A DNA stretch of 42,419 nt. It comes from a virus. The DNA lies in the IMG/VR virus record IMGVR_UViG_3300020419_000029, positions 1-42,419 of that record. One strand, written 5' to 3'. A program made the position numbers and the translations under genes. Below, one piece after another: positions 1 through 42,419 of this stretch; position 1 is the stretch's first letter, and every line of letters starts with the position of its first letter. The notes beneath the pieces were generated by a model. The model ran no database searches. It was given only the letters and a program-made list of their open reading frames with translations, and was not told where the DNA came from.

Positions 1-822
1 TACTCCGCCACAATTTTCTAATAAATCTACTTTATCAAGCCAAACTCTCTTTTTCCATTCTCCAAATTCTACTATAAGATAATTGGATCCACATACCTTA
101 ATAGTGCCAACATCGTTTGTTTCTTTTAGAGCAACAATATCACCAACATTAAATAGTTTACCTTCAACGTATTCTTCTCGTTTTTCAGATACTGGGTCTA
201 GCTTTATTTCTATCTTCTGTTCTTTAAGACCCATGCCTTTTCTTACAGTAAGGAATAATTCTTTAGGATCTACATTCTTAGGTAGTCCTTTGGCAAATGA
301 TGCCATATCGTTATCTGCTGCAGCTGCTCTCATTTTAGAAGCAGACATCCCTGTCACTCCTTCTGCATCTGGATCTCTATCTCCTGCTGAAACTACTTTA
401 ATCTGATCCTTAAATTCGTAGAATCCATGACGAGATTTTACGCCATTATATTTATTAAGTAGTATTGAAAATTCTTTTACCCTATCTGAACCTGCGACCA
501 TATTTACTTTCGTATATCCTTGGTCGTATAATTTAGTTGCTATGTCCAATACCGTTCTTACATCATTATCTGCCATGATTGAACGTGCATGTTTAGGAAA
601 TATTTTTCTAAGGAATTTTATTTTTTGCTTGAATGTAAGAGGATTCTTTTTAGGATCTTGTGATTTGGAGGCATATATTCTATAAGAACCGCCAGAAGCC
701 TTTTTTAATTGCTCGAACAACTTTTCATGCCCTGTTGTTGGAGGATTAAAACGTCCGAACACAAAGGTCATTTCACCTTTTGCCTCTTTTAAATATTCGC
801 TAAATCTTATAAAATTACTCAT
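1..822 (-). CDS. Nucleotidylyltransferase (NMNAT/cytidylyltransferase-like) with C-terminal extension, partial
   Basis: Partial: 274 codons are visible and the C-terminus lies beyond the left edge. The start at 822 overlaps the stop of the upstream gene (ATGA). The N-terminus carries the nucleotidylyltransferase signature FGRFNPPTTGH (about residues 22-32), where the T-x-G-H is the nucleotide-binding HxGH-type motif. A SASKMR motif follows near residue 163, matching the ISSTxxR-type motif of this fold. The family transfers NMP from NTP to a phosphate-bearing acceptor (NMN, glycerol-3-phosphate, phosphopantetheine); the acceptor here cannot be told from sequence. A short beta-rich tail after about residue 220 looks like a small SH3-like add-on. 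It is the fourth gene of a late-promoter operon with a ligase-like protein, so a role in NAD/AMP transfer or virion-associated chemistry is possible but unproven. Confidence 0.75.
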   Translation of the reverse strand, partial: MSNFIRFSEYLKEAKGEMTFVFGRFNPPTTGHEKLFEQLKKASGGSYRIYASKSQDPKKNPLTFKQKIKFLRKIFPKHARSIMADNDVRTVLDIATKLYDQGYTKVNMVAGSDRVKEFSILLNKYNGVKSRHGFYEFKDQIKVVSAGDRDPDAEGVTGMSASKMRAAAADNDMASFAKGLPKNVDPKELFLTVRKGMGLKEQKIEIKLDPVSEKREEYVEGKLFNVGDIVALKETNDVGTIKVCGSNYLIVEFGEWKKRVWLDKVDLLENCGGV

Positions 823-1190
823 GCTTGTTCATTCCCAGGGGTTTTTGTTTTTAACTTTTCTCTATCAGCCTTTTTTATTCTAGGCAAAAGTTTCTTAGCA
901 ATTTTACTAATTGCACCTTTTTTCTTAGCAAGTTTCTTTTCTAATTCTGCACGTGCAGCAAAAGATAATGCAGACTTGTCTTTATTCTTTAGGATTTTTT
1001 TTATTAAAAGGGTTCGGGCCGCCTTAGTTGCTCGGGCCTTTAACTTTTCTGGGGAAGCGAGTTTCTTTGCCGCTTTCTTACGGCCTCTTAGAATCTTAGC
1101 CTTATTTCTTCTAAATGCCGCTTTCATTTTCTGGCGCTGTGCCAGATTCAAAGCTTCATCTAGTGCTATGTGTTCTTTAAGAGTTAACAT
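819..1190 (-). CDS. Small, very lysine-rich basic protein of unknown function
   Basis: A 123-residue protein dominated by Lys, Arg, Ala and Leu (many KK and AKK runs), predicted almost entirely helical and strongly positive. No enzyme motif is visible. It sits between the ligase-like gene upstream and the nucleotidylyltransferase gene downstream, overlapping the latter by 4 bases, and so belongs to the late operon that starts at the TATAAATA box at 3949-3956. The composition suggests nucleic-acid binding, perhaps a histone-like or internal virion protein, but this rests on composition alone. Confidence 0.7.
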   Translation of the reverse strand: MLTLKEHIALDEALNLAQRQKMKAAFRRNKAKILRGRKKAAKKLASPEKLKARATKAARTLLIKKILKNKDKSALSFAARAELEKKLAKKKGAISKIAKKLLPRIKKADREKLKTKTPGNEQA

Positions 1191-1210
1191 TGTATCCTCG
1201 GTTACCCATA

Positions 1211-2452
1211 TTAGTTAGGATTGTCCCAACCTTTTATAATATCTTTGCTAAAGTTGTTAGTAGAAAATTCCAATCTATCAACAAGTTTAACAGCTCCACC
1301 TTCCATTCGATCAATAGCAACAAAACCTTCTGGGTTGGTTACTCTAAATCCGGATTTAGTCTTTACAAATGTCCCAATTTTATTGAGACTATTAAGTTTA
1401 TTTATAATAATTAATTTACTATCCACCACTAAATTCTGCAATTCAAACACTTTTTGCAGGTTTTTTATATTACCTTTACTAAAAAACTTTAATAATTCAT
1501 CTCTTTTAGTTATTTGTACGTCTTTACCTTTCTGTGAAGAACGTTTATCGATTTCTTTTGCATATCTATCGTTGACAAACATGACTAACCCTGTGGCATG
1601 TTTTTTAGTATCAGAAATTCTTTGGCCTTCTCTAACCTTTCTATTATTATAAATGTTAATAATTAAATTTAATTCTTTGTTTGATTCTATTTCTTTTAAT
1701 GTTGATGCTGATATCTGTTTAAATAATTTACCAGCGGCAGATAGTTTCTTTGTCACTTCAGCAGTTTCTTTTGCAGTAAAAGTAGCAGTACCAGATAGGT
1801 CTGGGAGAGTGGCATCTTGCATCCATACACTACTTGACGCCCTTAATTTCGGTACTATTTCTCTTCCAAATTCTGCTTTCATAGTTTCAAATGTTGCTCC
1901 ACTATAGGTTGTATGCCATACAATACCTATTTTAGCCTTTGTAATCTCTTTAGCAAGTGCACTGTCAGTAGGGACAGCATAAGCAATGGTATTAGGATGA
2001 AAAACAATATGACTGACTCCATCTATTCGCTCCTTCTTTAAGTCCGATTTATCAAACATGAAGTCACCTTGAATAACTCCTTTAATGCCTAATTTTTGTA
2101 ACTCATCAAATGCTAGTATTAATTTCTTAGTAAGGTCACCAGAAGTATCTGCTTTAATATCTTCATGTGACTTATAAATTTTAGGATCAGCATTAAAAAT
2201 TCCTTTCTTTGCTACAAAAAAGGATCCATCTCTTGGATCCTCTCCAGCAAATACGGCGGGGGCGCCGTCCCATTTAACAGTGATATCCACAGGTGATTTG
2301 GAATTACCACTCAACATATCCCTCAGACTTCTTAGCGCTAGGATAGCCTGGCGCGCCCCCTTAACTCCACCGTCAAGTATCAAATCCTCAATATGAGTCA
2401 TATGAGTATTTTTGCCTGCGGCCTCTGATAAGTATCCAGTTAATGATTTCAT
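1211..2452 (-). CDS. Putative nucleotidyltransferase/polynucleotide-ligase-like protein (KxDG motif)
   Basis: A 413-residue protein. Residues 60-63 read KWDG (bases 2264-2275) at the end of a beta strand, matching the KxDG adenylation motif I of ATP/NAD-dependent ligases and capping enzymes. Downstream, in the order expected for that fold, are a VIQGDFMF segment near residues 127-133 (motif III-like), HIVFHP near 148-153 (IIIa-like), EGFVAI at 375-380 (motif IV-like) and AVKLVDR at 387-393 with K389 (motif V-like). The large spacing between motifs III and IV implies an inserted helical region (about 200-360). The product is known to me only as an unassigned protein of marine T4-like phages; the ligase assignment is my inference from motif order. 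Second gene of the late operon, 3 bases after the PD-(D/E)XK-like gene. Confidence 0.7.
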   Translation of the reverse strand: MKSLTGYLSEAAGKNTHMTHIEDLILDGGVKGARQAILALRSLRDMLSGNSKSPVDITVKWDGAPAVFAGEDPRDGSFFVAKKGIFNADPKIYKSHEDIKADTSGDLTKKLILAFDELQKLGIKGVIQGDFMFDKSDLKKERIDGVSHIVFHPNTIAYAVPTDSALAKEITKAKIGIVWHTTYSGATFETMKAEFGREIVPKLRASSSVWMQDATLPDLSGTATFTAKETAEVTKKLSAAGKLFKQISASTLKEIESNKELNLIINIYNNRKVREGQRISDTKKHATGLVMFVNDRYAKEIDKRSSQKGKDVQITKRDELLKFFSKGNIKNLQKVFELQNLVVDSKLIIINKLNSLNKIGTFVKTKSGFRVTNPEGFVAIDRMEGGAVKLVDRLEFSTNNFSKDIIKGWDNPN

Positions 2453-2455
2453 TAA

Positions 2456-3919
2456 TTATCCTTTATATAATTTTTTAAATTCATTTGTCATAGTAGCATT
2501 AAAATTAGGAGCACTTCTAAAGTCTCCCTTATATCTTAGTATTATATTACATACTGTGACTTTACCAATCATTAAATCGAATTTTAAATTGGCAGCTGTT
2601 GCACCAGGTTCGAATGCTTGTTTAGCACCTGGAGTGAATATCATTTTGGGTTTGCCTTGAGTGAATAAATCGTCCAGTTGTGATGTTACTGAATCAATGT
2701 CTTTATATTCCCCCTTTTCTACTACTACGCCTTTTGATGGGCCGTAGTCACCTATCCCCGTAACCAATGTAAAATCAAAATCAAATTGTTTTAGTTCTTT
2801 TAAATCAGCTTTAAATATTAATTGTACTAACTGATTTGCAATTAAGTCTCCATTATCCATAATGGTTTTACCCATTACTTTAAATAATGTTCTTTTGCCT
2901 TTTAATACTCTATTTACCAAGTCGTTTGGTATTCTCTGTACGTATTGTTTCCAATTTTTATTGTTTGGTCTTTCTTTCTTTAGGTCTTTCATTAATTCGG
3001 GTGATAGGACTTTAAGTCTCGCTGCTAGTTTTATCACATGCACATAAAAATTACCAGCATCTTTTTCAATACCTTCTCTTACCTTTTTCAGTTCTGGAGA
3101 ACCATTTAAAAGGCTAGAAAAAGCTTTATTAATGAGAGTAGGATCACCTGTTGTAATCCTTGGTTTTTTCTTTAACGAAACTCCTAAATATTTTTTACCC
3201 TTTCTAATAATAAAATCAGAAGAGTTAAAATCTGTCATTCCGTATTTAGTTCTTTGAAATTGTTTTACATCATCATCCCAGGCTTGGCCTGTTAAATAAA
3301 CCATATCTGCTCCACCATAACCTGCACTAATTATTGCATTAGCTGCAGAAACGGCTTGACATAGATTTGGATAATCACCTTTCAAAGCATCAACTTGACC
3401 TTGTTTATATCCCTTAACCTTTTTCAGTTGACCTCTTACTAATTCTATAAGAGCATCCATTTCATCTGAATTGGTTATTTTATGTTGTTTAGGAAATACA
3501 CATAGTGCCGCAGTCATTAATTCATTAGGGTCATCCCCAGCAGCACTTCTTTTTCCAGTAGGTCTTACGTTAACGTAAATTGTTTTGTCTAATTCATTAT
3601 ATTGAATTGCATAATCTTTTTCTTTACGAGCACCAGGGACCTGGCCTCTAGATAGTTCGGGGTGGTCATCAATTATTTTATTTGCAAGAGCAGTAAACTT
3701 TTCTCTATCCTTATCATCAATTAATTGTGATATGGCTAGTCTTTTCCCTGTTTGTTTCTTAGGTCTTGTATCGTATTCTATTTCAGAATTGATTGACCCG
3801 ATTTGATCATCTATATCCGACAATAAGTCTAAAGCAAATTTCTTTTCATTGCCTGTAAATTTAAGATTAGATAAATCTTCTCTTATTTCTTGTCTGTAAT
3901 GTTGACCAAAACGTCTCAT
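2456..3919 (-). CDS. Putative PD-(D/E)XK nuclease-like protein
   Basis: A 487-residue protein and the first gene of a late operon (TATAAATA at 3949-3956, start at 3919). Around residues 232-250 is a pattern SSDFII...KKYLGVSLKKK: an Asp at the end of one strand (D235) and, after a short turn, a second strand ending S-x-K (S248, K250). This resembles the D-(E/S)xK core of the PD-(D/E)XK nuclease fold with Ser in the usual Glu place. The N-terminal third is helical and basic; the C-terminal 100 residues look beta-rich. No other motif is recognised. It could equally be a non-catalytic virion protein that has kept the fold. The context, a ligase-like gene directly downstream, fits a DNA-processing pair. 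Confidence 0.65.
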   Translation of the reverse strand: MRRFGQHYRQEIREDLSNLKFTGNEKKFALDLLSDIDDQIGSINSEIEYDTRPKKQTGKRLAISQLIDDKDREKFTALANKIIDDHPELSRGQVPGARKEKDYAIQYNELDKTIYVNVRPTGKRSAAGDDPNELMTAALCVFPKQHKITNSDEMDALIELVRGQLKKVKGYKQGQVDALKGDYPNLCQAVSAANAIISAGYGGADMVYLTGQAWDDDVKQFQRTKYGMTDFNSSDFIIRKGKKYLGVSLKKKPRITTGDPTLINKAFSSLLNGSPELKKVREGIEKDAGNFYVHVIKLAARLKVLSPELMKDLKKERPNNKNWKQYVQRIPNDLVNRVLKGKRTLFKVMGKTIMDNGDLIANQLVQLIFKADLKELKQFDFDFTLVTGIGDYGPSKGVVVEKGEYKDIDSVTSQLDDLFTQGKPKMIFTPGAKQAFEPGATAANLKFDLMIGKVTVCNIILRYKGDFRSAPNFNATMTNEFKKLYKG

Positions 3920-3948
3920 TGATAGCCCCTTAAAGTATGTGACATATC

Positions 3949-3956
3949 TATTTATA
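3949..3956 (-). promoter_or_regulatory. T4-type late promoter for the left-end operon
   Basis: Perfect TATAAATA on the minus strand, about 30 bases upstream of the start at 3919, with no other promoter in the gap. This octamer is the T4 gp55-dependent late promoter. It predicts late expression of the four-gene operon running off the left edge. Confidence 0.7.
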
Positions 3957-3961
3957 ACATT

Positions 3962-4159
3962 TTAGTTATCAACTTCCTCTTCAGGCGTGTCAAATAGATA
4001 AAAAGGGTTGGGTGTTATATTACCCGTTCTATCAAATGCTATAATTTTAGTTTCATGTAATTTAGTTATGGCCTTTTCAGCACCAACCCTAATCCCTATA
4101 TGGTATGCTTGATATCCACATCCCATAATACATATTAAAAATATGATATATTCAAACAT
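3962..4159 (-). CDS. Small membrane-anchored protein
   Basis: 65 residues. The N-terminus (residues 3-18) is a hydrophobic segment rich in Ile, Phe and Cys, which reads as a single transmembrane anchor or uncleaved signal, followed by a short charged domain ending in an acidic tail. It overlaps the preceding small gene by 8 bases, in a cluster of small early-type genes running from 4937 to 3962. I do not recognise it. Confidence 0.6.
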   Translation of the reverse strand: MFEYIIFLICIMGCGYQAYHIGIRVGAEKAITKLHETKIIAFDRTGNITPNPFYLFDTPEEEVDN

Positions 4160-4331
4160 AAATTCGTTCCATTACTGAAAAATATCCTTTACCCACCATA
4201 GAGGCGTGAAATTTTGTAGCCTCTTTTAATGATTCAAAGATATATTCAGCAATTATCTTTTCTGTTTTCTTTTCTTTTGCCGTTACTTTAAAAGCCATTT
4301 GGTCATGTTCTCCTGTATATCCGCCACACAT
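4152..4331 (-). CDS. Small hypothetical protein
   Basis: 59 residues starting MCGGYTGEHD and ending ERIYV. The ATG at 4331 lies 2 bases after the stop of the gene upstream, behind a GGA-type ribosome site, and the TGA overlaps the next start. The middle is Lys/Glu-rich and probably helical. No family is recognised. Support is the tight tandem packing and the absence of any other gene in this stretch. Confidence 0.55.
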   Translation of the reverse strand: MCGGYTGEHDQMAFKVTAKEKKTEKIIAEYIFESLKEATKFHASMVGKGYFSVMERIYV

Positions 4332-4333
4332 TA

Positions 4334-4639
4334 TTACTTTCCTATATGTTGTATATCCTTACTAGGGATAACTTGGTATGCACCCTTGTTATATGCAGGG
4401 GCAACTGTGAAATTTTTAGAAGCTTCTTTTTTCCAAGAATCATCTTTACCACATTGATATTCAGACTTGCCAGTCCAAGATGGATATTTCTTATTAAATT
4501 CTTCCATCTGTATTTGTGCGTAAGATTTTTCTGGTGTATAAGACTTAAATGCGGGTTTTACTTTGCGTTTTGGTTTAAGTGAAGTGGTTTTTCTTTTACG
4601 ACCAGACGGGTCGTATCGAAGTGATCCAATATAATTCAT
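4334..4639 (-). CDS. Small basic hypothetical protein
   Basis: 101 residues, starting MNYIGSLRYD, behind a good GGAG ribosome site. The first 35 residues are very basic (RKRKTTSLKPKRK-type stretch); the rest is polar with several Tyr and Trp and no predicted membrane segment. No motif is recognised. It is the head of a three-gene run with the two small genes that follow it at 4331 and 4159. Confidence 0.6.
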   Translation of the reverse strand: MNYIGSLRYDPSGRKRKTTSLKPKRKVKPAFKSYTPEKSYAQIQMEEFNKKYPSWTGKSEYQCGKDDSWKKEASKNFTVAPAYNKGAYQVIPSKDIQHIGK

Positions 4640-4742
4640 AATATCTCCAATAATAATAAAATGGAATCTCTCTCATGTTCCTGCGGCCTTCTCGGTTGAC
4701 AACCCCTCATTGCTTTAATACGTCCAATAGGTGACGTTGGTT

Positions 4743-4937
4743 TTATCTACAGAGAGCTTCGAACCTTAGTTCAACCAGTCTATCAATAAAAGTATCATTA
4801 TCCTTACAGTATGGAAGTTTATCTATCCCATAATTACTTGCAATGTCGTTAATTACATTCCAAATATCATCGGAAGCCATTTCACATACATCTGCCAGAA
4901 TGTTTTCCATTAACATTTCATTTACTTCGTTTGACAT
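4743..4937 (-). CDS. Small acidic hypothetical protein
   Basis: 64 residues, acidic and helical (starts MSNEVNEMLM). It has an AAGGAG ribosome site and a clear sigma70-type promoter (4967-4995) directly upstream, so it is the first gene of its own transcript. No family recognised. About 100 bases of apparently empty DNA (4640-4742) follow it. Confidence 0.65.
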   Translation of the reverse strand: MSNEVNEMLMENILADVCEMASDDIWNVINDIASNYGIDKLPYCKDNDTFIDRLVELRFEALCR

Positions 4938-4966
4938 ATTTACTCCTTATTATTTAATATAAGTAT

Positions 4967-4995
4967 ATTATATCAAATCCTAAGTACTTTGTCAA
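4967..4995 (-). promoter_or_regulatory. Sigma70-type promoter upstream of the 4937 gene
   Basis: TTGACA at 4990-4995 and TATAAT at 4967-4972 on the minus strand, with a 17-base spacer. It belongs to the subset with AAAAAAGTG directly before the -35 box, shared with the promoters at 26397 and 28644. Confidence 0.8.
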
Positions 4996-5002
4996 CACTT
5001 TT

Positions 5003-5224
5003 TTAAAATAAATTTAATTGTTTTACACCATCAGACCCGCGAATGGTCCACTTCTTATCCTGTGTTTTACGAAAGAACATTGCACCTGATGAATCCTGGG
5101 TTAGTACAAATATATCTCCTATTTTAAATGGAGTTCCTTCTATTTTTAAAATTTCATCAGGGTGTGTATCGGTCATTCTTAAACCGAGCTCATCAATCAT
5201 AAAATTGTAATCTACATACAGCAT
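5003..5224 (-). CDS. Small hypothetical protein
   Basis: 73 residues, starting MLYVDYNFMI and ending KQLNLF. The centre (EGTPFKIGDIFVLTQD...) looks like a small beta-barrel, with an alternating strand pattern and a final strand. It follows the tRNA gene by 15 bases and is read from the same strand. The promoter at 4967-4995 lies directly downstream of its stop, so it belongs to the ThyX/tRNA transcript. Not recognised. Confidence 0.6.
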   Translation of the reverse strand: MLYVDYNFMIDELGLRMTDTHPDEILKIEGTPFKIGDIFVLTQDSSGAMFFRKTQDKKWTIRGSDGVKQLNLF

Positions 5225-5239
5225 TGTATTTCCTTATAT

Positions 5240-5316
5240 TGGCGCACCCGAGAGGAATCGAACCTCTAACCTACGGCTTAGAAGGCCGTTGCTCTATCCT
5301 ATTGAGCTACGGGCGC
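5240..5316 (-). tRNA. tRNA-Arg (anticodon UCU)
   Basis: A complete cloverleaf reads on the minus strand. The 7-bp acceptor stem is GCGCCCG with CGGGTGC (one G-U), the anticodon stem is ACGGC/GCCGT with loop CTTCTAA giving anticodon TCT, and the T stem is AGAGG/CCTCT around TTCGATT. The discriminator is G and CCA is encoded at 5242-5240. It decodes AGA, the favoured Arg codon of AT-rich phage genes. It lies between thyX and a small hypothetical gene and is probably processed from their shared transcript. Confidence 0.95.
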
Positions 5317-5328
5317 AGTGTTTTTAGT

Positions 5329-5988
5329 TTAAATTATATCGTCTAATGGAAAGATTTGGTAAATAACATCACCAACTGCTTTCGCTATTTCGATATGCTC
5401 CTTCTGGGTACCATTTTCGGATCTTAATTGGACGTAATGAATCCAAGAACGAAGAGTTCCATTTACATACATACGGGACATGGTTAACCCTTCAGGTAAT
5501 ACTGCTCTTGCTTGTTCTTTAGCAATACCAGCCTGAATGGCCCATTCATAAGCTTGTCTACATCTTTCGATTACAACTTCTTGATATGATTCCCATACAT
5601 AATTAATAGAGTCTTCCATGGGTATTTCTACACTGTTCTGTCTATTCTTTGCATCTTGGAGTCTAGCTTCTCTAGTAATAAATTCCATATCCTCTGTAGG
5701 ATTGGCATATCTTTGAGAAAACTCTTGGAATGAAAAAGAACGATGACGCAGTATTTGTCTACCTATGTCTCTTGTGGTTTCAATCTCAAGACAGGCACTT
5801 ACCATTTCTAATGGAGACCAGTGCTTGTGCTTGATTAGATATTTTACAAGCTTCTCAGCCGTTTGTTCGTTATTTTGATTAGAAGGGTTACTTACCCTTG
5901 CACAAAATGCAACCATCTGCAGTAGGTCTTCCGAAAGTTCACTATCTGCAGGTGGTTGACTATATGATATAAGTTTCACATTAAACAT
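5329..5988 (-). CDS. thyX: Flavin-dependent thymidylate synthase ThyX
   Basis: 219 residues. The ThyX signature RHRX7S is exact: RHR at residues 81-83 and S91 (RHRSFSFQEFSQRY). ThyX makes dTMP from dUMP using methylenetetrahydrofolate, FAD and NADPH, and supplies thymidine for phage DNA synthesis. Length and motif position match the family. T4 itself uses the unrelated ThyA-type enzyme (Td), so this is a typical marine-phage replacement. It follows a small membrane-protein gene and precedes the tRNA. No strong ribosome site is visible before the ATG at 5988, so the start is supported mainly by homology. Confidence 0.93.
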   Translation of the reverse strand: MFNVKLISYSQPPADSELSEDLLQMVAFCARVSNPSNQNNEQTAEKLVKYLIKHKHWSPLEMVSACLEIETTRDIGRQILRHRSFSFQEFSQRYANPTEDMEFITREARLQDAKNRQNSVEIPMEDSINYVWESYQEVVIERCRQAYEWAIQAGIAKEQARAVLPEGLTMSRMYVNGTLRSWIHYVQLRSENGTQKEHIEIAKAVGDVIYQIFPLDDII

Positions 5989-5991
5989 ATA

Positions 5992-6171
5992 TTAGTCACT
6001 CTTTACCAAAGTGTAAACGCCCCATGCGAGGCCTACCCATGCGAGTAGTTTGGCAATTCCGCCAAATAAAATAACAGAGCCACAGATTACAATAAGCCCA
6101 AGACCATCAATTGATGTTCTTTCTCCTACTCTATCCATAACCCAATCTTTTGCGTTTAGTAACATATCCAT
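5992..6171 (-). CDS. Small membrane protein
   Basis: 59 residues, starting MDMLLNAKDW and containing a DRVGERTSIDGLGL stretch followed by one or two hydrophobic segments (about residues 24-56) ending in VKSD. The ATG at 6171 has a GGAG ribosome site 9 bases upstream, and the gene sits tightly between gp41 and thyX. Similar short proteins are common in marine T4-like phages, from memory of the family pattern; function unknown. Likely inner membrane. Confidence 0.7.
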   Translation of the reverse strand: MDMLLNAKDWVMDRVGERTSIDGLGLIVICGSVILFGGIAKLLAWVGLAWGVYTLVKSD

Positions 6172-6180
6172 ATATTTCTC

Positions 6181-7575
6181 CTATATTTTGAAGTCTGCAA
6201 ACGTGTCTTTACTTTCTCTATCCCCCCACGTTGCAATTGGTTTATCGGGGATAGTGCTGTCAGCAATTAAATCTGCCTGAGCACTTTCTTCAACATCATA
6301 TAGTTTCATGCGGGAACGATCGACGCCAATTACAAATCTCTTGTACTTGGTAGGATCATTATACCGGTTTTTCAATTGTTTTACCAGTATCTGGCCAAGT
6401 TCCTCTAGTTCCTCTGTTGAAATAAGAGCAAACATTAGGTCTGCCGTAGCAGGTAAACCAAATGATTCCGAAGTGTCCTCTAGTCCGACATCAGTATTAC
6501 TAAATCCAGACCTTGTGGTCTGTGTTGCCGAAACAATAGGGACGTTAAACTCTACAGCAAGTCCACGCATTTCTTCTGCAATAGCCTTGATGTAGGTATA
6601 ACTATTTATACTTCCACCCATACCTTTCATACGGGAAGATGCACAAATATTTAGATAGTCGATATAAATCATATCGGGACTAAAATTCTTTTTAAGTTTT
6701 AATTCGTTGAGTAGCGCTCTAAAATGTCCAGTATGAGCAGCACCTGTGGGGTATTCTTTAATAATTAATTTACCAACTGACGCCTTAGCAATCTTTTCTA
6801 TCTTAGTATCAAATACCTTTTTAGGTAATGATTCAAGTTGCTGTATTGGTAAATCCATAAGATTGGCATCTATTCTTTCTGCAATTCTTTCTTCAGCCAT
6901 TTCCATAGTAATATACAGGACATTCTTACCTTGTTCAAGCACGGATGCTGCACAATGACACATAAATAATGATTTACCCACACCAGTTCCTGCCAAAGCA
7001 ATGTTCAATGTTTTATTAGGTAAACCACCCTTTGTAATCTTGTTCATATAATCCAAATCAAATGGGATACGATTTTCTACCCTATTGTAAAAATCATATC
7101 TGTCGTCTGAATTATCTATATAATCATGGCCAATTGCCTGATCGAATGATACGCCTAAGGCTGATGATAATATTTCTGGTATCGCGCCTTCTGTTTGGTC
7201 TTGATTTTTACCATCAATAATCTGGATTGAATCCATAATGGCATTATATACAGCTCTATCCTTACACCATTTTTCAGATTCGGTTATAATGTAATCGGTA
7301 TCGACATCTGTCTTTTCTTTAATTTCTGATATAAGACTAGCAGCATTATTTAATATATCTTCGGGTGCATCTAGTTTACGTAATTCTAAATCTAGGATTC
7401 TACCAGTAGGTAATTTATTATGTTTGGCTACAAATTTTACAATTAAATCAAATACAGTTCTATGCTGTCCTTCAAAATAATCTTTTTGTAAATACGGTAT
7501 TACCCGTCTACAGTATTCCTCGTTATTGAGGAGATGACTCAGAATGTGAGTCGGTAGTTGATTCGTTATATCCAT
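6181..7575 (-). CDS. 41: Replicative DNA helicase (T4 gp41-like, DnaB family)
   Basis: 464 residues, close to T4 gp41 (475). Walker A GTGVGKS lies near residue 195 and Walker B MIYIDYLN near 305, followed by the sensor region (ATQTTRSG) and an arginine-containing C-terminal strand, all in RecA/DnaB order. This hexameric helicase unwinds the fork 5' to 3' on the lagging strand. The start at 7575 is inside the end of the upstream gene (53-base overlap), with an AAGGA ribosome site about 10 bases upstream. It is in the same run as uvsX. No gp61-type primase is seen in the window; the AEP-like protein at 14649-15560 may act with it. Confidence 0.95.
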   Translation of the reverse strand: MDITNQLPTHILSHLLNNEEYCRRVIPYLQKDYFEGQHRTVFDLIVKFVAKHNKLPTGRILDLELRKLDAPEDILNNAASLISEIKEKTDVDTDYIITESEKWCKDRAVYNAIMDSIQIIDGKNQDQTEGAIPEILSSALGVSFDQAIGHDYIDNSDDRYDFYNRVENRIPFDLDYMNKITKGGLPNKTLNIALAGTGVGKSLFMCHCAASVLEQGKNVLYITMEMAEERIAERIDANLMDLPIQQLESLPKKVFDTKIEKIAKASVGKLIIKEYPTGAAHTGHFRALLNELKLKKNFSPDMIYIDYLNICASSRMKGMGGSINSYTYIKAIAEEMRGLAVEFNVPIVSATQTTRSGFSNTDVGLEDTSESFGLPATADLMFALISTEELEELGQILVKQLKNRYNDPTKYKRFVIGVDRSRMKLYDVEESAQADLIADSTIPDKPIATWGDRESKDTFADFKI

Positions 7576-7870
7576 TCTTTGCTTTTTCCTTGATACTATC
7601 AGTTACAATACTTTGTAACACATCACCCAAGTAATTTTTAAATTCTATCGAAGTATCCAATTCGTCTATATTATATATTCCAGCATCTTGGATATTAAAT
7701 GTAAATGAAAGTGTGGCCAAATCTAGTTCTTGGTCCTCTTTAATTGATACTGTTCCATATACAACCACTACACCAGCATAGGGAGAGTTATCTTTAAATT
7801 TAACTCCATAAAATGCCTCTCCTTCTTTTTCTACAAATGTATATTCGGATTCATCAATGTAATTATTCAT
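7523..7870 (-). CDS. Hypothetical protein between uvsX block and gp41
   Basis: 115 residues, starting MNNYIDESEY. The first 85 residues are a beta-strand-rich domain (VVVVYGTVSIKE..., LATLSFTFNI), and the tail is Ser/Thr/Glu-rich (STTDSHSESS). The last 53 bases overlap the start of gp41, so the low-complexity tail may be shaped by the overlap. Not recognised. The order next to gp41 and uvsX is typical of marine T4-like phages. Confidence 0.65.
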   Translation of the reverse strand: MNNYIDESEYTFVEKEGEAFYGVKFKDNSPYAGVVVVYGTVSIKEDQELDLATLSFTFNIQDAGIYNIDELDTSIEFKNYLGDVLQSIVTDSIKEKAKNGYNESTTDSHSESSPQ

Positions 7871-8265
7871 TAGGCTTCCTTATCTAGATTCCAAAGTATC
7901 CTAACACCTTTAGAGGTTCTGTTTAGGAAAAACTTATATTTAGCTTGTTCTTCTCTCCATTCTCGTAACCATGTATGTCCGTCTCTTTCAGCATCTGCAA
8001 ATACAGCATTGGTGACCACAATAGGTATTAATATACTAGCATGTACAATAATACTTGTTACTATGCTATAATCAATAAATCCCATATAATATATGGCTAT
8101 AAATCCAAAAAATGCACTCCACATACAAAATAAAACTAGCATAAAATAGGCTTGTAGACTAGGTTCTGGTACATATCTTAATGGGTTATATCTGACGTCC
8201 ATTACAACTCTCCATGAATCTACAATCCACATGAAGAATCTTTTATATAAACTGGGTTTTTGCAT
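7870..8265 (-). CDS. Membrane protein of unknown function
   Basis: 131 residues. Two transmembrane segments are visible: about 45-68 (LVLFCMWSAFFGFIAIYYMG) and about 75-97 (VTSIIVHASILIPIVVTNAV). The flanking ends are charged, with a Trp/Arg-rich C-terminus (TWLREWREEQ). The stop of uvsX overlaps its ATG. No family function is known to me; probably an inner-membrane protein. Confidence 0.65.
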   Translation of the reverse strand: MQKPSLYKRFFMWIVDSWRVVMDVRYNPLRYVPEPSLQAYFMLVLFCMWSAFFGFIAIYYMGFIDYSIVTSIIVHASILIPIVVTNAVFADAERDGHTWLREWREEQAKYKFFLNRTSKGVRILWNLDKEA

Positions 8266-9314
8266 TATTCTTCCTCTAGGTCTATTTCAATATCAAGCAT
8301 GGGTTTATGACCTATTTGATAATGAGCCTTGACAAACTTTTTAAAGTCCGTTTCATTTAAAATAGGATCCCAAAATTCTTTTGTTTGTGTATTCTTTTCA
8401 CGAACCTTAGGTTCTACTATCTCTCCAGTAGCATGGTCAACTCTAGCATACCAACCCATAGTTGGTTTTACTACGTAACCTCCTGCCATGGCAACATCGA
8501 GTAGTCCACCAAATTCGGAGATACCACCTTCCCATGTAACAGCAACTGGAATCTTGGATTTTTCTTTTACAAATCTAGACTTTTCTACATTGATAATAAA
8601 GTTATATCCTTTAATCTCTGTTCCTTGTTTTTGTTGTTGTCTTCCAATAATCCAGATATTATCTGCTGAGTAGTATATACCAGTACCACCTGATACAACT
8701 GCCTTAGGGAATAACCCAATTTCTTGGTAAGTATGGTTAACGGCAAGTAAAGGGACATTCTTCATAGTTAGATAAGGAGTGACCATTCGGAATAGTCCCT
8801 TTAGTGCCTTGGCCCTTGACATATCAGCCACTGACTTCTCGTTAAGAGCATCTTCTAGCTCTTTTTTACTTGCAAGGTTACCAATGGAATCAATTACGAT
8901 AATTACCTTATCACCACGCTCTATTGCATCCAGTTGGTTAACCAAGTCAAACTTTAATTGTTCTACATCTGTAATAGGAGTATGTAATACCCTTCCAGCA
9001 TCAATACCAAATGATTCAAAATATGATTGGGGTGAGCCAAACTCTGAATCATAAAATAACATTACAGCATCTTCATGTTCTCTCATATAGGCACCAGCCA
9101 TAAGTAGAGCAAAAGATGTTTTAAAATGTTTACTTGGTCCAGCCAATACAGTAAGCCCAGAGGTCAAACCTCCGTCCATATCGCCAGATAAAGCAACATT
9201 TACCATGGGCACATCTGTAGCGACCATATCTTTTTCAGTAAAGAAAACTGATTTTTCCAACACTTCGGTTGTCTTAATCTTTGAATTCTTTTTTAGTTTA
9301 TCCATTATAGACAT
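8265..9314 (-). CDS. uvsX: RecA-like recombinase UvsX
   Basis: 349 residues (T4 UvsX 391). The Walker A variant GPSKHFKTS at residues 59-67 is the UvsX hallmark (T4: GPSKSFKS). The Walker B-like strand VIIVIDSIGN lies near 140, and the conserved VNHTYQEIG (L2 region) near 190 is followed by a SGGTGIYYSAD stretch. UvsX forms filaments on ssDNA and drives recombination-dependent replication with UvsY (34631-35077) as loader. The C-terminus is acidic. It is translated from the end of the bS21 gene, sharing bases at the stop/start, so it is coexpressed with bS21. Confidence 0.95.
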   Translation of the reverse strand: MSIMDKLKKNSKIKTTEVLEKSVFFTEKDMVATDVPMVNVALSGDMDGGLTSGLTVLAGPSKHFKTSFALLMAGAYMREHEDAVMLFYDSEFGSPQSYFESFGIDAGRVLHTPITDVEQLKFDLVNQLDAIERGDKVIIVIDSIGNLASKKELEDALNEKSVADMSRAKALKGLFRMVTPYLTMKNVPLLAVNHTYQEIGLFPKAVVSGGTGIYYSADNIWIIGRQQQKQGTEIKGYNFIINVEKSRFVKEKSKIPVAVTWEGGISEFGGLLDVAMAGGYVVKPTMGWYARVDHATGEIVEPKVREKNTQTKEFWDPILNETDFKKFVKAHYQIGHKPMLDIEIDLEEE

Positions 9315-9577
9315 TATCTTATTCTCCTAGACCTATCTGGTCCTAATTGTAATGCACGCTCTTTTTTGCGCCACCGTGCTTTTGCTTCAGCCTTCTTCCT
9401 TTTTCTTTTGGAAGTAGGTTTTTCATAAAATTCTTTTTCTCTCACCGTTTGTAGTATACCAGCTCGTTCTACTGCCTTCCTAAATTTTCTTAGGGCAACA
9501 TCGAATGGCATTTCTCTTGGTGGTCTTTTGTCTCTAGGGTTTCTGTTTTTCCTAGGTCTTAAATCAATACTTGGCAT
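9314..9577 (-). CDS. rpsU: Ribosomal protein bS21 homologue
   Basis: 87 residues. After a basic 22-residue N-terminal extension, residues 23-60 follow the bacterial bS21 pattern closely: [17 protein letters not shown], then [17 protein letters not shown]. bS21 sits at the 30S platform near the anti-Shine-Dalgarno helix and helps mRNA initiation; bacterial proteins are about 65-75 residues. A phage copy could enter host ribosomes and favour phage mRNAs; this is inference, although bS21 genes are known in marine phages. It is the first gene after its own promoter (9603-9631) and is translationally linked to uvsX, so it is expressed with replication genes. Confidence 0.93.
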
Positions 9578-9602
9578 AGTTCTCCTTTTAATTAATAAGT
9601 AT

Positions 9603-9631
9603 ATTATAACATGCTTTAATCAGAATGTAAA
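9603..9631 (-). promoter_or_regulatory. Sigma70-type promoter for bS21-uvsX operon
   Basis: Minus strand TTTACA at 9626-9631, TATAAT at 9603-9608, 17-base spacer. The element AAAACAC precedes the -35 box, as in the promoters at 10736, 20923 and 32110. It overlaps the stop of the upstream cytidylyltransferase gene. Confidence 0.8.
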
Positions 9632-10038
9632 GTGTTTTGTTCAACTCTTTTTCTTAAATCTGATGTAGAAAATCTGTGATCACGTTTATTGAAATAAAAA
9701 TCAATATCTCGTTGTTTACATAAGTCTCTACCTGTAAAGTCCTTATTGCGATATTCTTCTCCCATAATCTTAACATCAATCTGATACATGCTTAGAATAT
9801 CTAATAATTCTTCTTCGGTATTATATACAAGAATTTCGTCTACATATCTAATTGCCGCAAGTTGGGCTTGTCTTTCGACTATATTTTGAACTGGTTTATT
9901 TTTTTCTGGTCGGTCGACCGATGGGTCATTCTGTAATGCACAGATTAAATAATCACATGCAGTTTTGGCTTCTCTTAGCATTGCAACATGACCTGAGTGT
10001 AATAAGTCAAAGGTTGAGCATGTGATACCTACTTTCAT
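9616..10038 (-). CDS. Cytidylyltransferase-like protein (TagD/GCT family)
   Basis: 140 residues from the ATG at 10038, which overlaps the stop of the previous gene; an in-frame ATG at 10050 is possible. Motifs: [12 protein letters not shown] near the N-terminus (HxGH nucleotide-binding motif in a G/TxFD context) and [10 protein letters not shown] near residue 125 (the RTxGISTT-type motif). Length matches glycerol-3-phosphate cytidylyltransferases, which make CDP-glycerol, but related members make other CDP/ADP-activated compounds. Its place in the block with UDP-sugar genes suggests precursor activation for a surface or DNA modification; the true acceptor is unknown. Confidence 0.85.
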
Positions 10039-10709
10039 TGACTTACCCATAATTCTATTGCTTCTTCTATTGTGAGTCCTTGAACCGAAATCATTTCGCC
10101 ATCTGCAACCAGTGTATATTCTTCTTGATTATTCTTAACCCATTCATCACGTAGTTCTTCTCTCTTACTACTTGCAAACTTTACTTTCACAACAGGTTTA
10201 AATCCATCAACTTCAGGTATAATGGTCAGCATATATTCTACACCGCCCACAGTAGATGCATAGTATGTAAATGAATTACCACTTGCAGTCATACCTTTTA
10301 TATTTTCATGTATTTCTGGATATTCATTATAGAATCTCATAGATTCTTTTACAGGATCAATCTGGTCTTTTTTCCATTCATGATATATATCGTCAAGTTT
10401 GGACATGCACCATAAATCTCCATACCTACCCGATACTTGATTATGTTCTGGGTTGAGTATAGCAATAAGTGCCGCTTCTGCGGCAAATGATGCAATTTCT
10501 TCAACTGGTGTTGATTTTGCATAGGTCTCTAGGTTACGACCCATGATAAAAAGGTTTTCGGAATCAAGGCCCTTTTCTTTTATATGTGCAAGACATCTTG
10601 TGTTCACACCTTTACCCTGATATTTGGGTGATCCGTTAATTATTCCGTCAGGATAATATGCGTATACATATTGGCCTAAGGTCTCCATAAATGCTTTTGG
10701 GTATGCCAT
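10035..10709 (-). CDS. GIY-YIG-type nuclease-like protein
   Basis: 224 residues. The N-terminal 110 residues have the GIY-YIG order: YVYAYYP (GIY strand, about 14-20), YQGKG (YIG strand, about 30-34), R38 and H42 on the first helix, EAALIAIL with the metal-binding Glu near residue 78, and PEHNQVSGR with the conserved Asn near 90. The C-terminal half is a separate mixed domain with no motif I know. Such single-domain nucleases act as homing, repair or host-DNA-degrading enzymes (T4 DenA belongs to the superfamily). The role here is not determined. Own promoter at 10736-10764; GGAG ribosome site present. Confidence 0.72.
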   Translation of the reverse strand: MAYPKAFMETLGQYVYAYYPDGIINGSPKYQGKGVNTRCLAHIKEKGLDSENLFIMGRNLETYAKSTPVEEIASFAAEAALIAILNPEHNQVSGRYGDLWCMSKLDDIYHEWKKDQIDPVKESMRFYNEYPEIHENIKGMTASGNSFTYYASTVGGVEYMLTIIPEVDGFKPVVKVKFASSKREELRDEWVKNNQEEYTLVADGEMISVQGLTIEEAIELWVSQ

Positions 10710-10735
10710 TTCACTTCTCCATAATTTATAATAAT

Positions 10736-10764
10736 ATTATAACATGCTTTACTGTAAAAGTAAA
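10736..10764 (-). promoter_or_regulatory. Sigma70-type promoter for the GIY-YIG gene
   Basis: Minus strand TTTACT at 10759-10764 and TATAAT at 10736-10741, 17-base spacer, with AAAACAC before the -35 box. The spacer ends in AAAGCATGT, identical to the bS21 promoter. Confidence 0.78.
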
Positions 10765-10769
10765 GTGTT

Positions 10770-11189
10770 TTATTCAACTTCGTAAATGATTCCTTGTTCA
10801 TTTAGTGCCGCTTTATTCATTTGGTGTCCTAATTCAGTATCATCTTTTGATTGTCCAAAATAAGGTACAGCATGATAGCCGTCAATCATCTGTTGATTTA
10901 TACTTAAAGGAATATCATCAATAAAGAGTTCACCTAAAATACGGCCGAACTTACCTTTATCGTGTGATACCAATTGAATATCTTTACCTTCTAACAACCC
11001 TTCTAAAAAATATTTGGATTGCTTACCATAAAACTTTTCTTCTAAGTCTCTAGTTCTTGATTCGGGTGTGTCAATCCCCATCATTCTAACGCGTTGTTTC
11101 TTATATGTCATTCCAAAACCTAAATCTATGTCCACATCTACTGTGTCTCCATCTACGACTCTGGTAACATCTACTTTATATCTATACAT
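10770..11189 (-). CDS. Staphylococcal-nuclease-like (SNase/thermonuclease) protein
   Basis: 139 residues from the ATG at 11189, which gives MYRYKVDVTRVVDGDTV; a longer reading to 11306 would lie inside iscU and is not needed. SNase core motifs: VVDGDTVDVDID (metal-binding Asp residues), VRMMGIDTPESR (substrate Arg and the ID-PE motif), FYGKQSKYFLEG, then GKFGRILGELF (R of the second catalytic set). The family hydrolyses DNA and RNA with Ca2+. No signal peptide, so it acts in the cytoplasm, perhaps on host nucleic acid for nucleotide recycling. The start overlaps the end of iscU by 8 bases. Confidence 0.9.
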   Translation of the reverse strand: MYRYKVDVTRVVDGDTVDVDIDLGFGMTYKKQRVRMMGIDTPESRTRDLEEKFYGKQSKYFLEGLLEGKDIQLVSHDKGKFGRILGELFIDDIPLSINQQMIDGYHAVPYFGQSKDDTELGHQMNKAALNEQGIIYEVE

Positions 11190-11604
11190 AATTATGTTTC
11201 CTATGTGCTTTCTTTTCTTCCCAATCTCTAATAGCTTGTCTAATAGAATCTTCTGCGAGAACTGAGCAATGTATTTTAATTGGTGGTAATTCAAGTGCCT
11301 CGGCAATATCTTTATCTTTCACAAGCTTTGCCTCTTCTATTGTTTTACCTTTTAACATTTCAACAAACATAGTAGAAGATGCAATTGCTGAACCACAACC
11401 GTACGTTTTAAATTTAACATCTAAAATTTCTTCGGTATCTGGATCCAACTTCAAGTCTAGTTTCATTACATCTCCACATGCTGGTGCACCTGATAGACCT
11501 GTTACTACGTTAGGGTCTTTAGGATCGAATCTTCCGACACCATGCTTTGCTGGATTATTTAAAACATCCTCGAATCTGTCTACTACTTTTTTGCTATATG
11601 CCAT
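11182..11604 (-). CDS. iscU: Iron-sulfur cluster scaffold IscU
   Basis: 140 residues from the ATG at 11604 (MAYSKKVVDRFED, as in cellular IscU); the in-frame upstream ATG at 11649 lies within the lysin gene and adds an unrelated stretch. The three cluster-ligand cysteines are C43 (APACGDVMK), C70 (TYGCGSAIASS) and C113 (KIHCSVLAED), with D45 also kept. LPPIK at 106-110 is the LPPxK site that the HscA chaperone binds. So it looks fully functional and able to work with host IscS/HscAB if present. Phage copies probably supply Fe-S clusters to phage or host enzymes. Lies between a lysin and a nuclease gene; no clear ribosome site. Confidence 0.94.
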   Translation of the reverse strand: MAYSKKVVDRFEDVLNNPAKHGVGRFDPKDPNVVTGLSGAPACGDVMKLDLKLDPDTEEILDVKFKTYGCGSAIASSTMFVEMLKGKTIEEAKLVKDKDIAEALELPPIKIHCSVLAEDSIRQAIRDWEEKKAHRKHNYV

Positions 11605-11608
11605 ACTT

Positions 11609-12106
11609 TTATTTATAAAAAATATGATTAGTGATTTGAACTGTTTCATTTAAAGAATCAGCCCAATATGGATATACTCTATCGGAATGATAATGTGTAG
11701 ACCCCTCGGTAATATCGTACCAATCACCTTGCATTACTCTTGTTGCAACTCTTAATGAAAGTTCCCATGTAGCACTATCTTCAGGTATATCGGACTTTCC
11801 GTCACAGAACCAACTGAATTGACATTTATATAATACCGGTACCATACGCCCTTTCCAATTTTCTCTCCACTTTGACTGATAAATAACGCTACATACATCT
11901 TCAGGATATGAACGATGTGCAGTTCTATTTAATACCACTTGTGCTACAGCAATTTTACCTGCAAGAGGTTGATTACCAGCTTCAAAGTATATATTTTTAG
12001 CCATACAATATATTTCACCATTAGGGTCTGACGCCTCAATTTCTTGTGTAGTAACCATTAGTAAGGCAATAGTTGCTACTACTAATATTAATATTTTATT
12101 TTTCAT
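11609..12106 (-). CDS. SleB-like cell wall hydrolase with signal peptide (probable endolysin)
   Basis: 165 residues. Residues 1-26 are a Sec-type signal or signal-anchor (MKNKILILVVATIALLMV, then Glu-Ala-Ser). The mature part has the Hydrolase_2/SleB pattern: MAKNIYFEAGNQP with the catalytic Glu, AVAQVVLNR, then a CSVIYQSK segment and CQFSWFCDGK. SleB-type lytic transglycosylases cut peptidoglycan. The signal sequence implies export by the host Sec system rather than by a holin, as in SAR-type endolysins. GGAG ribosome site; start overlaps the end of the epimerase gene. A cell-wall role in entry or lysis is inferred. Confidence 0.85.
   Translation of the reverse strand: MKNKILILVVATIALLMVTTQEIEASDPNGEIYCMAKNIYFEAGNQPLAGKIAVAQVVLNRTAHRSYPEDVCSVIYQSKWRENWKGRMVPVLYKCQFSWFCDGKSDIPEDSATWELSLRVATRVMQGDWYDITEGSTHYHSDRVYPYWADSLNETVQITNHIFYK
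11610..11617 (-). promoter_or_regulatory. Possible late-promoter octamer next to the iscU start
   Basis: TATAAATA on the minus strand only 5 bases upstream of the iscU ATG, inside the end of the lysin gene. If used, transcription would start at or after the ATG, so use as an iscU promoter is doubtful. Recorded because iscU lacks another visible leader. Confidence 0.25.
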
Positions 12107-12962
12107 TTAATTTCTCCATAATATAATCTTCAAGGGAATGCGTACACTCCCAACCCAAAGCTTTTATTTTACTTGTTTTAAGTTCTCCAGCCATTCTATT
12201 ACCAGGTTTCTCTGGTGTCATTAATGAACCTACTCCCATCAGTTTAGGTAGGTCTTTTATTTCATATTGAGTATCACACCCAATGCCCCATCCATCACCT
12301 TCTCCTCTAAATCCTGCCATTATAAGACCAGATACAATGTCATTAATGTGCGTAAAGTTTCTTTTCTGTGTACCTGGTGATGTAATAGGAAGTCTAGTTG
12401 CACCACCCTTTACCATCTTTAAAAATTTACCAATCACTGTAGCAAAATCACCATTATTAATTTCATTATCACCATATACATTATAGAAATATACTATGGT
12501 ATATTCAAGGTCATTCCATTCAGCATATGCTTTAAGTAACTCAGTATTTTGAGCTTTTGTATATGCATATGGACTCATCATCTTTCCTTCTTCTCCAACC
12601 GAGAATTTTGTAGATGAACCAGAGTAAATTAATTTAGCATTTGAATGTTTTGCAAAGTCCAATACAACTGGGAATGAATGGTAATTATAATCCATTACAA
12701 CATCATAATCGCCAAATGATTGCTCTACTCTTGCGTATTCGCCTAGGTGAAATATATAATCGAACTGATTTGGTTGATATCCAAAAATACCCCAAAGGTC
12801 ACTTGTACTACCTTTAATATAATGTACATCATCGTGATGGTTTGCTTTGGATCCGGAAAGGTAATTATCAAGTGAGACAACGTAATTACCTTGATCAGAT
12901 AGTGCTTTGGCTAGGTTAGAACCTATAAATCCAGCGCCACCTGTGACTAATATTTTATACAT
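12096..12962 (-). CDS. NAD-dependent sugar-nucleotide epimerase/dehydratase (extended SDR)
   Basis: 288 residues from the ATG at 12962, where MYKILVTGGAGFIGSN gives the Rossmann GxxGxxG at the very N-terminus; longer in-frame starts lie across the promoter and are rejected. The catalytic SPYAYTKAQ (Tyr-x3-Lys) is near residue 135, and PGTQKRNFTHINDIV near 210 is typical of UDP-glucose/UDP-glucuronate-type enzymes. It acts on a nucleotide sugar; with the UDP-glucose dehydrogenase gene nearby a UDP-glucuronate-derived substrate is likely, but the specificity cannot be read. It has its own promoter (12990-13018). Confidence 0.9.
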   Translation of the reverse strand: MYKILVTGGAGFIGSNLAKALSDQGNYVVSLDNYLSGSKANHHDDVHYIKGSTSDLWGIFGYQPNQFDYIFHLGEYARVEQSFGDYDVVMDYNYHSFPVVLDFAKHSNAKLIYSGSSTKFSVGEEGKMMSPYAYTKAQNTELLKAYAEWNDLEYTIVYFYNVYGDNEINNGDFATVIGKFLKMVKGGATRLPITSPGTQKRNFTHINDIVSGLIMAGFRGEGDGWGIGCDTQYEIKDLPKLMGVGSLMTPEKPGNRMAGELKTSKIKALGWECTHSLEDYIMEKLNEK

Positions 12963-12989
12963 ATTTAATCCTTCTGTTATATTGGTTAT

Positions 12990-13018
12990 ATTATATAACA
13001 TTTCGGACGATTTGTCAA
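12990..13018 (-). promoter_or_regulatory. Sigma70-type promoter for epimerase-lysin-iscU-SNase run
   Basis: Minus strand TTGACA at 13013-13018 and TATAAT at 12990-12995, 17-base spacer, placed over the end of mazG. It fixes the epimerase start at 12962. Confidence 0.8.
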
Positions 13019-13311
13019 CCCTCTTTAACAAAGATTCCATCTATCATCTTACCTTTTCTGTCTTTAATATCCATATAGGCCACTTCTAAACACTCTTCTA
13101 GCGTCAAGCTATTACGTGCCATGATATTAATTAACACTACCACTATATCTCCTATATCATCTCTGATATCTTGTCCCTTACATACATTGTCGGAAAGTTC
13201 ACCAACCTCTTGTATGAGTTTCAGTACTTGATCTTTATCTGTTGCACCATTGATAAGGTTTCTATCAAAGTGCCATTGTTCTGTTTTTTCAATTAATTCA
13301 TTAATTGTCAT
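13015..13311 (-). CDS. mazG: MazG-like nucleotide pyrophosphohydrolase
   Basis: 98 residues, all-helical. It carries the MazG metal-binding pattern: QEVGELSDN in helix 1 and RDDIGDIVVVL in helix 2 (ExxE...ExxD type). Such enzymes hydrolyse NTPs or dNTPs, and possibly (p)ppGpp, to monophosphates and are common in marine phages, where a role in nucleotide supply or stress signalling is proposed. It is cotranscribed with the UDP-glucose dehydrogenase gene, whose stop it follows by an 11-base overlap. Confidence 0.9.
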   Translation of the reverse strand: MTINELIEKTEQWHFDRNLINGATDKDQVLKLIQEVGELSDNVCKGQDIRDDIGDIVVVLINIMARNSLTLEECLEVAYMDIKDRKGKMIDGIFVKEG

Positions 13312-14488
13312 TGAATATATCCCTTGTATAAGTTTTTTCTAGCACATCTGCCAGTTTGGTATCGAGCCTATTTGTTACAATAAGGTCTGATAATTTTTTA
13401 AATTTATTTAAATCTCTTTCTACTACACATCCCATAAATTCATCTTTATATGACATTAGACTAGGCTCGTATATAATTACCTTTACTCGAGCATTTGTCA
13501 GTCGTTCAATAATTCCTTGTATTGCTGAACTTCTAAAATTATCGGAACCCTTTTTCATAATTAATCTGTATATGCCAACGACTGAAACGCCGTCACATTG
13601 CAATATTTTATTTGTAATCCAATCCTTTCTATTGTCGTTTGCATATACAATATTCTGAATAATTTTATTAGGAATTCTATGTTTACGGAAGTTGGCCAAT
13701 AATTGTTTTGTGTCTTTTGGAAAACAATAACCACCATACCCGAAAGATGGATTGGAATATCCTTTACCTATTCTGGAATCTGTTGTTACGCCTTGTATAA
13801 TATCTTGAGCATTTATATTAGTAGCCTCAGCATACATATCTAGCTCATTAAAAAATGCCACTCTCATTGCAAGATATGTATTTGCAAATAATTTAATTGA
13901 CTCAGCCTCTTCAAGCCCCACATATAAATTAGGGCACCGTGGATATTCCTGAATAATTGCCTTATTAATTATATCAGCAAATTCTTTGCCGTTTTCTGTT
14001 TTATCACCAATAACAATTCTTTCTGGTCTTAAACAGTCTCTTAATGCAGTACCTTCTCGTAAGAATTCAGGAGAAAACATAATATTATAATCTGCAAACT
14101 TGGCCCGCATTTTTCTTATGAACCCTACAGGAATAGTAGATTTAATTACTATCTTAGGTCGGCCGAATTCTTTGGCATCTCGTATCACAGTTTGTATTGA
14201 GTCAGTATTAAAATAGTTTTTAGCTGGGTCATAATCTGTAGGTGTACATATGATAACCCATTCAGCATTCTCGTAAGCCTCTTGTTTATCCAGAGTAGCC
14301 CTTAATGATAAGGTTTCTGTTTCCAAATAATTTGTTATTTCTTTGTCTTGTATTGTAGATTCTTTATTATTAATTTGATCAACTCTAATAGAATCAATAT
14401 CCAATACTGTTACATCATTGTATTTAGCTAGCATTACTGCATTAGCCATACCGACATATCCTGAACCTACTACTGTTATTTTCTTCAT
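13301..14488 (-). CDS. ugd: UDP-glucose 6-dehydrogenase
   Basis: 395 residues, the normal length. N-terminal NAD-binding GSGYVGMANAVMLAKY, then TPTDYD, ESTIPVG-like KSTIPVGF, FSPEFLREGTAL, the central helix LFANTYLAMRVAFFNELD and the catalytic Cys in GYGGYCFPKDTKQL. This converts UDP-glucose to UDP-glucuronate with two NAD+. A GDP-mannose dehydrogenase cannot be fully excluded. It overlaps the small membrane-protein gene before it (ATGA). With an SDR epimerase and two glycosyltransferases in the block it probably makes a UDP-sugar for DNA or surface glycosylation. Confidence 0.93.
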   Translation of the reverse strand: MKKITVVGSGYVGMANAVMLAKYNDVTVLDIDSIRVDQINNKESTIQDKEITNYLETETLSLRATLDKQEAYENAEWVIICTPTDYDPAKNYFNTDSIQTVIRDAKEFGRPKIVIKSTIPVGFIRKMRAKFADYNIMFSPEFLREGTALRDCLRPERIVIGDKTENGKEFADIINKAIIQEYPRCPNLYVGLEEAESIKLFANTYLAMRVAFFNELDMYAEATNINAQDIIQGVTTDSRIGKGYSNPSFGYGGYCFPKDTKQLLANFRKHRIPNKIIQNIVYANDNRKDWITNKILQCDGVSVVGIYRLIMKKGSDNFRSSAIQGIIERLTNARVKVIIYEPSLMSYKDEFMGCVVERDLNKFKKLSDLIVTNRLDTKLADVLEKTYTRDIFNDN

Positions 14489-14652
14489 TTAATCCATCCG
14501 ATTATAATATTTGCCATGATAAAGAAAGCACATACAACATTAATACCTACTATAAACGTACGTGCAATTGCAACAGGGGTATCATATTCTTCTGTCTGTT
14601 CATCAGAAAAAGAGCCAATTGCAAATTTCCAAATTGTCCAAAGTTTTTTCAT
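14485..14652 (-). CDS. Small membrane protein
   Basis: 55 residues starting MKKLWTIWKF, with a GSFSDEQTEEYD stretch and a C-terminal transmembrane segment (about 32-53: FIVGINVVCAFFIMANIIIG). The start overlaps the stop of the primase-like gene (ATGA) and the stop overlaps the start of ugd (ATGA), which is strong evidence that it is real. Function unknown; similar small proteins recur in marine T4-like phages. Confidence 0.7.
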   Translation of the reverse strand: MKKLWTIWKFAIGSFSDEQTEEYDTPVAIARTFIVGINVVCAFFIMANIIIGWIK

Positions 14653-15560
14653 AATTGATTTTTCATTACGTATTCAAGGGCCCGTTCGGCCTCTTTATCA
14701 AGAGGTCTCTTGTCATACCAGTTACCTGTATCCATATCTAGTTCTCTACATAACCATGCGATTTCTTTTGCCGTTATAGGATATTTAGACTTAATAGCAT
14801 TACCAGCCAATGCAACCATGATCTGATACATTTTATAATACCAACCGCTACCAGATATAGTTTTATATTCTGTTTCTAGGCTCCTAGGAAAGAATGGACA
14901 ATCTCTATATGATGTCCATTTAATATCAGTATTGGTAAGTGAATTCTTTGTATGATTAATTAATGCTTCTTGCATAGATTTAGGTAATTTATCAAAGAAG
15001 GTATTGCCACCTTTTTCAATATATGGATGTTTATCCATTAGAGCTTGTGGGTCTATATAATCACCTTCTTTAGTGTAAATAAAATTAAACGCATTTGCAT
15101 ATTTGCCTGGGATATAATACATACGTGATAAATCTTTAGTCTGTATATCACCAACCTCACCCAATTCTGTGTTGAGTGCAAACCAGAAATGTTTAATCTC
15201 TTCTCGTTCTACAGGACGTGTTAATGGAAATACCAATCTGAATTTAGGGGTTTCTTTAGTAGACGATGCAGTAGAATAGCAAACATAATAGTTATCACTG
15301 ACTGTATAATCATTAATATCACCAGTATAATCATCTACGTCTACAGCACACCAGCTGCCCCATGAGGTAACATTATCATTCTTTCTTGTAGTACCACCTA
15401 TATATGATGCTGGTGACATAAGATATGCTGATGTTTTATCTTTTCTAGGCACATCAGATAGTTTATATAATACATTTTCAAAATCACGGAAACATCCAAA
15501 GTCAATGGCCTCATCAGTGGCCACGTCATAAAGTGATTTAAATAAAGTTCCCTTAATCAT
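14649..15560 (-). CDS. AEP-like (archaeo-eukaryotic primase superfamily) protein
   Basis: 303 residues. Residues about 55-160 show an AEP-like order: WCAVDVDD (hhDhD metal site), TASSTKETPKFRLVFPL (small-residue/basic strand and RLVFPL), then KDLSRMYYIPG (D-x-SR-hh-hPG). This pattern is seen in primase domains of many viral replication proteins. The C-terminal part (ITAKEIAWLCRELD...) is helical and PriCT-like. It could act as the primase for gp41, since no gp61 is in the window. The assignment is from motifs only; the classical catalytic His is not obvious. Own promoter at 15568-15596. Confidence 0.6.
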   Translation of the reverse strand: MIKGTLFKSLYDVATDEAIDFGCFRDFENVLYKLSDVPRKDKTSAYLMSPASYIGGTTRKNDNVTSWGSWCAVDVDDYTGDINDYTVSDNYYVCYSTASSTKETPKFRLVFPLTRPVEREEIKHFWFALNTELGEVGDIQTKDLSRMYYIPGKYANAFNFIYTKEGDYIDPQALMDKHPYIEKGGNTFFDKLPKSMQEALINHTKNSLTNTDIKWTSYRDCPFFPRSLETEYKTISGSGWYYKMYQIMVALAGNAIKSKYPITAKEIAWLCRELDMDTGNWYDKRPLDKEAERALEYVMKNQL

Positions 15561-15567
15561 ATGGTAT

Positions 15568-15596
15568 ATTATATCATAAATTGGTCTAAATGTAAA
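15568..15596 (-). promoter_or_regulatory. Sigma70-type promoter for the primase-like gene and ugd operon
   Basis: Minus strand TTTACA at 15591-15596 and TATAAT at 15568-15573, 17-base spacer. The 5' leader is short (start at 15560), so the mRNA may be nearly leaderless: the predicted start site is close to the ATG. Confidence 0.7.
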
Positions 15597-16753
15597 GTGG
15601 TTTCTGCATTATTTTTATATTTAGTTATTGCCGAATTTAATACTTTATTGAGTCGGCCTTGGTATGCAAGTTCTGAACATTTACTATAACATGAATCAGC
15701 AATGGCCTGTCTTGTCTCTAGGGATAGATTTGACCATTCTTTGACTTTGGCAATTACATCTTCTTTTTTATCATATACGTATACAAATCGGCTCATATCA
15801 TCACTTAACATTTCTTGTGCTGGGTGACGGCCTTTGAATCCCTTTACAATAATAGGGACGCCTCTGGATAGAGATTCTAGCGATGTAATTGTAAAAGAGT
15901 CAACTGGATGTAAACCTACAAACGTGCATACTGACTTGGCAATATTGTCCATAATTTCTGAATGGTCTACATCGAATTTGTTTATTCTTGGATACTCATT
16001 ATATAATTGCAGATTCTTTTCAACGTAGTCAGCATTCTTACTGTCGTTGGAAACATAGTTTAATGTCGTATAAACCTCACTTACGATATCTGATCCGTCA
16101 AGTAGTTTGTGTATACCGAATGTGCTCTTTTCTTGTGATGCTGCAGATACATGCCTTACGATACCATCAGATGGTTGAGCATTAAAAGGTTCTACAGCTG
16201 ATGAAAATAAAAAATTATCAGGAACAGGAGTTTCATCAAATGTCCAAGCAGATCGTCTTTGGTTATAATAGTCCACGGTTCTGGATGCATGATAATCAGA
16301 TACACATAATAAATAATGGCCTCTTTGTACAAATTCAGATACCATATTAGCACTCATTAAGTCAGACCAGAATCCTGGGATAGAGTGTGAATTATAGATT
16401 ATTGGAATATCAAAATTCATTAATTTTTGATATAATTTGTTATTAAAAATCCAATTGGATAAAATAACATCTGGCTTAAATGCCAGTAAGGATTTAAACA
16501 TAGATTCTTCTATGTGCTGTCTCTTTGTTTTTTCATATTCCTTTACAGTTAAACCTTCGGGCACATCTTCTTTATAATAATCTACCTCATCAATATAGTT
16601 ATGTAAATCAGTAAAACCAGCCCACATTCTTACATCATGACCTAATTCTTTTAACATATTATATTGCATTAGTTGAGCAGTATCTACTCCTGATACTCTC
16701 TTGGTATAACTAAAATAGGCTTTATTGCCGTATGGTAAAATATAAACTCGCAT
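15569..16753 (-). CDS. GT-B-fold glycosyltransferase
   Basis: 394 residues. The N-terminal half has an alternating Rossmann pattern (MRVYILPYG..., VILSNWIF, IPIIYNSHS, YLLCVSDYH) and the C-terminal half the donor-binding region: TFVGLHPVDSFTITSLESLSRGVPIIV, which is the E-x7-E-like motif of GT4-type enzymes (VDSFTITSLE, then GVP). It transfers a sugar from a nucleotide sugar. T4 alpha-glucosyltransferase is also a GT-B enzyme on DNA, and the gene sits beside the TAGT-like and ParB-associated genes, so DNA glycosylation is a reasonable idea; lipid or surface glycan is the alternative. No membrane segment. Confidence 0.8.
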   Translation of the reverse strand: MRVYILPYGNKAYFSYTKRVSGVDTAQLMQYNMLKELGHDVRMWAGFTDLHNYIDEVDYYKEDVPEGLTVKEYEKTKRQHIEESMFKSLLAFKPDVILSNWIFNNKLYQKLMNFDIPIIYNSHSIPGFWSDLMSANMVSEFVQRGHYLLCVSDYHASRTVDYYNQRRSAWTFDETPVPDNFLFSSAVEPFNAQPSDGIVRHVSAASQEKSTFGIHKLLDGSDIVSEVYTTLNYVSNDSKNADYVEKNLQLYNEYPRINKFDVDHSEIMDNIAKSVCTFVGLHPVDSFTITSLESLSRGVPIIVKGFKGRHPAQEMLSDDMSRFVYVYDKKEDVIAKVKEWSNLSLETRQAIADSCYSKCSELAYQGRLNKVLNSAITKYKNNAETTLHLDQFMI

Positions 16754-17097
16754 TAATTACTGCTTATTTCAAATGACTGATCAATATCCAGATCAGCCTC
16801 TTGGTCCTCATCAATATATCTCATAAGACTATTAGCCTTTTTATCCAAAACTGGATACCATATACTTTTAGTTTTATGGGTCATATTTCTCTGGCCGATT
16901 AGTTCAGCAAATTCTCTATAGTCCGCCTCATTTCTAAATCGGATCTTAATGAGTTTATAAGCTTCATCTTGTGGTTGGTTAAATTCTGGCATGCCATCCC
17001 AATCATAAGGTGTGGTTTCCTCTTCACTACCATCAAGTACGAACAAACTCTGAGGTTCGTAATTAACGGATTTATTTTTATCTCTACTATTCGACAT
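16753..17097 (-). CDS. Small ParB/DNA-modification-associated domain protein
   Basis: 114 residues. Residues about 48-90 (YKLIKIRFRNEADYREFAELIGQ, then KTKSIWYP) match a short alpha/beta domain I know as the tail of phage ParB-like DNA-modification proteins, where FR-x-DY-x-FA-LIGQ and KSIWYP are the recurrent parts. Both ends are disordered and acidic. It overlaps the TAGT-like gene before it and the glycosyltransferase after it, in a translationally coupled cluster. Function of the domain is not known; linkage suggests base hypermodification. Confidence 0.65.
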   Translation of the reverse strand: MSNSRDKNKSVNYEPQSLFVLDGSEEETTPYDWDGMPEFNQPQDEAYKLIKIRFRNEADYREFAELIGQRNMTHKTKSIWYPVLDKKANSLMRYIDEDQEADLDIDQSFEISSN

Positions 17098-18046
17098 TTA
17101 ATTCCTCCTGTTCATCTAGTATATCTGTATTATTTAGTCTTACCAATTTCATACCATATTCGTTATTACCTTTAGGTATATCTAGCCCTGGTTTCTTTGT
17201 AGGCTTTATATGTTGAAATTGAGTGTAATCAATGTGGTGATGCCATCTGCCCCACTTTTGTGTAATCTTCACTTCTTCTGGATGTTGGGCATGTAATGAC
17301 TCTGCAAACTCACGTCTGTGATCAAAATTTTCACCACCTCTAGTATCAGTGTTACCTGGGTTATCAACATTATAAACTTCTTTTGTATTACCACCTTTCA
17401 TGGTTAATGTGGCCACTTTACCACATAGCATCTGATTAAATAAGAACGTATGGTAACCACCTTTCATTACACGTAGTGATAGGTCTGTGTCCTCGTTGTA
17501 CTTACCACGCCAGTAAAGCTCACCATACACATCGTTTGCGAGAAGGATACATGAATAAACTCTCGTGTTGTGATAATAAGGAGGCCTCTTGGTAGATGCT
17601 GGACAGAAAAAAGCATAGTTCATACCAGACATTTTGACGTCAGTATATCTATCTGTAAAATCTTCACATACTCTAAAACATGTAGGAGTTGTCATTTTTG
17701 TTTTTCTGTTATTGTGTAACCTATAGAAATTGTGTATGTTATCATCAAGAATCCAATGGCGTTTATGGCCCTCGTTAATAGAATGTTCCCATACCCAATT
17801 ACGTACTGGTATAGAACCACCTAGTAATCCCGTATCTTCACATTGTCTCGCCCACTTAGGGTTATCTCTAAATCCTTCAGGTAAAACAAGAAGTTTACTT
17901 GGATGAATAACCGCAGCATATGCATCATATTCTGATTCTTCTATCACAACCCTATACATTGCACCCATATCATCTAATGACTTTACGGTTAACCTAGAGT
18001 CTGCACGACCCTTAGAAATAATGTATATAGGATATTTGGAATGCAT
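17087..18046 (-). CDS. TET-associated-type glycosyltransferase (TAGT, GT-A fold)
   Basis: 319 residues. The N-terminal YPIYIISKGR matches the start of the TAGT family, and the GT-A metal motif is HWILDDNIHNFYR (D101, D102). Downstream EDTDLSLRVMKGGYHT gives the second acidic motif. This family, predicted in phages to glycosylate oxidised pyrimidines in DNA, is often found beside ParB-like proteins and other base-modification enzymes, as here. Its partner oxidase (TET/JBP) or hydroxymethylase is not in the window, so the substrate base is not known. The start overlaps the stop of the Sm-like gene. Confidence 0.8.
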   Translation of the reverse strand: MHSKYPIYIISKGRADSRLTVKSLDDMGAMYRVVIEESEYDAYAAVIHPSKLLVLPEGFRDNPKWARQCEDTGLLGGSIPVRNWVWEHSINEGHKRHWILDDNIHNFYRLHNNRKTKMTTPTCFRVCEDFTDRYTDVKMSGMNYAFFCPASTKRPPYYHNTRVYSCILLANDVYGELYWRGKYNEDTDLSLRVMKGGYHTFLFNQMLCGKVATLTMKGGNTKEVYNVDNPGNTDTRGGENFDHRREFAESLHAQHPEEVKITQKWGRWHHHIDYTQFQHIKPTKKPGLDIPKGNNEYGMKLVRLNNTDILDEQEELNVE

Positions 18047-18327
18047 TATGTTATAATACCTTGAGCTGGTGGAGTTACAAGACCTGATCGCATACTCCTG
18101 ACTTGGGTTTGTAAATCATCCATTGGTTCAACAATGAATACCACGAAGTCTTGATTAATAGTTATCCCCTCTTTAGCCTTTGTATAGGCCATGAACGGCA
18201 TGAATCCGAGTTTACCTTCTCCTGCTGGAATAAGGGAAAACCCATCTTTAATTGTAATGGCCTCATCACCATCATATGTTATGTCACCGATGATTTCCTC
18301 ACCTGATGATAATCTTACTAATTGCAT
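18046..18327 (-). CDS. Small Sm-like beta-barrel protein (paralogue of the 32236-32640 protein)
   Basis: 93 residues. The pattern MQLVRLSSGEEIIGDI, then hydrophobic strands (FSLIPAG, FMPFMAY) and a final FVVFIVEP strand resembles an Sm/Lsm-type five-strand barrel. The protein at 32236-32640 shares the LVSGE-x-IIA start and the -PF- strand, so the two are likely paralogues. RNA binding is only a guess from fold appearance. First gene after the promoter at 18348-18376; followed directly by the TAGT-like gene. Confidence 0.65.
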   Translation of the reverse strand: MQLVRLSSGEEIIGDITYDGDEAITIKDGFSLIPAGEGKLGFMPFMAYTKAKEGITINQDFVVFIVEPMDDLQTQVRSMRSGLVTPPAQGIIT

Positions 18328-18347
18328 ATTTTTTCTCCATTTTGTAT

Positions 18348-18376
18348 ATTATATCATATTTAGTCTTATTTGTCAA
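18348..18376 (-). promoter_or_regulatory. Sigma70-type promoter for Sm-like/TAGT/GT-B operon
   Basis: Minus strand TTGACA at 18371-18376 and TATAAT at 18348-18353 with a 17-base spacer, in the gap just after the polymerase gene. Confidence 0.82.
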
Positions 18377-18380
18377 CCCA

Positions 18381-20891
18381 TTATCCAAAAAAGTCCTCTA
18401 GGGATGATTGTTGTTCTGCGGACCAGCCAATGGCCTTGAGGATTGGTTCAATAGGATCCAAGAATGTTTTCTGAAATTGTAATTCGTGGTCCAGATATTT
18501 TTGTAATTTAAATTCTTCTGGCAAGTATTGTGTAAAGCCAATAACATTTTCTTTTATAGAATTTGGAGTTTTAAGATATACAAACTTGATCTTCTCGCCA
18601 TTTTTAATTGATTCATATTTCTTGTTAAGACTGAAATGATCCAGTAAGTTATTATGTAATAATGCTGCACGAACATGTATTGGTGTGCCTTTTTTGTATA
18701 CAGTAGCAGAGTCACGATATTGAGTTACATTGGAAACTCCACGAGGAAAAGCAATCTGGTCAGCAGATAATGAGGTGAAGTAATTTTTAAATTGTTTAAT
18801 AGCCAATTGAGTTTTGGTTTCATCACCAGTCATGATAACTTTAAATATTTCTTTTAACGCCTCTCGGCAAGGTGCGGGAGTTGAGGATTTGATTGCCTCA
18901 ATACCCATAATTTTTAGTTTAGGTTCCGTATAACGAACACCCTCATTGTCATACACATTTAGTATATATCGTTTCTTGGCAGTCCATATCGCACGGTCGG
19001 CAATAACCTCACGTTTCATAACCATACGGTTCTCAATACCACCCATCATCTGATATAGTTTATCATAGGCCTTGGCAAGTTCAGGTTCTAATTTTTCTCT
19101 TGCAACTTTATCCAGAAAGTCGATTCTATTGACAGGGTTTACTGTTTCTACAAGTTTGTCTAGGCTAACATACAGACTGTCGGTGTCGATTGCAATGACA
19201 TAGTCCTTATCTTTGGTAGACAATATTTTGTTGATGTATTTATTGAGCGCGAGTTCGGCCCATCGTATAGTAAGCTGTCCGGATAGAGTAATAGCCTCGG
19301 CAATTCGTTGGTCGAAGAATCGGAACCATTTGTTACCCATAGCGCCATAAAGAGAGTTAAGAAGAATTTTAATGGCCATTTGCCTGTTCTCGGCAATGTT
19401 GATTCTTCTCTCGATGTTGTATAATTCTTGTTTGTCATTTTTATCTACCTTTTGTAATTCTCGTTGAGCCTTAAGCATTTCTTTCTTGATCTGCACACGT
19501 TCACTATACATGCCATCAACGAGAGTTGGCATAAATCCTTTCTTATCTGTATTAAATAACTGGCCATTGCCACCTACTGCCTTTCCAGGATTCTGGAAAG
19601 TATATCCATCAAGTATCTTGTCAATATCAATATTTAATACTTCACCATCTGCAATGGTTTCTGTCGACATATTATACTGCATGATAAGTGAAGGGTATAG
19701 TGAATTCAGGTCGAAGGATACTACGTTTTCATGTTGGCCAACCATAGGGTCTTTTACGTAACCACCAGGATAGTTGGTCTTAGTTTTCTGATCAAAGAAA
19801 GGTATAGCAATCTTTTGTGATAGTAAGTGACGATATATAATTGATTCCCATATCGCAGTAACTCCGAATGTGTCGCCATAATTAACACCACCTTGATATG
19901 CCATGGTTAGACATAGAGTGATGAGGCCCATTTTATCCTCAAGGCGATCAACGAGTTCTACGTCTTTGATATTATAGTCAATAAATTTTTGATGGTCAAA
20001 CTTGTATAGTGTATGGAGTGAGCCATGTTCTTCATATGATAATTTTTTCTCACCGAGGACTACATTGGCAATATTATCCAAACGATAAGATTCTTGATTA
20101 CCATAGGAATATCCAAACTTCTGGAATAATTCTAGGTAGTCGATTGTGGATATACCCTTGAGGTCATAAGTTGCCTGGGATCGGTTCATCACCTTGACAT
20201 CATATCTGTCAACCAATCCCCAGGGCGATAGTTTCTTGACAACATCATCGCCAAGAATTTTAAGTGTTCTGTTTACTAGATAAGGAACATCAAAGAATCT
20301 GATATTCCAACCAGTGATAATGTCTGGGCAGTTACTAGGTAAAGACCAGTGTAATATAAAGTCGGAAAGTAATTCTGCCTCATTGGCGCATTTTTTGTAT
20401 ACCACACGATTGTGTTGCATAATAGATGTACTGGCATCATAGTCATTCAGACCCCAAACATAATATGTATTATCAATATTATTTTTAAGCGCAATTGATA
20501 TAACGGGATAATGGGCACCTTCTGGTTCTGGGAACCCCTCGTCAGAGGCCACCTCGATATCGAATGTTGTTACATTGATTTCGTTACGGTTAAAGTCGAT
20601 TGTGCCTGGGAATTCATCGGCAATGAATGCTGGTATGTATCGGTCATTACCAAATATCAACCTACCTGCTGTATTTTTATTGGCGGCTATCCAATCTTTG
20701 GAATCGCGCATAGAGTCCATCTTGATAGGAGCAACTGGTACGCCTGATAAGGATTTCCATGGGGTGGGTTTAGGGGTATTTACAAATAATGTGGGCTGGA
20801 ACTTGATTTTTTTCTGAATCTTTTGGCCGTTTTCATAGCCACGATAGAGCAACATGTTGCCATACCGAGTCACATTTGTATAGAATTTCAT
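18381..20891 (-). CDS. 43: DNA polymerase, family B (T4 gp43)
   Basis: 836 residues (T4 gp43 898). Exonuclease motifs: ExoI FDIEVAS (D111, E113), ExoII GWNIRFFDVPYL, ExoIII YNIKDVELV. Polymerase motifs: A SFDLNSLYPSLIM, B KILLNSLYGAMGN, C IDTDSLY (D569, D571). So it is a proofreading replicase acting with clamp gp45 and loader gp44/62. The C-terminus ends SLEDFFG, which fits the clamp-binding hydrophobic peptide of gp43 (L-x-x-FF type). It has a single-gene promoter at 20923-20951. RegA, the translational repressor of such genes, is coded at 21831-22265. Confidence 0.97.
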   Translation of the reverse strand: MKFYTNVTRYGNMLLYRGYENGQKIQKKIKFQPTLFVNTPKPTPWKSLSGVPVAPIKMDSMRDSKDWIAANKNTAGRLIFGNDRYIPAFIADEFPGTIDFNRNEINVTTFDIEVASDEGFPEPEGAHYPVISIALKNNIDNTYYVWGLNDYDASTSIMQHNRVVYKKCANEAELLSDFILHWSLPSNCPDIITGWNIRFFDVPYLVNRTLKILGDDVVKKLSPWGLVDRYDVKVMNRSQATYDLKGISTIDYLELFQKFGYSYGNQESYRLDNIANVVLGEKKLSYEEHGSLHTLYKFDHQKFIDYNIKDVELVDRLEDKMGLITLCLTMAYQGGVNYGDTFGVTAIWESIIYRHLLSQKIAIPFFDQKTKTNYPGGYVKDPMVGQHENVVSFDLNSLYPSLIMQYNMSTETIADGEVLNIDIDKILDGYTFQNPGKAVGGNGQLFNTDKKGFMPTLVDGMYSERVQIKKEMLKAQRELQKVDKNDKQELYNIERRINIAENRQMAIKILLNSLYGAMGNKWFRFFDQRIAEAITLSGQLTIRWAELALNKYINKILSTKDKDYVIAIDTDSLYVSLDKLVETVNPVNRIDFLDKVAREKLEPELAKAYDKLYQMMGGIENRMVMKREVIADRAIWTAKKRYILNVYDNEGVRYTEPKLKIMGIEAIKSSTPAPCREALKEIFKVIMTGDETKTQLAIKQFKNYFTSLSADQIAFPRGVSNVTQYRDSATVYKKGTPIHVRAALLHNNLLDHFSLNKKYESIKNGEKIKFVYLKTPNSIKENVIGFTQYLPEEFKLQKYLDHELQFQKTFLDPIEPILKAIGWSAEQQSSLEDFFG

Positions 20892-20922
20892 AACGAATTA
20901 GTCACCTTTTTAATATATGTAT

Positions 20923-20951
20923 ATTATATCACATTATGAGGCAAAAGTAAA
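20923..20951 (-). promoter_or_regulatory. Sigma70-type promoter for gene 43
   Basis: Minus strand TTTACT at 20946-20951 and TATAAT at 20923-20928, 17-base spacer, with AAAAAACAC before the -35 box. Confidence 0.8.
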
Positions 20952-20982
20952 GTGTTTTTTGCATTTATTTGTATATAAGGTT

Positions 20983-21002
20983 GGGGGTAATTGCTTACCC
21001 CC
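20983..21002 (-). terminator. Strong GC hairpin after the hsp20 transcript
   Basis: Perfect 8-bp inverted repeat GGGGGTAA / TTACCCCC around TTGC, followed on the minus strand by AACCTTATA. No clean T-run follows, so it is a hairpin of terminator type rather than a certain intrinsic terminator. It lies between the 45-residue ORF and the polymerase promoter and would separate the late hsp20 transcript from gene 43. Confidence 0.55.
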
Positions 21003-21022
21003 GCATGATTTTATGTCAATGC

Positions 21023-21160
21023 CTAAAATGCTGTTTGCATATAAATTAACATTGGTGCAACTCCTAAGATTGCTCCAGTGATTAATGTCAATGTCATAAC
21101 AGTTTTTAAGGCCTCGGCAACGTCTTCATACTTATCCATAAATTGGACTATATGTTTCAT
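21023..21160 (-). CDS. Small membrane protein
   Basis: 45 residues: a charged N-terminus (MKHIVQFMDKYEDVAEALK) and one hydrophobic segment (about 21-43) ending MQTAF. GGAG ribosome site before the ATG at 21160. It sits 58 bases after hsp20, before the GC hairpin. Function unknown. Support is the ribosome site, one clean membrane span and location between a gene and a hairpin. Confidence 0.6.
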   Translation of the reverse strand: MKHIVQFMDKYEDVAEALKTVMTLTLITGAILGVAPMLIYMQTAF

Positions 21161-21217
21161 GTTGTTTCTCCAGTAAATTGTTTATTACAATCCACTGAGT
21201 GTCGCTGCTCGCCGGAA

Positions 21218-21670
21218 TTAATCTTGGATAAATTCCTTCTTCTTTGATGCCCCAGCAGACCCTATTTCGATCTTCCTAGGACGCCTTTCTTCTGGAACTT
21301 CGACTCTGGCATTAACCACGAGTATTCCGTTCACTAGATTGGCACCGTCAATTACAACAAATTCAGAGAGTCGGAAGGACTTCTCAAACTTGCGGGACGA
21401 GATACCTTTATGTGCATATTCACGCTCATCTTTTGAATTTTGGCCTCTTACAATTAAGATACCATCCTTTACTTCCACCTCAATATCCTCTTCTGAGAAT
21501 CCCGCAACTGCAAGTTCAATAATGAAATTTTCATCATCGACCTTAACTACGTTATGGGGTGGATAATTGTCTTGACTTCTTCCAGCACTGTGGATTCTTT
21601 CAAGCTCTGAGAGTATTGGATCAAATCCAATGAATAGTGAACGTGGCACGTTCATAGTATTTCTTACCAT
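21218..21670 (-). CDS. hsp20: Small heat shock protein, Hsp20/alpha-crystallin family
   Basis: 150 residues. Residues about 35-130 form an alpha-crystallin domain: NVVKVDDENFIIELAVAGFSEEDIEVEVKD in short, with the pattern hxhAxPG replaced by AVAGFSEEDI, then GILIVRG, KFEKSFRLSE and the end strand NGILVVNARVEVPEE. The typical C-terminal anchor is present as RKIEIG (IxI). It is an ATP-independent holdase. T4-like marine phages often carry it beside late genes, so a role in virion assembly is suggested. A late promoter (21733-21740) and a leader hairpin precede it. GGAGG ribosome site. Confidence 0.93.
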   Translation of the reverse strand: MVRNTMNVPRSLFIGFDPILSELERIHSAGRSQDNYPPHNVVKVDDENFIIELAVAGFSEEDIEVEVKDGILIVRGQNSKDEREYAHKGISSRKFEKSFRLSEFVVIDGANLVNGILVVNARVEVPEERRPRKIEIGSAGASKKKEFIQD

Positions 21671-21702
21671 AGCTTCCTCCTATTATGTTTAGCAAGGTTA
21701 AA

Positions 21703-21731
21703 ATGTGGACCCAATAATTTGGCATCCACAT
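21703..21731 (-). other. Inverted repeat in the hsp20 leader
   Basis: ATGTGGA / TCCACAT (7 bp) with inner CCAA / TTGG pairs, lying between the late promoter (21733-21740) and the hsp20 start. It would form a hairpin at or near the 5' end of the mRNA. It could stabilise the mRNA or regulate it; no terminator T-run follows. Confidence 0.5.
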
Positions 21732-21732
21732 T

Positions 21733-21740
21733 TATTTATA
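21733..21740 (-). promoter_or_regulatory. T4-type late promoter for hsp20
   Basis: Perfect TATAAATA on the minus strand about 63 bases before the hsp20 ATG, in non-coding DNA. Confidence 0.65.
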
Positions 21741-21757
21741 CAACTTTCGTTGTTAGT

Positions 21758-21847
21758 TTAGAAACAAGTGTTAACAACTTTAGTTATCCTTCCGGACTTC
21801 ATTAGTTTATGAAACTGTTTCCAATATTTTTCAATTTTCTTTTGCAT
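21758..21847 (-). CDS. Possible tiny basic protein after regA
   Basis: 29 codons (MQKKIEKYWKQFHKLMKSGR...), overlapping the last 17 bases of regA. It has an AGGA about 10 bases upstream. The sequence is basic and amphipathic. It fills most of the gap between regA and the hsp20 late promoter. Length is too short to be sure; included as a candidate only. Confidence 0.3.
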   Translation of the reverse strand: MQKKIEKYWKQFHKLMKSGRITKVVNTCF

Positions 21848-22265
21848 TGTTGCTGTTTCCTATATTATACTTAGGACACAGCTCCCATTCACCCTTTTCT
21901 TTAAAGGGAATCACCTTAATTTGACGTAAAGGAGCAATGTCCTTCACCCTATCGGCATTCACAATATTTACCAGTCCCCAATCACCCAATAATTGGCCGA
22001 TTGTGTTCCTTCGTTGTAAATCATTTTCAACTAAGTTAGATGGTTTACCATCAAGTAAGAATAACTCTTTAAAGTGCACGATAAAATATCGACCCTGCTT
22101 ATGCAGGATATGACAGGACTGGTATAATTTTTGGTCCTTGCGCGATGCAACTCCGATACGTGTTAATGTTTCACGTATTTTTAAAAAGTCGTCGGGTTCG
22201 TTTAGAGTAACCTCCAGCATGTCAGCCGGAGTCCAGTTTTTGATTTCAATATTTTCGTTTTCCAC
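21831..22265 (-). CDS. regA: RegA translational repressor
   Basis: 144 residues with a GTG start (AAGGA 8 bases upstream). The core follows T4 RegA closely: NEPDDFLKIRETLTRIGVAS, LYQSCHILHKQGRYFIVHFKELF, DGKPS, GDWGLVNIV and CPKYNIGN. RegA binds the initiation region of many early mRNAs, including genes 44, 45 and 62 in T4, and blocks translation. Compared with T4 (122 residues) it has a 15-residue N-terminal addition. It follows gp62 directly, as in T4 (order 45-44-62-regA). Confidence 0.95.
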   Translation of the reverse strand: MENENIEIKNWTPADMLEVTLNEPDDFLKIRETLTRIGVASRKDQKLYQSCHILHKQGRYFIVHFKELFLLDGKPSNLVENDLQRRNTIGQLLGDWGLVNIVNADRVKDIAPLRQIKVIPFKEKGEWELCPKYNIGNSNNAKEN

Positions 22266-22629
22266 CTTTATAAATCCTTTGTTTTATTTCTTCAATATGT
22301 TCAGCATTAAATAACGGTAAAACGGATTTAGCCTTTTCATTACTATATCCATAATATTCTTTAATGAGTTCTAGGTTATCCACTTCCGTTGGCTTAAGCC
22401 ATTTGGAAAACCTTTTCTTTTTCTTAATTATATTTATAAGAAAATGATATTGAAGAAGCCCGTCAATATGGTGGTTGACGTTCATTTCATTAGCATAGAG
22501 AACGGTATCATTAAAATATGATAATGCCCTATTAATCATAAAGGGTGCATATCCTTTCTCTGCTATATCGTCATGCATAATATCCTTCTTCGTGATATTG
22601 ATGCTATTTACATAATCGAATGGGTTCAC
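22246..22629 (-). CDS. 62: Clamp loader small subunit (T4 gp62)
   Basis: 127 residues with a GTG start at 22629 that overlaps the stop of gene 44 by 2 bases. All-helical, without a Walker motif, as expected for gp62 (T4: 187 residues), which here is much shorter. The identification rests on position between gene 44 and regA and on features such as PFDYVNSIN near the start. It forms the 4:1 clamp loader with gp44. The last 20 bases overlap the start of regA. Confidence 0.8.
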   Translation of the reverse strand: MNPFDYVNSINITKKDIMHDDIAEKGYAPFMINRALSYFNDTVLYANEMNVNHHIDGLLQYHFLINIIKKKKRFSKWLKPTEVDNLELIKEYYGYSNEKAKSVLPLFNAEHIEEIKQRIYKGGKRKY

Positions 22630-23561
22630 TTAAACTTCACTCCAGCCATAATTTCCGTGCAACAAGCCACAATATTAAGTTCATGGTCAGCAACAAATGC
22701 ATTCTTATACTGATAATCAGCAAGTATAAGCACTAATTGTGGTATGGATTGTGGTTCTACATTTTCAGACATATTATCATATAACTTTCTGAATATTGCA
22801 GCTGGTTCTGTGTCAATGTTATCTGCTACCCACTGGCGCATTAGTTTAAAATTCTTTAGTTTTAAATGAGACATCAAGTCATCAATAGATGCGTCTGATA
22901 AAGACACTAAAATTCCAGTGTCTATCTTCCCTGATACTGAATACCTTTGTAACTCATTTAATACCCTACGCCAATCTGGCATGTGTTTCATGATTAGTTC
23001 TGCAACAACAGGAGTATCGAATTCTATGTTTTCTGTTTGTAGAATATGTTGACATCTTTTTAAGAAAGAGCCACATAATTCTGTTGAGTCCTTTTTGGAT
23101 ATATTGAATTCGACTACTGAGCACCTACTATGTAACGGCTCAATGATTCTGTTCTTAAAGTTACAGGTTAATATAAACCTGCAGTTAGCGCTGAACTCCT
23201 CGATGAAGCCACGTAGTGCAGGTTGGGTGGATTGGGGATTTAGATAATCGGCCTCATCTAAAATAACCACCTTGTATCCACCCTGTAAGCTAATGGATGA
23301 TGCAAATTTCTTGATTTTATTACGGAGTGTATCAATACCACTTTCTTCTGATCCATTTACCAATAGGTAATCAAGATCCAACTCATTACATAGAGCCCTT
23401 GCAACTGTTGTTTTACCTGTTCCGGCCGTACCGGTTAAAAGCATGTTGTGTAATTCACCTCCGTTAACAACTTGCTTGAAAGTTTTTTTAATGTGATTAG
23501 GTAAAATACAATCGTTTATAGTTTGTGGCCTATACTTTTCGACCCATAAAAAATCATCCAT
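22626..23561 (-). CDS. 44: Clamp loader large subunit (T4 gp44, AAA+)
   Basis: 311 residues from the ATG at 23561, with an ideal GGGAGG ribosome site (an upstream in-frame ATG at 23576 is less likely). Starts MDDFLWVEKYRPQTI, the clamp-loader signature. Walker A TGTAGTGKTTVA near 44-55, Walker B VVILDEADYL near 104, SRC motif LHSRCSVVEF near 150. It hydrolyses ATP to load gp45 onto primer ends. Overlaps the DUF2693-type gene upstream (TAATG) and gp62 downstream. Confidence 0.96.
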   Translation of the reverse strand: MDDFLWVEKYRPQTINDCILPNHIKKTFKQVVNGGELHNMLLTGTAGTGKTTVARALCNELDLDYLLVNGSEESGIDTLRNKIKKFASSISLQGGYKVVILDEADYLNPQSTQPALRGFIEEFSANCRFILTCNFKNRIIEPLHSRCSVVEFNISKKDSTELCGSFLKRCQHILQTENIEFDTPVVAELIMKHMPDWRRVLNELQRYSVSGKIDTGILVSLSDASIDDLMSHLKLKNFKLMRQWVADNIDTEPAAIFRKLYDNMSENVEPQSIPQLVLILADYQYKNAFVADHELNIVACCTEIMAGVKFK

Positions 23562-23818
23562 TAAAGCACCTCCCATCCGACTACTGTGTCTAGCCTAAAT
23601 GCACGCCATGCATTTTTATCTAGTGACCAAACTGGATATGCTTCCATATCTCTACCGGTATAATCCATTTTCATGGTTACGTTATTTGCCTCGAGGACTT
23701 TGGGGTTTAGTGTACAGGGCATAACTCTTAGTTCCCCTGTGTCTATTTTTGTGAATGATACTGTGACAGTACCTTTTTTGAGAGCGGCAAGTAAATTTGC
23801 CTTTTCATTCGTATTCAT
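23561..23818 (-). CDS. Small WYL/SH3-like domain protein (DUF2693-type)
   Basis: 85 residues: TVTVSFTKIDTGELRVMPCTLNP, then VWSLDKNAWRAFRLDTVVGWEVL. The FTK-DG-RVM-CTL...W-FR-D-V pattern is a short SH3-like domain found in phages beside replication genes; function unknown. Its stop overlaps the start of gene 44 (TAATG), so it is coupled to it. It starts just after the terminator hairpin at 23844-23865, with an AAGGA ribosome site. Confidence 0.75.
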   Translation of the reverse strand: MNTNEKANLLAALKKGTVTVSFTKIDTGELRVMPCTLNPKVLEANNVTMKMDYTGRDMEAYPVWSLDKNAWRAFRLDTVVGWEVL

Positions 23819-23843
23819 AATGTAATTCCTTAATAATAAAATA

Positions 23844-23865
23844 AAGGGGGTTTTTACACCCCCTT
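23844..23865 (-). terminator. Intrinsic terminator between the 24126 gene and the gp44 operon
   Basis: AAGGGGG / CCCCCTT hairpin with an 8-base loop (TGTAAAAA), followed on the minus strand by TATTTTATTATT. It is a good rho-independent terminator. On the plus strand the flank TTGTTTT also makes it possible as a bidirectional one. Confidence 0.75.
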
Positions 23866-23874
23866 GTTTTGGAC

Positions 23875-24126
23875 TTAACCTTCTTCAGGTTCGCTGGCGT
23901 CCACTTCAGCAGCTGGAATATCACCTTGTGGTGCGTCTCCATCTTTTGGTGCATTAGCATTAAGGAATTTTACTACCCTATTTCTAAGACCACCTACTGC
24001 TTCAAGTTCTTGCCCTTCAAATCCGCCACGTCTTGAACAGATATCAATAATCTGTACCATAGTCGCGATGTCTTGTAGTGACAACTGAACTTGCTCTTCT
24101 TCAGCATTTTTTACTTCTTCAGCCAT
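23875..24126 (-). CDS. Small hypothetical protein, late-expressed
   Basis: 83 residues from the ATG at 24126 (MAEEVKNAEEEQVQLS) with a GGAG ribosome site; a longer reading from 24144 lacks one. Residues 18-52 are helical (LQDIATMVQIIDICSRRGGF...VGGLRNRVVKFL), the tail is acidic and disordered. I know this pattern from other marine T4-like phages but not its role. It lies between gp45 and the clamp-loader operon with its own late promoter (24233-24240) and a terminator right after, so it is a separate late unit. Confidence 0.75.
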   Translation of the reverse strand: MAEEVKNAEEEQVQLSLQDIATMVQIIDICSRRGGFEGQELEAVGGLRNRVVKFLNANAPKDGDAPQGDIPAAEVDASEPEEG

Positions 24127-24232
24127 TTTTCTTCTCCTTTGCAAAGTTTAGACTAATTATCGAAGGCCCGACCATCGGCACCTTCTTTATTATCCCCATT
24201 ATAAAATAAAAGGGAATTCGGTTGTGTACTTA

Positions 24233-24240
24233 TATTTATA
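24233..24240 (-). promoter_or_regulatory. T4-type late promoter for the 24126 gene
   Basis: TATAAATA on the minus strand overlapping the stop region of gene 45, about 107 bases upstream of the ATG at 24126. Confidence 0.6.
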
Positions 24241-24907
24241 CACCATAGCTACTAGTTCTCTCTAGCGCTATAAAATATTCTACAGGATAATTGGTATTTT
24301 GCCAACTTGATATCAACTTAGAGCTGATTGAGACAAAATAGTCACCTGGTAATAATTTAAGGTTAGGGATATTAACAACAAAATTAAATGATTCTTTGCA
24401 GTTATTATCTCTATCAACGACAACATCGAATGTATTAGCAGTTGCATCTTTGATATCCAATACACTTGCTGTAACAACTCCATTCTCTCCTTTAAGGGAT
24501 AATTCCATATGCCCTAGGACAGATGCTGCACGTTTAATTTGATCCAATACAGTTTCCGATAAACTGATACCAACTTCTGCCTCAGGCATTGTAATGTCCT
24601 TAGTAGGTTGAGTTAGAATCTCGGTTTCTGCATAATAGTATTTGACTGTTTGGTCGCCATTGGATATGGTAAGTGACTTATCGTCATATTCTACATTGGG
24701 GTTTTCGATAAGGCCATGAACTGATAAAAATTCACTTAGGTCATATACACCGAATTCGACTGGAAAGTCCTCGATGATATCTGCAGAAGCCATAATGTTC
24801 TTAGCTTCTGAAATGGTTTTTACCTTTTGGCCAGGTTTAAGCACTAGGTTAGGATTAACACTAGCAAAGTTTTGTAATACCTTTAGGGTATCATCTGAAA
24901 TAATCAT
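24236..24907 (-). CDS. 45: Sliding clamp (T4 gp45)
   Basis: 223 residues (T4 gp45 228). Starts MIISDDTLKVLQNFASVNPNLVLKPG in pattern with the gp45 N-terminus, and the two-fold clamp repeat is visible as similar beta-alpha-beta units; ends VEYFIALERTS. It forms a trimeric ring that holds gp43 and also activates late transcription through gp55. In T4 it is the first gene of the 45-44-62-regA operon; here a late unit and a terminator lie between it and gene 44. Promoter 24933-24961. Confidence 0.94.
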   Translation of the reverse strand: MIISDDTLKVLQNFASVNPNLVLKPGQKVKTISEAKNIMASADIIEDFPVEFGVYDLSEFLSVHGLIENPNVEYDDKSLTISNGDQTVKYYYAETEILTQPTKDITMPEAEVGISLSETVLDQIKRAASVLGHMELSLKGENGVVTASVLDIKDATANTFDVVVDRDNNCKESFNFVVNIPNLKLLPGDYFVSISSKLISSWQNTNYPVEYFIALERTSSYGV

Positions 24908-24932
24908 ATATTCTCCTTCATTTCAATAGTTA

Positions 24933-24961
24933 TATTATATCACGCATTACTTGACTTGTCA
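24933..24961 (-). promoter_or_regulatory. Sigma70-type promoter for gene 45
   Basis: Minus strand TTGACA at 24956-24961 and TATAAT at 24933-24938, 17-base spacer. It overlaps the stop of the 24940 gene. Confidence 0.82.
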
Positions 24962-25245
24962 AGGTTTTTGTGAGTTTCATCATGTACGTTAAGAGCAATA
25001 ATAGCATAGTGTAATATTTTTAATAGGTCAGCCCTATTATGTCCATCCTTCTTGCCGTATCTCTGTGTGTACTTAAGCACATTGCCAAGAGCAAAACCCA
25101 TACCGTGTCCACAATCAATAATAAATTCCGTAGATTGAAATTTATTTTTACTGTAATGACCATCATAAGTTTTGCTTATATAATTTAGGAGCTCTTCACA
25201 AAGAGCCCCCTCGTTAAATTTAAAATTAGTCTTCTGTTTCTGCAT
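24940..25245 (-). CDS. Small DUF3310-like protein
   Basis: 101 residues from the ATG at 25245, preceded by GGAG at 9 bases (in-frame ATGs at 25251 and 25263 are possible). The stretch HGMGFALGNVLKYTQRYGKK...ADLLKILHYAIIAL resembles the phage DUF3310/nucleotide-kinase-like helical domain (FCxGNxxKYxxRxxxKxxxxDLxKAxxYL). Function unknown. It overlaps the end of the CobS-like gene by 20 bases and ends in the gene 45 promoter. Confidence 0.65.
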   Translation of the reverse strand: MQKQKTNFKFNEGALCEELLNYISKTYDGHYSKNKFQSTEFIIDCGHGMGFALGNVLKYTQRYGKKDGHNRADLLKILHYAIIALNVHDETHKNLDKSSNA

Positions 25246-26362
25246 ATTCATTTTCTCCATCAAAGGTAATCCCTGAATCCACTTTACTGTAGAGGTCTAG
25301 GAACGCCGCTTTGGTATCATCATCAAACCTTGCAATACATAGGTCGATGGCTTTCATTTTATCCGTAAAGATTGAAAAGGTTTGAACAATGTGACACAGC
25401 CTTCTGGTTGAAATAACTTCGTCCACGCCATCATCATAGAATGTCTTTCTGATTATATCAGCCCATCCTACTAGGTTATCTGCAAAGTTGTCGTCCATAA
25501 TGTCAAACTTTTGCATATGTTTCTTTACGATTTTCTTTTCTACTGACACTGATGGAAACTGTTGATCCACTGCCACTGTAAATCTTTCAAGGAATGCATC
25601 ATCAATAATTGATGCGGCCGTGAATCTGCCATCATCGGATCCTTTACCTTTAGTATTGGCCGTGGCTATAACATTGAAGCCAGATGCAGGAGATATTGTT
25701 TCACCCGTCTTTTTAACAACAACAGGTTTACCTTCAAGGATACCTTGTAAACACATAATTTTATTTGTAGCCCTATCAATTTCATCGAGAAGTAAGATAG
25801 CACCGTTTTCCATAGCCTTGAGTACCGGTCCTTTTGAAAAGACAGTCTCGCCATTAATAAGTCTAAATCCACCAAGTAAATCATCCTCATCCGTTTCTGG
25901 GTTAATTTGAACCCTAATAAATTCTCTGCCTAGTTTGGCAGCCGCTTGTTCAACCATAAAGGTCTTACCGTTACCGGAAAGGCCACTTATATATACAGGG
26001 TAGAACATATCTGATTTAATTATTTTAACTATATCGTGATATGCACCCCATGGGACAAACGTAGGGTCTTGTTTAGCAAATGACTTTTCCTCATTTACTA
26101 CTGATTGAACCATCTGAGCAACTGCCGTATTTATCGGGGTTACATTAGCGGCCGGGGCCATTGGTTCGATAATATCAAGCATAGGAGATAGGTCATACGT
26201 TCCGATCTTGACTCTATTCTCTGCCTGAATTAATGGATAGAAGTCTCTGCCACTATAGCCAAATTCTTTGGCCATATCCACAATAACTCCTTTTCTGAAA
26301 TGCTTAGTGTCGGGAAACCTTTTCGCCAACTCTTGCACAATTATTTCGGTCGATTTATTCAT
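25226..26362 (-). CDS. cobS: MoxR/CobS-like AAA+ ATPase
   Basis: 378 residues from the ATG at 26362 (AGGAG ribosome site); an in-frame start at 26383 sits upstream of that site. Walker A GLSGNGKT at 127-134, Walker B ILLLDEIDRA near 190, sensor NVIATANTKG near 230, arginine finger region FLERF near 260. Phage proteins of this type are usually annotated cobS (cobaltochelatase) but the family is the wider MoxR/VWA-partner ATPases. The gene just upstream, a metallopeptidase/VWA protein, is its natural partner. Own promoter (26397-26425). No cobalamin gene is near, so a role in B12 is unproven. Confidence 0.88.
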   Translation of the reverse strand: MNKSTEIIVQELAKRFPDTKHFRKGVIVDMAKEFGYSGRDFYPLIQAENRVKIGTYDLSPMLDIIEPMAPAANVTPINTAVAQMVQSVVNEEKSFAKQDPTFVPWGAYHDIVKIIKSDMFYPVYISGLSGNGKTFMVEQAAAKLGREFIRVQINPETDEDDLLGGFRLINGETVFSKGPVLKAMENGAILLLDEIDRATNKIMCLQGILEGKPVVVKKTGETISPASGFNVIATANTKGKGSDDGRFTAASIIDDAFLERFTVAVDQQFPSVSVEKKIVKKHMQKFDIMDDNFADNLVGWADIIRKTFYDDGVDEVISTRRLCHIVQTFSIFTDKMKAIDLCIARFDDDTKAAFLDLYSKVDSGITFDGENEYAETED

Positions 26363-26396
26363 AATATATTTACTCCTTATCATTTAATATAGGTAT

Positions 26397-26425
26397 ATTG
26401 TACCACGCATATACCCACTTGTCAA
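26397..26425 (-). promoter_or_regulatory. Sigma70-type promoter for the CobS-like gene
   Basis: Minus strand TTGACA at 26420-26425 and TACAAT at 26397-26402, 17-base spacer. The subset with AAAAAAGTG before the -35 box; the spacer end GCGTGG is shared with the promoter at 28644. Confidence 0.78.
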
Positions 26426-26459
26426 CACTTTTTTAAAACTTTTTTCACTTTTTTTCACT

Positions 26460-28610
26460 TTACGCGACCGCTTTGCCGAATTTAGTCATCAGTACTTTAT
26501 TGAGTTTCTTACTCTTTGCAAATTTCTTAAATGCATTCCTGATGTTAGCATTACTTGCGTCTTCTGCAACCTCAAATTCTTCTTCAGTTGTATCCAGTGT
26601 TTTACCACCTTTGACTAAGTAGTATTCTGAATATCCTAAAACATTATTAACTGTAACACATTTGTTTTTTCTGTATTCTTGACCGGCTGATTTTCTATAG
26701 TCTTCAGAATATATATTAAGTTGGTCTGCAATGTCCCATAGTCTGTGTTTCCACTCTGCACCACTCTCAGCCATGAAGAAGCCAATGTTATTGGTCTTAT
26801 ACTTCTTCTTGATATTTGTAAGAAGTGCCGTAGTCAGCCTTTTACCATACCTACTTGATTTAATTTTTGATCCATCAACATTAAGCAGAATTTCTGAAGT
26901 ATTTGGTATAACTGCTTTATGTTGGTTGGCCGCATTAAGCATTGAATATCTATGCACATTATTTGCATCACCATCTGTAAAAGTTATGAAATTCATTTTT
27001 TCAATATTATGCTTTCTTTTAAATTTCTTAATTAAGTGATGTGAAACTACCAATGCTTGATTAAGTGGAGTTGATCCCCAATCTTCATATTTACAAAATC
27101 TGTAGTAAAATTTACCGATAGACCTTTGATATAAAAAGGACATTGATTCCATATAATCAGCCTTACTAAAAGAGGAAGAACATATTAATGGCATTGATAA
27201 GCCGTCCATTTCTAGGCATCCATCGAAGTAGATTTTATCTTTAGTATCCCAATCTAATTCTGGATTTGTTGAGGTAAATCCATATACATCAAATGGTATA
27301 TTAATAGCTTTACAGAATGTAACCAAATGCATAACTTGTTGCATAACATATTTCATTGATGAGGACATTGATCCAGACATATCAATTAACATTATCATAC
27401 CGTGACTTTTGGCATCTGCCAGTTTTGTTGCTTGTAAAAAGATGTCTTCGTTAGTCTTGTATGACCACAACTTATTAACATCTATTGTACCAGTTTTGGA
27501 TGTTTGAGCCCTAGAATATTGATAAGCAGACTTTTTCATTTCAAACTCCCTTACCGCAAAAGAAACATTCTTTTTTAACCCTTTCATGTAACTTTTAAAT
27601 TCTGGGCAATCTACATTACCTAGATTAGGTTTTTCATCATCAGAGTACCAAGAGGGTTGGCCTTCTTCTAGCCATTTTTGTCTAGCGGCCTTAAGTTTTG
27701 CATAAGGTATTACTGCCTTATCTATAATGGTTTTAGTAACATCTTCTACATAAGTAGGTTGTTCTCTATCACCACCCGAAACTAAAGATTTTTCTGCGGC
27801 CCTAAAGGCCTCGTCCGTAACCGATATATCCTCTTCATGGACAGGAGTAGGTGCATTAAAAGTTGTTTCTAGTTCTTCCGAACCTGATTCTTCTCCTTCG
27901 CCTTGTCCTTGTCCTGAAGTTTCTGTTTCATCTTCTTCTTCGTCTTCGTAATCATCATGACCTGATTGTGGCTGAGATTCTTCTTGTTGTGTTTCTTCGT
28001 CTTGGTTATCATCTTCGTTGACCTCAGGTTGAGGTTCTGGTTTTTGAATTAATTCTGGAGTATTTTCTTTTGTATAGTCAAGGATATCCCTAACAAGTTC
28101 CAGTACTTCGTCGAACGTATCTGTATTTAATGATCTGGTTAGGAAAACCTTTTCTTCTGGAAGGAAAGGGACTTCCAACTTAGTTCCTAGTTTAGTCTTT
28201 AGGTTTATTTTATCAATAAGTTTAATTGAATCCCAATCTAGTTCATTTATTGGGCCAAAGAATTCTCTATCCAATAATTTTTTGTAACCTCTATTAAAGC
28301 AACCTACAAGGCCTGGGTATCTAGCCTGAATTTTTCTTTCGATTCTGGCATCTTCTACTACATTAATATAAGACCTTGGGCATCCTGCAAGTTTTTCTGG
28401 ACTATCATGCCATCCTTCAAATGGAGTTTCCAATGCATGTCCCACTTCATGCCCAACAAATAGGTCATAAACATCTTTGTGCATATCTTCCCATAAAGGA
28501 AGTCCTAGTACACGGTCTTTGATATCAAACCAGGCTGTATGGTAGTTACCATGTCGGACGGTAACATTCTCCTTGGCCAGTAATTTGGGTAGTAGTGATG
28601 AATTCTGCAT
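26460..28610 (-). CDS. CobT-like VWA protein with N-terminal zinc-peptidase motif
   Basis: 716 residues. N-terminus: GHEVGHALE has HExxH (H54, E55, H58), followed by NVVEDARIER with Glu at 86 and 91, which is the gluzincin-type third ligand place. Then an acidic, Gln/Glu/Asp-rich linker of about 60 residues (196-252), and a VWA domain whose MIDAS is DMSGSMS (D410, S412, S414), with a later TFTDGDANN. This is the AAA+/VWA partner design of MoxR and CobS systems; the peptidase motif suggests proteolysis or metal-ion work rather than cobalt insertion. Own promoter (28644-28672). The AAA+ partner follows at 26362. Confidence 0.85.
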   Translation of the reverse strand: MQNSSLLPKLLAKENVTVRHGNYHTAWFDIKDRVLGLPLWEDMHKDVYDLFVGHEVGHALETPFEGWHDSPEKLAGCPRSYINVVEDARIERKIQARYPGLVGCFNRGYKKLLDREFFGPINELDWDSIKLIDKINLKTKLGTKLEVPFLPEEKVFLTRSLNTDTFDEVLELVRDILDYTKENTPELIQKPEPQPEVNEDDNQDEETQQEESQPQSGHDDYEDEEEDETETSGQGQGEGEESGSEELETTFNAPTPVHEEDISVTDEAFRAAEKSLVSGGDREQPTYVEDVTKTIIDKAVIPYAKLKAARQKWLEEGQPSWYSDDEKPNLGNVDCPEFKSYMKGLKKNVSFAVREFEMKKSAYQYSRAQTSKTGTIDVNKLWSYKTNEDIFLQATKLADAKSHGMIMLIDMSGSMSSSMKYVMQQVMHLVTFCKAINIPFDVYGFTSTNPELDWDTKDKIYFDGCLEMDGLSMPLICSSSFSKADYMESMSFLYQRSIGKFYYRFCKYEDWGSTPLNQALVVSHHLIKKFKRKHNIEKMNFITFTDGDANNVHRYSMLNAANQHKAVIPNTSEILLNVDGSKIKSSRYGKRLTTALLTNIKKKYKTNNIGFFMAESGAEWKHRLWDIADQLNIYSEDYRKSAGQEYRKNKCVTVNNVLGYSEYYLVKGGKTLDTTEEEFEVAEDASNANIRNAFKKFAKSKKLNKVLMTKFGKAVA

Positions 28611-28643
28611 AATTAACTCCTTATTTAATTATTTAATATGTAT

Positions 28644-28672
28644 ATCATACCACGCATTGAACCATTTGTCAA
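28644..28672 (-). promoter_or_regulatory. Sigma70-type promoter for the VWA/peptidase gene
   Basis: Minus strand TTGACA at 28667-28672 and TATGAT at 28644-28649, 17-base spacer; AAAAAAGTG before the -35 box. Almost the same upstream context as the promoter of its AAA+ partner, so the two are probably coexpressed. Confidence 0.76.
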
Positions 28673-28734
28673 CACTTTTTTGTTACAATTGTGTAACATT
28701 TTTAACTTTTTTGTGTCCAAATGTTAAAATTCGG

Positions 28735-30450
28735 TCATCTAATCTTGCTAAAGTTACGATGCTTAAAGAATTCTATCTTGCTTCTAAATTTATCTTGTAA
28801 TATGTCGCCTTTGTGAGATATGATAAAGACATTGGAATCTGCATCTAGCGTGTCCAATATTTTGGTTAAATTATCTACACCATCCACATCCAGACTGGAA
28901 TCAAATGTTTCATCCAGTACCAGTAGATTTGTAGCGGCAGAGTTTTTCATTTTTGCAATCTGCCTCCATGTAAATAATAATGATAGGTCAATTCTTTGCT
29001 TTTCCCCTTCCGAGAATGATGCATAATTAAATGAATCGCGATGCCTTGACCTGATGGTTTCATTAAAGTTTTCATCTAAGTGGAAGGCAACAAAGAAGTC
29101 CAATACTTGCAGATACTGGTTAATCAAACGGTTCATCACCGGTAAATATTGCTTGATAACCTTTGTCTTGATACCAGTATCCTTAAGCATCTCCCCTATA
29201 ACTTCATTGTAGGTTCGTTCTTCTACAAATTTTAGTTTCTTCTCTGTCGCAATATCTTTTGAATCTCTGAATTTGCCTAGGTCTTTCTTCGCACCTTTAA
29301 GGTCTCCAGACTGGCCAGATAAATTATTAATTTCTTTTTGTATTTTATCTACTTCTTTTTGTATTACAGAAATTTTATCGTTATTGGAATTAATTCTTTG
29401 CTGTCTTTGTCTTAGCTGATTTAATTTATCCTTGATATCATTACCTAGCTTTTCTGTGGTTACCACTTCTTTCTGCACAGATTTAATGTCGGCCTGTACA
29501 GTTGCAGCTTCTTGGCCTAAGACTGAAAGTTTTTCTTTCTTAATGTCAGCTGATATATCTTGTTCGCATGTTGGGCATATATCATTATCTTCAAAAAATC
29601 TTGCATCTTTAACTAATGTTTTTATTCTACTATTATGATTTGCCTGGGCACCTTTAATATCAGACATCTTTTCTAAGAATTCACTATGCTCTTTTTCTTC
29701 TTGAGCAACTAATGCACTTAGATTTTTACCTACCTTTTTAGAATCCTCAAACAGTTTGGTTATTTCAGTCTTATGGTCATCAAGAGATAGTTTCTTTTGT
29801 TCAATCATATCCTTATTTAAAGATTGCAAATCATTAATGTACTTTGACTGTGAATCAATCTTTGTCTTATATAAGTCTATCTGATGGTTTATATCTACTA
29901 GCTCATCTTTGATTTTAGTATTCCTTTCACGCAATAGCATATTCATCTTAGAAAATATCTGAATGTCCAATAGGTCTTCTATTACATTTCTACGTGACCA
30001 TGCTGGTAATTGCATAAATGGGATAAAAGAACTAGAACCTAAGACCACTACTTGATGGAATGATTTATGATTTAGTTTTAATATATTGCTTTCTAGGAAC
30101 TTTTGATAATCTCTGACATTAGATGATTGGTTAATCATATTGCCATTCTGCCAAATTTCAAATTTATTTGGTTTAATACCTCTCACGATTTTAAACTCAG
30201 CATTACCAACATTAAATTCTATTTCAACCATTGCCTTCTTATTATTAATAGAATTCAATAATTGATATTTACCTATATCTCTGTGTGGTTTGCCAAATAG
30301 TCCGAAGGATAATGCATCCAATAATGTGGATTTACCTGCGCCGTTTTGGCCTACTATAAGAGTTGTTGGGGATTTGTCAAGTTTTATTTCAATAAAATCG
30401 TCACCAGTGGAGAGGAAATTCTTCCACTTACATGATTTAAAATGTATCAT
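28735..30450 (-). CDS. 46: Recombination endonuclease subunit gp46 (SbcC/Rad50-like ATPase)
   Basis: 571 residues (T4 gp46 560). Walker A GQNGAGKSTLL near 35-45, zinc-hook CPTC (C292, C295) in the middle of two coiled coils (about 170-280 and 300-400), ABC signature FSEGEKQRIDLSLL near 478, Walker B LLVLDETFDSSLD near 515. With gp47 it resects DNA ends and degrades host DNA. The ATG overlaps the stop of gene 47. Transcript starts at the gp55 promoter (32110-32138). Confidence 0.96.
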   Translation of the reverse strand: MIHFKSCKWKNFLSTGDDFIEIKLDKSPTTLIVGQNGAGKSTLLDALSFGLFGKPHRDIGKYQLLNSINNKKAMVEIEFNVGNAEFKIVRGIKPNKFEIWQNGNMINQSSNVRDYQKFLESNILKLNHKSFHQVVVLGSSSFIPFMQLPAWSRRNVIEDLLDIQIFSKMNMLLRERNTKIKDELVDINHQIDLYKTKIDSQSKYINDLQSLNKDMIEQKKLSLDDHKTEITKLFEDSKKVGKNLSALVAQEEKEHSEFLEKMSDIKGAQANHNSRIKTLVKDARFFEDNDICPTCEQDISADIKKEKLSVLGQEAATVQADIKSVQKEVVTTEKLGNDIKDKLNQLRQRQQRINSNNDKISVIQKEVDKIQKEINNLSGQSGDLKGAKKDLGKFRDSKDIATEKKLKFVEERTYNEVIGEMLKDTGIKTKVIKQYLPVMNRLINQYLQVLDFFVAFHLDENFNETIRSRHRDSFNYASFSEGEKQRIDLSLLFTWRQIAKMKNSAATNLLVLDETFDSSLDVDGVDNLTKILDTLDADSNVFIISHKGDILQDKFRSKIEFFKHRNFSKIR

Positions 30451-31508
30451 ACTACCTCTAGATTTTGTGCTTCAGTATAAAGCTTCCTTAATTCAATTTT
30501 TAAGTGATCTTTATCAAGATCTGTATCAACTGCCTCAACATAGGAATCTAAGAGCTCTGTAGTATCTTCTAGGGATATTTTCTCGTCATCTACGCTTTCT
30601 CCCAAATACTCCTCAAATGATTCTGCAATCTTGAGTTCATATGTTTCAATAGACTGTAACTTGTCTACAAATTTATCAAACATATATAAGTCATTTTTAT
30701 TTATAACAATGAGTTTGATAAACTTTTGTTTACATTCTGATAAGTCATATTCATTATAATCCGTCTTACTATCATCATATATAATCTTTTTAAACATGGT
30801 GATAGGGTTACGAACAGGTGTTACTTCTCGTGTTTCTGTATCCAATACATGAAAGTATTTAGGATCGTCAACATCGGCCCAAGTAAACTCCATTTGTGAC
30901 CCAAGATAATGGACATTACCTTTACTTGATTTTGTATGGAAATGGCCAGATAAAACCATTTCAAATCTGGAAAAGATATCAGCATTCATTCCATGTGGAT
31001 TAGGCATACCTGCCATCATTTCAAAACCTTTTAACTCCAGATGTGCCCCTAAAAATGGAGCCTCACATTTCATAGCAAATTTAGTGTATTCTTCATAGTT
31101 GCCATTATTAATCCATGGTATAACTGCAACACCTAGACCATCATAGTCCAGTACAGTTGGTTTCATTACTATGTTTACATTACTGGTAAAATAACCAAGC
31201 AGCTCTTTGAGACTACACAATTCATTTGTGTTTTTGAAATAGACATCATGATTTCCGGGTATAATATCCATGGTAATACCGGCATCGCGCATAGGCTCAA
31301 GAAAATGCTTCCTATTAGCATTAAGTGCTTTAAAGTTAACGAATTTTCTGTGTTCATAGAAATCTCCTAAGTGCAGGATGTTAGTGATGTTATGTTCTTT
31401 AAGGTATGGGAAAAATATTTCGGTATAAAATCTATCTGCGTAATTAAGAAATATGTCAGATGAGTTACGTGTACCACAATGGGTATCATTCAATATTGCT
31501 ACTTTCAT
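30447..31508 (-). CDS. 47: Recombination endonuclease subunit gp47 (SbcD/Mre11-like)
   Basis: 353 residues (T4 gp47 339). The five phosphoesterase motifs are in order: NDTHCGT (I), LGDFYEHRK (II), GNHDVYF (III), GAHLEL (IV) and SGHFHTK (V). It is a Mn2+-dependent nuclease with gp46. It follows gp55 in the same run and overlaps gp46 by 4 bases. Confidence 0.96.
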   Translation of the reverse strand: MKVAILNDTHCGTRNSSDIFLNYADRFYTEIFFPYLKEHNITNILHLGDFYEHRKFVNFKALNANRKHFLEPMRDAGITMDIIPGNHDVYFKNTNELCSLKELLGYFTSNVNIVMKPTVLDYDGLGVAVIPWINNGNYEEYTKFAMKCEAPFLGAHLELKGFEMMAGMPNPHGMNADIFSRFEMVLSGHFHTKSSKGNVHYLGSQMEFTWADVDDPKYFHVLDTETREVTPVRNPITMFKKIIYDDSKTDYNEYDLSECKQKFIKLIVINKNDLYMFDKFVDKLQSIETYELKIAESFEEYLGESVDDEKISLEDTTELLDSYVEAVDTDLDKDHLKIELRKLYTEAQNLEVV

Positions 31509-31511
31509 ATA

Positions 31512-32084
31512 TTATAGCATAAAGAGTTCTAATTTCTCTTTTGCTTTTTCCTCCTTTGCAAATTTCTTAATGGCCGCATCTTTGGTTCGGACAGTAGATA
31601 TTCTTTGTCTTAAAGTATCGACATACTGTAGGGTCTGTTCAGCACCTGCATCGTCCATACCCATGGCAACAAAGTCTTCAATACCCATCTTCTCGATGAA
31701 TTTAAATTTAATATCTTGTTGTTTCTTTTCCTTGGTTATTCGCCTAATAAAGGCGAAATAGCATATTTGGGTGAAGTAAGAGAATGCATTAGGTTTACCA
31801 GTCCTGGTTGCTGTTTCAATGTTATAGTTACCAATTGCCCTCAAGCAATTTTCAACGGCATCCATTACCATTTCTTCTCTATAGGTGTATCGAACAAAGT
31901 TCGGTCTGTGAGATAATCCTTCAGCAATCTTGATAAAACATGTTGCAATGTAATCAGTCACTTTAGGAACTTCTAGGTTTTTTTCTTTGGCCGTTTTACT
32001 AGATAATGCATAGTCATAGACGGCTTCTGAAAAGTCACGGTTATTAACATAATGTGGTTTTTCTTTTGGCTTAAGTTTTGCCAT
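31512..32084 (-). CDS. 55: Late sigma factor gp55
   Basis: 190 residues (T4 gp55 185). The N-terminal half matches T4 gp55: HYVNNRDFSEAVYDY, then IAEGLSHRPNFVRYTYREEMVMDAVE and NAFSYFTQICYFAFIRRITKEKK (a sigma region 2-like helix). It directs host RNA polymerase to TATAAATA late promoters, which are present in this window, with gp45 as activator. Promoter 32110-32138; next genes are 47 and 46. Confidence 0.95.
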   Translation of the reverse strand: MAKLKPKEKPHYVNNRDFSEAVYDYALSSKTAKEKNLEVPKVTDYIATCFIKIAEGLSHRPNFVRYTYREEMVMDAVENCLRAIGNYNIETATRTGKPNAFSYFTQICYFAFIRRITKEKKQQDIKFKFIEKMGIEDFVAMGMDDAGAEQTLQYVDTLRQRISTVRTKDAAIKKFAKEEKAKEKLELFML

Positions 32085-32109
32085 AGTGGGTTTCCTCCAT
32101 AATAAGTAT

Positions 32110-32138
32110 ATTATACTACGTTTTCATTCAAATGTAAA
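32110..32138 (-). promoter_or_regulatory. Sigma70-type promoter for 55-47-46
   Basis: Minus strand TTTACA at 32133-32138 and TATAAT at 32110-32115, 17-base spacer; AAAAAACAC before the -35 box. Confidence 0.82.
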
Positions 32139-32170
32139 GTGTTTTTTATAAAAATAATTGCAGAAAATGG

Positions 32171-32199
32171 TTGACAAAATCGGCTAAATGGTATATAAT
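32171..32199 (+). promoter_or_regulatory. Plus-strand sigma70-type promoter, antisense to the 32236-32640 gene
   Basis: TTGACA at 32171-32176 and TATAAT at 32194-32199 on the plus strand, spacer exactly 17 bases. It is the only strong promoter pointing rightwards in a window whose genes all read leftwards. It is divergent from the gp55 promoter (32110-32138) and would transcribe through the 3' end of the Sm-like gene. Confidence 0.7.
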
Positions 32200-32235
32200 A
32201 ATATAGTACCCCCGAGGGAGAAGAGGTATACCATA

Positions 32236-32640
32236 TTAATGTATAGTCTCCTTAGCAGTATTGAGTTCATCTTCGTGGTATTCTTCATATTCATCACTTT
32301 CAATGTTTAACTTATCCATAATATTTTTAGTAAGAGATTGCATGGCTTCTTCTTCTGTTCTAATTATGGGTGTTTCTTTTGTGGCTAGAGCAAACTTTAC
32401 ATAAGTTGCTTTTACATCATCTATAATGCTTACATCTCCCACAATTTGTATTTTATTTATTGTATAGGCCTTTTGCTTTGAGAATGGGAACCAATCAGCC
32501 AGCTGGTATCCTCCCATCATATTGGAATATACAATTACAGGTCTTTCTATCACATAATTACTAGGGTTATCAGCACTAATTAAAGCAATGATGGTTTCAC
32601 CACTTACTAATTTAAATTGTCTAATGTTTAAGTTTTCCAT
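32236..32640 (-). CDS. Small Sm-like beta-barrel protein (paralogue of 18046-18327)
   Basis: 134 residues. The start MENLNIRQFKLVSGETIIALI, then VIERPVIVY, LADWFPFSK and VKATYVKF alternate hydrophobic strands like a small Sm-type barrel; the C-terminal 35 residues are acidic and disordered (EEAMQ...DEYEEYHEDE). It shares the LVSGE-x-II start and the PF strand with the protein at 18046-18327. No function is known to me. It is the last gene of the uvsY-dioxygenase-uvsW run. No ribosome site is obvious before the ATG at 32640. Confidence 0.62.
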   Translation of the reverse strand: MENLNIRQFKLVSGETIIALISADNPSNYVIERPVIVYSNMMGGYQLADWFPFSKQKAYTINKIQIVGDVSIIDDVKATYVKFALATKETPIIRTEEEAMQSLTKNIMDKLNIESDEYEEYHEDELNTAKETIH

Positions 32641-32641
32641 A

Positions 32642-34144
32642 TTATATATTTATATCAAATAGCTTGTAGTCAAAGTGTTCTTTGGCGTATATTTTTATGC
32701 GCTCTGCAGCATGCTGTAATGTGTAATTCTTTCTGGACTTCCAATGTAAGTCATCTGCTATATCATATACCTTAGTATCCATGCCATCTGCAGACTTCCT
32801 CAAGCCGCGGCCTATACTTTGAAGAACCCTAATCTGACTCTTACTTGGTGAAGCAAATATAATATTGTGAAGACGCTTAATATTAATACCAGTAGAGAAA
32901 GTACCCATACTTGCCACAATAATCGCGTCGCTTTCCCTTTCAGTAATGGCCCTAATTTCTTCTCGCGTGTCCACATCGGTTTCACCACTGACATAAAACA
33001 ATCTCCTCTCTATAATATCCATCTTTTCAAATTTTTTCTTTAACATATCATGTAAAGGTTTTCCGTGCTTATCAACATATTGGAATAATATAAGTGTATT
33101 TCCATTACTATCCATAGCTAGATTGGAAATAAAGTTATTACGTGGCTCATATTTCACAATAAAATCCATTTCTTCTTGGTAGTCTCTTTTAACTCTACAA
33201 TGCTCATCACTATATTTTAATAATAATATATTAATATCCAATTGAGCTAGATCGTTACTATCCATTAATTTTTTAGTAGTAGTAACTTTGTGAACAGGCC
33301 CAAACAATCCTTCTAATACTAACTGATGAGTCTGTGTTCCGTCCAGAGTACCAGTAGTGCCTATTCTAATTTTGGCCTCGGAACATTTTTCAAGGATTGC
33401 TGTAAGTGATTTGGCTTTAAACTGATGAGCCTCATCACCTATAACCATTCCAAAAGGTTGAAACCATGCATGATTCATCTTATAAATTGACTGCCATGTG
33501 GTTATAATAACTCTTTGTGATATATTATATTTTTCTTTACCAGCATATATTCTATGACAATTTTCAGATACTTCCCATTCATCAAACTGGGAATAATCTC
33601 CAAAGTCTGAATACATCTGCTCTACTAAAGATGTTGTAGGTACTATTAATAATACATTTTTATCTGTAGCTTCTAAAAAGAATCTCATGGCCATGTAAAT
33701 GATAAGTGATTTACCAGATGCTGTAGGTGATAATAAAAGTGATTGGTTATTAATCAGCGCGTGTTCTAAGGCTTCTAATTGGTAATCCCTAGGAGTTATT
33801 TTTTCTCCACCTGCTGTGAGAGTTAGTTCTTCTAAAAATGATGGGATATCTATTTTATTTAGAGCACCCGGCATGCCATATACTGAATTATTTTCTAACT
33901 CAATATCGTAACAACGTGCATCAGCAAACTCTTTTAGATATTTAAATAATCCCGTATATAAGGTTTTCTTTCTAAGGTCATATAATCTTATCTTGCCATC
34001 CCACATTCTATTTTTATATGCTGGCATGAATTTATAACCAGGTACATAGAAACAAAAGTGCTCAGATAACTCTTGCTCTATAGAAGGTTCTGTGGTAATC
34101 TCCAAGAACGCTTCATTTTTCTTTTTTATTTTTATTAAGTCCAT
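32642..34144 (-). CDS. uvsW: UvsW recombination helicase (SF2)
   Basis: 500 residues from the ATG at 34144 (MDLIKIKKKN), matching the start of T4 UvsW (503). Helicase motifs: I SPTASGKSLI, II IGDEAHQF (DEAH), III GTTGTL, V GTFSTGINIKRLH, VI QSIGRGLRKS. The N-terminal part FCFYVPGYKFMPAYKNRMWDGKIRLYD follows the UvsW domain. It unwinds branched DNA and R-loops. An upstream in-frame ATG at 34162 would overlap the dioxygenase gene more. Confidence 0.94.
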   Translation of the reverse strand: MDLIKIKKKNEAFLEITTEPSIEQELSEHFCFYVPGYKFMPAYKNRMWDGKIRLYDLRKKTLYTGLFKYLKEFADARCYDIELENNSVYGMPGALNKIDIPSFLEELTLTAGGEKITPRDYQLEALEHALINNQSLLLSPTASGKSLIIYMAMRFFLEATDKNVLLIVPTTSLVEQMYSDFGDYSQFDEWEVSENCHRIYAGKEKYNISQRVIITTWQSIYKMNHAWFQPFGMVIGDEAHQFKAKSLTAILEKCSEAKIRIGTTGTLDGTQTHQLVLEGLFGPVHKVTTTKKLMDSNDLAQLDINILLLKYSDEHCRVKRDYQEEMDFIVKYEPRNNFISNLAMDSNGNTLILFQYVDKHGKPLHDMLKKKFEKMDIIERRLFYVSGETDVDTREEIRAITERESDAIIVASMGTFSTGINIKRLHNIIFASPSKSQIRVLQSIGRGLRKSADGMDTKVYDIADDLHWKSRKNYTLQHAAERIKIYAKEHFDYKLFDINI

Positions 34145-34641
34145 TGTGGTCCGACAACCCATCCAACGATAGAGTATCGTGTTCCTTGTGTAAGTGGTGT
34201 AATTCTGTGGTGCATAATAGAAGGAAAAATTATTATAGATCCTTGTGTTCGTAATTTGGATAAATCAATATTATCAGCATCTCTAAATTGAAAATCACCA
34301 CCAGAATATGTATCAGGTGGGGATAGTTGTATTATATATGTAAATTTTCTATGTTGTGGATTATCCCAAATAACATCTTGGTGCCAATCATATTTACCAC
34401 CAGGCTGATATCTAAGTAATTTAGTTTCTTCTATGGACTTTATACTATATCGGAAACTTTTATTTCTTTGCTTTACCAATGCGGCTACTTTTTCATCTAG
34501 CCATGAAAATTTATGTGTTATATTATATGTATCAACCACACGAGCATGCGAATTTTTAATGGTCGTACCTTTAGACCATTTGGGAGTTATTGCAAATATA
34601 GCTTTTAAATCAGTTGCTGATAAAAAATTATTAAATACCAC
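34135..34641 (-). CDS. 2OG-Fe(II) dioxygenase (prolyl-4-hydroxylase/PiuC-like)
   Basis: 168 residues with a GTG start at 34641. The Fe(II) triad is HQD (YDWHQDV, about residues 80-82) plus His near 142 (MHHRI); the 2OG Arg is in QGTRYSIVGW near 155. The pattern SPPDTYSGGDFQF is that of P4H-type enzymes. Marine T4-like phages often carry one; targets may be proteins, DNA bases or small molecules. It is not of the TET/JBP type by motif. Sits between uvsY and uvsW with overlaps at both ends. Confidence 0.88.
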   Translation of the reverse strand: MVFNNFLSATDLKAIFAITPKWSKGTTIKNSHARVVDTYNITHKFSWLDEKVAALVKQRNKSFRYSIKSIEETKLLRYQPGGKYDWHQDVIWDNPQHRKFTYIIQLSPPDTYSGGDFQFRDADNIDLSKLRTQGSIIIFPSIMHHRITPLTQGTRYSIVGWVVGPQWT

Positions 34642-35077
34642 TTGTGAATTTTCTCCACTCTATCATATTCTTTATATTCTGATGACGCCACTTAATGTTT
34701 TCCATAATTTCTTTAAGTGTATCACATAATTCTTTTTGATATTCCATCTTGGCTTGATGTTCTTGTATAATAGGGTCAGCATCGTACCACTTATCCATAT
34801 CACCCTTTAGTACGGTTAGACCATTCAGTGGATCATAGTCCCAACCTTTAGAGTCCATTTCTTCTTTTGATAATTTGCCATTATAGTGCATAAATTTATC
34901 TCTAAGTATTACCTTAAAGTCAAGGTCAAGTTTTTTCAACTTCATTTTATTTACACTATAAAGTTCTAGGTATTTTGCGTGGAGTTTTGCGGAGTCTCTG
35001 GACGATTCATCGAGACGCATATCATCTATAGGTGAATCTTTTTTCCACATTTCAAGTATTTTTTCTAAGTTATTCAT
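34631..35077 (-). CDS. uvsY: UvsY recombination mediator
   Basis: 148 residues (T4 137). The helical pattern MNNLEKILEMWKKDSPID, LHAKYLELYSVNK, a basic middle (KLKKLDLDFKVILRDKFMHYNG) and KWRHQNIKNMIEWRKFTSG at the end are as in T4 UvsY (also ending with a KHIQDMRAFE-like helix). UvsY loads UvsX on gp32-coated ssDNA. The next genes are the dioxygenase and uvsW. Promoter 35102-35130. Confidence 0.85.
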   Translation of the reverse strand: MNNLEKILEMWKKDSPIDDMRLDESSRDSAKLHAKYLELYSVNKMKLKKLDLDFKVILRDKFMHYNGKLSKEEMDSKGWDYDPLNGLTVLKGDMDKWYDADPIIQEHQAKMEYQKELCDTLKEIMENIKWRHQNIKNMIEWRKFTSGI

Positions 35078-35101
35078 AATAAATCCTGCTATTAATATAC
35101 T

Positions 35102-35130
35102 ATTATATCATGCTTTACTGCAAAAGTAAA
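35102..35130 (-). promoter_or_regulatory. Sigma70-type promoter for uvsY operon
   Basis: Minus strand TTTACT at 35125-35130 and TATAAT at 35102-35107, 17-base spacer; AACAC before the -35 box. Marks the switch from late virion genes to the early/middle recombination run. Confidence 0.8.
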
Positions 35131-35133
35131 GTG

Positions 35134-35598
35134 TTATTTTATTTCAAATGTAGTATACTTTAAAGTCACATCAGCTTGCAAGTATTCAATCTCTGTTTGT
35201 TGTGTAGAAAACTCTAATGATGATAAATTAGTAGGGAAACAATCCTTAAATATAATTTCCTTGGTAACGTTATTGTGAGAAGACAGTATGCTTAAAGTGG
35301 CATCTGCAACTTGATTTTCTGGATTAGATACAAGTCTATGCATCCAATTAAACATTTCTATATAATTTTCCATATCTTCGGTAATATTAAATCGCAATGC
35401 AAGACTGCTAAAATTTATTCTATCACCACTCACTGCTGTATTAACAGTTCTATATGGTACTGGTGCCTCTGTAACGGATATATCCGGTAGTGTTACTGCA
35501 GTACAAAAATATTCCAGATTAGGATATATTGCACTATCAATCTTGAATTGAAATCCTACTGGACTTAAAAAGTTTTTATTCGTCGTCAGTGTCGCCAT
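35134..35598 (-). CDS. Tail-tube-like (gp19-fold) protein, second copy
   Basis: 154 residues. Shares with the gp19 protein at 40966-41493 the order: N-terminal FQFKID strand, ALP/VTLP loop, PVPYRTVNTAVSGDRI (cf. PFRGRQLQIAGDR), WMHRL/WMNGI helix, NP-x-AD and FPTNLSSLEF strand, then LKYTTFEI. So it is likely a paralogue of the tail tube, perhaps a tail terminus or baseplate-tube protein (gp48/gp54-like). Late promoter at 35674-35681; its start lies inside the tiny ORF at 35576-35668. Confidence 0.75.
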   Translation of the reverse strand: MATLTTNKNFLSPVGFQFKIDSAIYPNLEYFCTAVTLPDISVTEAPVPYRTVNTAVSGDRINFSSLALRFNITEDMENYIEMFNWMHRLVSNPENQVADATLSILSSHNNVTKEIIFKDCFPTNLSSLEFSTQQTEIEYLQADVTLKYTTFEIK

Positions 35599-35668
35599 CT
35601 TCTTCCTCTTCTTCTTCTACTAAACCCCACCAATTCCATCGGCCGTCTTTTAGTTCTTTATCTTCCAT
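35576..35668 (-). CDS. Tiny Trp-rich acidic ORF overlapping the tail-tube-like gene
   Basis: 30 codons: MEDKELKDGRWNWWGLVEE followed by a run of Glu/Asp. The start at 35668 lies 6 bases after the late promoter octamer (35674-35681), so it would have almost no leader, and it has no clear ribosome site. Its last 23 bases overlap the tail-tube-like start. It may be a real small late protein or chance; the Trp-rich core makes chance less likely. Confidence 0.4.
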   Translation of the reverse strand: MEDKELKDGRWNWWGLVEEEEEEDGDTDDE

Positions 35669-35673
35669 ACTAT

Positions 35674-35681
35674 TATTTATA
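35674..35681 (-). promoter_or_regulatory. T4-type late promoter after gp23
   Basis: TATAAATA on the minus strand, immediately after the terminator (35691-35714), before the tail-tube-like gene. Confidence 0.72.
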
Positions 35682-35690
35682 CACAAAAGA

Positions 35691-35714
35691 AAAGGGGTTC
35701 CGAAGAACCCCTTT
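35691..35714 (-). terminator. Strong intrinsic terminator after gene 23
   Basis: AAAGGGGTTC TTCG GAACCCCTTT with a 10-bp perfect stem and a UUCG tetraloop, followed by TCTTTTGT on the minus strand. It lies 22 bases after the stop of gene 23. Confidence 0.88.
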
Positions 35715-35736
35715 AATTGAATCAGGTTAATGATTA

Positions 35737-37086
35737 TTATGAATTTTGCATAATTCCATCAACTCTAAAGACTCTGAAGTATGGGTTAGCACGGTTTGTA
35801 CCAGCACCTGCTGCAGTTCCCACGAATGGGTTCTGTTGCATTCCATATCTTGTTTTGAATCCGATTCTAGGTTGGAAGTCTTCCTCACCCACTGCTTTAA
35901 CCATAGTTAAAGGAACGTATGGGCAATAGAATAGACCTGCGTCATAAGGATTAGCTCCTCTGTAACCAACTGTTACGAAATCTTCTGTAGCATACGGATC
36001 TACATAGATTTTGAACTTACCGTTAAGAACACCAGCAAAAGTATTACCAGTATCATCAACGTTTAAGTTAGTTGATAGTGCAGGACTATAATCAAGCATA
36101 CCAGAAGCTGCAAGTACTGAAGCAACATCAGAAGAACAAAGTACAAAGTTACCTTTTCCTCTTCTTGTTTCTTTAGCAATTACGTTTGCTTCTCTTTCGA
36201 TTTGCATGATAAGACCTTTAGCCTTCTCAGCCAACCATCTACCATCACTGTCAGTGTGCATATTAAATACACCTTTAAGTGCTAGTGAAGATTGAAGAGC
36301 ACCGATTTTAGCTTTCTGATAAACAGTTCTTACTAATTCTCTGTTGATTTCTGCAAGAATTTCTGCAGATAGAATGTTAGCAAGTTCTGCTTCAGCATCA
36401 AGACCATGAATTGCTTTAAGGTCTTGCGCTAATTCCATTGTGTACTCAGCTTTAAGAGCTCTGGACTTAGCAGTTACAGTAGCTTTCTCGATTGAGAATG
36501 CCATTTCACCGAAAGATCCACCAGCACTTGGTGCAGGAGTACCCAATGCTTCAGCATCGGCTGTGTCCAAACCAGTACCGAATGTAGATACGGTATCAGC
36601 TTCGTCAGCAATTGTCCCAGTAGCTGGAGATTCTGAATCAGTTACTCCACCTAGACCAGTTACTCCACCTGCGTCTGCAGAGTGAGTTCCAGTTCCAGAG
36701 AAGTCTGTATCAGCTTCACCGAATAATGCTTCTGAACCACCTTGTGAGCTATACTTAGACTTCATTGCAAAGATAAGACCTGTTGGTCCACTCATAGGTT
36801 GTACACCTGCGATATCATATGCAATAAGGTTAGGCATTGCTCTTCTTACCAATGAGATAAGAACTGGGTCGAAAGTTCCAATATTAGAACCTGTTTGGTT
36901 AGCGGCAGCGGCTTCAGTCATGAAGTTACCACCTTGATGAGCAGCTTCTTCACGAAGAGCTACTTCTTGGTTTTCCAATAGTCTAGCAACAGTTGCTTTC
37001 TTATGCTTGTCCTGAATTTCAGGAACATCTGTATGCTCAAGTACTGGAGACCACTTTTCCATTAAGTTTGAATCTGCGTTAAACAT
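35737..37086 (-). CDS. 23: Major capsid protein (T4 gp23)
   Basis: 449 residues (T4 521). Core patterns of gp23: LVRRAMPNLIAYDIAGVQPMSGPTGLIFAMK in short, IEREANVIAKETRRGKGNFVLCSSDVASVLAASGML, then the C-terminal ending NPYFRVFRVDGIM. The HK97-type fold is expected. The N-terminal 55 residues would be cut by the protease gp21 during head maturation, as in T4. It follows the scaffold gp22 with a GGGG-type ribosome site and ends in a strong terminator. Confidence 0.97.
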   Translation of the reverse strand: MFNADSNLMEKWSPVLEHTDVPEIQDKHKKATVARLLENQEVALREEAAHQGGNFMTEAAAANQTGSNIGTFDPVLISLVRRAMPNLIAYDIAGVQPMSGPTGLIFAMKSKYSSQGGSEALFGEADTDFSGTGTHSADAGGVTGLGGVTDSESPATGTIADEADTVSTFGTGLDTADAEALGTPAPSAGGSFGEMAFSIEKATVTAKSRALKAEYTMELAQDLKAIHGLDAEAELANILSAEILAEINRELVRTVYQKAKIGALQSSLALKGVFNMHTDSDGRWLAEKAKGLIMQIEREANVIAKETRRGKGNFVLCSSDVASVLAASGMLDYSPALSTNLNVDDTGNTFAGVLNGKFKIYVDPYATEDFVTVGYRGANPYDAGLFYCPYVPLTMVKAVGEEDFQPRIGFKTRYGMQQNPFVGTAAGAGTNRANPYFRVFRVDGIMQNS

Positions 37087-37106
37087 TTTTGTTTTCCCCT
37101 TATAGA

Positions 37107-38297
37107 TTACTTGTTAAATTTTGAGATTGCTTGTGTGTACTTAGACATTGAACTACCGACTTCGGCTGGTGCCTCATCGTTACCTACAACGCTAGATACT
37201 TCATCAACTGATTCGTTAATTTCTTTCTTGAAGTATGACTCTTTAACAACTTTAACTTTCATTTCAAAGTTATCTTTGTTATCGAATTCAATATCTTCAA
37301 CTAAAGAACCTAATTTCTCAGCTTCTGTGTCTGCAAGCCCCGAAGATTGTTCTCTCACTACTTCTGATCTTTCCAAAATTTGAACTGATTCATGTAGTTT
37401 AATATTATCTTCTGTGGTTTTGTTTAATGTTTCTTCTAGTTCAGCAACCTGTTCTGATAATTCATCAACAAGGTCAACCTTACCTTCAGGAACATCGATA
37501 TAATGTTCTTTGAACACTGATTGTAAAGAAGTCATGAACTCTTCAGCAATTTCAGTCCTAAGACCGTTAGTTACTGCGACTTCATTTTGGTCCATCCAAT
37601 TAGAAACTACATAGTTTAAGTAGGAATCAACCTTCTCAACTAGTTCATTTTTAATATCAGAAACCTCTTCTTCGATATTTTGCGCATACTCAGCTTCTAG
37701 CCTTTCAACTTCTTGGCTTAACTTACTTGTAAGTACAGCTTCGAAAATTGCTCCAGCTTTTCCACGGAATCCATCTGAAAGAGTAGCTTCTTCTTTGATA
37801 ATGTTATCTAAATCTTCATCAAAATCAATAGCTTCTACTTTAGCTTTCGCCTTAGGATCTGCCATTTTCTTTGTGACTTTAGTTGCTTTATCAACTGATG
37901 CGATGGAATCTTCTTCCTCGCCTTCAGATACTCTAGACATCTTAGCAAAAAGTTTTTGCGCGTCTTCTTTTCTAGCTTTCTTCAGCATTTCAACAGCTGC
38001 TTGAATAACTCCGGCTTTAGTTTTCGGAATAGAAATTTCTTTGACTTCAGGCTTTTCTTCCTCTTCGTCATCGTCTTTTTCATCTTCTTCTTTTACTTCG
38101 TCCTCATCTTCGTCCTCATCATCTTCATGATCGGCTTCCATTTTTTTGGACTTTTTACCGTAATTACCGCCTTCTTCAAGATTTTCCTCGTTTTCAACTT
38201 GTTGGTCTTCAACGAGCTCTTGATCAAGCTCTTCAGCATCTTGTTGAATGTCTTCAGAAACTAAATCTTCATTATTTTTAATTTCGTCATTTGACAT
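37107..38297 (-). CDS. 22: Prohead scaffold protein (T4 gp22)
   Basis: 396 residues. Very acidic N-terminus (long Glu/Asp runs, about residues 1-95), then Lys/Glu-rich helical coiled-coil region (about 130-345), typical of the head core protein. It is removed by gp21 proteolysis. It is longer than T4 gp22 (269). Position between gp21 and gp23 matches T4. A clear GGAG ribosome site precedes the ATG. Confidence 0.88.
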   Translation of the reverse strand: MSNDEIKNNEDLVSEDIQQDAEELDQELVEDQQVENEENLEEGGNYGKKSKKMEADHEDDEDEDEDEVKEEDEKDDDEEEEKPEVKEISIPKTKAGVIQAAVEMLKKARKEDAQKLFAKMSRVSEGEEEDSIASVDKATKVTKKMADPKAKAKVEAIDFDEDLDNIIKEEATLSDGFRGKAGAIFEAVLTSKLSQEVERLEAEYAQNIEEEVSDIKNELVEKVDSYLNYVVSNWMDQNEVAVTNGLRTEIAEEFMTSLQSVFKEHYIDVPEGKVDLVDELSEQVAELEETLNKTTEDNIKLHESVQILERSEVVREQSSGLADTEAEKLGSLVEDIEFDNKDNFEMKVKVVKESYFKKEINESVDEVSSVVGNDEAPAEVGSSMSKYTQAISKFNK

Positions 38298-38312
38298 TTG
38301 TATTCTCCTCTA

Positions 38313-38969
38313 TTAAGAATTTACAAGTTTAGAGAGGAAATTCTTAAAAGCTTTAATCTCAACATCCGATGAACGCATGCCTCGAGCTTCTTTTATTTCA
38401 GTCTCAATTTCTTCAATTTCTTGTACTTTAAGGATTCCATTATCCCATACCCAAGATACACCTTCCATTATTCCATTCACAAAAGCGCCTGGAGCGGAAG
38501 GGTCTTGGACTATGTCTACTGTGGCTAACATAAAGTCATCTGCCACATAGGAAGTCCCTCTTTTTTGTACAAGAGTACCCATACCACGACTTGATACACC
38601 AAGCTTAACTCCACCTTCAAGTAGACCTTCTACGATCTTGCCCATAGGGGTATTTAATATTGATGCTTTTCCAACAACATCACTTCCACTCCATTTGAGT
38701 TCAGTGATTTTGTGTGAAACTTTATCAAGATTGATAGTCGGTCCTTCTGGGTGATTTAACTCACCAACCGCTCTACCAGTCTTTACTTGTTCTGTTACAT
38801 ATTTGTTTACTGCGCCTTCCAATACACTCTTTTCATATATACGACCATTTCTATTCTTCTGGTCTGCTTGCATGAAAACGCCTTCGATAGCATATTCTCT
38901 TGTGCCATCTTTTCTTTTTTCTGTAATAACCTGTAGGTTACTATCATGATATTCTGATATCAGTTTCAT
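38313..38969 (-). CDS. 21: Prohead protease (T4 gp21)
   Basis: 218 residues (T4 212). Catalytic residues: His in GELNHPEGP (about residue 72) and Ser in GVSSRGMGTL (about 127), with Asp in VDIVQDPSAPG (about 157). Processes scaffold and capsid during maturation. Overlaps the upstream small gene by 4 bases and precedes gp22. Confidence 0.94.
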   Translation of the reverse strand: MKLISEYHDSNLQVITEKRKDGTREYAIEGVFMQADQKNRNGRIYEKSVLEGAVNKYVTEQVKTGRAVGELNHPEGPTINLDKVSHKITELKWSGSDVVGKASILNTPMGKIVEGLLEGGVKLGVSSRGMGTLVQKRGTSYVADDFMLATVDIVQDPSAPGAFVNGIMEGVSWVWDNGILKVQEIEEIETEIKEARGMRSSDVEIKAFKNFLSKLVNS

Positions 38970-39199
38970 TCTAGTTCCTCGCCCATTAATTTTATAAAAT
39001 CATTTGCAGACTTTTCTGCTTCTTTAGCGTTCTTAAAGTTGTCATCCAACTTATCGCCGTCTATGTAAACTATGTAATCTCTACCCTTCTGGGCAATTAC
39101 TATATTTACTTTCTTTCTTTTGCCGCCCTTCATGGTTTTTACTTGTTTCTCTCCAGAAGCAAGTTTTACCTTTTCGCGCAGTTCCACAAATGATAACAC
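38966..39199 (-). CDS. Small basic protein at prohead-core position
   Basis: 77 residues with a GTG start at 39199 (AGAGG 8 bases upstream). The centre is KTMKGGKRKKVNIVIAQKG, then YIVYIDGDKL and a Lys/Glu-rich helix. It lies between the 57-residue gene and gp21, the place of T4 gp68/gp67 core genes. No direct homology claim; a head-assembly role is inferred from location. Confidence 0.65.
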   Translation of the reverse strand: MLSFVELREKVKLASGEKQVKTMKGGKRKKVNIVIAQKGRDYIVYIDGDKLDDNFKNAKEAEKSANDFIKLMGEELE

Positions 39200-39202
39200 T
39201 AA

Positions 39203-39376
39203 TTATTCCTCTTCTTTATCGGAAGATTTATTATGCATACTAGATGCAATTTCTATTTTCTTTGCATCCATTGCCGCTTGTAATTTTTGTGCGATAACAC
39301 CATCAAACTGTTTACCAGCCTTAACGTTATCACCATTTTTCACGTTGTCAATTAAATCAATAATACTTGTTTCCAT
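39203..39376 (-). CDS. Small prohead-core-position protein
   Basis: 57 residues, METSIIDLIDNVKNGDN, AGKQFDGVIAQKLQAAMDAKKIEIA and an acidic tail KSSDKEEE. GGAG ribosome site and a late promoter (39394-39401) directly upstream. It sits between portal gp20 and gp21, the place of T4 gp67/gp68. The AGK-FD-VI--KL--A-DAKKIEIA pattern recurs in marine T4-like phages (from memory), supporting a real gene. Confidence 0.7.
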   Translation of the reverse strand: METSIIDLIDNVKNGDNVKAGKQFDGVIAQKLQAAMDAKKIEIASSMHNKSSDKEEE

Positions 39377-39393
39377 TATATTTCTCCTGTATA

Positions 39394-39401
39394 TATTTAT
39401 A
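39394..39401 (-). promoter_or_regulatory. T4-type late promoter after gene 20
   Basis: TATAAATA on the minus strand, overlapping the region just before the portal stop, 18 bases upstream of the ATG at 39376. Confidence 0.68.
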
Positions 39402-39406
39402 AATTA

Positions 39407-40897
39407 TTAAAAGTCAAGATCATCTTCATCGCCGTCTGTTGCACCGGATTCTTTTTCTTTCTTGATTTGGTCTTCCATATCTTTTATGGCGTCGTCATCC
39501 ATTCTTAGGACATTCTTAGCAATCCATTCAATGGATACATATTTACCTGCGTATTCATCTACTGTGCCTAACATGTCAAATCTTTCTCGCATTATCTCTG
39601 ATTCTTTTAATTCTGAGAAGTAGTTATCCTCAATATAATCAAATGCAATAAAGTTTTTCCAATCGTCCCAATCTTCTTTAGTAATAACTGATTTTAATAA
39701 CAACTGTGTTTTAAGTAGTTGCATAAACACATCACTAAATCTTTTTCTTAATCTGTCAATAAATTTCTTAAATTTAACCTCATCCCTAGATATTTCTGTA
39801 CTTCTTCCTAGGGTAAACTGAGCTTCTTGTTCTAGTCTATTAACTGGAACATTCAATGATTTATATAATTTCTTTTGGAAATATATTATATCATCTATTT
39901 GGCCAAGATTTTCACCACCCGGTAATGTAGAAATTTCTGTTCCTCTACCGCCTTCTCTTCTAGGCAAGAAGAAATCTTCCAACATTGACATATGTTTCTT
40001 ATCATCTTTAATATCACCAGTACTTGCATCATAAACCAATTTATTTCTATATTGACCCATAATACCTTTTAGGTATTCTTCTGCCTTACCCTTTGGTAAG
40101 TTACCAACATCAATATAAAAGATTCTACGTTCTGGCGCTCTACTGATTCTGTAAATAACCAGAGAGTCTTCCATCATTCTTAATTGATTAACAGGTTTAA
40201 TTGCTTTATGTAGATATGATAATATTCTTTTTCTACTTGGATCCAACATACCTGAAGTTGCATACATTATTGCATCAGGATGTATTTTTAAACCTTGACC
40301 TGCCGCAGCATGGCCTTTATCTTGGAACAAGAAATATTCATCTTGTTTTACTATAATTTTAGCCCCAGTTGTAGGGTCTTGTTTTTCTTCTATTTCTTTG
40401 ACCTTTCTTAATTTTGTAGGGTCAATATATCTTAGTTCTTTAATACCAGTCTTTTGATTTTTACCATCAATAATAATATGATAAGGTAATCTTCCATCCA
40501 CATACCACTTTCTGAATATATCATGTGCGTATGAGTTGAAGTTTAATAACTGTAATATCTCTTCAAATTCGTTTCTGATAGTATCTTTAATCTTATCAGA
40601 TATTTCTAACTTATCCAGAATAATCTGAATAGGTGTTTCATCGTGGTTTCCCACAATACTTTCGTTGGTAATATCTTCGATAGCGGCATCACACTCGGGT
40701 TGAGATGCAATGTCTCTATACTTTAATATTAAATCAACTTCGTTCTTGGCCTTATCACCATCTAAATCCAAATACGCGCCAAAATGCCCACCAGTAGTAA
40801 TTACCCCAGTGCCGTCTTCATCTGTATTAGGTACGAAAGATGGCCTTATAGGCTCATTACCCTTCCGTTTTATTTCAAAACCAAAAAATTCTGCCAT
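39407..40897 (-). CDS. 20: Portal vertex protein (T4 gp20)
   Basis: 496 residues (T4 524). The gp20 pattern: DLDGDKAKNEVDLILKYRDIASQPECDAAIEDI in short, then YVDGRLPYHIIID, YIDPTKLRKVKEI, RMMEDSLVIYRISRAPERRIFYIDVGNLPK and the conserved GRGTEISTLPGGENLG. It is the dodecameric DNA gate of the head. Late promoter at 40951-40958; hairpin at 40924-40942 lies in its leader. Confidence 0.97.
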   Translation of the reverse strand: MAEFFGFEIKRKGNEPIRPSFVPNTDEDGTGVITTGGHFGAYLDLDGDKAKNEVDLILKYRDIASQPECDAAIEDITNESIVGNHDETPIQIILDKLEISDKIKDTIRNEFEEILQLLNFNSYAHDIFRKWYVDGRLPYHIIIDGKNQKTGIKELRYIDPTKLRKVKEIEEKQDPTTGAKIIVKQDEYFLFQDKGHAAAGQGLKIHPDAIMYATSGMLDPSRKRILSYLHKAIKPVNQLRMMEDSLVIYRISRAPERRIFYIDVGNLPKGKAEEYLKGIMGQYRNKLVYDASTGDIKDDKKHMSMLEDFFLPRREGGRGTEISTLPGGENLGQIDDIIYFQKKLYKSLNVPVNRLEQEAQFTLGRSTEISRDEVKFKKFIDRLRKRFSDVFMQLLKTQLLLKSVITKEDWDDWKNFIAFDYIEDNYFSELKESEIMRERFDMLGTVDEYAGKYVSIEWIAKNVLRMDDDAIKDMEDQIKKEKESGATDGDEDDLDF

Positions 40898-40923
40898 ACT
40901 CTTTTCCTCAAATAATAATATCC

Positions 40924-40942
40924 GGAGGGAATAAATCCCTCC
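40924..40942 (-). terminator. GC hairpin between the late promoter and gene 20
   Basis: GGAGGGA / TCCCTCC 7-bp perfect stem with a 5-base loop, followed on the minus strand by GGATATTATTATTT. It looks like the terminator of gp19 but it comes after the late promoter (40951-40958), so transcripts from that promoter carry it in the 5' leader. Confidence 0.55.
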
Positions 40943-40950
40943 TTCTATTA

Positions 40951-40958
40951 TATTTATA
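40951..40958 (-). promoter_or_regulatory. T4-type late promoter for gene 20
   Basis: TATAAATA on the minus strand, 8 bases after the stop of gene 19. Confidence 0.72.
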
Positions 40959-40965
40959 CATCAAA

Positions 40966-41493
40966 TTATGATGTAGTATCTGACTCCCAATATTGTACTT
41001 GTAGTTCAACTGTGAATTCCTGAATAGTATTTTCAGAATCATAGTTAAGGTCTATAGCCGCTATATTAGTTGGGAAAGTTCCTCTAAGGTCATATTTCTT
41101 AGTAACTTCACCTTGCTTATTTAATTGTTCAACAATCATATCAGCTTGGTAGTCACTAGGATTTGATAACCCTGTGTTTTCGTTGTGGTTATTGATACCG
41201 TTCATCCATCTTTCAAATGCGCCACGAACTGAGAATTCAACATCATTAATTACTGTGATAGACCATGGTTCAAATGTTCTATCTCCTGCAATCTGTAATT
41301 GTCTACCACGGAAAGGTACCGCAATAGGTGCAATTATTGATGCTGGCATCTGAGCACCTTTACATAAAAAGGATGTCAGTTCAACGTCACCTTGTGCGTA
41401 ACTTGGAAAGTTACAAGTAACCTTAAACATGTTAGCACGTGCGCCACCTCCAACGAGTTTTGATTTAAAATCATCTACGCCTAAAATTGCCAT
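40966..41493 (-). CDS. 19: Tail tube protein (T4 gp19)
   Basis: 175 residues (T4 163). Matches gp19 order: RANMFKVTCNFPSYA, LTSFLCKGAQMPASI, PFRGRQLQIAGDRTFEPWSITVIND, FERWMNGINNHNENTGLSNP, YDLRGTFPTNIAAIDLNYDSENTIQEFTVELQVQYWE (in separate parts). Stacks as hexameric rings to make the tube inside the sheath. Follows gp18, as in T4. Confidence 0.95.
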   Translation of the reverse strand: MAILGVDDFKSKLVGGGARANMFKVTCNFPSYAQGDVELTSFLCKGAQMPASIIAPIAVPFRGRQLQIAGDRTFEPWSITVINDVEFSVRGAFERWMNGINNHNENTGLSNPSDYQADMIVEQLNKQGEVTKKYDLRGTFPTNIAAIDLNYDSENTIQEFTVELQVQYWESDTTS

Positions 41494-41505
41494 TTTCTTC
41501 TCCTA

Positions 41506-42419
41506 TTATGATCCAGCGATTTCTGAGAAATCGACACCAGTTCTTGTTGCCACAAAGTTTAGAGTAATGAAGTTAACAGAACGTGCAGGCTTGATAAAGA
41601 TATCAGCTACAAATCTGTTACTATCAATAACTTGACTTGTGTTATTAGTTGTATCACATATTACTGCAAAGTCTGTAAGACCTCTTCGGCCTTTGACATC
41701 CCTAAGGAATGGCTCAACTAAATTTCTGAATTGTGCACGAGAAAACTCGTCATTGAATTCAAATAATTGAGCTTTTGCAGCAGTTGCAACCGCCTTTTCT
41801 AACACTATAAACAATCTTCTTACATTGATTCTATCAAATGCAGAAGGTCTGCTTAGTAATGTTTTATCTCCGAACAAGATTGTTCCTTGTCCTGGGAATG
41901 ATACAATTGGATTAATTCTTGCTTTATAAAGAGTATCTCTATCTCCTTTTACTGGGTTATAAGCTAGTTTAGTAACACCTAGTAACTGTCCACGATTTAC
42001 ACCAGCTGGTGAGAACCATGAATCTGCTACATTATCAGCATTTGCACATAAACCTGCTTGATGCCCAGAAGCACCAATCCAACGATATACGTCGTTGTAT
42101 TTATCATATACATATACAGCACCAGAATCGGTGGATGCATATGAAGTGGATGTTAATCCACCGCCCTCAGTACTTGCCCACGCCGTTACGTCAGCAGCAG
42201 GAGTTGCTGTTCCTACTGAATCTTCGATAGGTGGTGATACAAAAGCCATTACGTCTTTTCTTGCAATCGCTTTTGCAATTAAGTCTTGAGCAATATCTTT
42301 TGCACCATTTGCATCTGGATAAGCAAACAATAAATTTACATCAACAGTTTCTGAATCTGCAAATTTTGCAAAACCAGATATAATTTCTCCTGTTGTTGGT
42401 GCGTTATCGTCTGTAGCGC
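41506..42419 (-). CDS. 18: Tail sheath protein (T4 gp18), partial (C-terminal part)
   Basis: The reading frame is open to the right edge, so the N-terminus is missing; about 303 codons are visible (the apparent start at 42330 is an internal TTG). The C-terminal domain pattern is clear: GQGTILFGDKTLLSRPSAFDRINVRRLFIVLE in short, FEFNDEFSRAQFRNLVEPFLRDVKGRRGL and FIKPARSVNFITLNFVATRTGVDFSEIAG. This is the contractile sheath that drives tail contraction. Ends 12 bases before the gp19 gene. Confidence 0.95.
   Translation of the reverse strand, partial: ATDDNAPTTGEIISGFAKFADSETVDVNLLFAYPDANGAKDIAQDLIAKAIARKDVMAFVSPPIEDSVGTATPAADVTAWASTEGGGLTSTSYASTDSGAVYVYDKYNDVYRWIGASGHQAGLCANADNVADSWFSPAGVNRGQLLGVTKLAYNPVKGDRDTLYKARINPIVSFPGQGTILFGDKTLLSRPSAFDRINVRRLFIVLEKAVATAAKAQLFEFNDEFSRAQFRNLVEPFLRDVKGRRGLTDFAVICDTTNNTSQVIDSNRFVADIFIKPARSVNFITLNFVATRTGVDFSEIAGS

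Follow-up and report, generated by a model that had tools for sequence, protein, structure and literature searches.

A late operon of four genes

The window, a 42,419-nucleotide stretch of DNA from a marine T4-like phage covering positions 1 to 42,419 of IMG/VR record IMGVR_UViG_3300020419_000029, carries on the minus strand between positions 1 and 3919 four adjoining ORFs of 487, 413, 123 and 274 aa (P1 to P4; Table 1), with overlaps or gaps of no more than 20 nt. P4 runs off the left end of the window; its complete homologues measure about 340–650 aa. In all 33 of 33 distinct loci sharing 50% identity or more, a T4-type late-promoter octamer (TATAAATA) occurs in the 90 nt upstream of P1; its frequency upstream of P2, P3, P4, uvsX, gp41 and thyX is 0–2%, and 0.8% of randomly drawn 90-nt windows contain it. 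Taken by itself, the octamer shows no enrichment across the window (12 occurrences vs 8.2 expected), so only its conserved position counts; scans for sigma-70 promoters and terminators gave results at chance level. As judged from this conservation P1–P4 form one late operon, which bears out the four tandem genes behind one late promoter reported in a preliminary description. Late expression is what the conserved promoter predicts, and the window also encodes a prohead protease, a scaffold and a late sigma factor. The same description had supposed that the parts are functionally coupled, and this is supported by natural P2–P4 and P3–P4 gene fusions in other phages, P3 in the latter case being fused C-terminally to the P4 domain. 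The operon block adjoins gp43-uvsX-gp41.

Table 1. Features of the operon and of head-assembly and late genes in the window (a slash marks the predicted cleavage position)
Feature	Position	Strand	Basis or remark
P4, nucleotidylyltransferase (HxGH superfamily, NMNAT-like)	1..822	-	Orthologue of T4-GC190; ORF continues past window end
CTS of P4, MSNFIRFSEYLKE/A	784..822	-	Family N-termini; tag shared with four virion-detected orthologues
P3, 123 aa, Lys/Arg-rich basic protein, T4 IP-like	819..1190	-	Composition
CTS-like leader of P3, MLTLKEHIALDE/A	1155..1190	-	Family N-termini
P2, 413 aa, DUF6267 (PF19782)	1211..2452	-	Ligase-like covalent nucleotidyltransferase candidate; helical insertion 227–354
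CTS of P2, MKSLTGYLSE/A	2423..2452	-	Register same as T4 IPIII MKTYQEFIAE/A
P1, 487 aa, phrog_3060	2456..3919	-	Conserved S234-D235 and S248-L-K250-K251; AF2 model
CTS-like leader of P1, MRRFGQHYRQEIRE/D	3878..3919	-	AF2: residues 1–14 disordered; family N-termini
Late promoter, T4-type, TATAAATA	3949..3956	-	30 nt upstream of P1 start; serves operon
gp55-like late sigma factor	31512..32084	-	phrog_234, E 6e-50
Major capsid protein	35737..37086	-	phrog_138, E 3.9e-156
gp22-like scaffold, presumed CTS-binding core	37107..38297	-	phrog_237, E 1.3e-68
gp21-like prohead (head maturation) protease, presumed CTS-removing enzyme	38313..38969	-	phrog_207, E 2e-77

N-terminal leaders and virion proteomes

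All four proteins begin with a T4-type capsid-targeting tag (CTS) of 10–14 residues, a point overlooked in the preliminary description. Each resembles a CTS propeptide, with an aromatic or hydrophobic residue near position 4 and another near position 7, and the leaders end in IRE/D, LSE/A, LDE/A and LKE/A, thus in L/I-x-E, a prohead-protease-like site; T4 gp21 cleaves at L/I-x-E (PMC9026906). The major capsid protein of the same phage has a candidate gp21-type site in its N-terminal region (...NFMTE/AAAA).

The pattern MxxxF..[FYH] is found in 27/37 N-termini of the P1 family, 30/145 of the P2 family (many with Leu for Phe), 32/33 distinct N-termini of the P3 family and 93/131 of the P4 family, against a background of 14/575 N-termini in the window's other families and of 2% for stretches following an internal Met. 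Shuffled N-termini gave far fewer matches, and Fisher p values for the four families against background range from 1e-12 to 1e-69, related sequences being treated as independent. A stricter CTS regex, which matches T4 ipII and ipIII but not ipI, had zero matches in the non-operon families of the window. Most P1, P2 and P4 leaders have L/I two residues before the first Glu; this is not dominant among relatives of P3, which begin MKSFKEYTDANE/A (compare T4 IPI, MKTFKEF...ITE/A) and in many cases end the leader in A/F/T-x-E rather than L/I-x-E. The P1 leader of the window is itself atypical. For P2 the tag is present in 58/66 distinct N-termini with at least 45% identity and in 0/17 of the cyanophage type; packaging therefore does not extend to the P2 family as a whole, since most cyanophage P2 proteins lack the tag.

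Published virion proteomes place P4 orthologues (T4-GC190, annotated as cytidylyltransferase or 'NMNAT') experimentally in virions of four cyanophages (PMC3037559, PMC9602691, PMC9146016, PMC10665884). All four orthologues are tagged: S-SM1 MKKFSAFLNE/A, S-SCSM1 MKSFLQFLKE/A, S-SZBM1 MRFRQFIIE/A and S-CREM2 MKNFSSFLTE/A; in the text consulted no targeting tag is described by the authors. The peptides reported there are few (2–3 where given, with low counts in S-SZBM1 and S-CREM2), and the S-CREM2 authors state that co-purification could not be excluded. In S-CREM2 the regex picks out six ORFs, and four of them (gp6, gp13, gp14, gp154) are non-structural proteins detected in virions (p about 0.005), this CTS cargo including a SAM hydrolase and a kinase; gp12 and gp15 also have CTS-like starts. 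Some regex-positive ORFs, such as SSZBM1_191, are undetected in virions. Unlike in the window phage, the P2 homologue of these cyanophages is untagged and, in the virion lists of S-SZBM1 and S-CREM2, absent. In S-PM2 the two proteins are fused in one ORF without a CTS, and the fusion was not reported in its virion. The published detections bear on P4 orthologues; no proteome came to light for this phage or for one with a tagged P1, P2 or P3, whose packaging is predicted from sequence. Together with the leaders, these detections favour the option, raised previously, that the system acts inside the virion.

Enzyme-like features of the operon products

P4 is, on its sequence, a genuine nucleotidylyltransferase. 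It scores 24.5 bits against PF01467 (CTP_transf_like; cut-off 21), is assigned to phrog_395 and carries GRFNPPTTGH, and GRxNPPTxGH and SxSxxR are kept in 160/161 and 156/161 homologues, so that its earlier reading as a TTGH nucleotidylyltransferase holds. The NCBIfam NadR model gave 20.8 bits (cut-off 341), which is no equivalog-level match to NMN adenylyltransferase, and PDB sequences gave no match. The four genes had been called unassigned; this does not apply to P4, which falls in T4-GC190, a core cluster of cyanophages already known as a virion protein (PMC3037559).

P2 is probably a divergent ligase-like adenylyltransferase, with profile and fold matches below significance. Its only convincing Pfam match is DUF6267 (E 1.6e-101), and this domain is absent from T4, as had been claimed. 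KWDG, EGFV and VKLVD are present, and K60, D62, G63, D130, E375, G376 and K389 are invariant in 65 homologues, including the three residues (K60, D130 and K389) for which a conservation check had been proposed. K60-W-D-G corresponds to motif I (KxDG), K60 being the predicted nucleotide-accepting Lys, and D130, E375-G376 and K389 follow in the order of motifs III–V, each located on a strand or at the edge of one in the AF2 model (pLDDT 87.6, pTM 0.84; residues 1–16 disordered). ATP/NAD-dependent ligases, which share the KxDG, EG and K motifs in the same order and secondary-structure context, are the best plausible fold matches, and the top Foldseek matches in the PDB are ATP-dependent DNA ligases (E 0.04). 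In contrast to ligases, P2 has D in place of E in motif III, a helical insertion that separates the III/IIIa-like part from motif IV, no visible OB domain and no profile-level similarity: hhalign comparison with T4 Rnl2-like profiles and with DNA-ligase profiles from marine phages gave probabilities <1% (shallow profiles, Neff about 2.8), and PDB sequence and profile searches gave nothing useful. The proposed ligase likeness thus stands in the motif set, its invariant residues and the ranking of folds, but not in family membership by profile comparison. A literature search found no paper on DUF6267.

P1 is nuclease-like at most. The SD...(S)xK-like residues previously described are there (SSDF and GVSLKK), and D235 and K250, singled out for checking, are invariant in 35 homologues, as are S248 and K251. 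Invariant Ser248 occupies the (D/E) position of (D/E)xK, so that P1 lacks the combination of a conserved D with (D/E)xK. Ser variants at the PD-(D/E)XK acid position exist in some restriction enzymes. The AF2 model (pLDDT 82.4) matched nothing in the PDB at E<=0.001, with HincII among the weak matches; Pfam searches with 35 P1 members gave no convincing match, and BFVD returned uncharacterised phage proteins. The assignment of P1 as a proven PD-(D/E)XK nuclease is accordingly rejected. The P1 profile did not match the P1-slot genes of S-SZBM1, S-SM1, HTVC008M, Melnitz or DLP_6, so the slot holds different genes in those phages. P3, described earlier as very basic, is indeed 33% K+R with a pI of 11.1.

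Probable injected head proteins and alternative readings

Since tags of the T4 head-loading kind stand on all four proteins, the phage probably packs and injects P1–P4, and we regard it as likely that they constitute a late operon of injected T4-type internal head proteins, a variant of the IP/Alt type. Transcribed late from one T4-type promoter, each protein would be brought into the prohead core by its CTS, the gp21-like protease would remove the tag at (L/I)-x-E, and mature P1–P4 would exit together with the DNA when the particle next infects a cell. The cargo would comprise enzyme-like P1, P2 (the probable ligase-like adenylyltransferase) and P4 (NMNAT/cytidylyltransferase-type) and a histone-like basic P3, which may act on nucleic-acid ends or on the nucleotide/NAD pool within the first minutes of an infection. 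Packaging of P1–P3, tag cleavage, ejection and early action are what we infer from these observations, as is any biochemical role. T4 IPI, IPII and IPIII share with P1–P4 a tag of the same length and register and a gp21-type site; they have a basic pI, and P3 resembles IPI. Their mature parts differ in lacking sequence homology to P1–P4, which include enzyme-like proteins and are encoded in a single operon. The packaged ADP-ribosyltransferase Alt of T4 is likewise a head-packed enzyme processed by gp21, whereas here this is predicted from genes; it belongs to other enzyme classes and has C-terminal processing too. In phiKZ and SPN3US ejection proteins are head proteins cut by the prohead protease after x-x-E and then ejected, although these belong to another phage group with another cleavage consensus (S/A-x-E in phiKZ, PMC9026906).

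A tentative refinement, compatible with the internal-head-protein reading, is that the cargo counters early host defences, with P4 replenishing NAD-type nucleotides and P2 mending tRNA or DNA that has been cut, as T4 Alt and IPI act at time zero. T4 IPI (anti-restriction) and Alt (an enzyme) are both CTS cargo (PMC9026906), the SAM hydrolase and kinase of S-CREM2 would fit, and P4 shows a weak NMNAT likeness; P4 and P2 are, however, near-core in cyanophages, whereas most anti-defence genes are patchy. Somewhat less probable is an intracellular ligase system of P2–P4, in which DUF6267 replaces T4 gp30, P4 supplies or recycles the adenylate cofactor, and tags and virion presence are secondary. 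DUF6267 occurs in 18/18 tested non-T4 phages, chosen for carrying P2 or P4 relatives, of which at least 14 lack a PF01068, PF09414 or PF01653 ligase; the location beside gp43-uvsX-gp41, the invariant ligase motifs and fold ranking of P2, and the single P2–P4 ORF of S-PM2 also speak for it. Against this, the promoter is of the late and not the replication class, profile comparisons with phage DNA and RNA ligases stay below 1% probability, and simple replacement of gp30 is weakened because DLP_6, G001 and G002 have a DNA ligase as well as DUF6267. An improbable reading is a self-sustaining ligase kit in the virion: DUF6267 would be a new family of covalent-lysine ligases using an NAD-like dinucleotide, and P4, its fusion partner in S-PM2, would re-adenylylate the released mononucleotide and so regenerate the cofactor. 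Both would enter with the phage DNA and seal it, or host RNA, ahead of phage gene expression.

Two further readings appear more improbable still. Tagged proteins could be prohead core parts serving head shape or DNA condensation, with vestigial catalysis, for which the effect of T4 IPIII on head morphogenesis (PMC9026906) and the strong basicity of P3 can be cited; such a passive role is disfavoured because it would not need the almost perfectly conserved catalytic residues of P2 and P4. Alternatively, P1–P4 may be ordinary late cytoplasmic enzymes, the N-terminal pattern reflecting translation-start composition bias and the virion detections contamination. The shortness of the motif and the small numbers of peptides from S-SZBM1 and S-CREM2 favour this, but the strict pattern has no match in neighbouring families, P4 was detected in four independent virion proteomes, and tagged and untagged variants of P2 and P4 behave as predicted in three phages.

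Few viruses of the sea are as common as T4-like phages, and purified virions of several contain 'metabolic' proteins that the authors were unable to distinguish from contaminants. Where a loading tag can be recognised, it allows direct prediction of packaged proteins, of unpackaged variants and of unknown families acting at infection. The core nucleotidylyltransferase of cyanophages and DUF6267, annotated as unknown, would thereby be given a position in the infection cycle, and injected effectors in marine metagenomes could be sought by a sequence rule.

A late operon of four genes

The window is a 42.4-kb virus contig of a marine T4-like phage, most of whose closest annotated relatives are Kyanoviridae. 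Four of its genes, P1-P4, are closely packed, neighbours overlapping or lying apart by no more than 20 nt; across loci the block stands between gp43-uvsX-gp41 and head/primase/nrd genes. The preliminary description placed a late promoter ahead of them, and this is borne out: every locus of at least 50% identity (33/33) has the octamer TATAAATA within the 90 nt that precede P1, and it is hardly ever met ahead of P2, P3, P4, uvsX, gp41 or thyX, although its number in the AT-rich window does not stand out. Given this kept position and the gene for a gp55-like late sigma factor, it is well supported that one conserved late promoter serves the whole operon. P1 stands ahead of P2 in 70/75 loci, P3 follows P2 in 41/48, and P4 follows P2 in 222 of the 254 loci holding both.

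P2 belongs to DUF6267 (PF19782, E 1.6e-101), P4 to CTP_transf_like (PF01467), P1 to phrog_3060 and P3 to phrog_23027; neither P1 nor P3 has a match in Pfam. Relatives of P2 and P4 occur in 464 and 521 phage records respectively, overwhelmingly from cyanophages. Just upstream of the late promoter is a 65-aa ORF whose start resembles a membrane helix and which has 58-60 distinct relatives, and a sigma-70 promoter-like site, the sole perfect match within 1-9500, lies just upstream of a 64-aa ORF.

Features of the P1-P4 region and of related loci (slash, presumed cleavage by the gp21-like prohead protease)
Feature	Location	Strand	Details
P1	2456-3919	-	487 aa; leader MRRFGQHYRQEIRE/D
P2	1211-2452	-	413 aa; leader MKSLTGYLSE/A, same register as T4 ipIII
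P3	819-1190	-	123 aa; leader MLTLKEHIALDE/A
P4	1-822	-	at least 274 aa (cut by window end); leader MSNFIRFSEYLKE/A
Late promoter octamer	3949-3956	-	30 nt upstream of P1
65-aa ORF	3962-4159	-	
Sigma-70 promoter-like site	4967-4995	-	12/12, extended -10 (TTGACA-17-TATAAT)
gp55-like late sigma factor gene	31512-32084		
S-PM2d138 (S-PM2)	L456:2998-4773		P2-P4 fusion, no leader
gp12-gp15 (S-CREM2)	L455:7704-13331		
gp6 (S-CREM2)	L455:3837-5081		SAM hydrolase, CTS-like start
Melnitz nucleotidylyltransferase	L007:7628-9580		C-terminal DUF5824
Small genes downstream of P4 (G002)	L387:59081-61778		CTS-like starts
Small genes downstream of P4	L002:8995-12549		CTS-like starts

Capsid-targeting leaders and virion proteomes

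All four N-termini resemble the leader of T4 internal proteins, the capsid-targeting sequence (CTS; MKTYQEFIAEA in ipIII, MKTFKEFTSTTTPVSTITEA in ipI), a feature missed by the preliminary description. Targeting by the T4 IPIII leader involves residues 4 and 7, its cleavage residues 8 and 10; gp21 cleaves after L/I-x-E (PMC9026906). MxxxF..[FYH] fits 32/33 distinct N-termini of P3, 27/37 of P1, 93/131 of P4 and 30/145 of P2; in other window families it fits 14/575, and following internal methionines 2%. A stricter CTS pattern has no match in those other families with at least five homologues, and the signal disappears once the leaders are shuffled. In P1, P2 and P4, Leu or Ile mostly stands two residues ahead of the first Glu, and disorder in the P1 and P2 models falls on the leaders (residues 1-14 and 1-16). 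Fisher values for the motif treat related sequences as independent and thus overstate significance; the contrast with neighbouring families, sampled alike, is the safer argument. Among P2 proteins, 58/66 N-termini of the window-like group carry the leader, as against 3/27 in the next group, which is mostly HTVC008M-like, and 0/17 in the cyanophage group; as a module, then, it has been either acquired or lost.

Because the motif was spotted before it was formalised, published virion proteomes are its real test. P4 is orthologous to the cyanophage core cluster T4-GC190, members of which have been found in virions of S-SM1 (PMC3037559), S-SCSM1 (PMC9602691), S-SZBM1 (PMC9146016) and S-CREM2 (PMC10665884). 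Judged by sequence, all four bear an unmistakable leader (MKKFSAFLNE/A, MKSFLQFLKE/A, MRFRQFIIE/A and MKNFSSFLTE/A, respectively). The P2 homologues of S-SZBM1 (MAKNTHLEHLED...) and S-CREM2 (...KPLTHIEHPED) begin at the domain itself, without a leader, and are absent among the virion proteins detected in these two phages. T4-GC190 was also not detected in the virion of S-PM2 (PMC3037559), a phage in which P4 is fused behind an untagged P2.

Genome-wide, six S-CREM2 ORFs match the CTS pattern, four of which are virion-detected non-structural proteins (gp6 SAM hydrolase, gp13, gp14 kinase and gp154; p about 0.005); two further virion-detected neighbours have similar starts (gp12, 'Cas9-like', ...LRFASFMAE/A; gp15, MNFSEFNE/S). 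Its authors left undecided whether these enzymes are packaged or contaminants (PMC10665884); the tag argues for packaging. The consecutive virion-detected genes gp12-gp15 encode a Cas9-like nuclease, a small protein, an APH-like kinase and another small protein, and together with gp6 form a candidate set of injected effectors. In relatives of the window phage, small genes downstream of P4 also have CTS-like starts (MKSFKELRE, MKKFKAFKKE, MITFKKYLEE, MKKFKQYIDE); the packaged set may therefore continue beyond the left end of the window.

Functions of the four proteins

P1-P4 had been proposed to form a system that cuts, adenylates and joins nucleic acid. The nucleotidylyltransferase assignment of P4 is confirmed by a PF01467 score above the cut-off and by active-site motifs present in 160/161 and 156/161 homologues; scores against NMN adenylyltransferase models were far below cut-off. 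P3 is very basic, as are T4 internal proteins, and probably binds DNA. Natural fusions tie the parts together: P2 and P4 form one ORF in resequenced S-PM2 (LN828717), which the older record shows as two, apparently because of a frameshift, and at five loci (L123, L130, L108, L132, L344) a P3-like basic domain lies C-terminal to the P4 domain, both within one protein of 604-848 aa. The Melnitz nucleotidylyltransferase carries a C-terminal DUF5824 domain of unknown function (PF19141, E 2e-18).

The residues singled out for P2 (K60, D130, K389) and P1 (D235, K250) proved invariant. In P2, K60, D62, G63, D130, E375, G376 and K389 are invariant among 65 homologues, down to 28% identity, and in the model (pLDDT 87.6, pTM 0.84; helical insertion 227-354) they lie at strands or strand edges in covalent nucleotidyltransferase order. 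The top three PDB fold matches are ligases, but at E 0.04-0.14, and comparing the P2 profile with those of phage DNA and RNA ligases yielded nothing; we consider P2 probably a ligase-like adenylyltransferase. That it is a true nucleic-acid ligase is a good deal more doubtful. Among 18 DUF6267 phages an ATP-dependent DNA ligase is recognisable in only three, one of these also having an RNA ligase, and an NAD-dependent ligase in none. Such scarcity agrees with a ligase role for DUF6267, but both DUF6267 and a DNA ligase are present in DLP_6, G001 and G002, which counts against P2 simply filling that role. For P1, all 35 homologues keep D235, S248, K250 and K251, and the helix-strand-hairpin-helix segment carrying these residues is compatible with a PD-(D/E)XK core, but Ser replaces the expected acidic residue and fold and family searches gave no support, so that a PD-(D/E)XK nuclease is unlikely.

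A proposed route into the next host

The window encodes both a prohead protease and a scaffold, and its capsid protein has ...NFMTE/AAAA near the N-terminus. We propose that P1-P4 would be made together late in infection, enter the growing prohead by way of their leaders, be trimmed by the gp21-like protease, remain with the DNA and accompany it into the next cell. Cargo bearing a CTS is familiar from T4, and the presence of P4 orthologues in virions was likewise known before (PMC9026906, PMC3037559). The open-access literature holds no paper on DUF6267, and none joining 'capsid targeting sequence' with cyanophages, bar a T4 review naming cyanophages in its reference list only. What appears new is the occurrence of the tag on several enzyme-like proteins of marine phages, the agreement of its predictions with proteomes, and the view of DUF6267 as probably ligase-like cargo. 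In the host, a coupled NAD-regenerating ligase is the most novel but an improbable reading; our preferred guess is that the set may process nucleic-acid ends or nucleotides early on, possibly as counter-defence.
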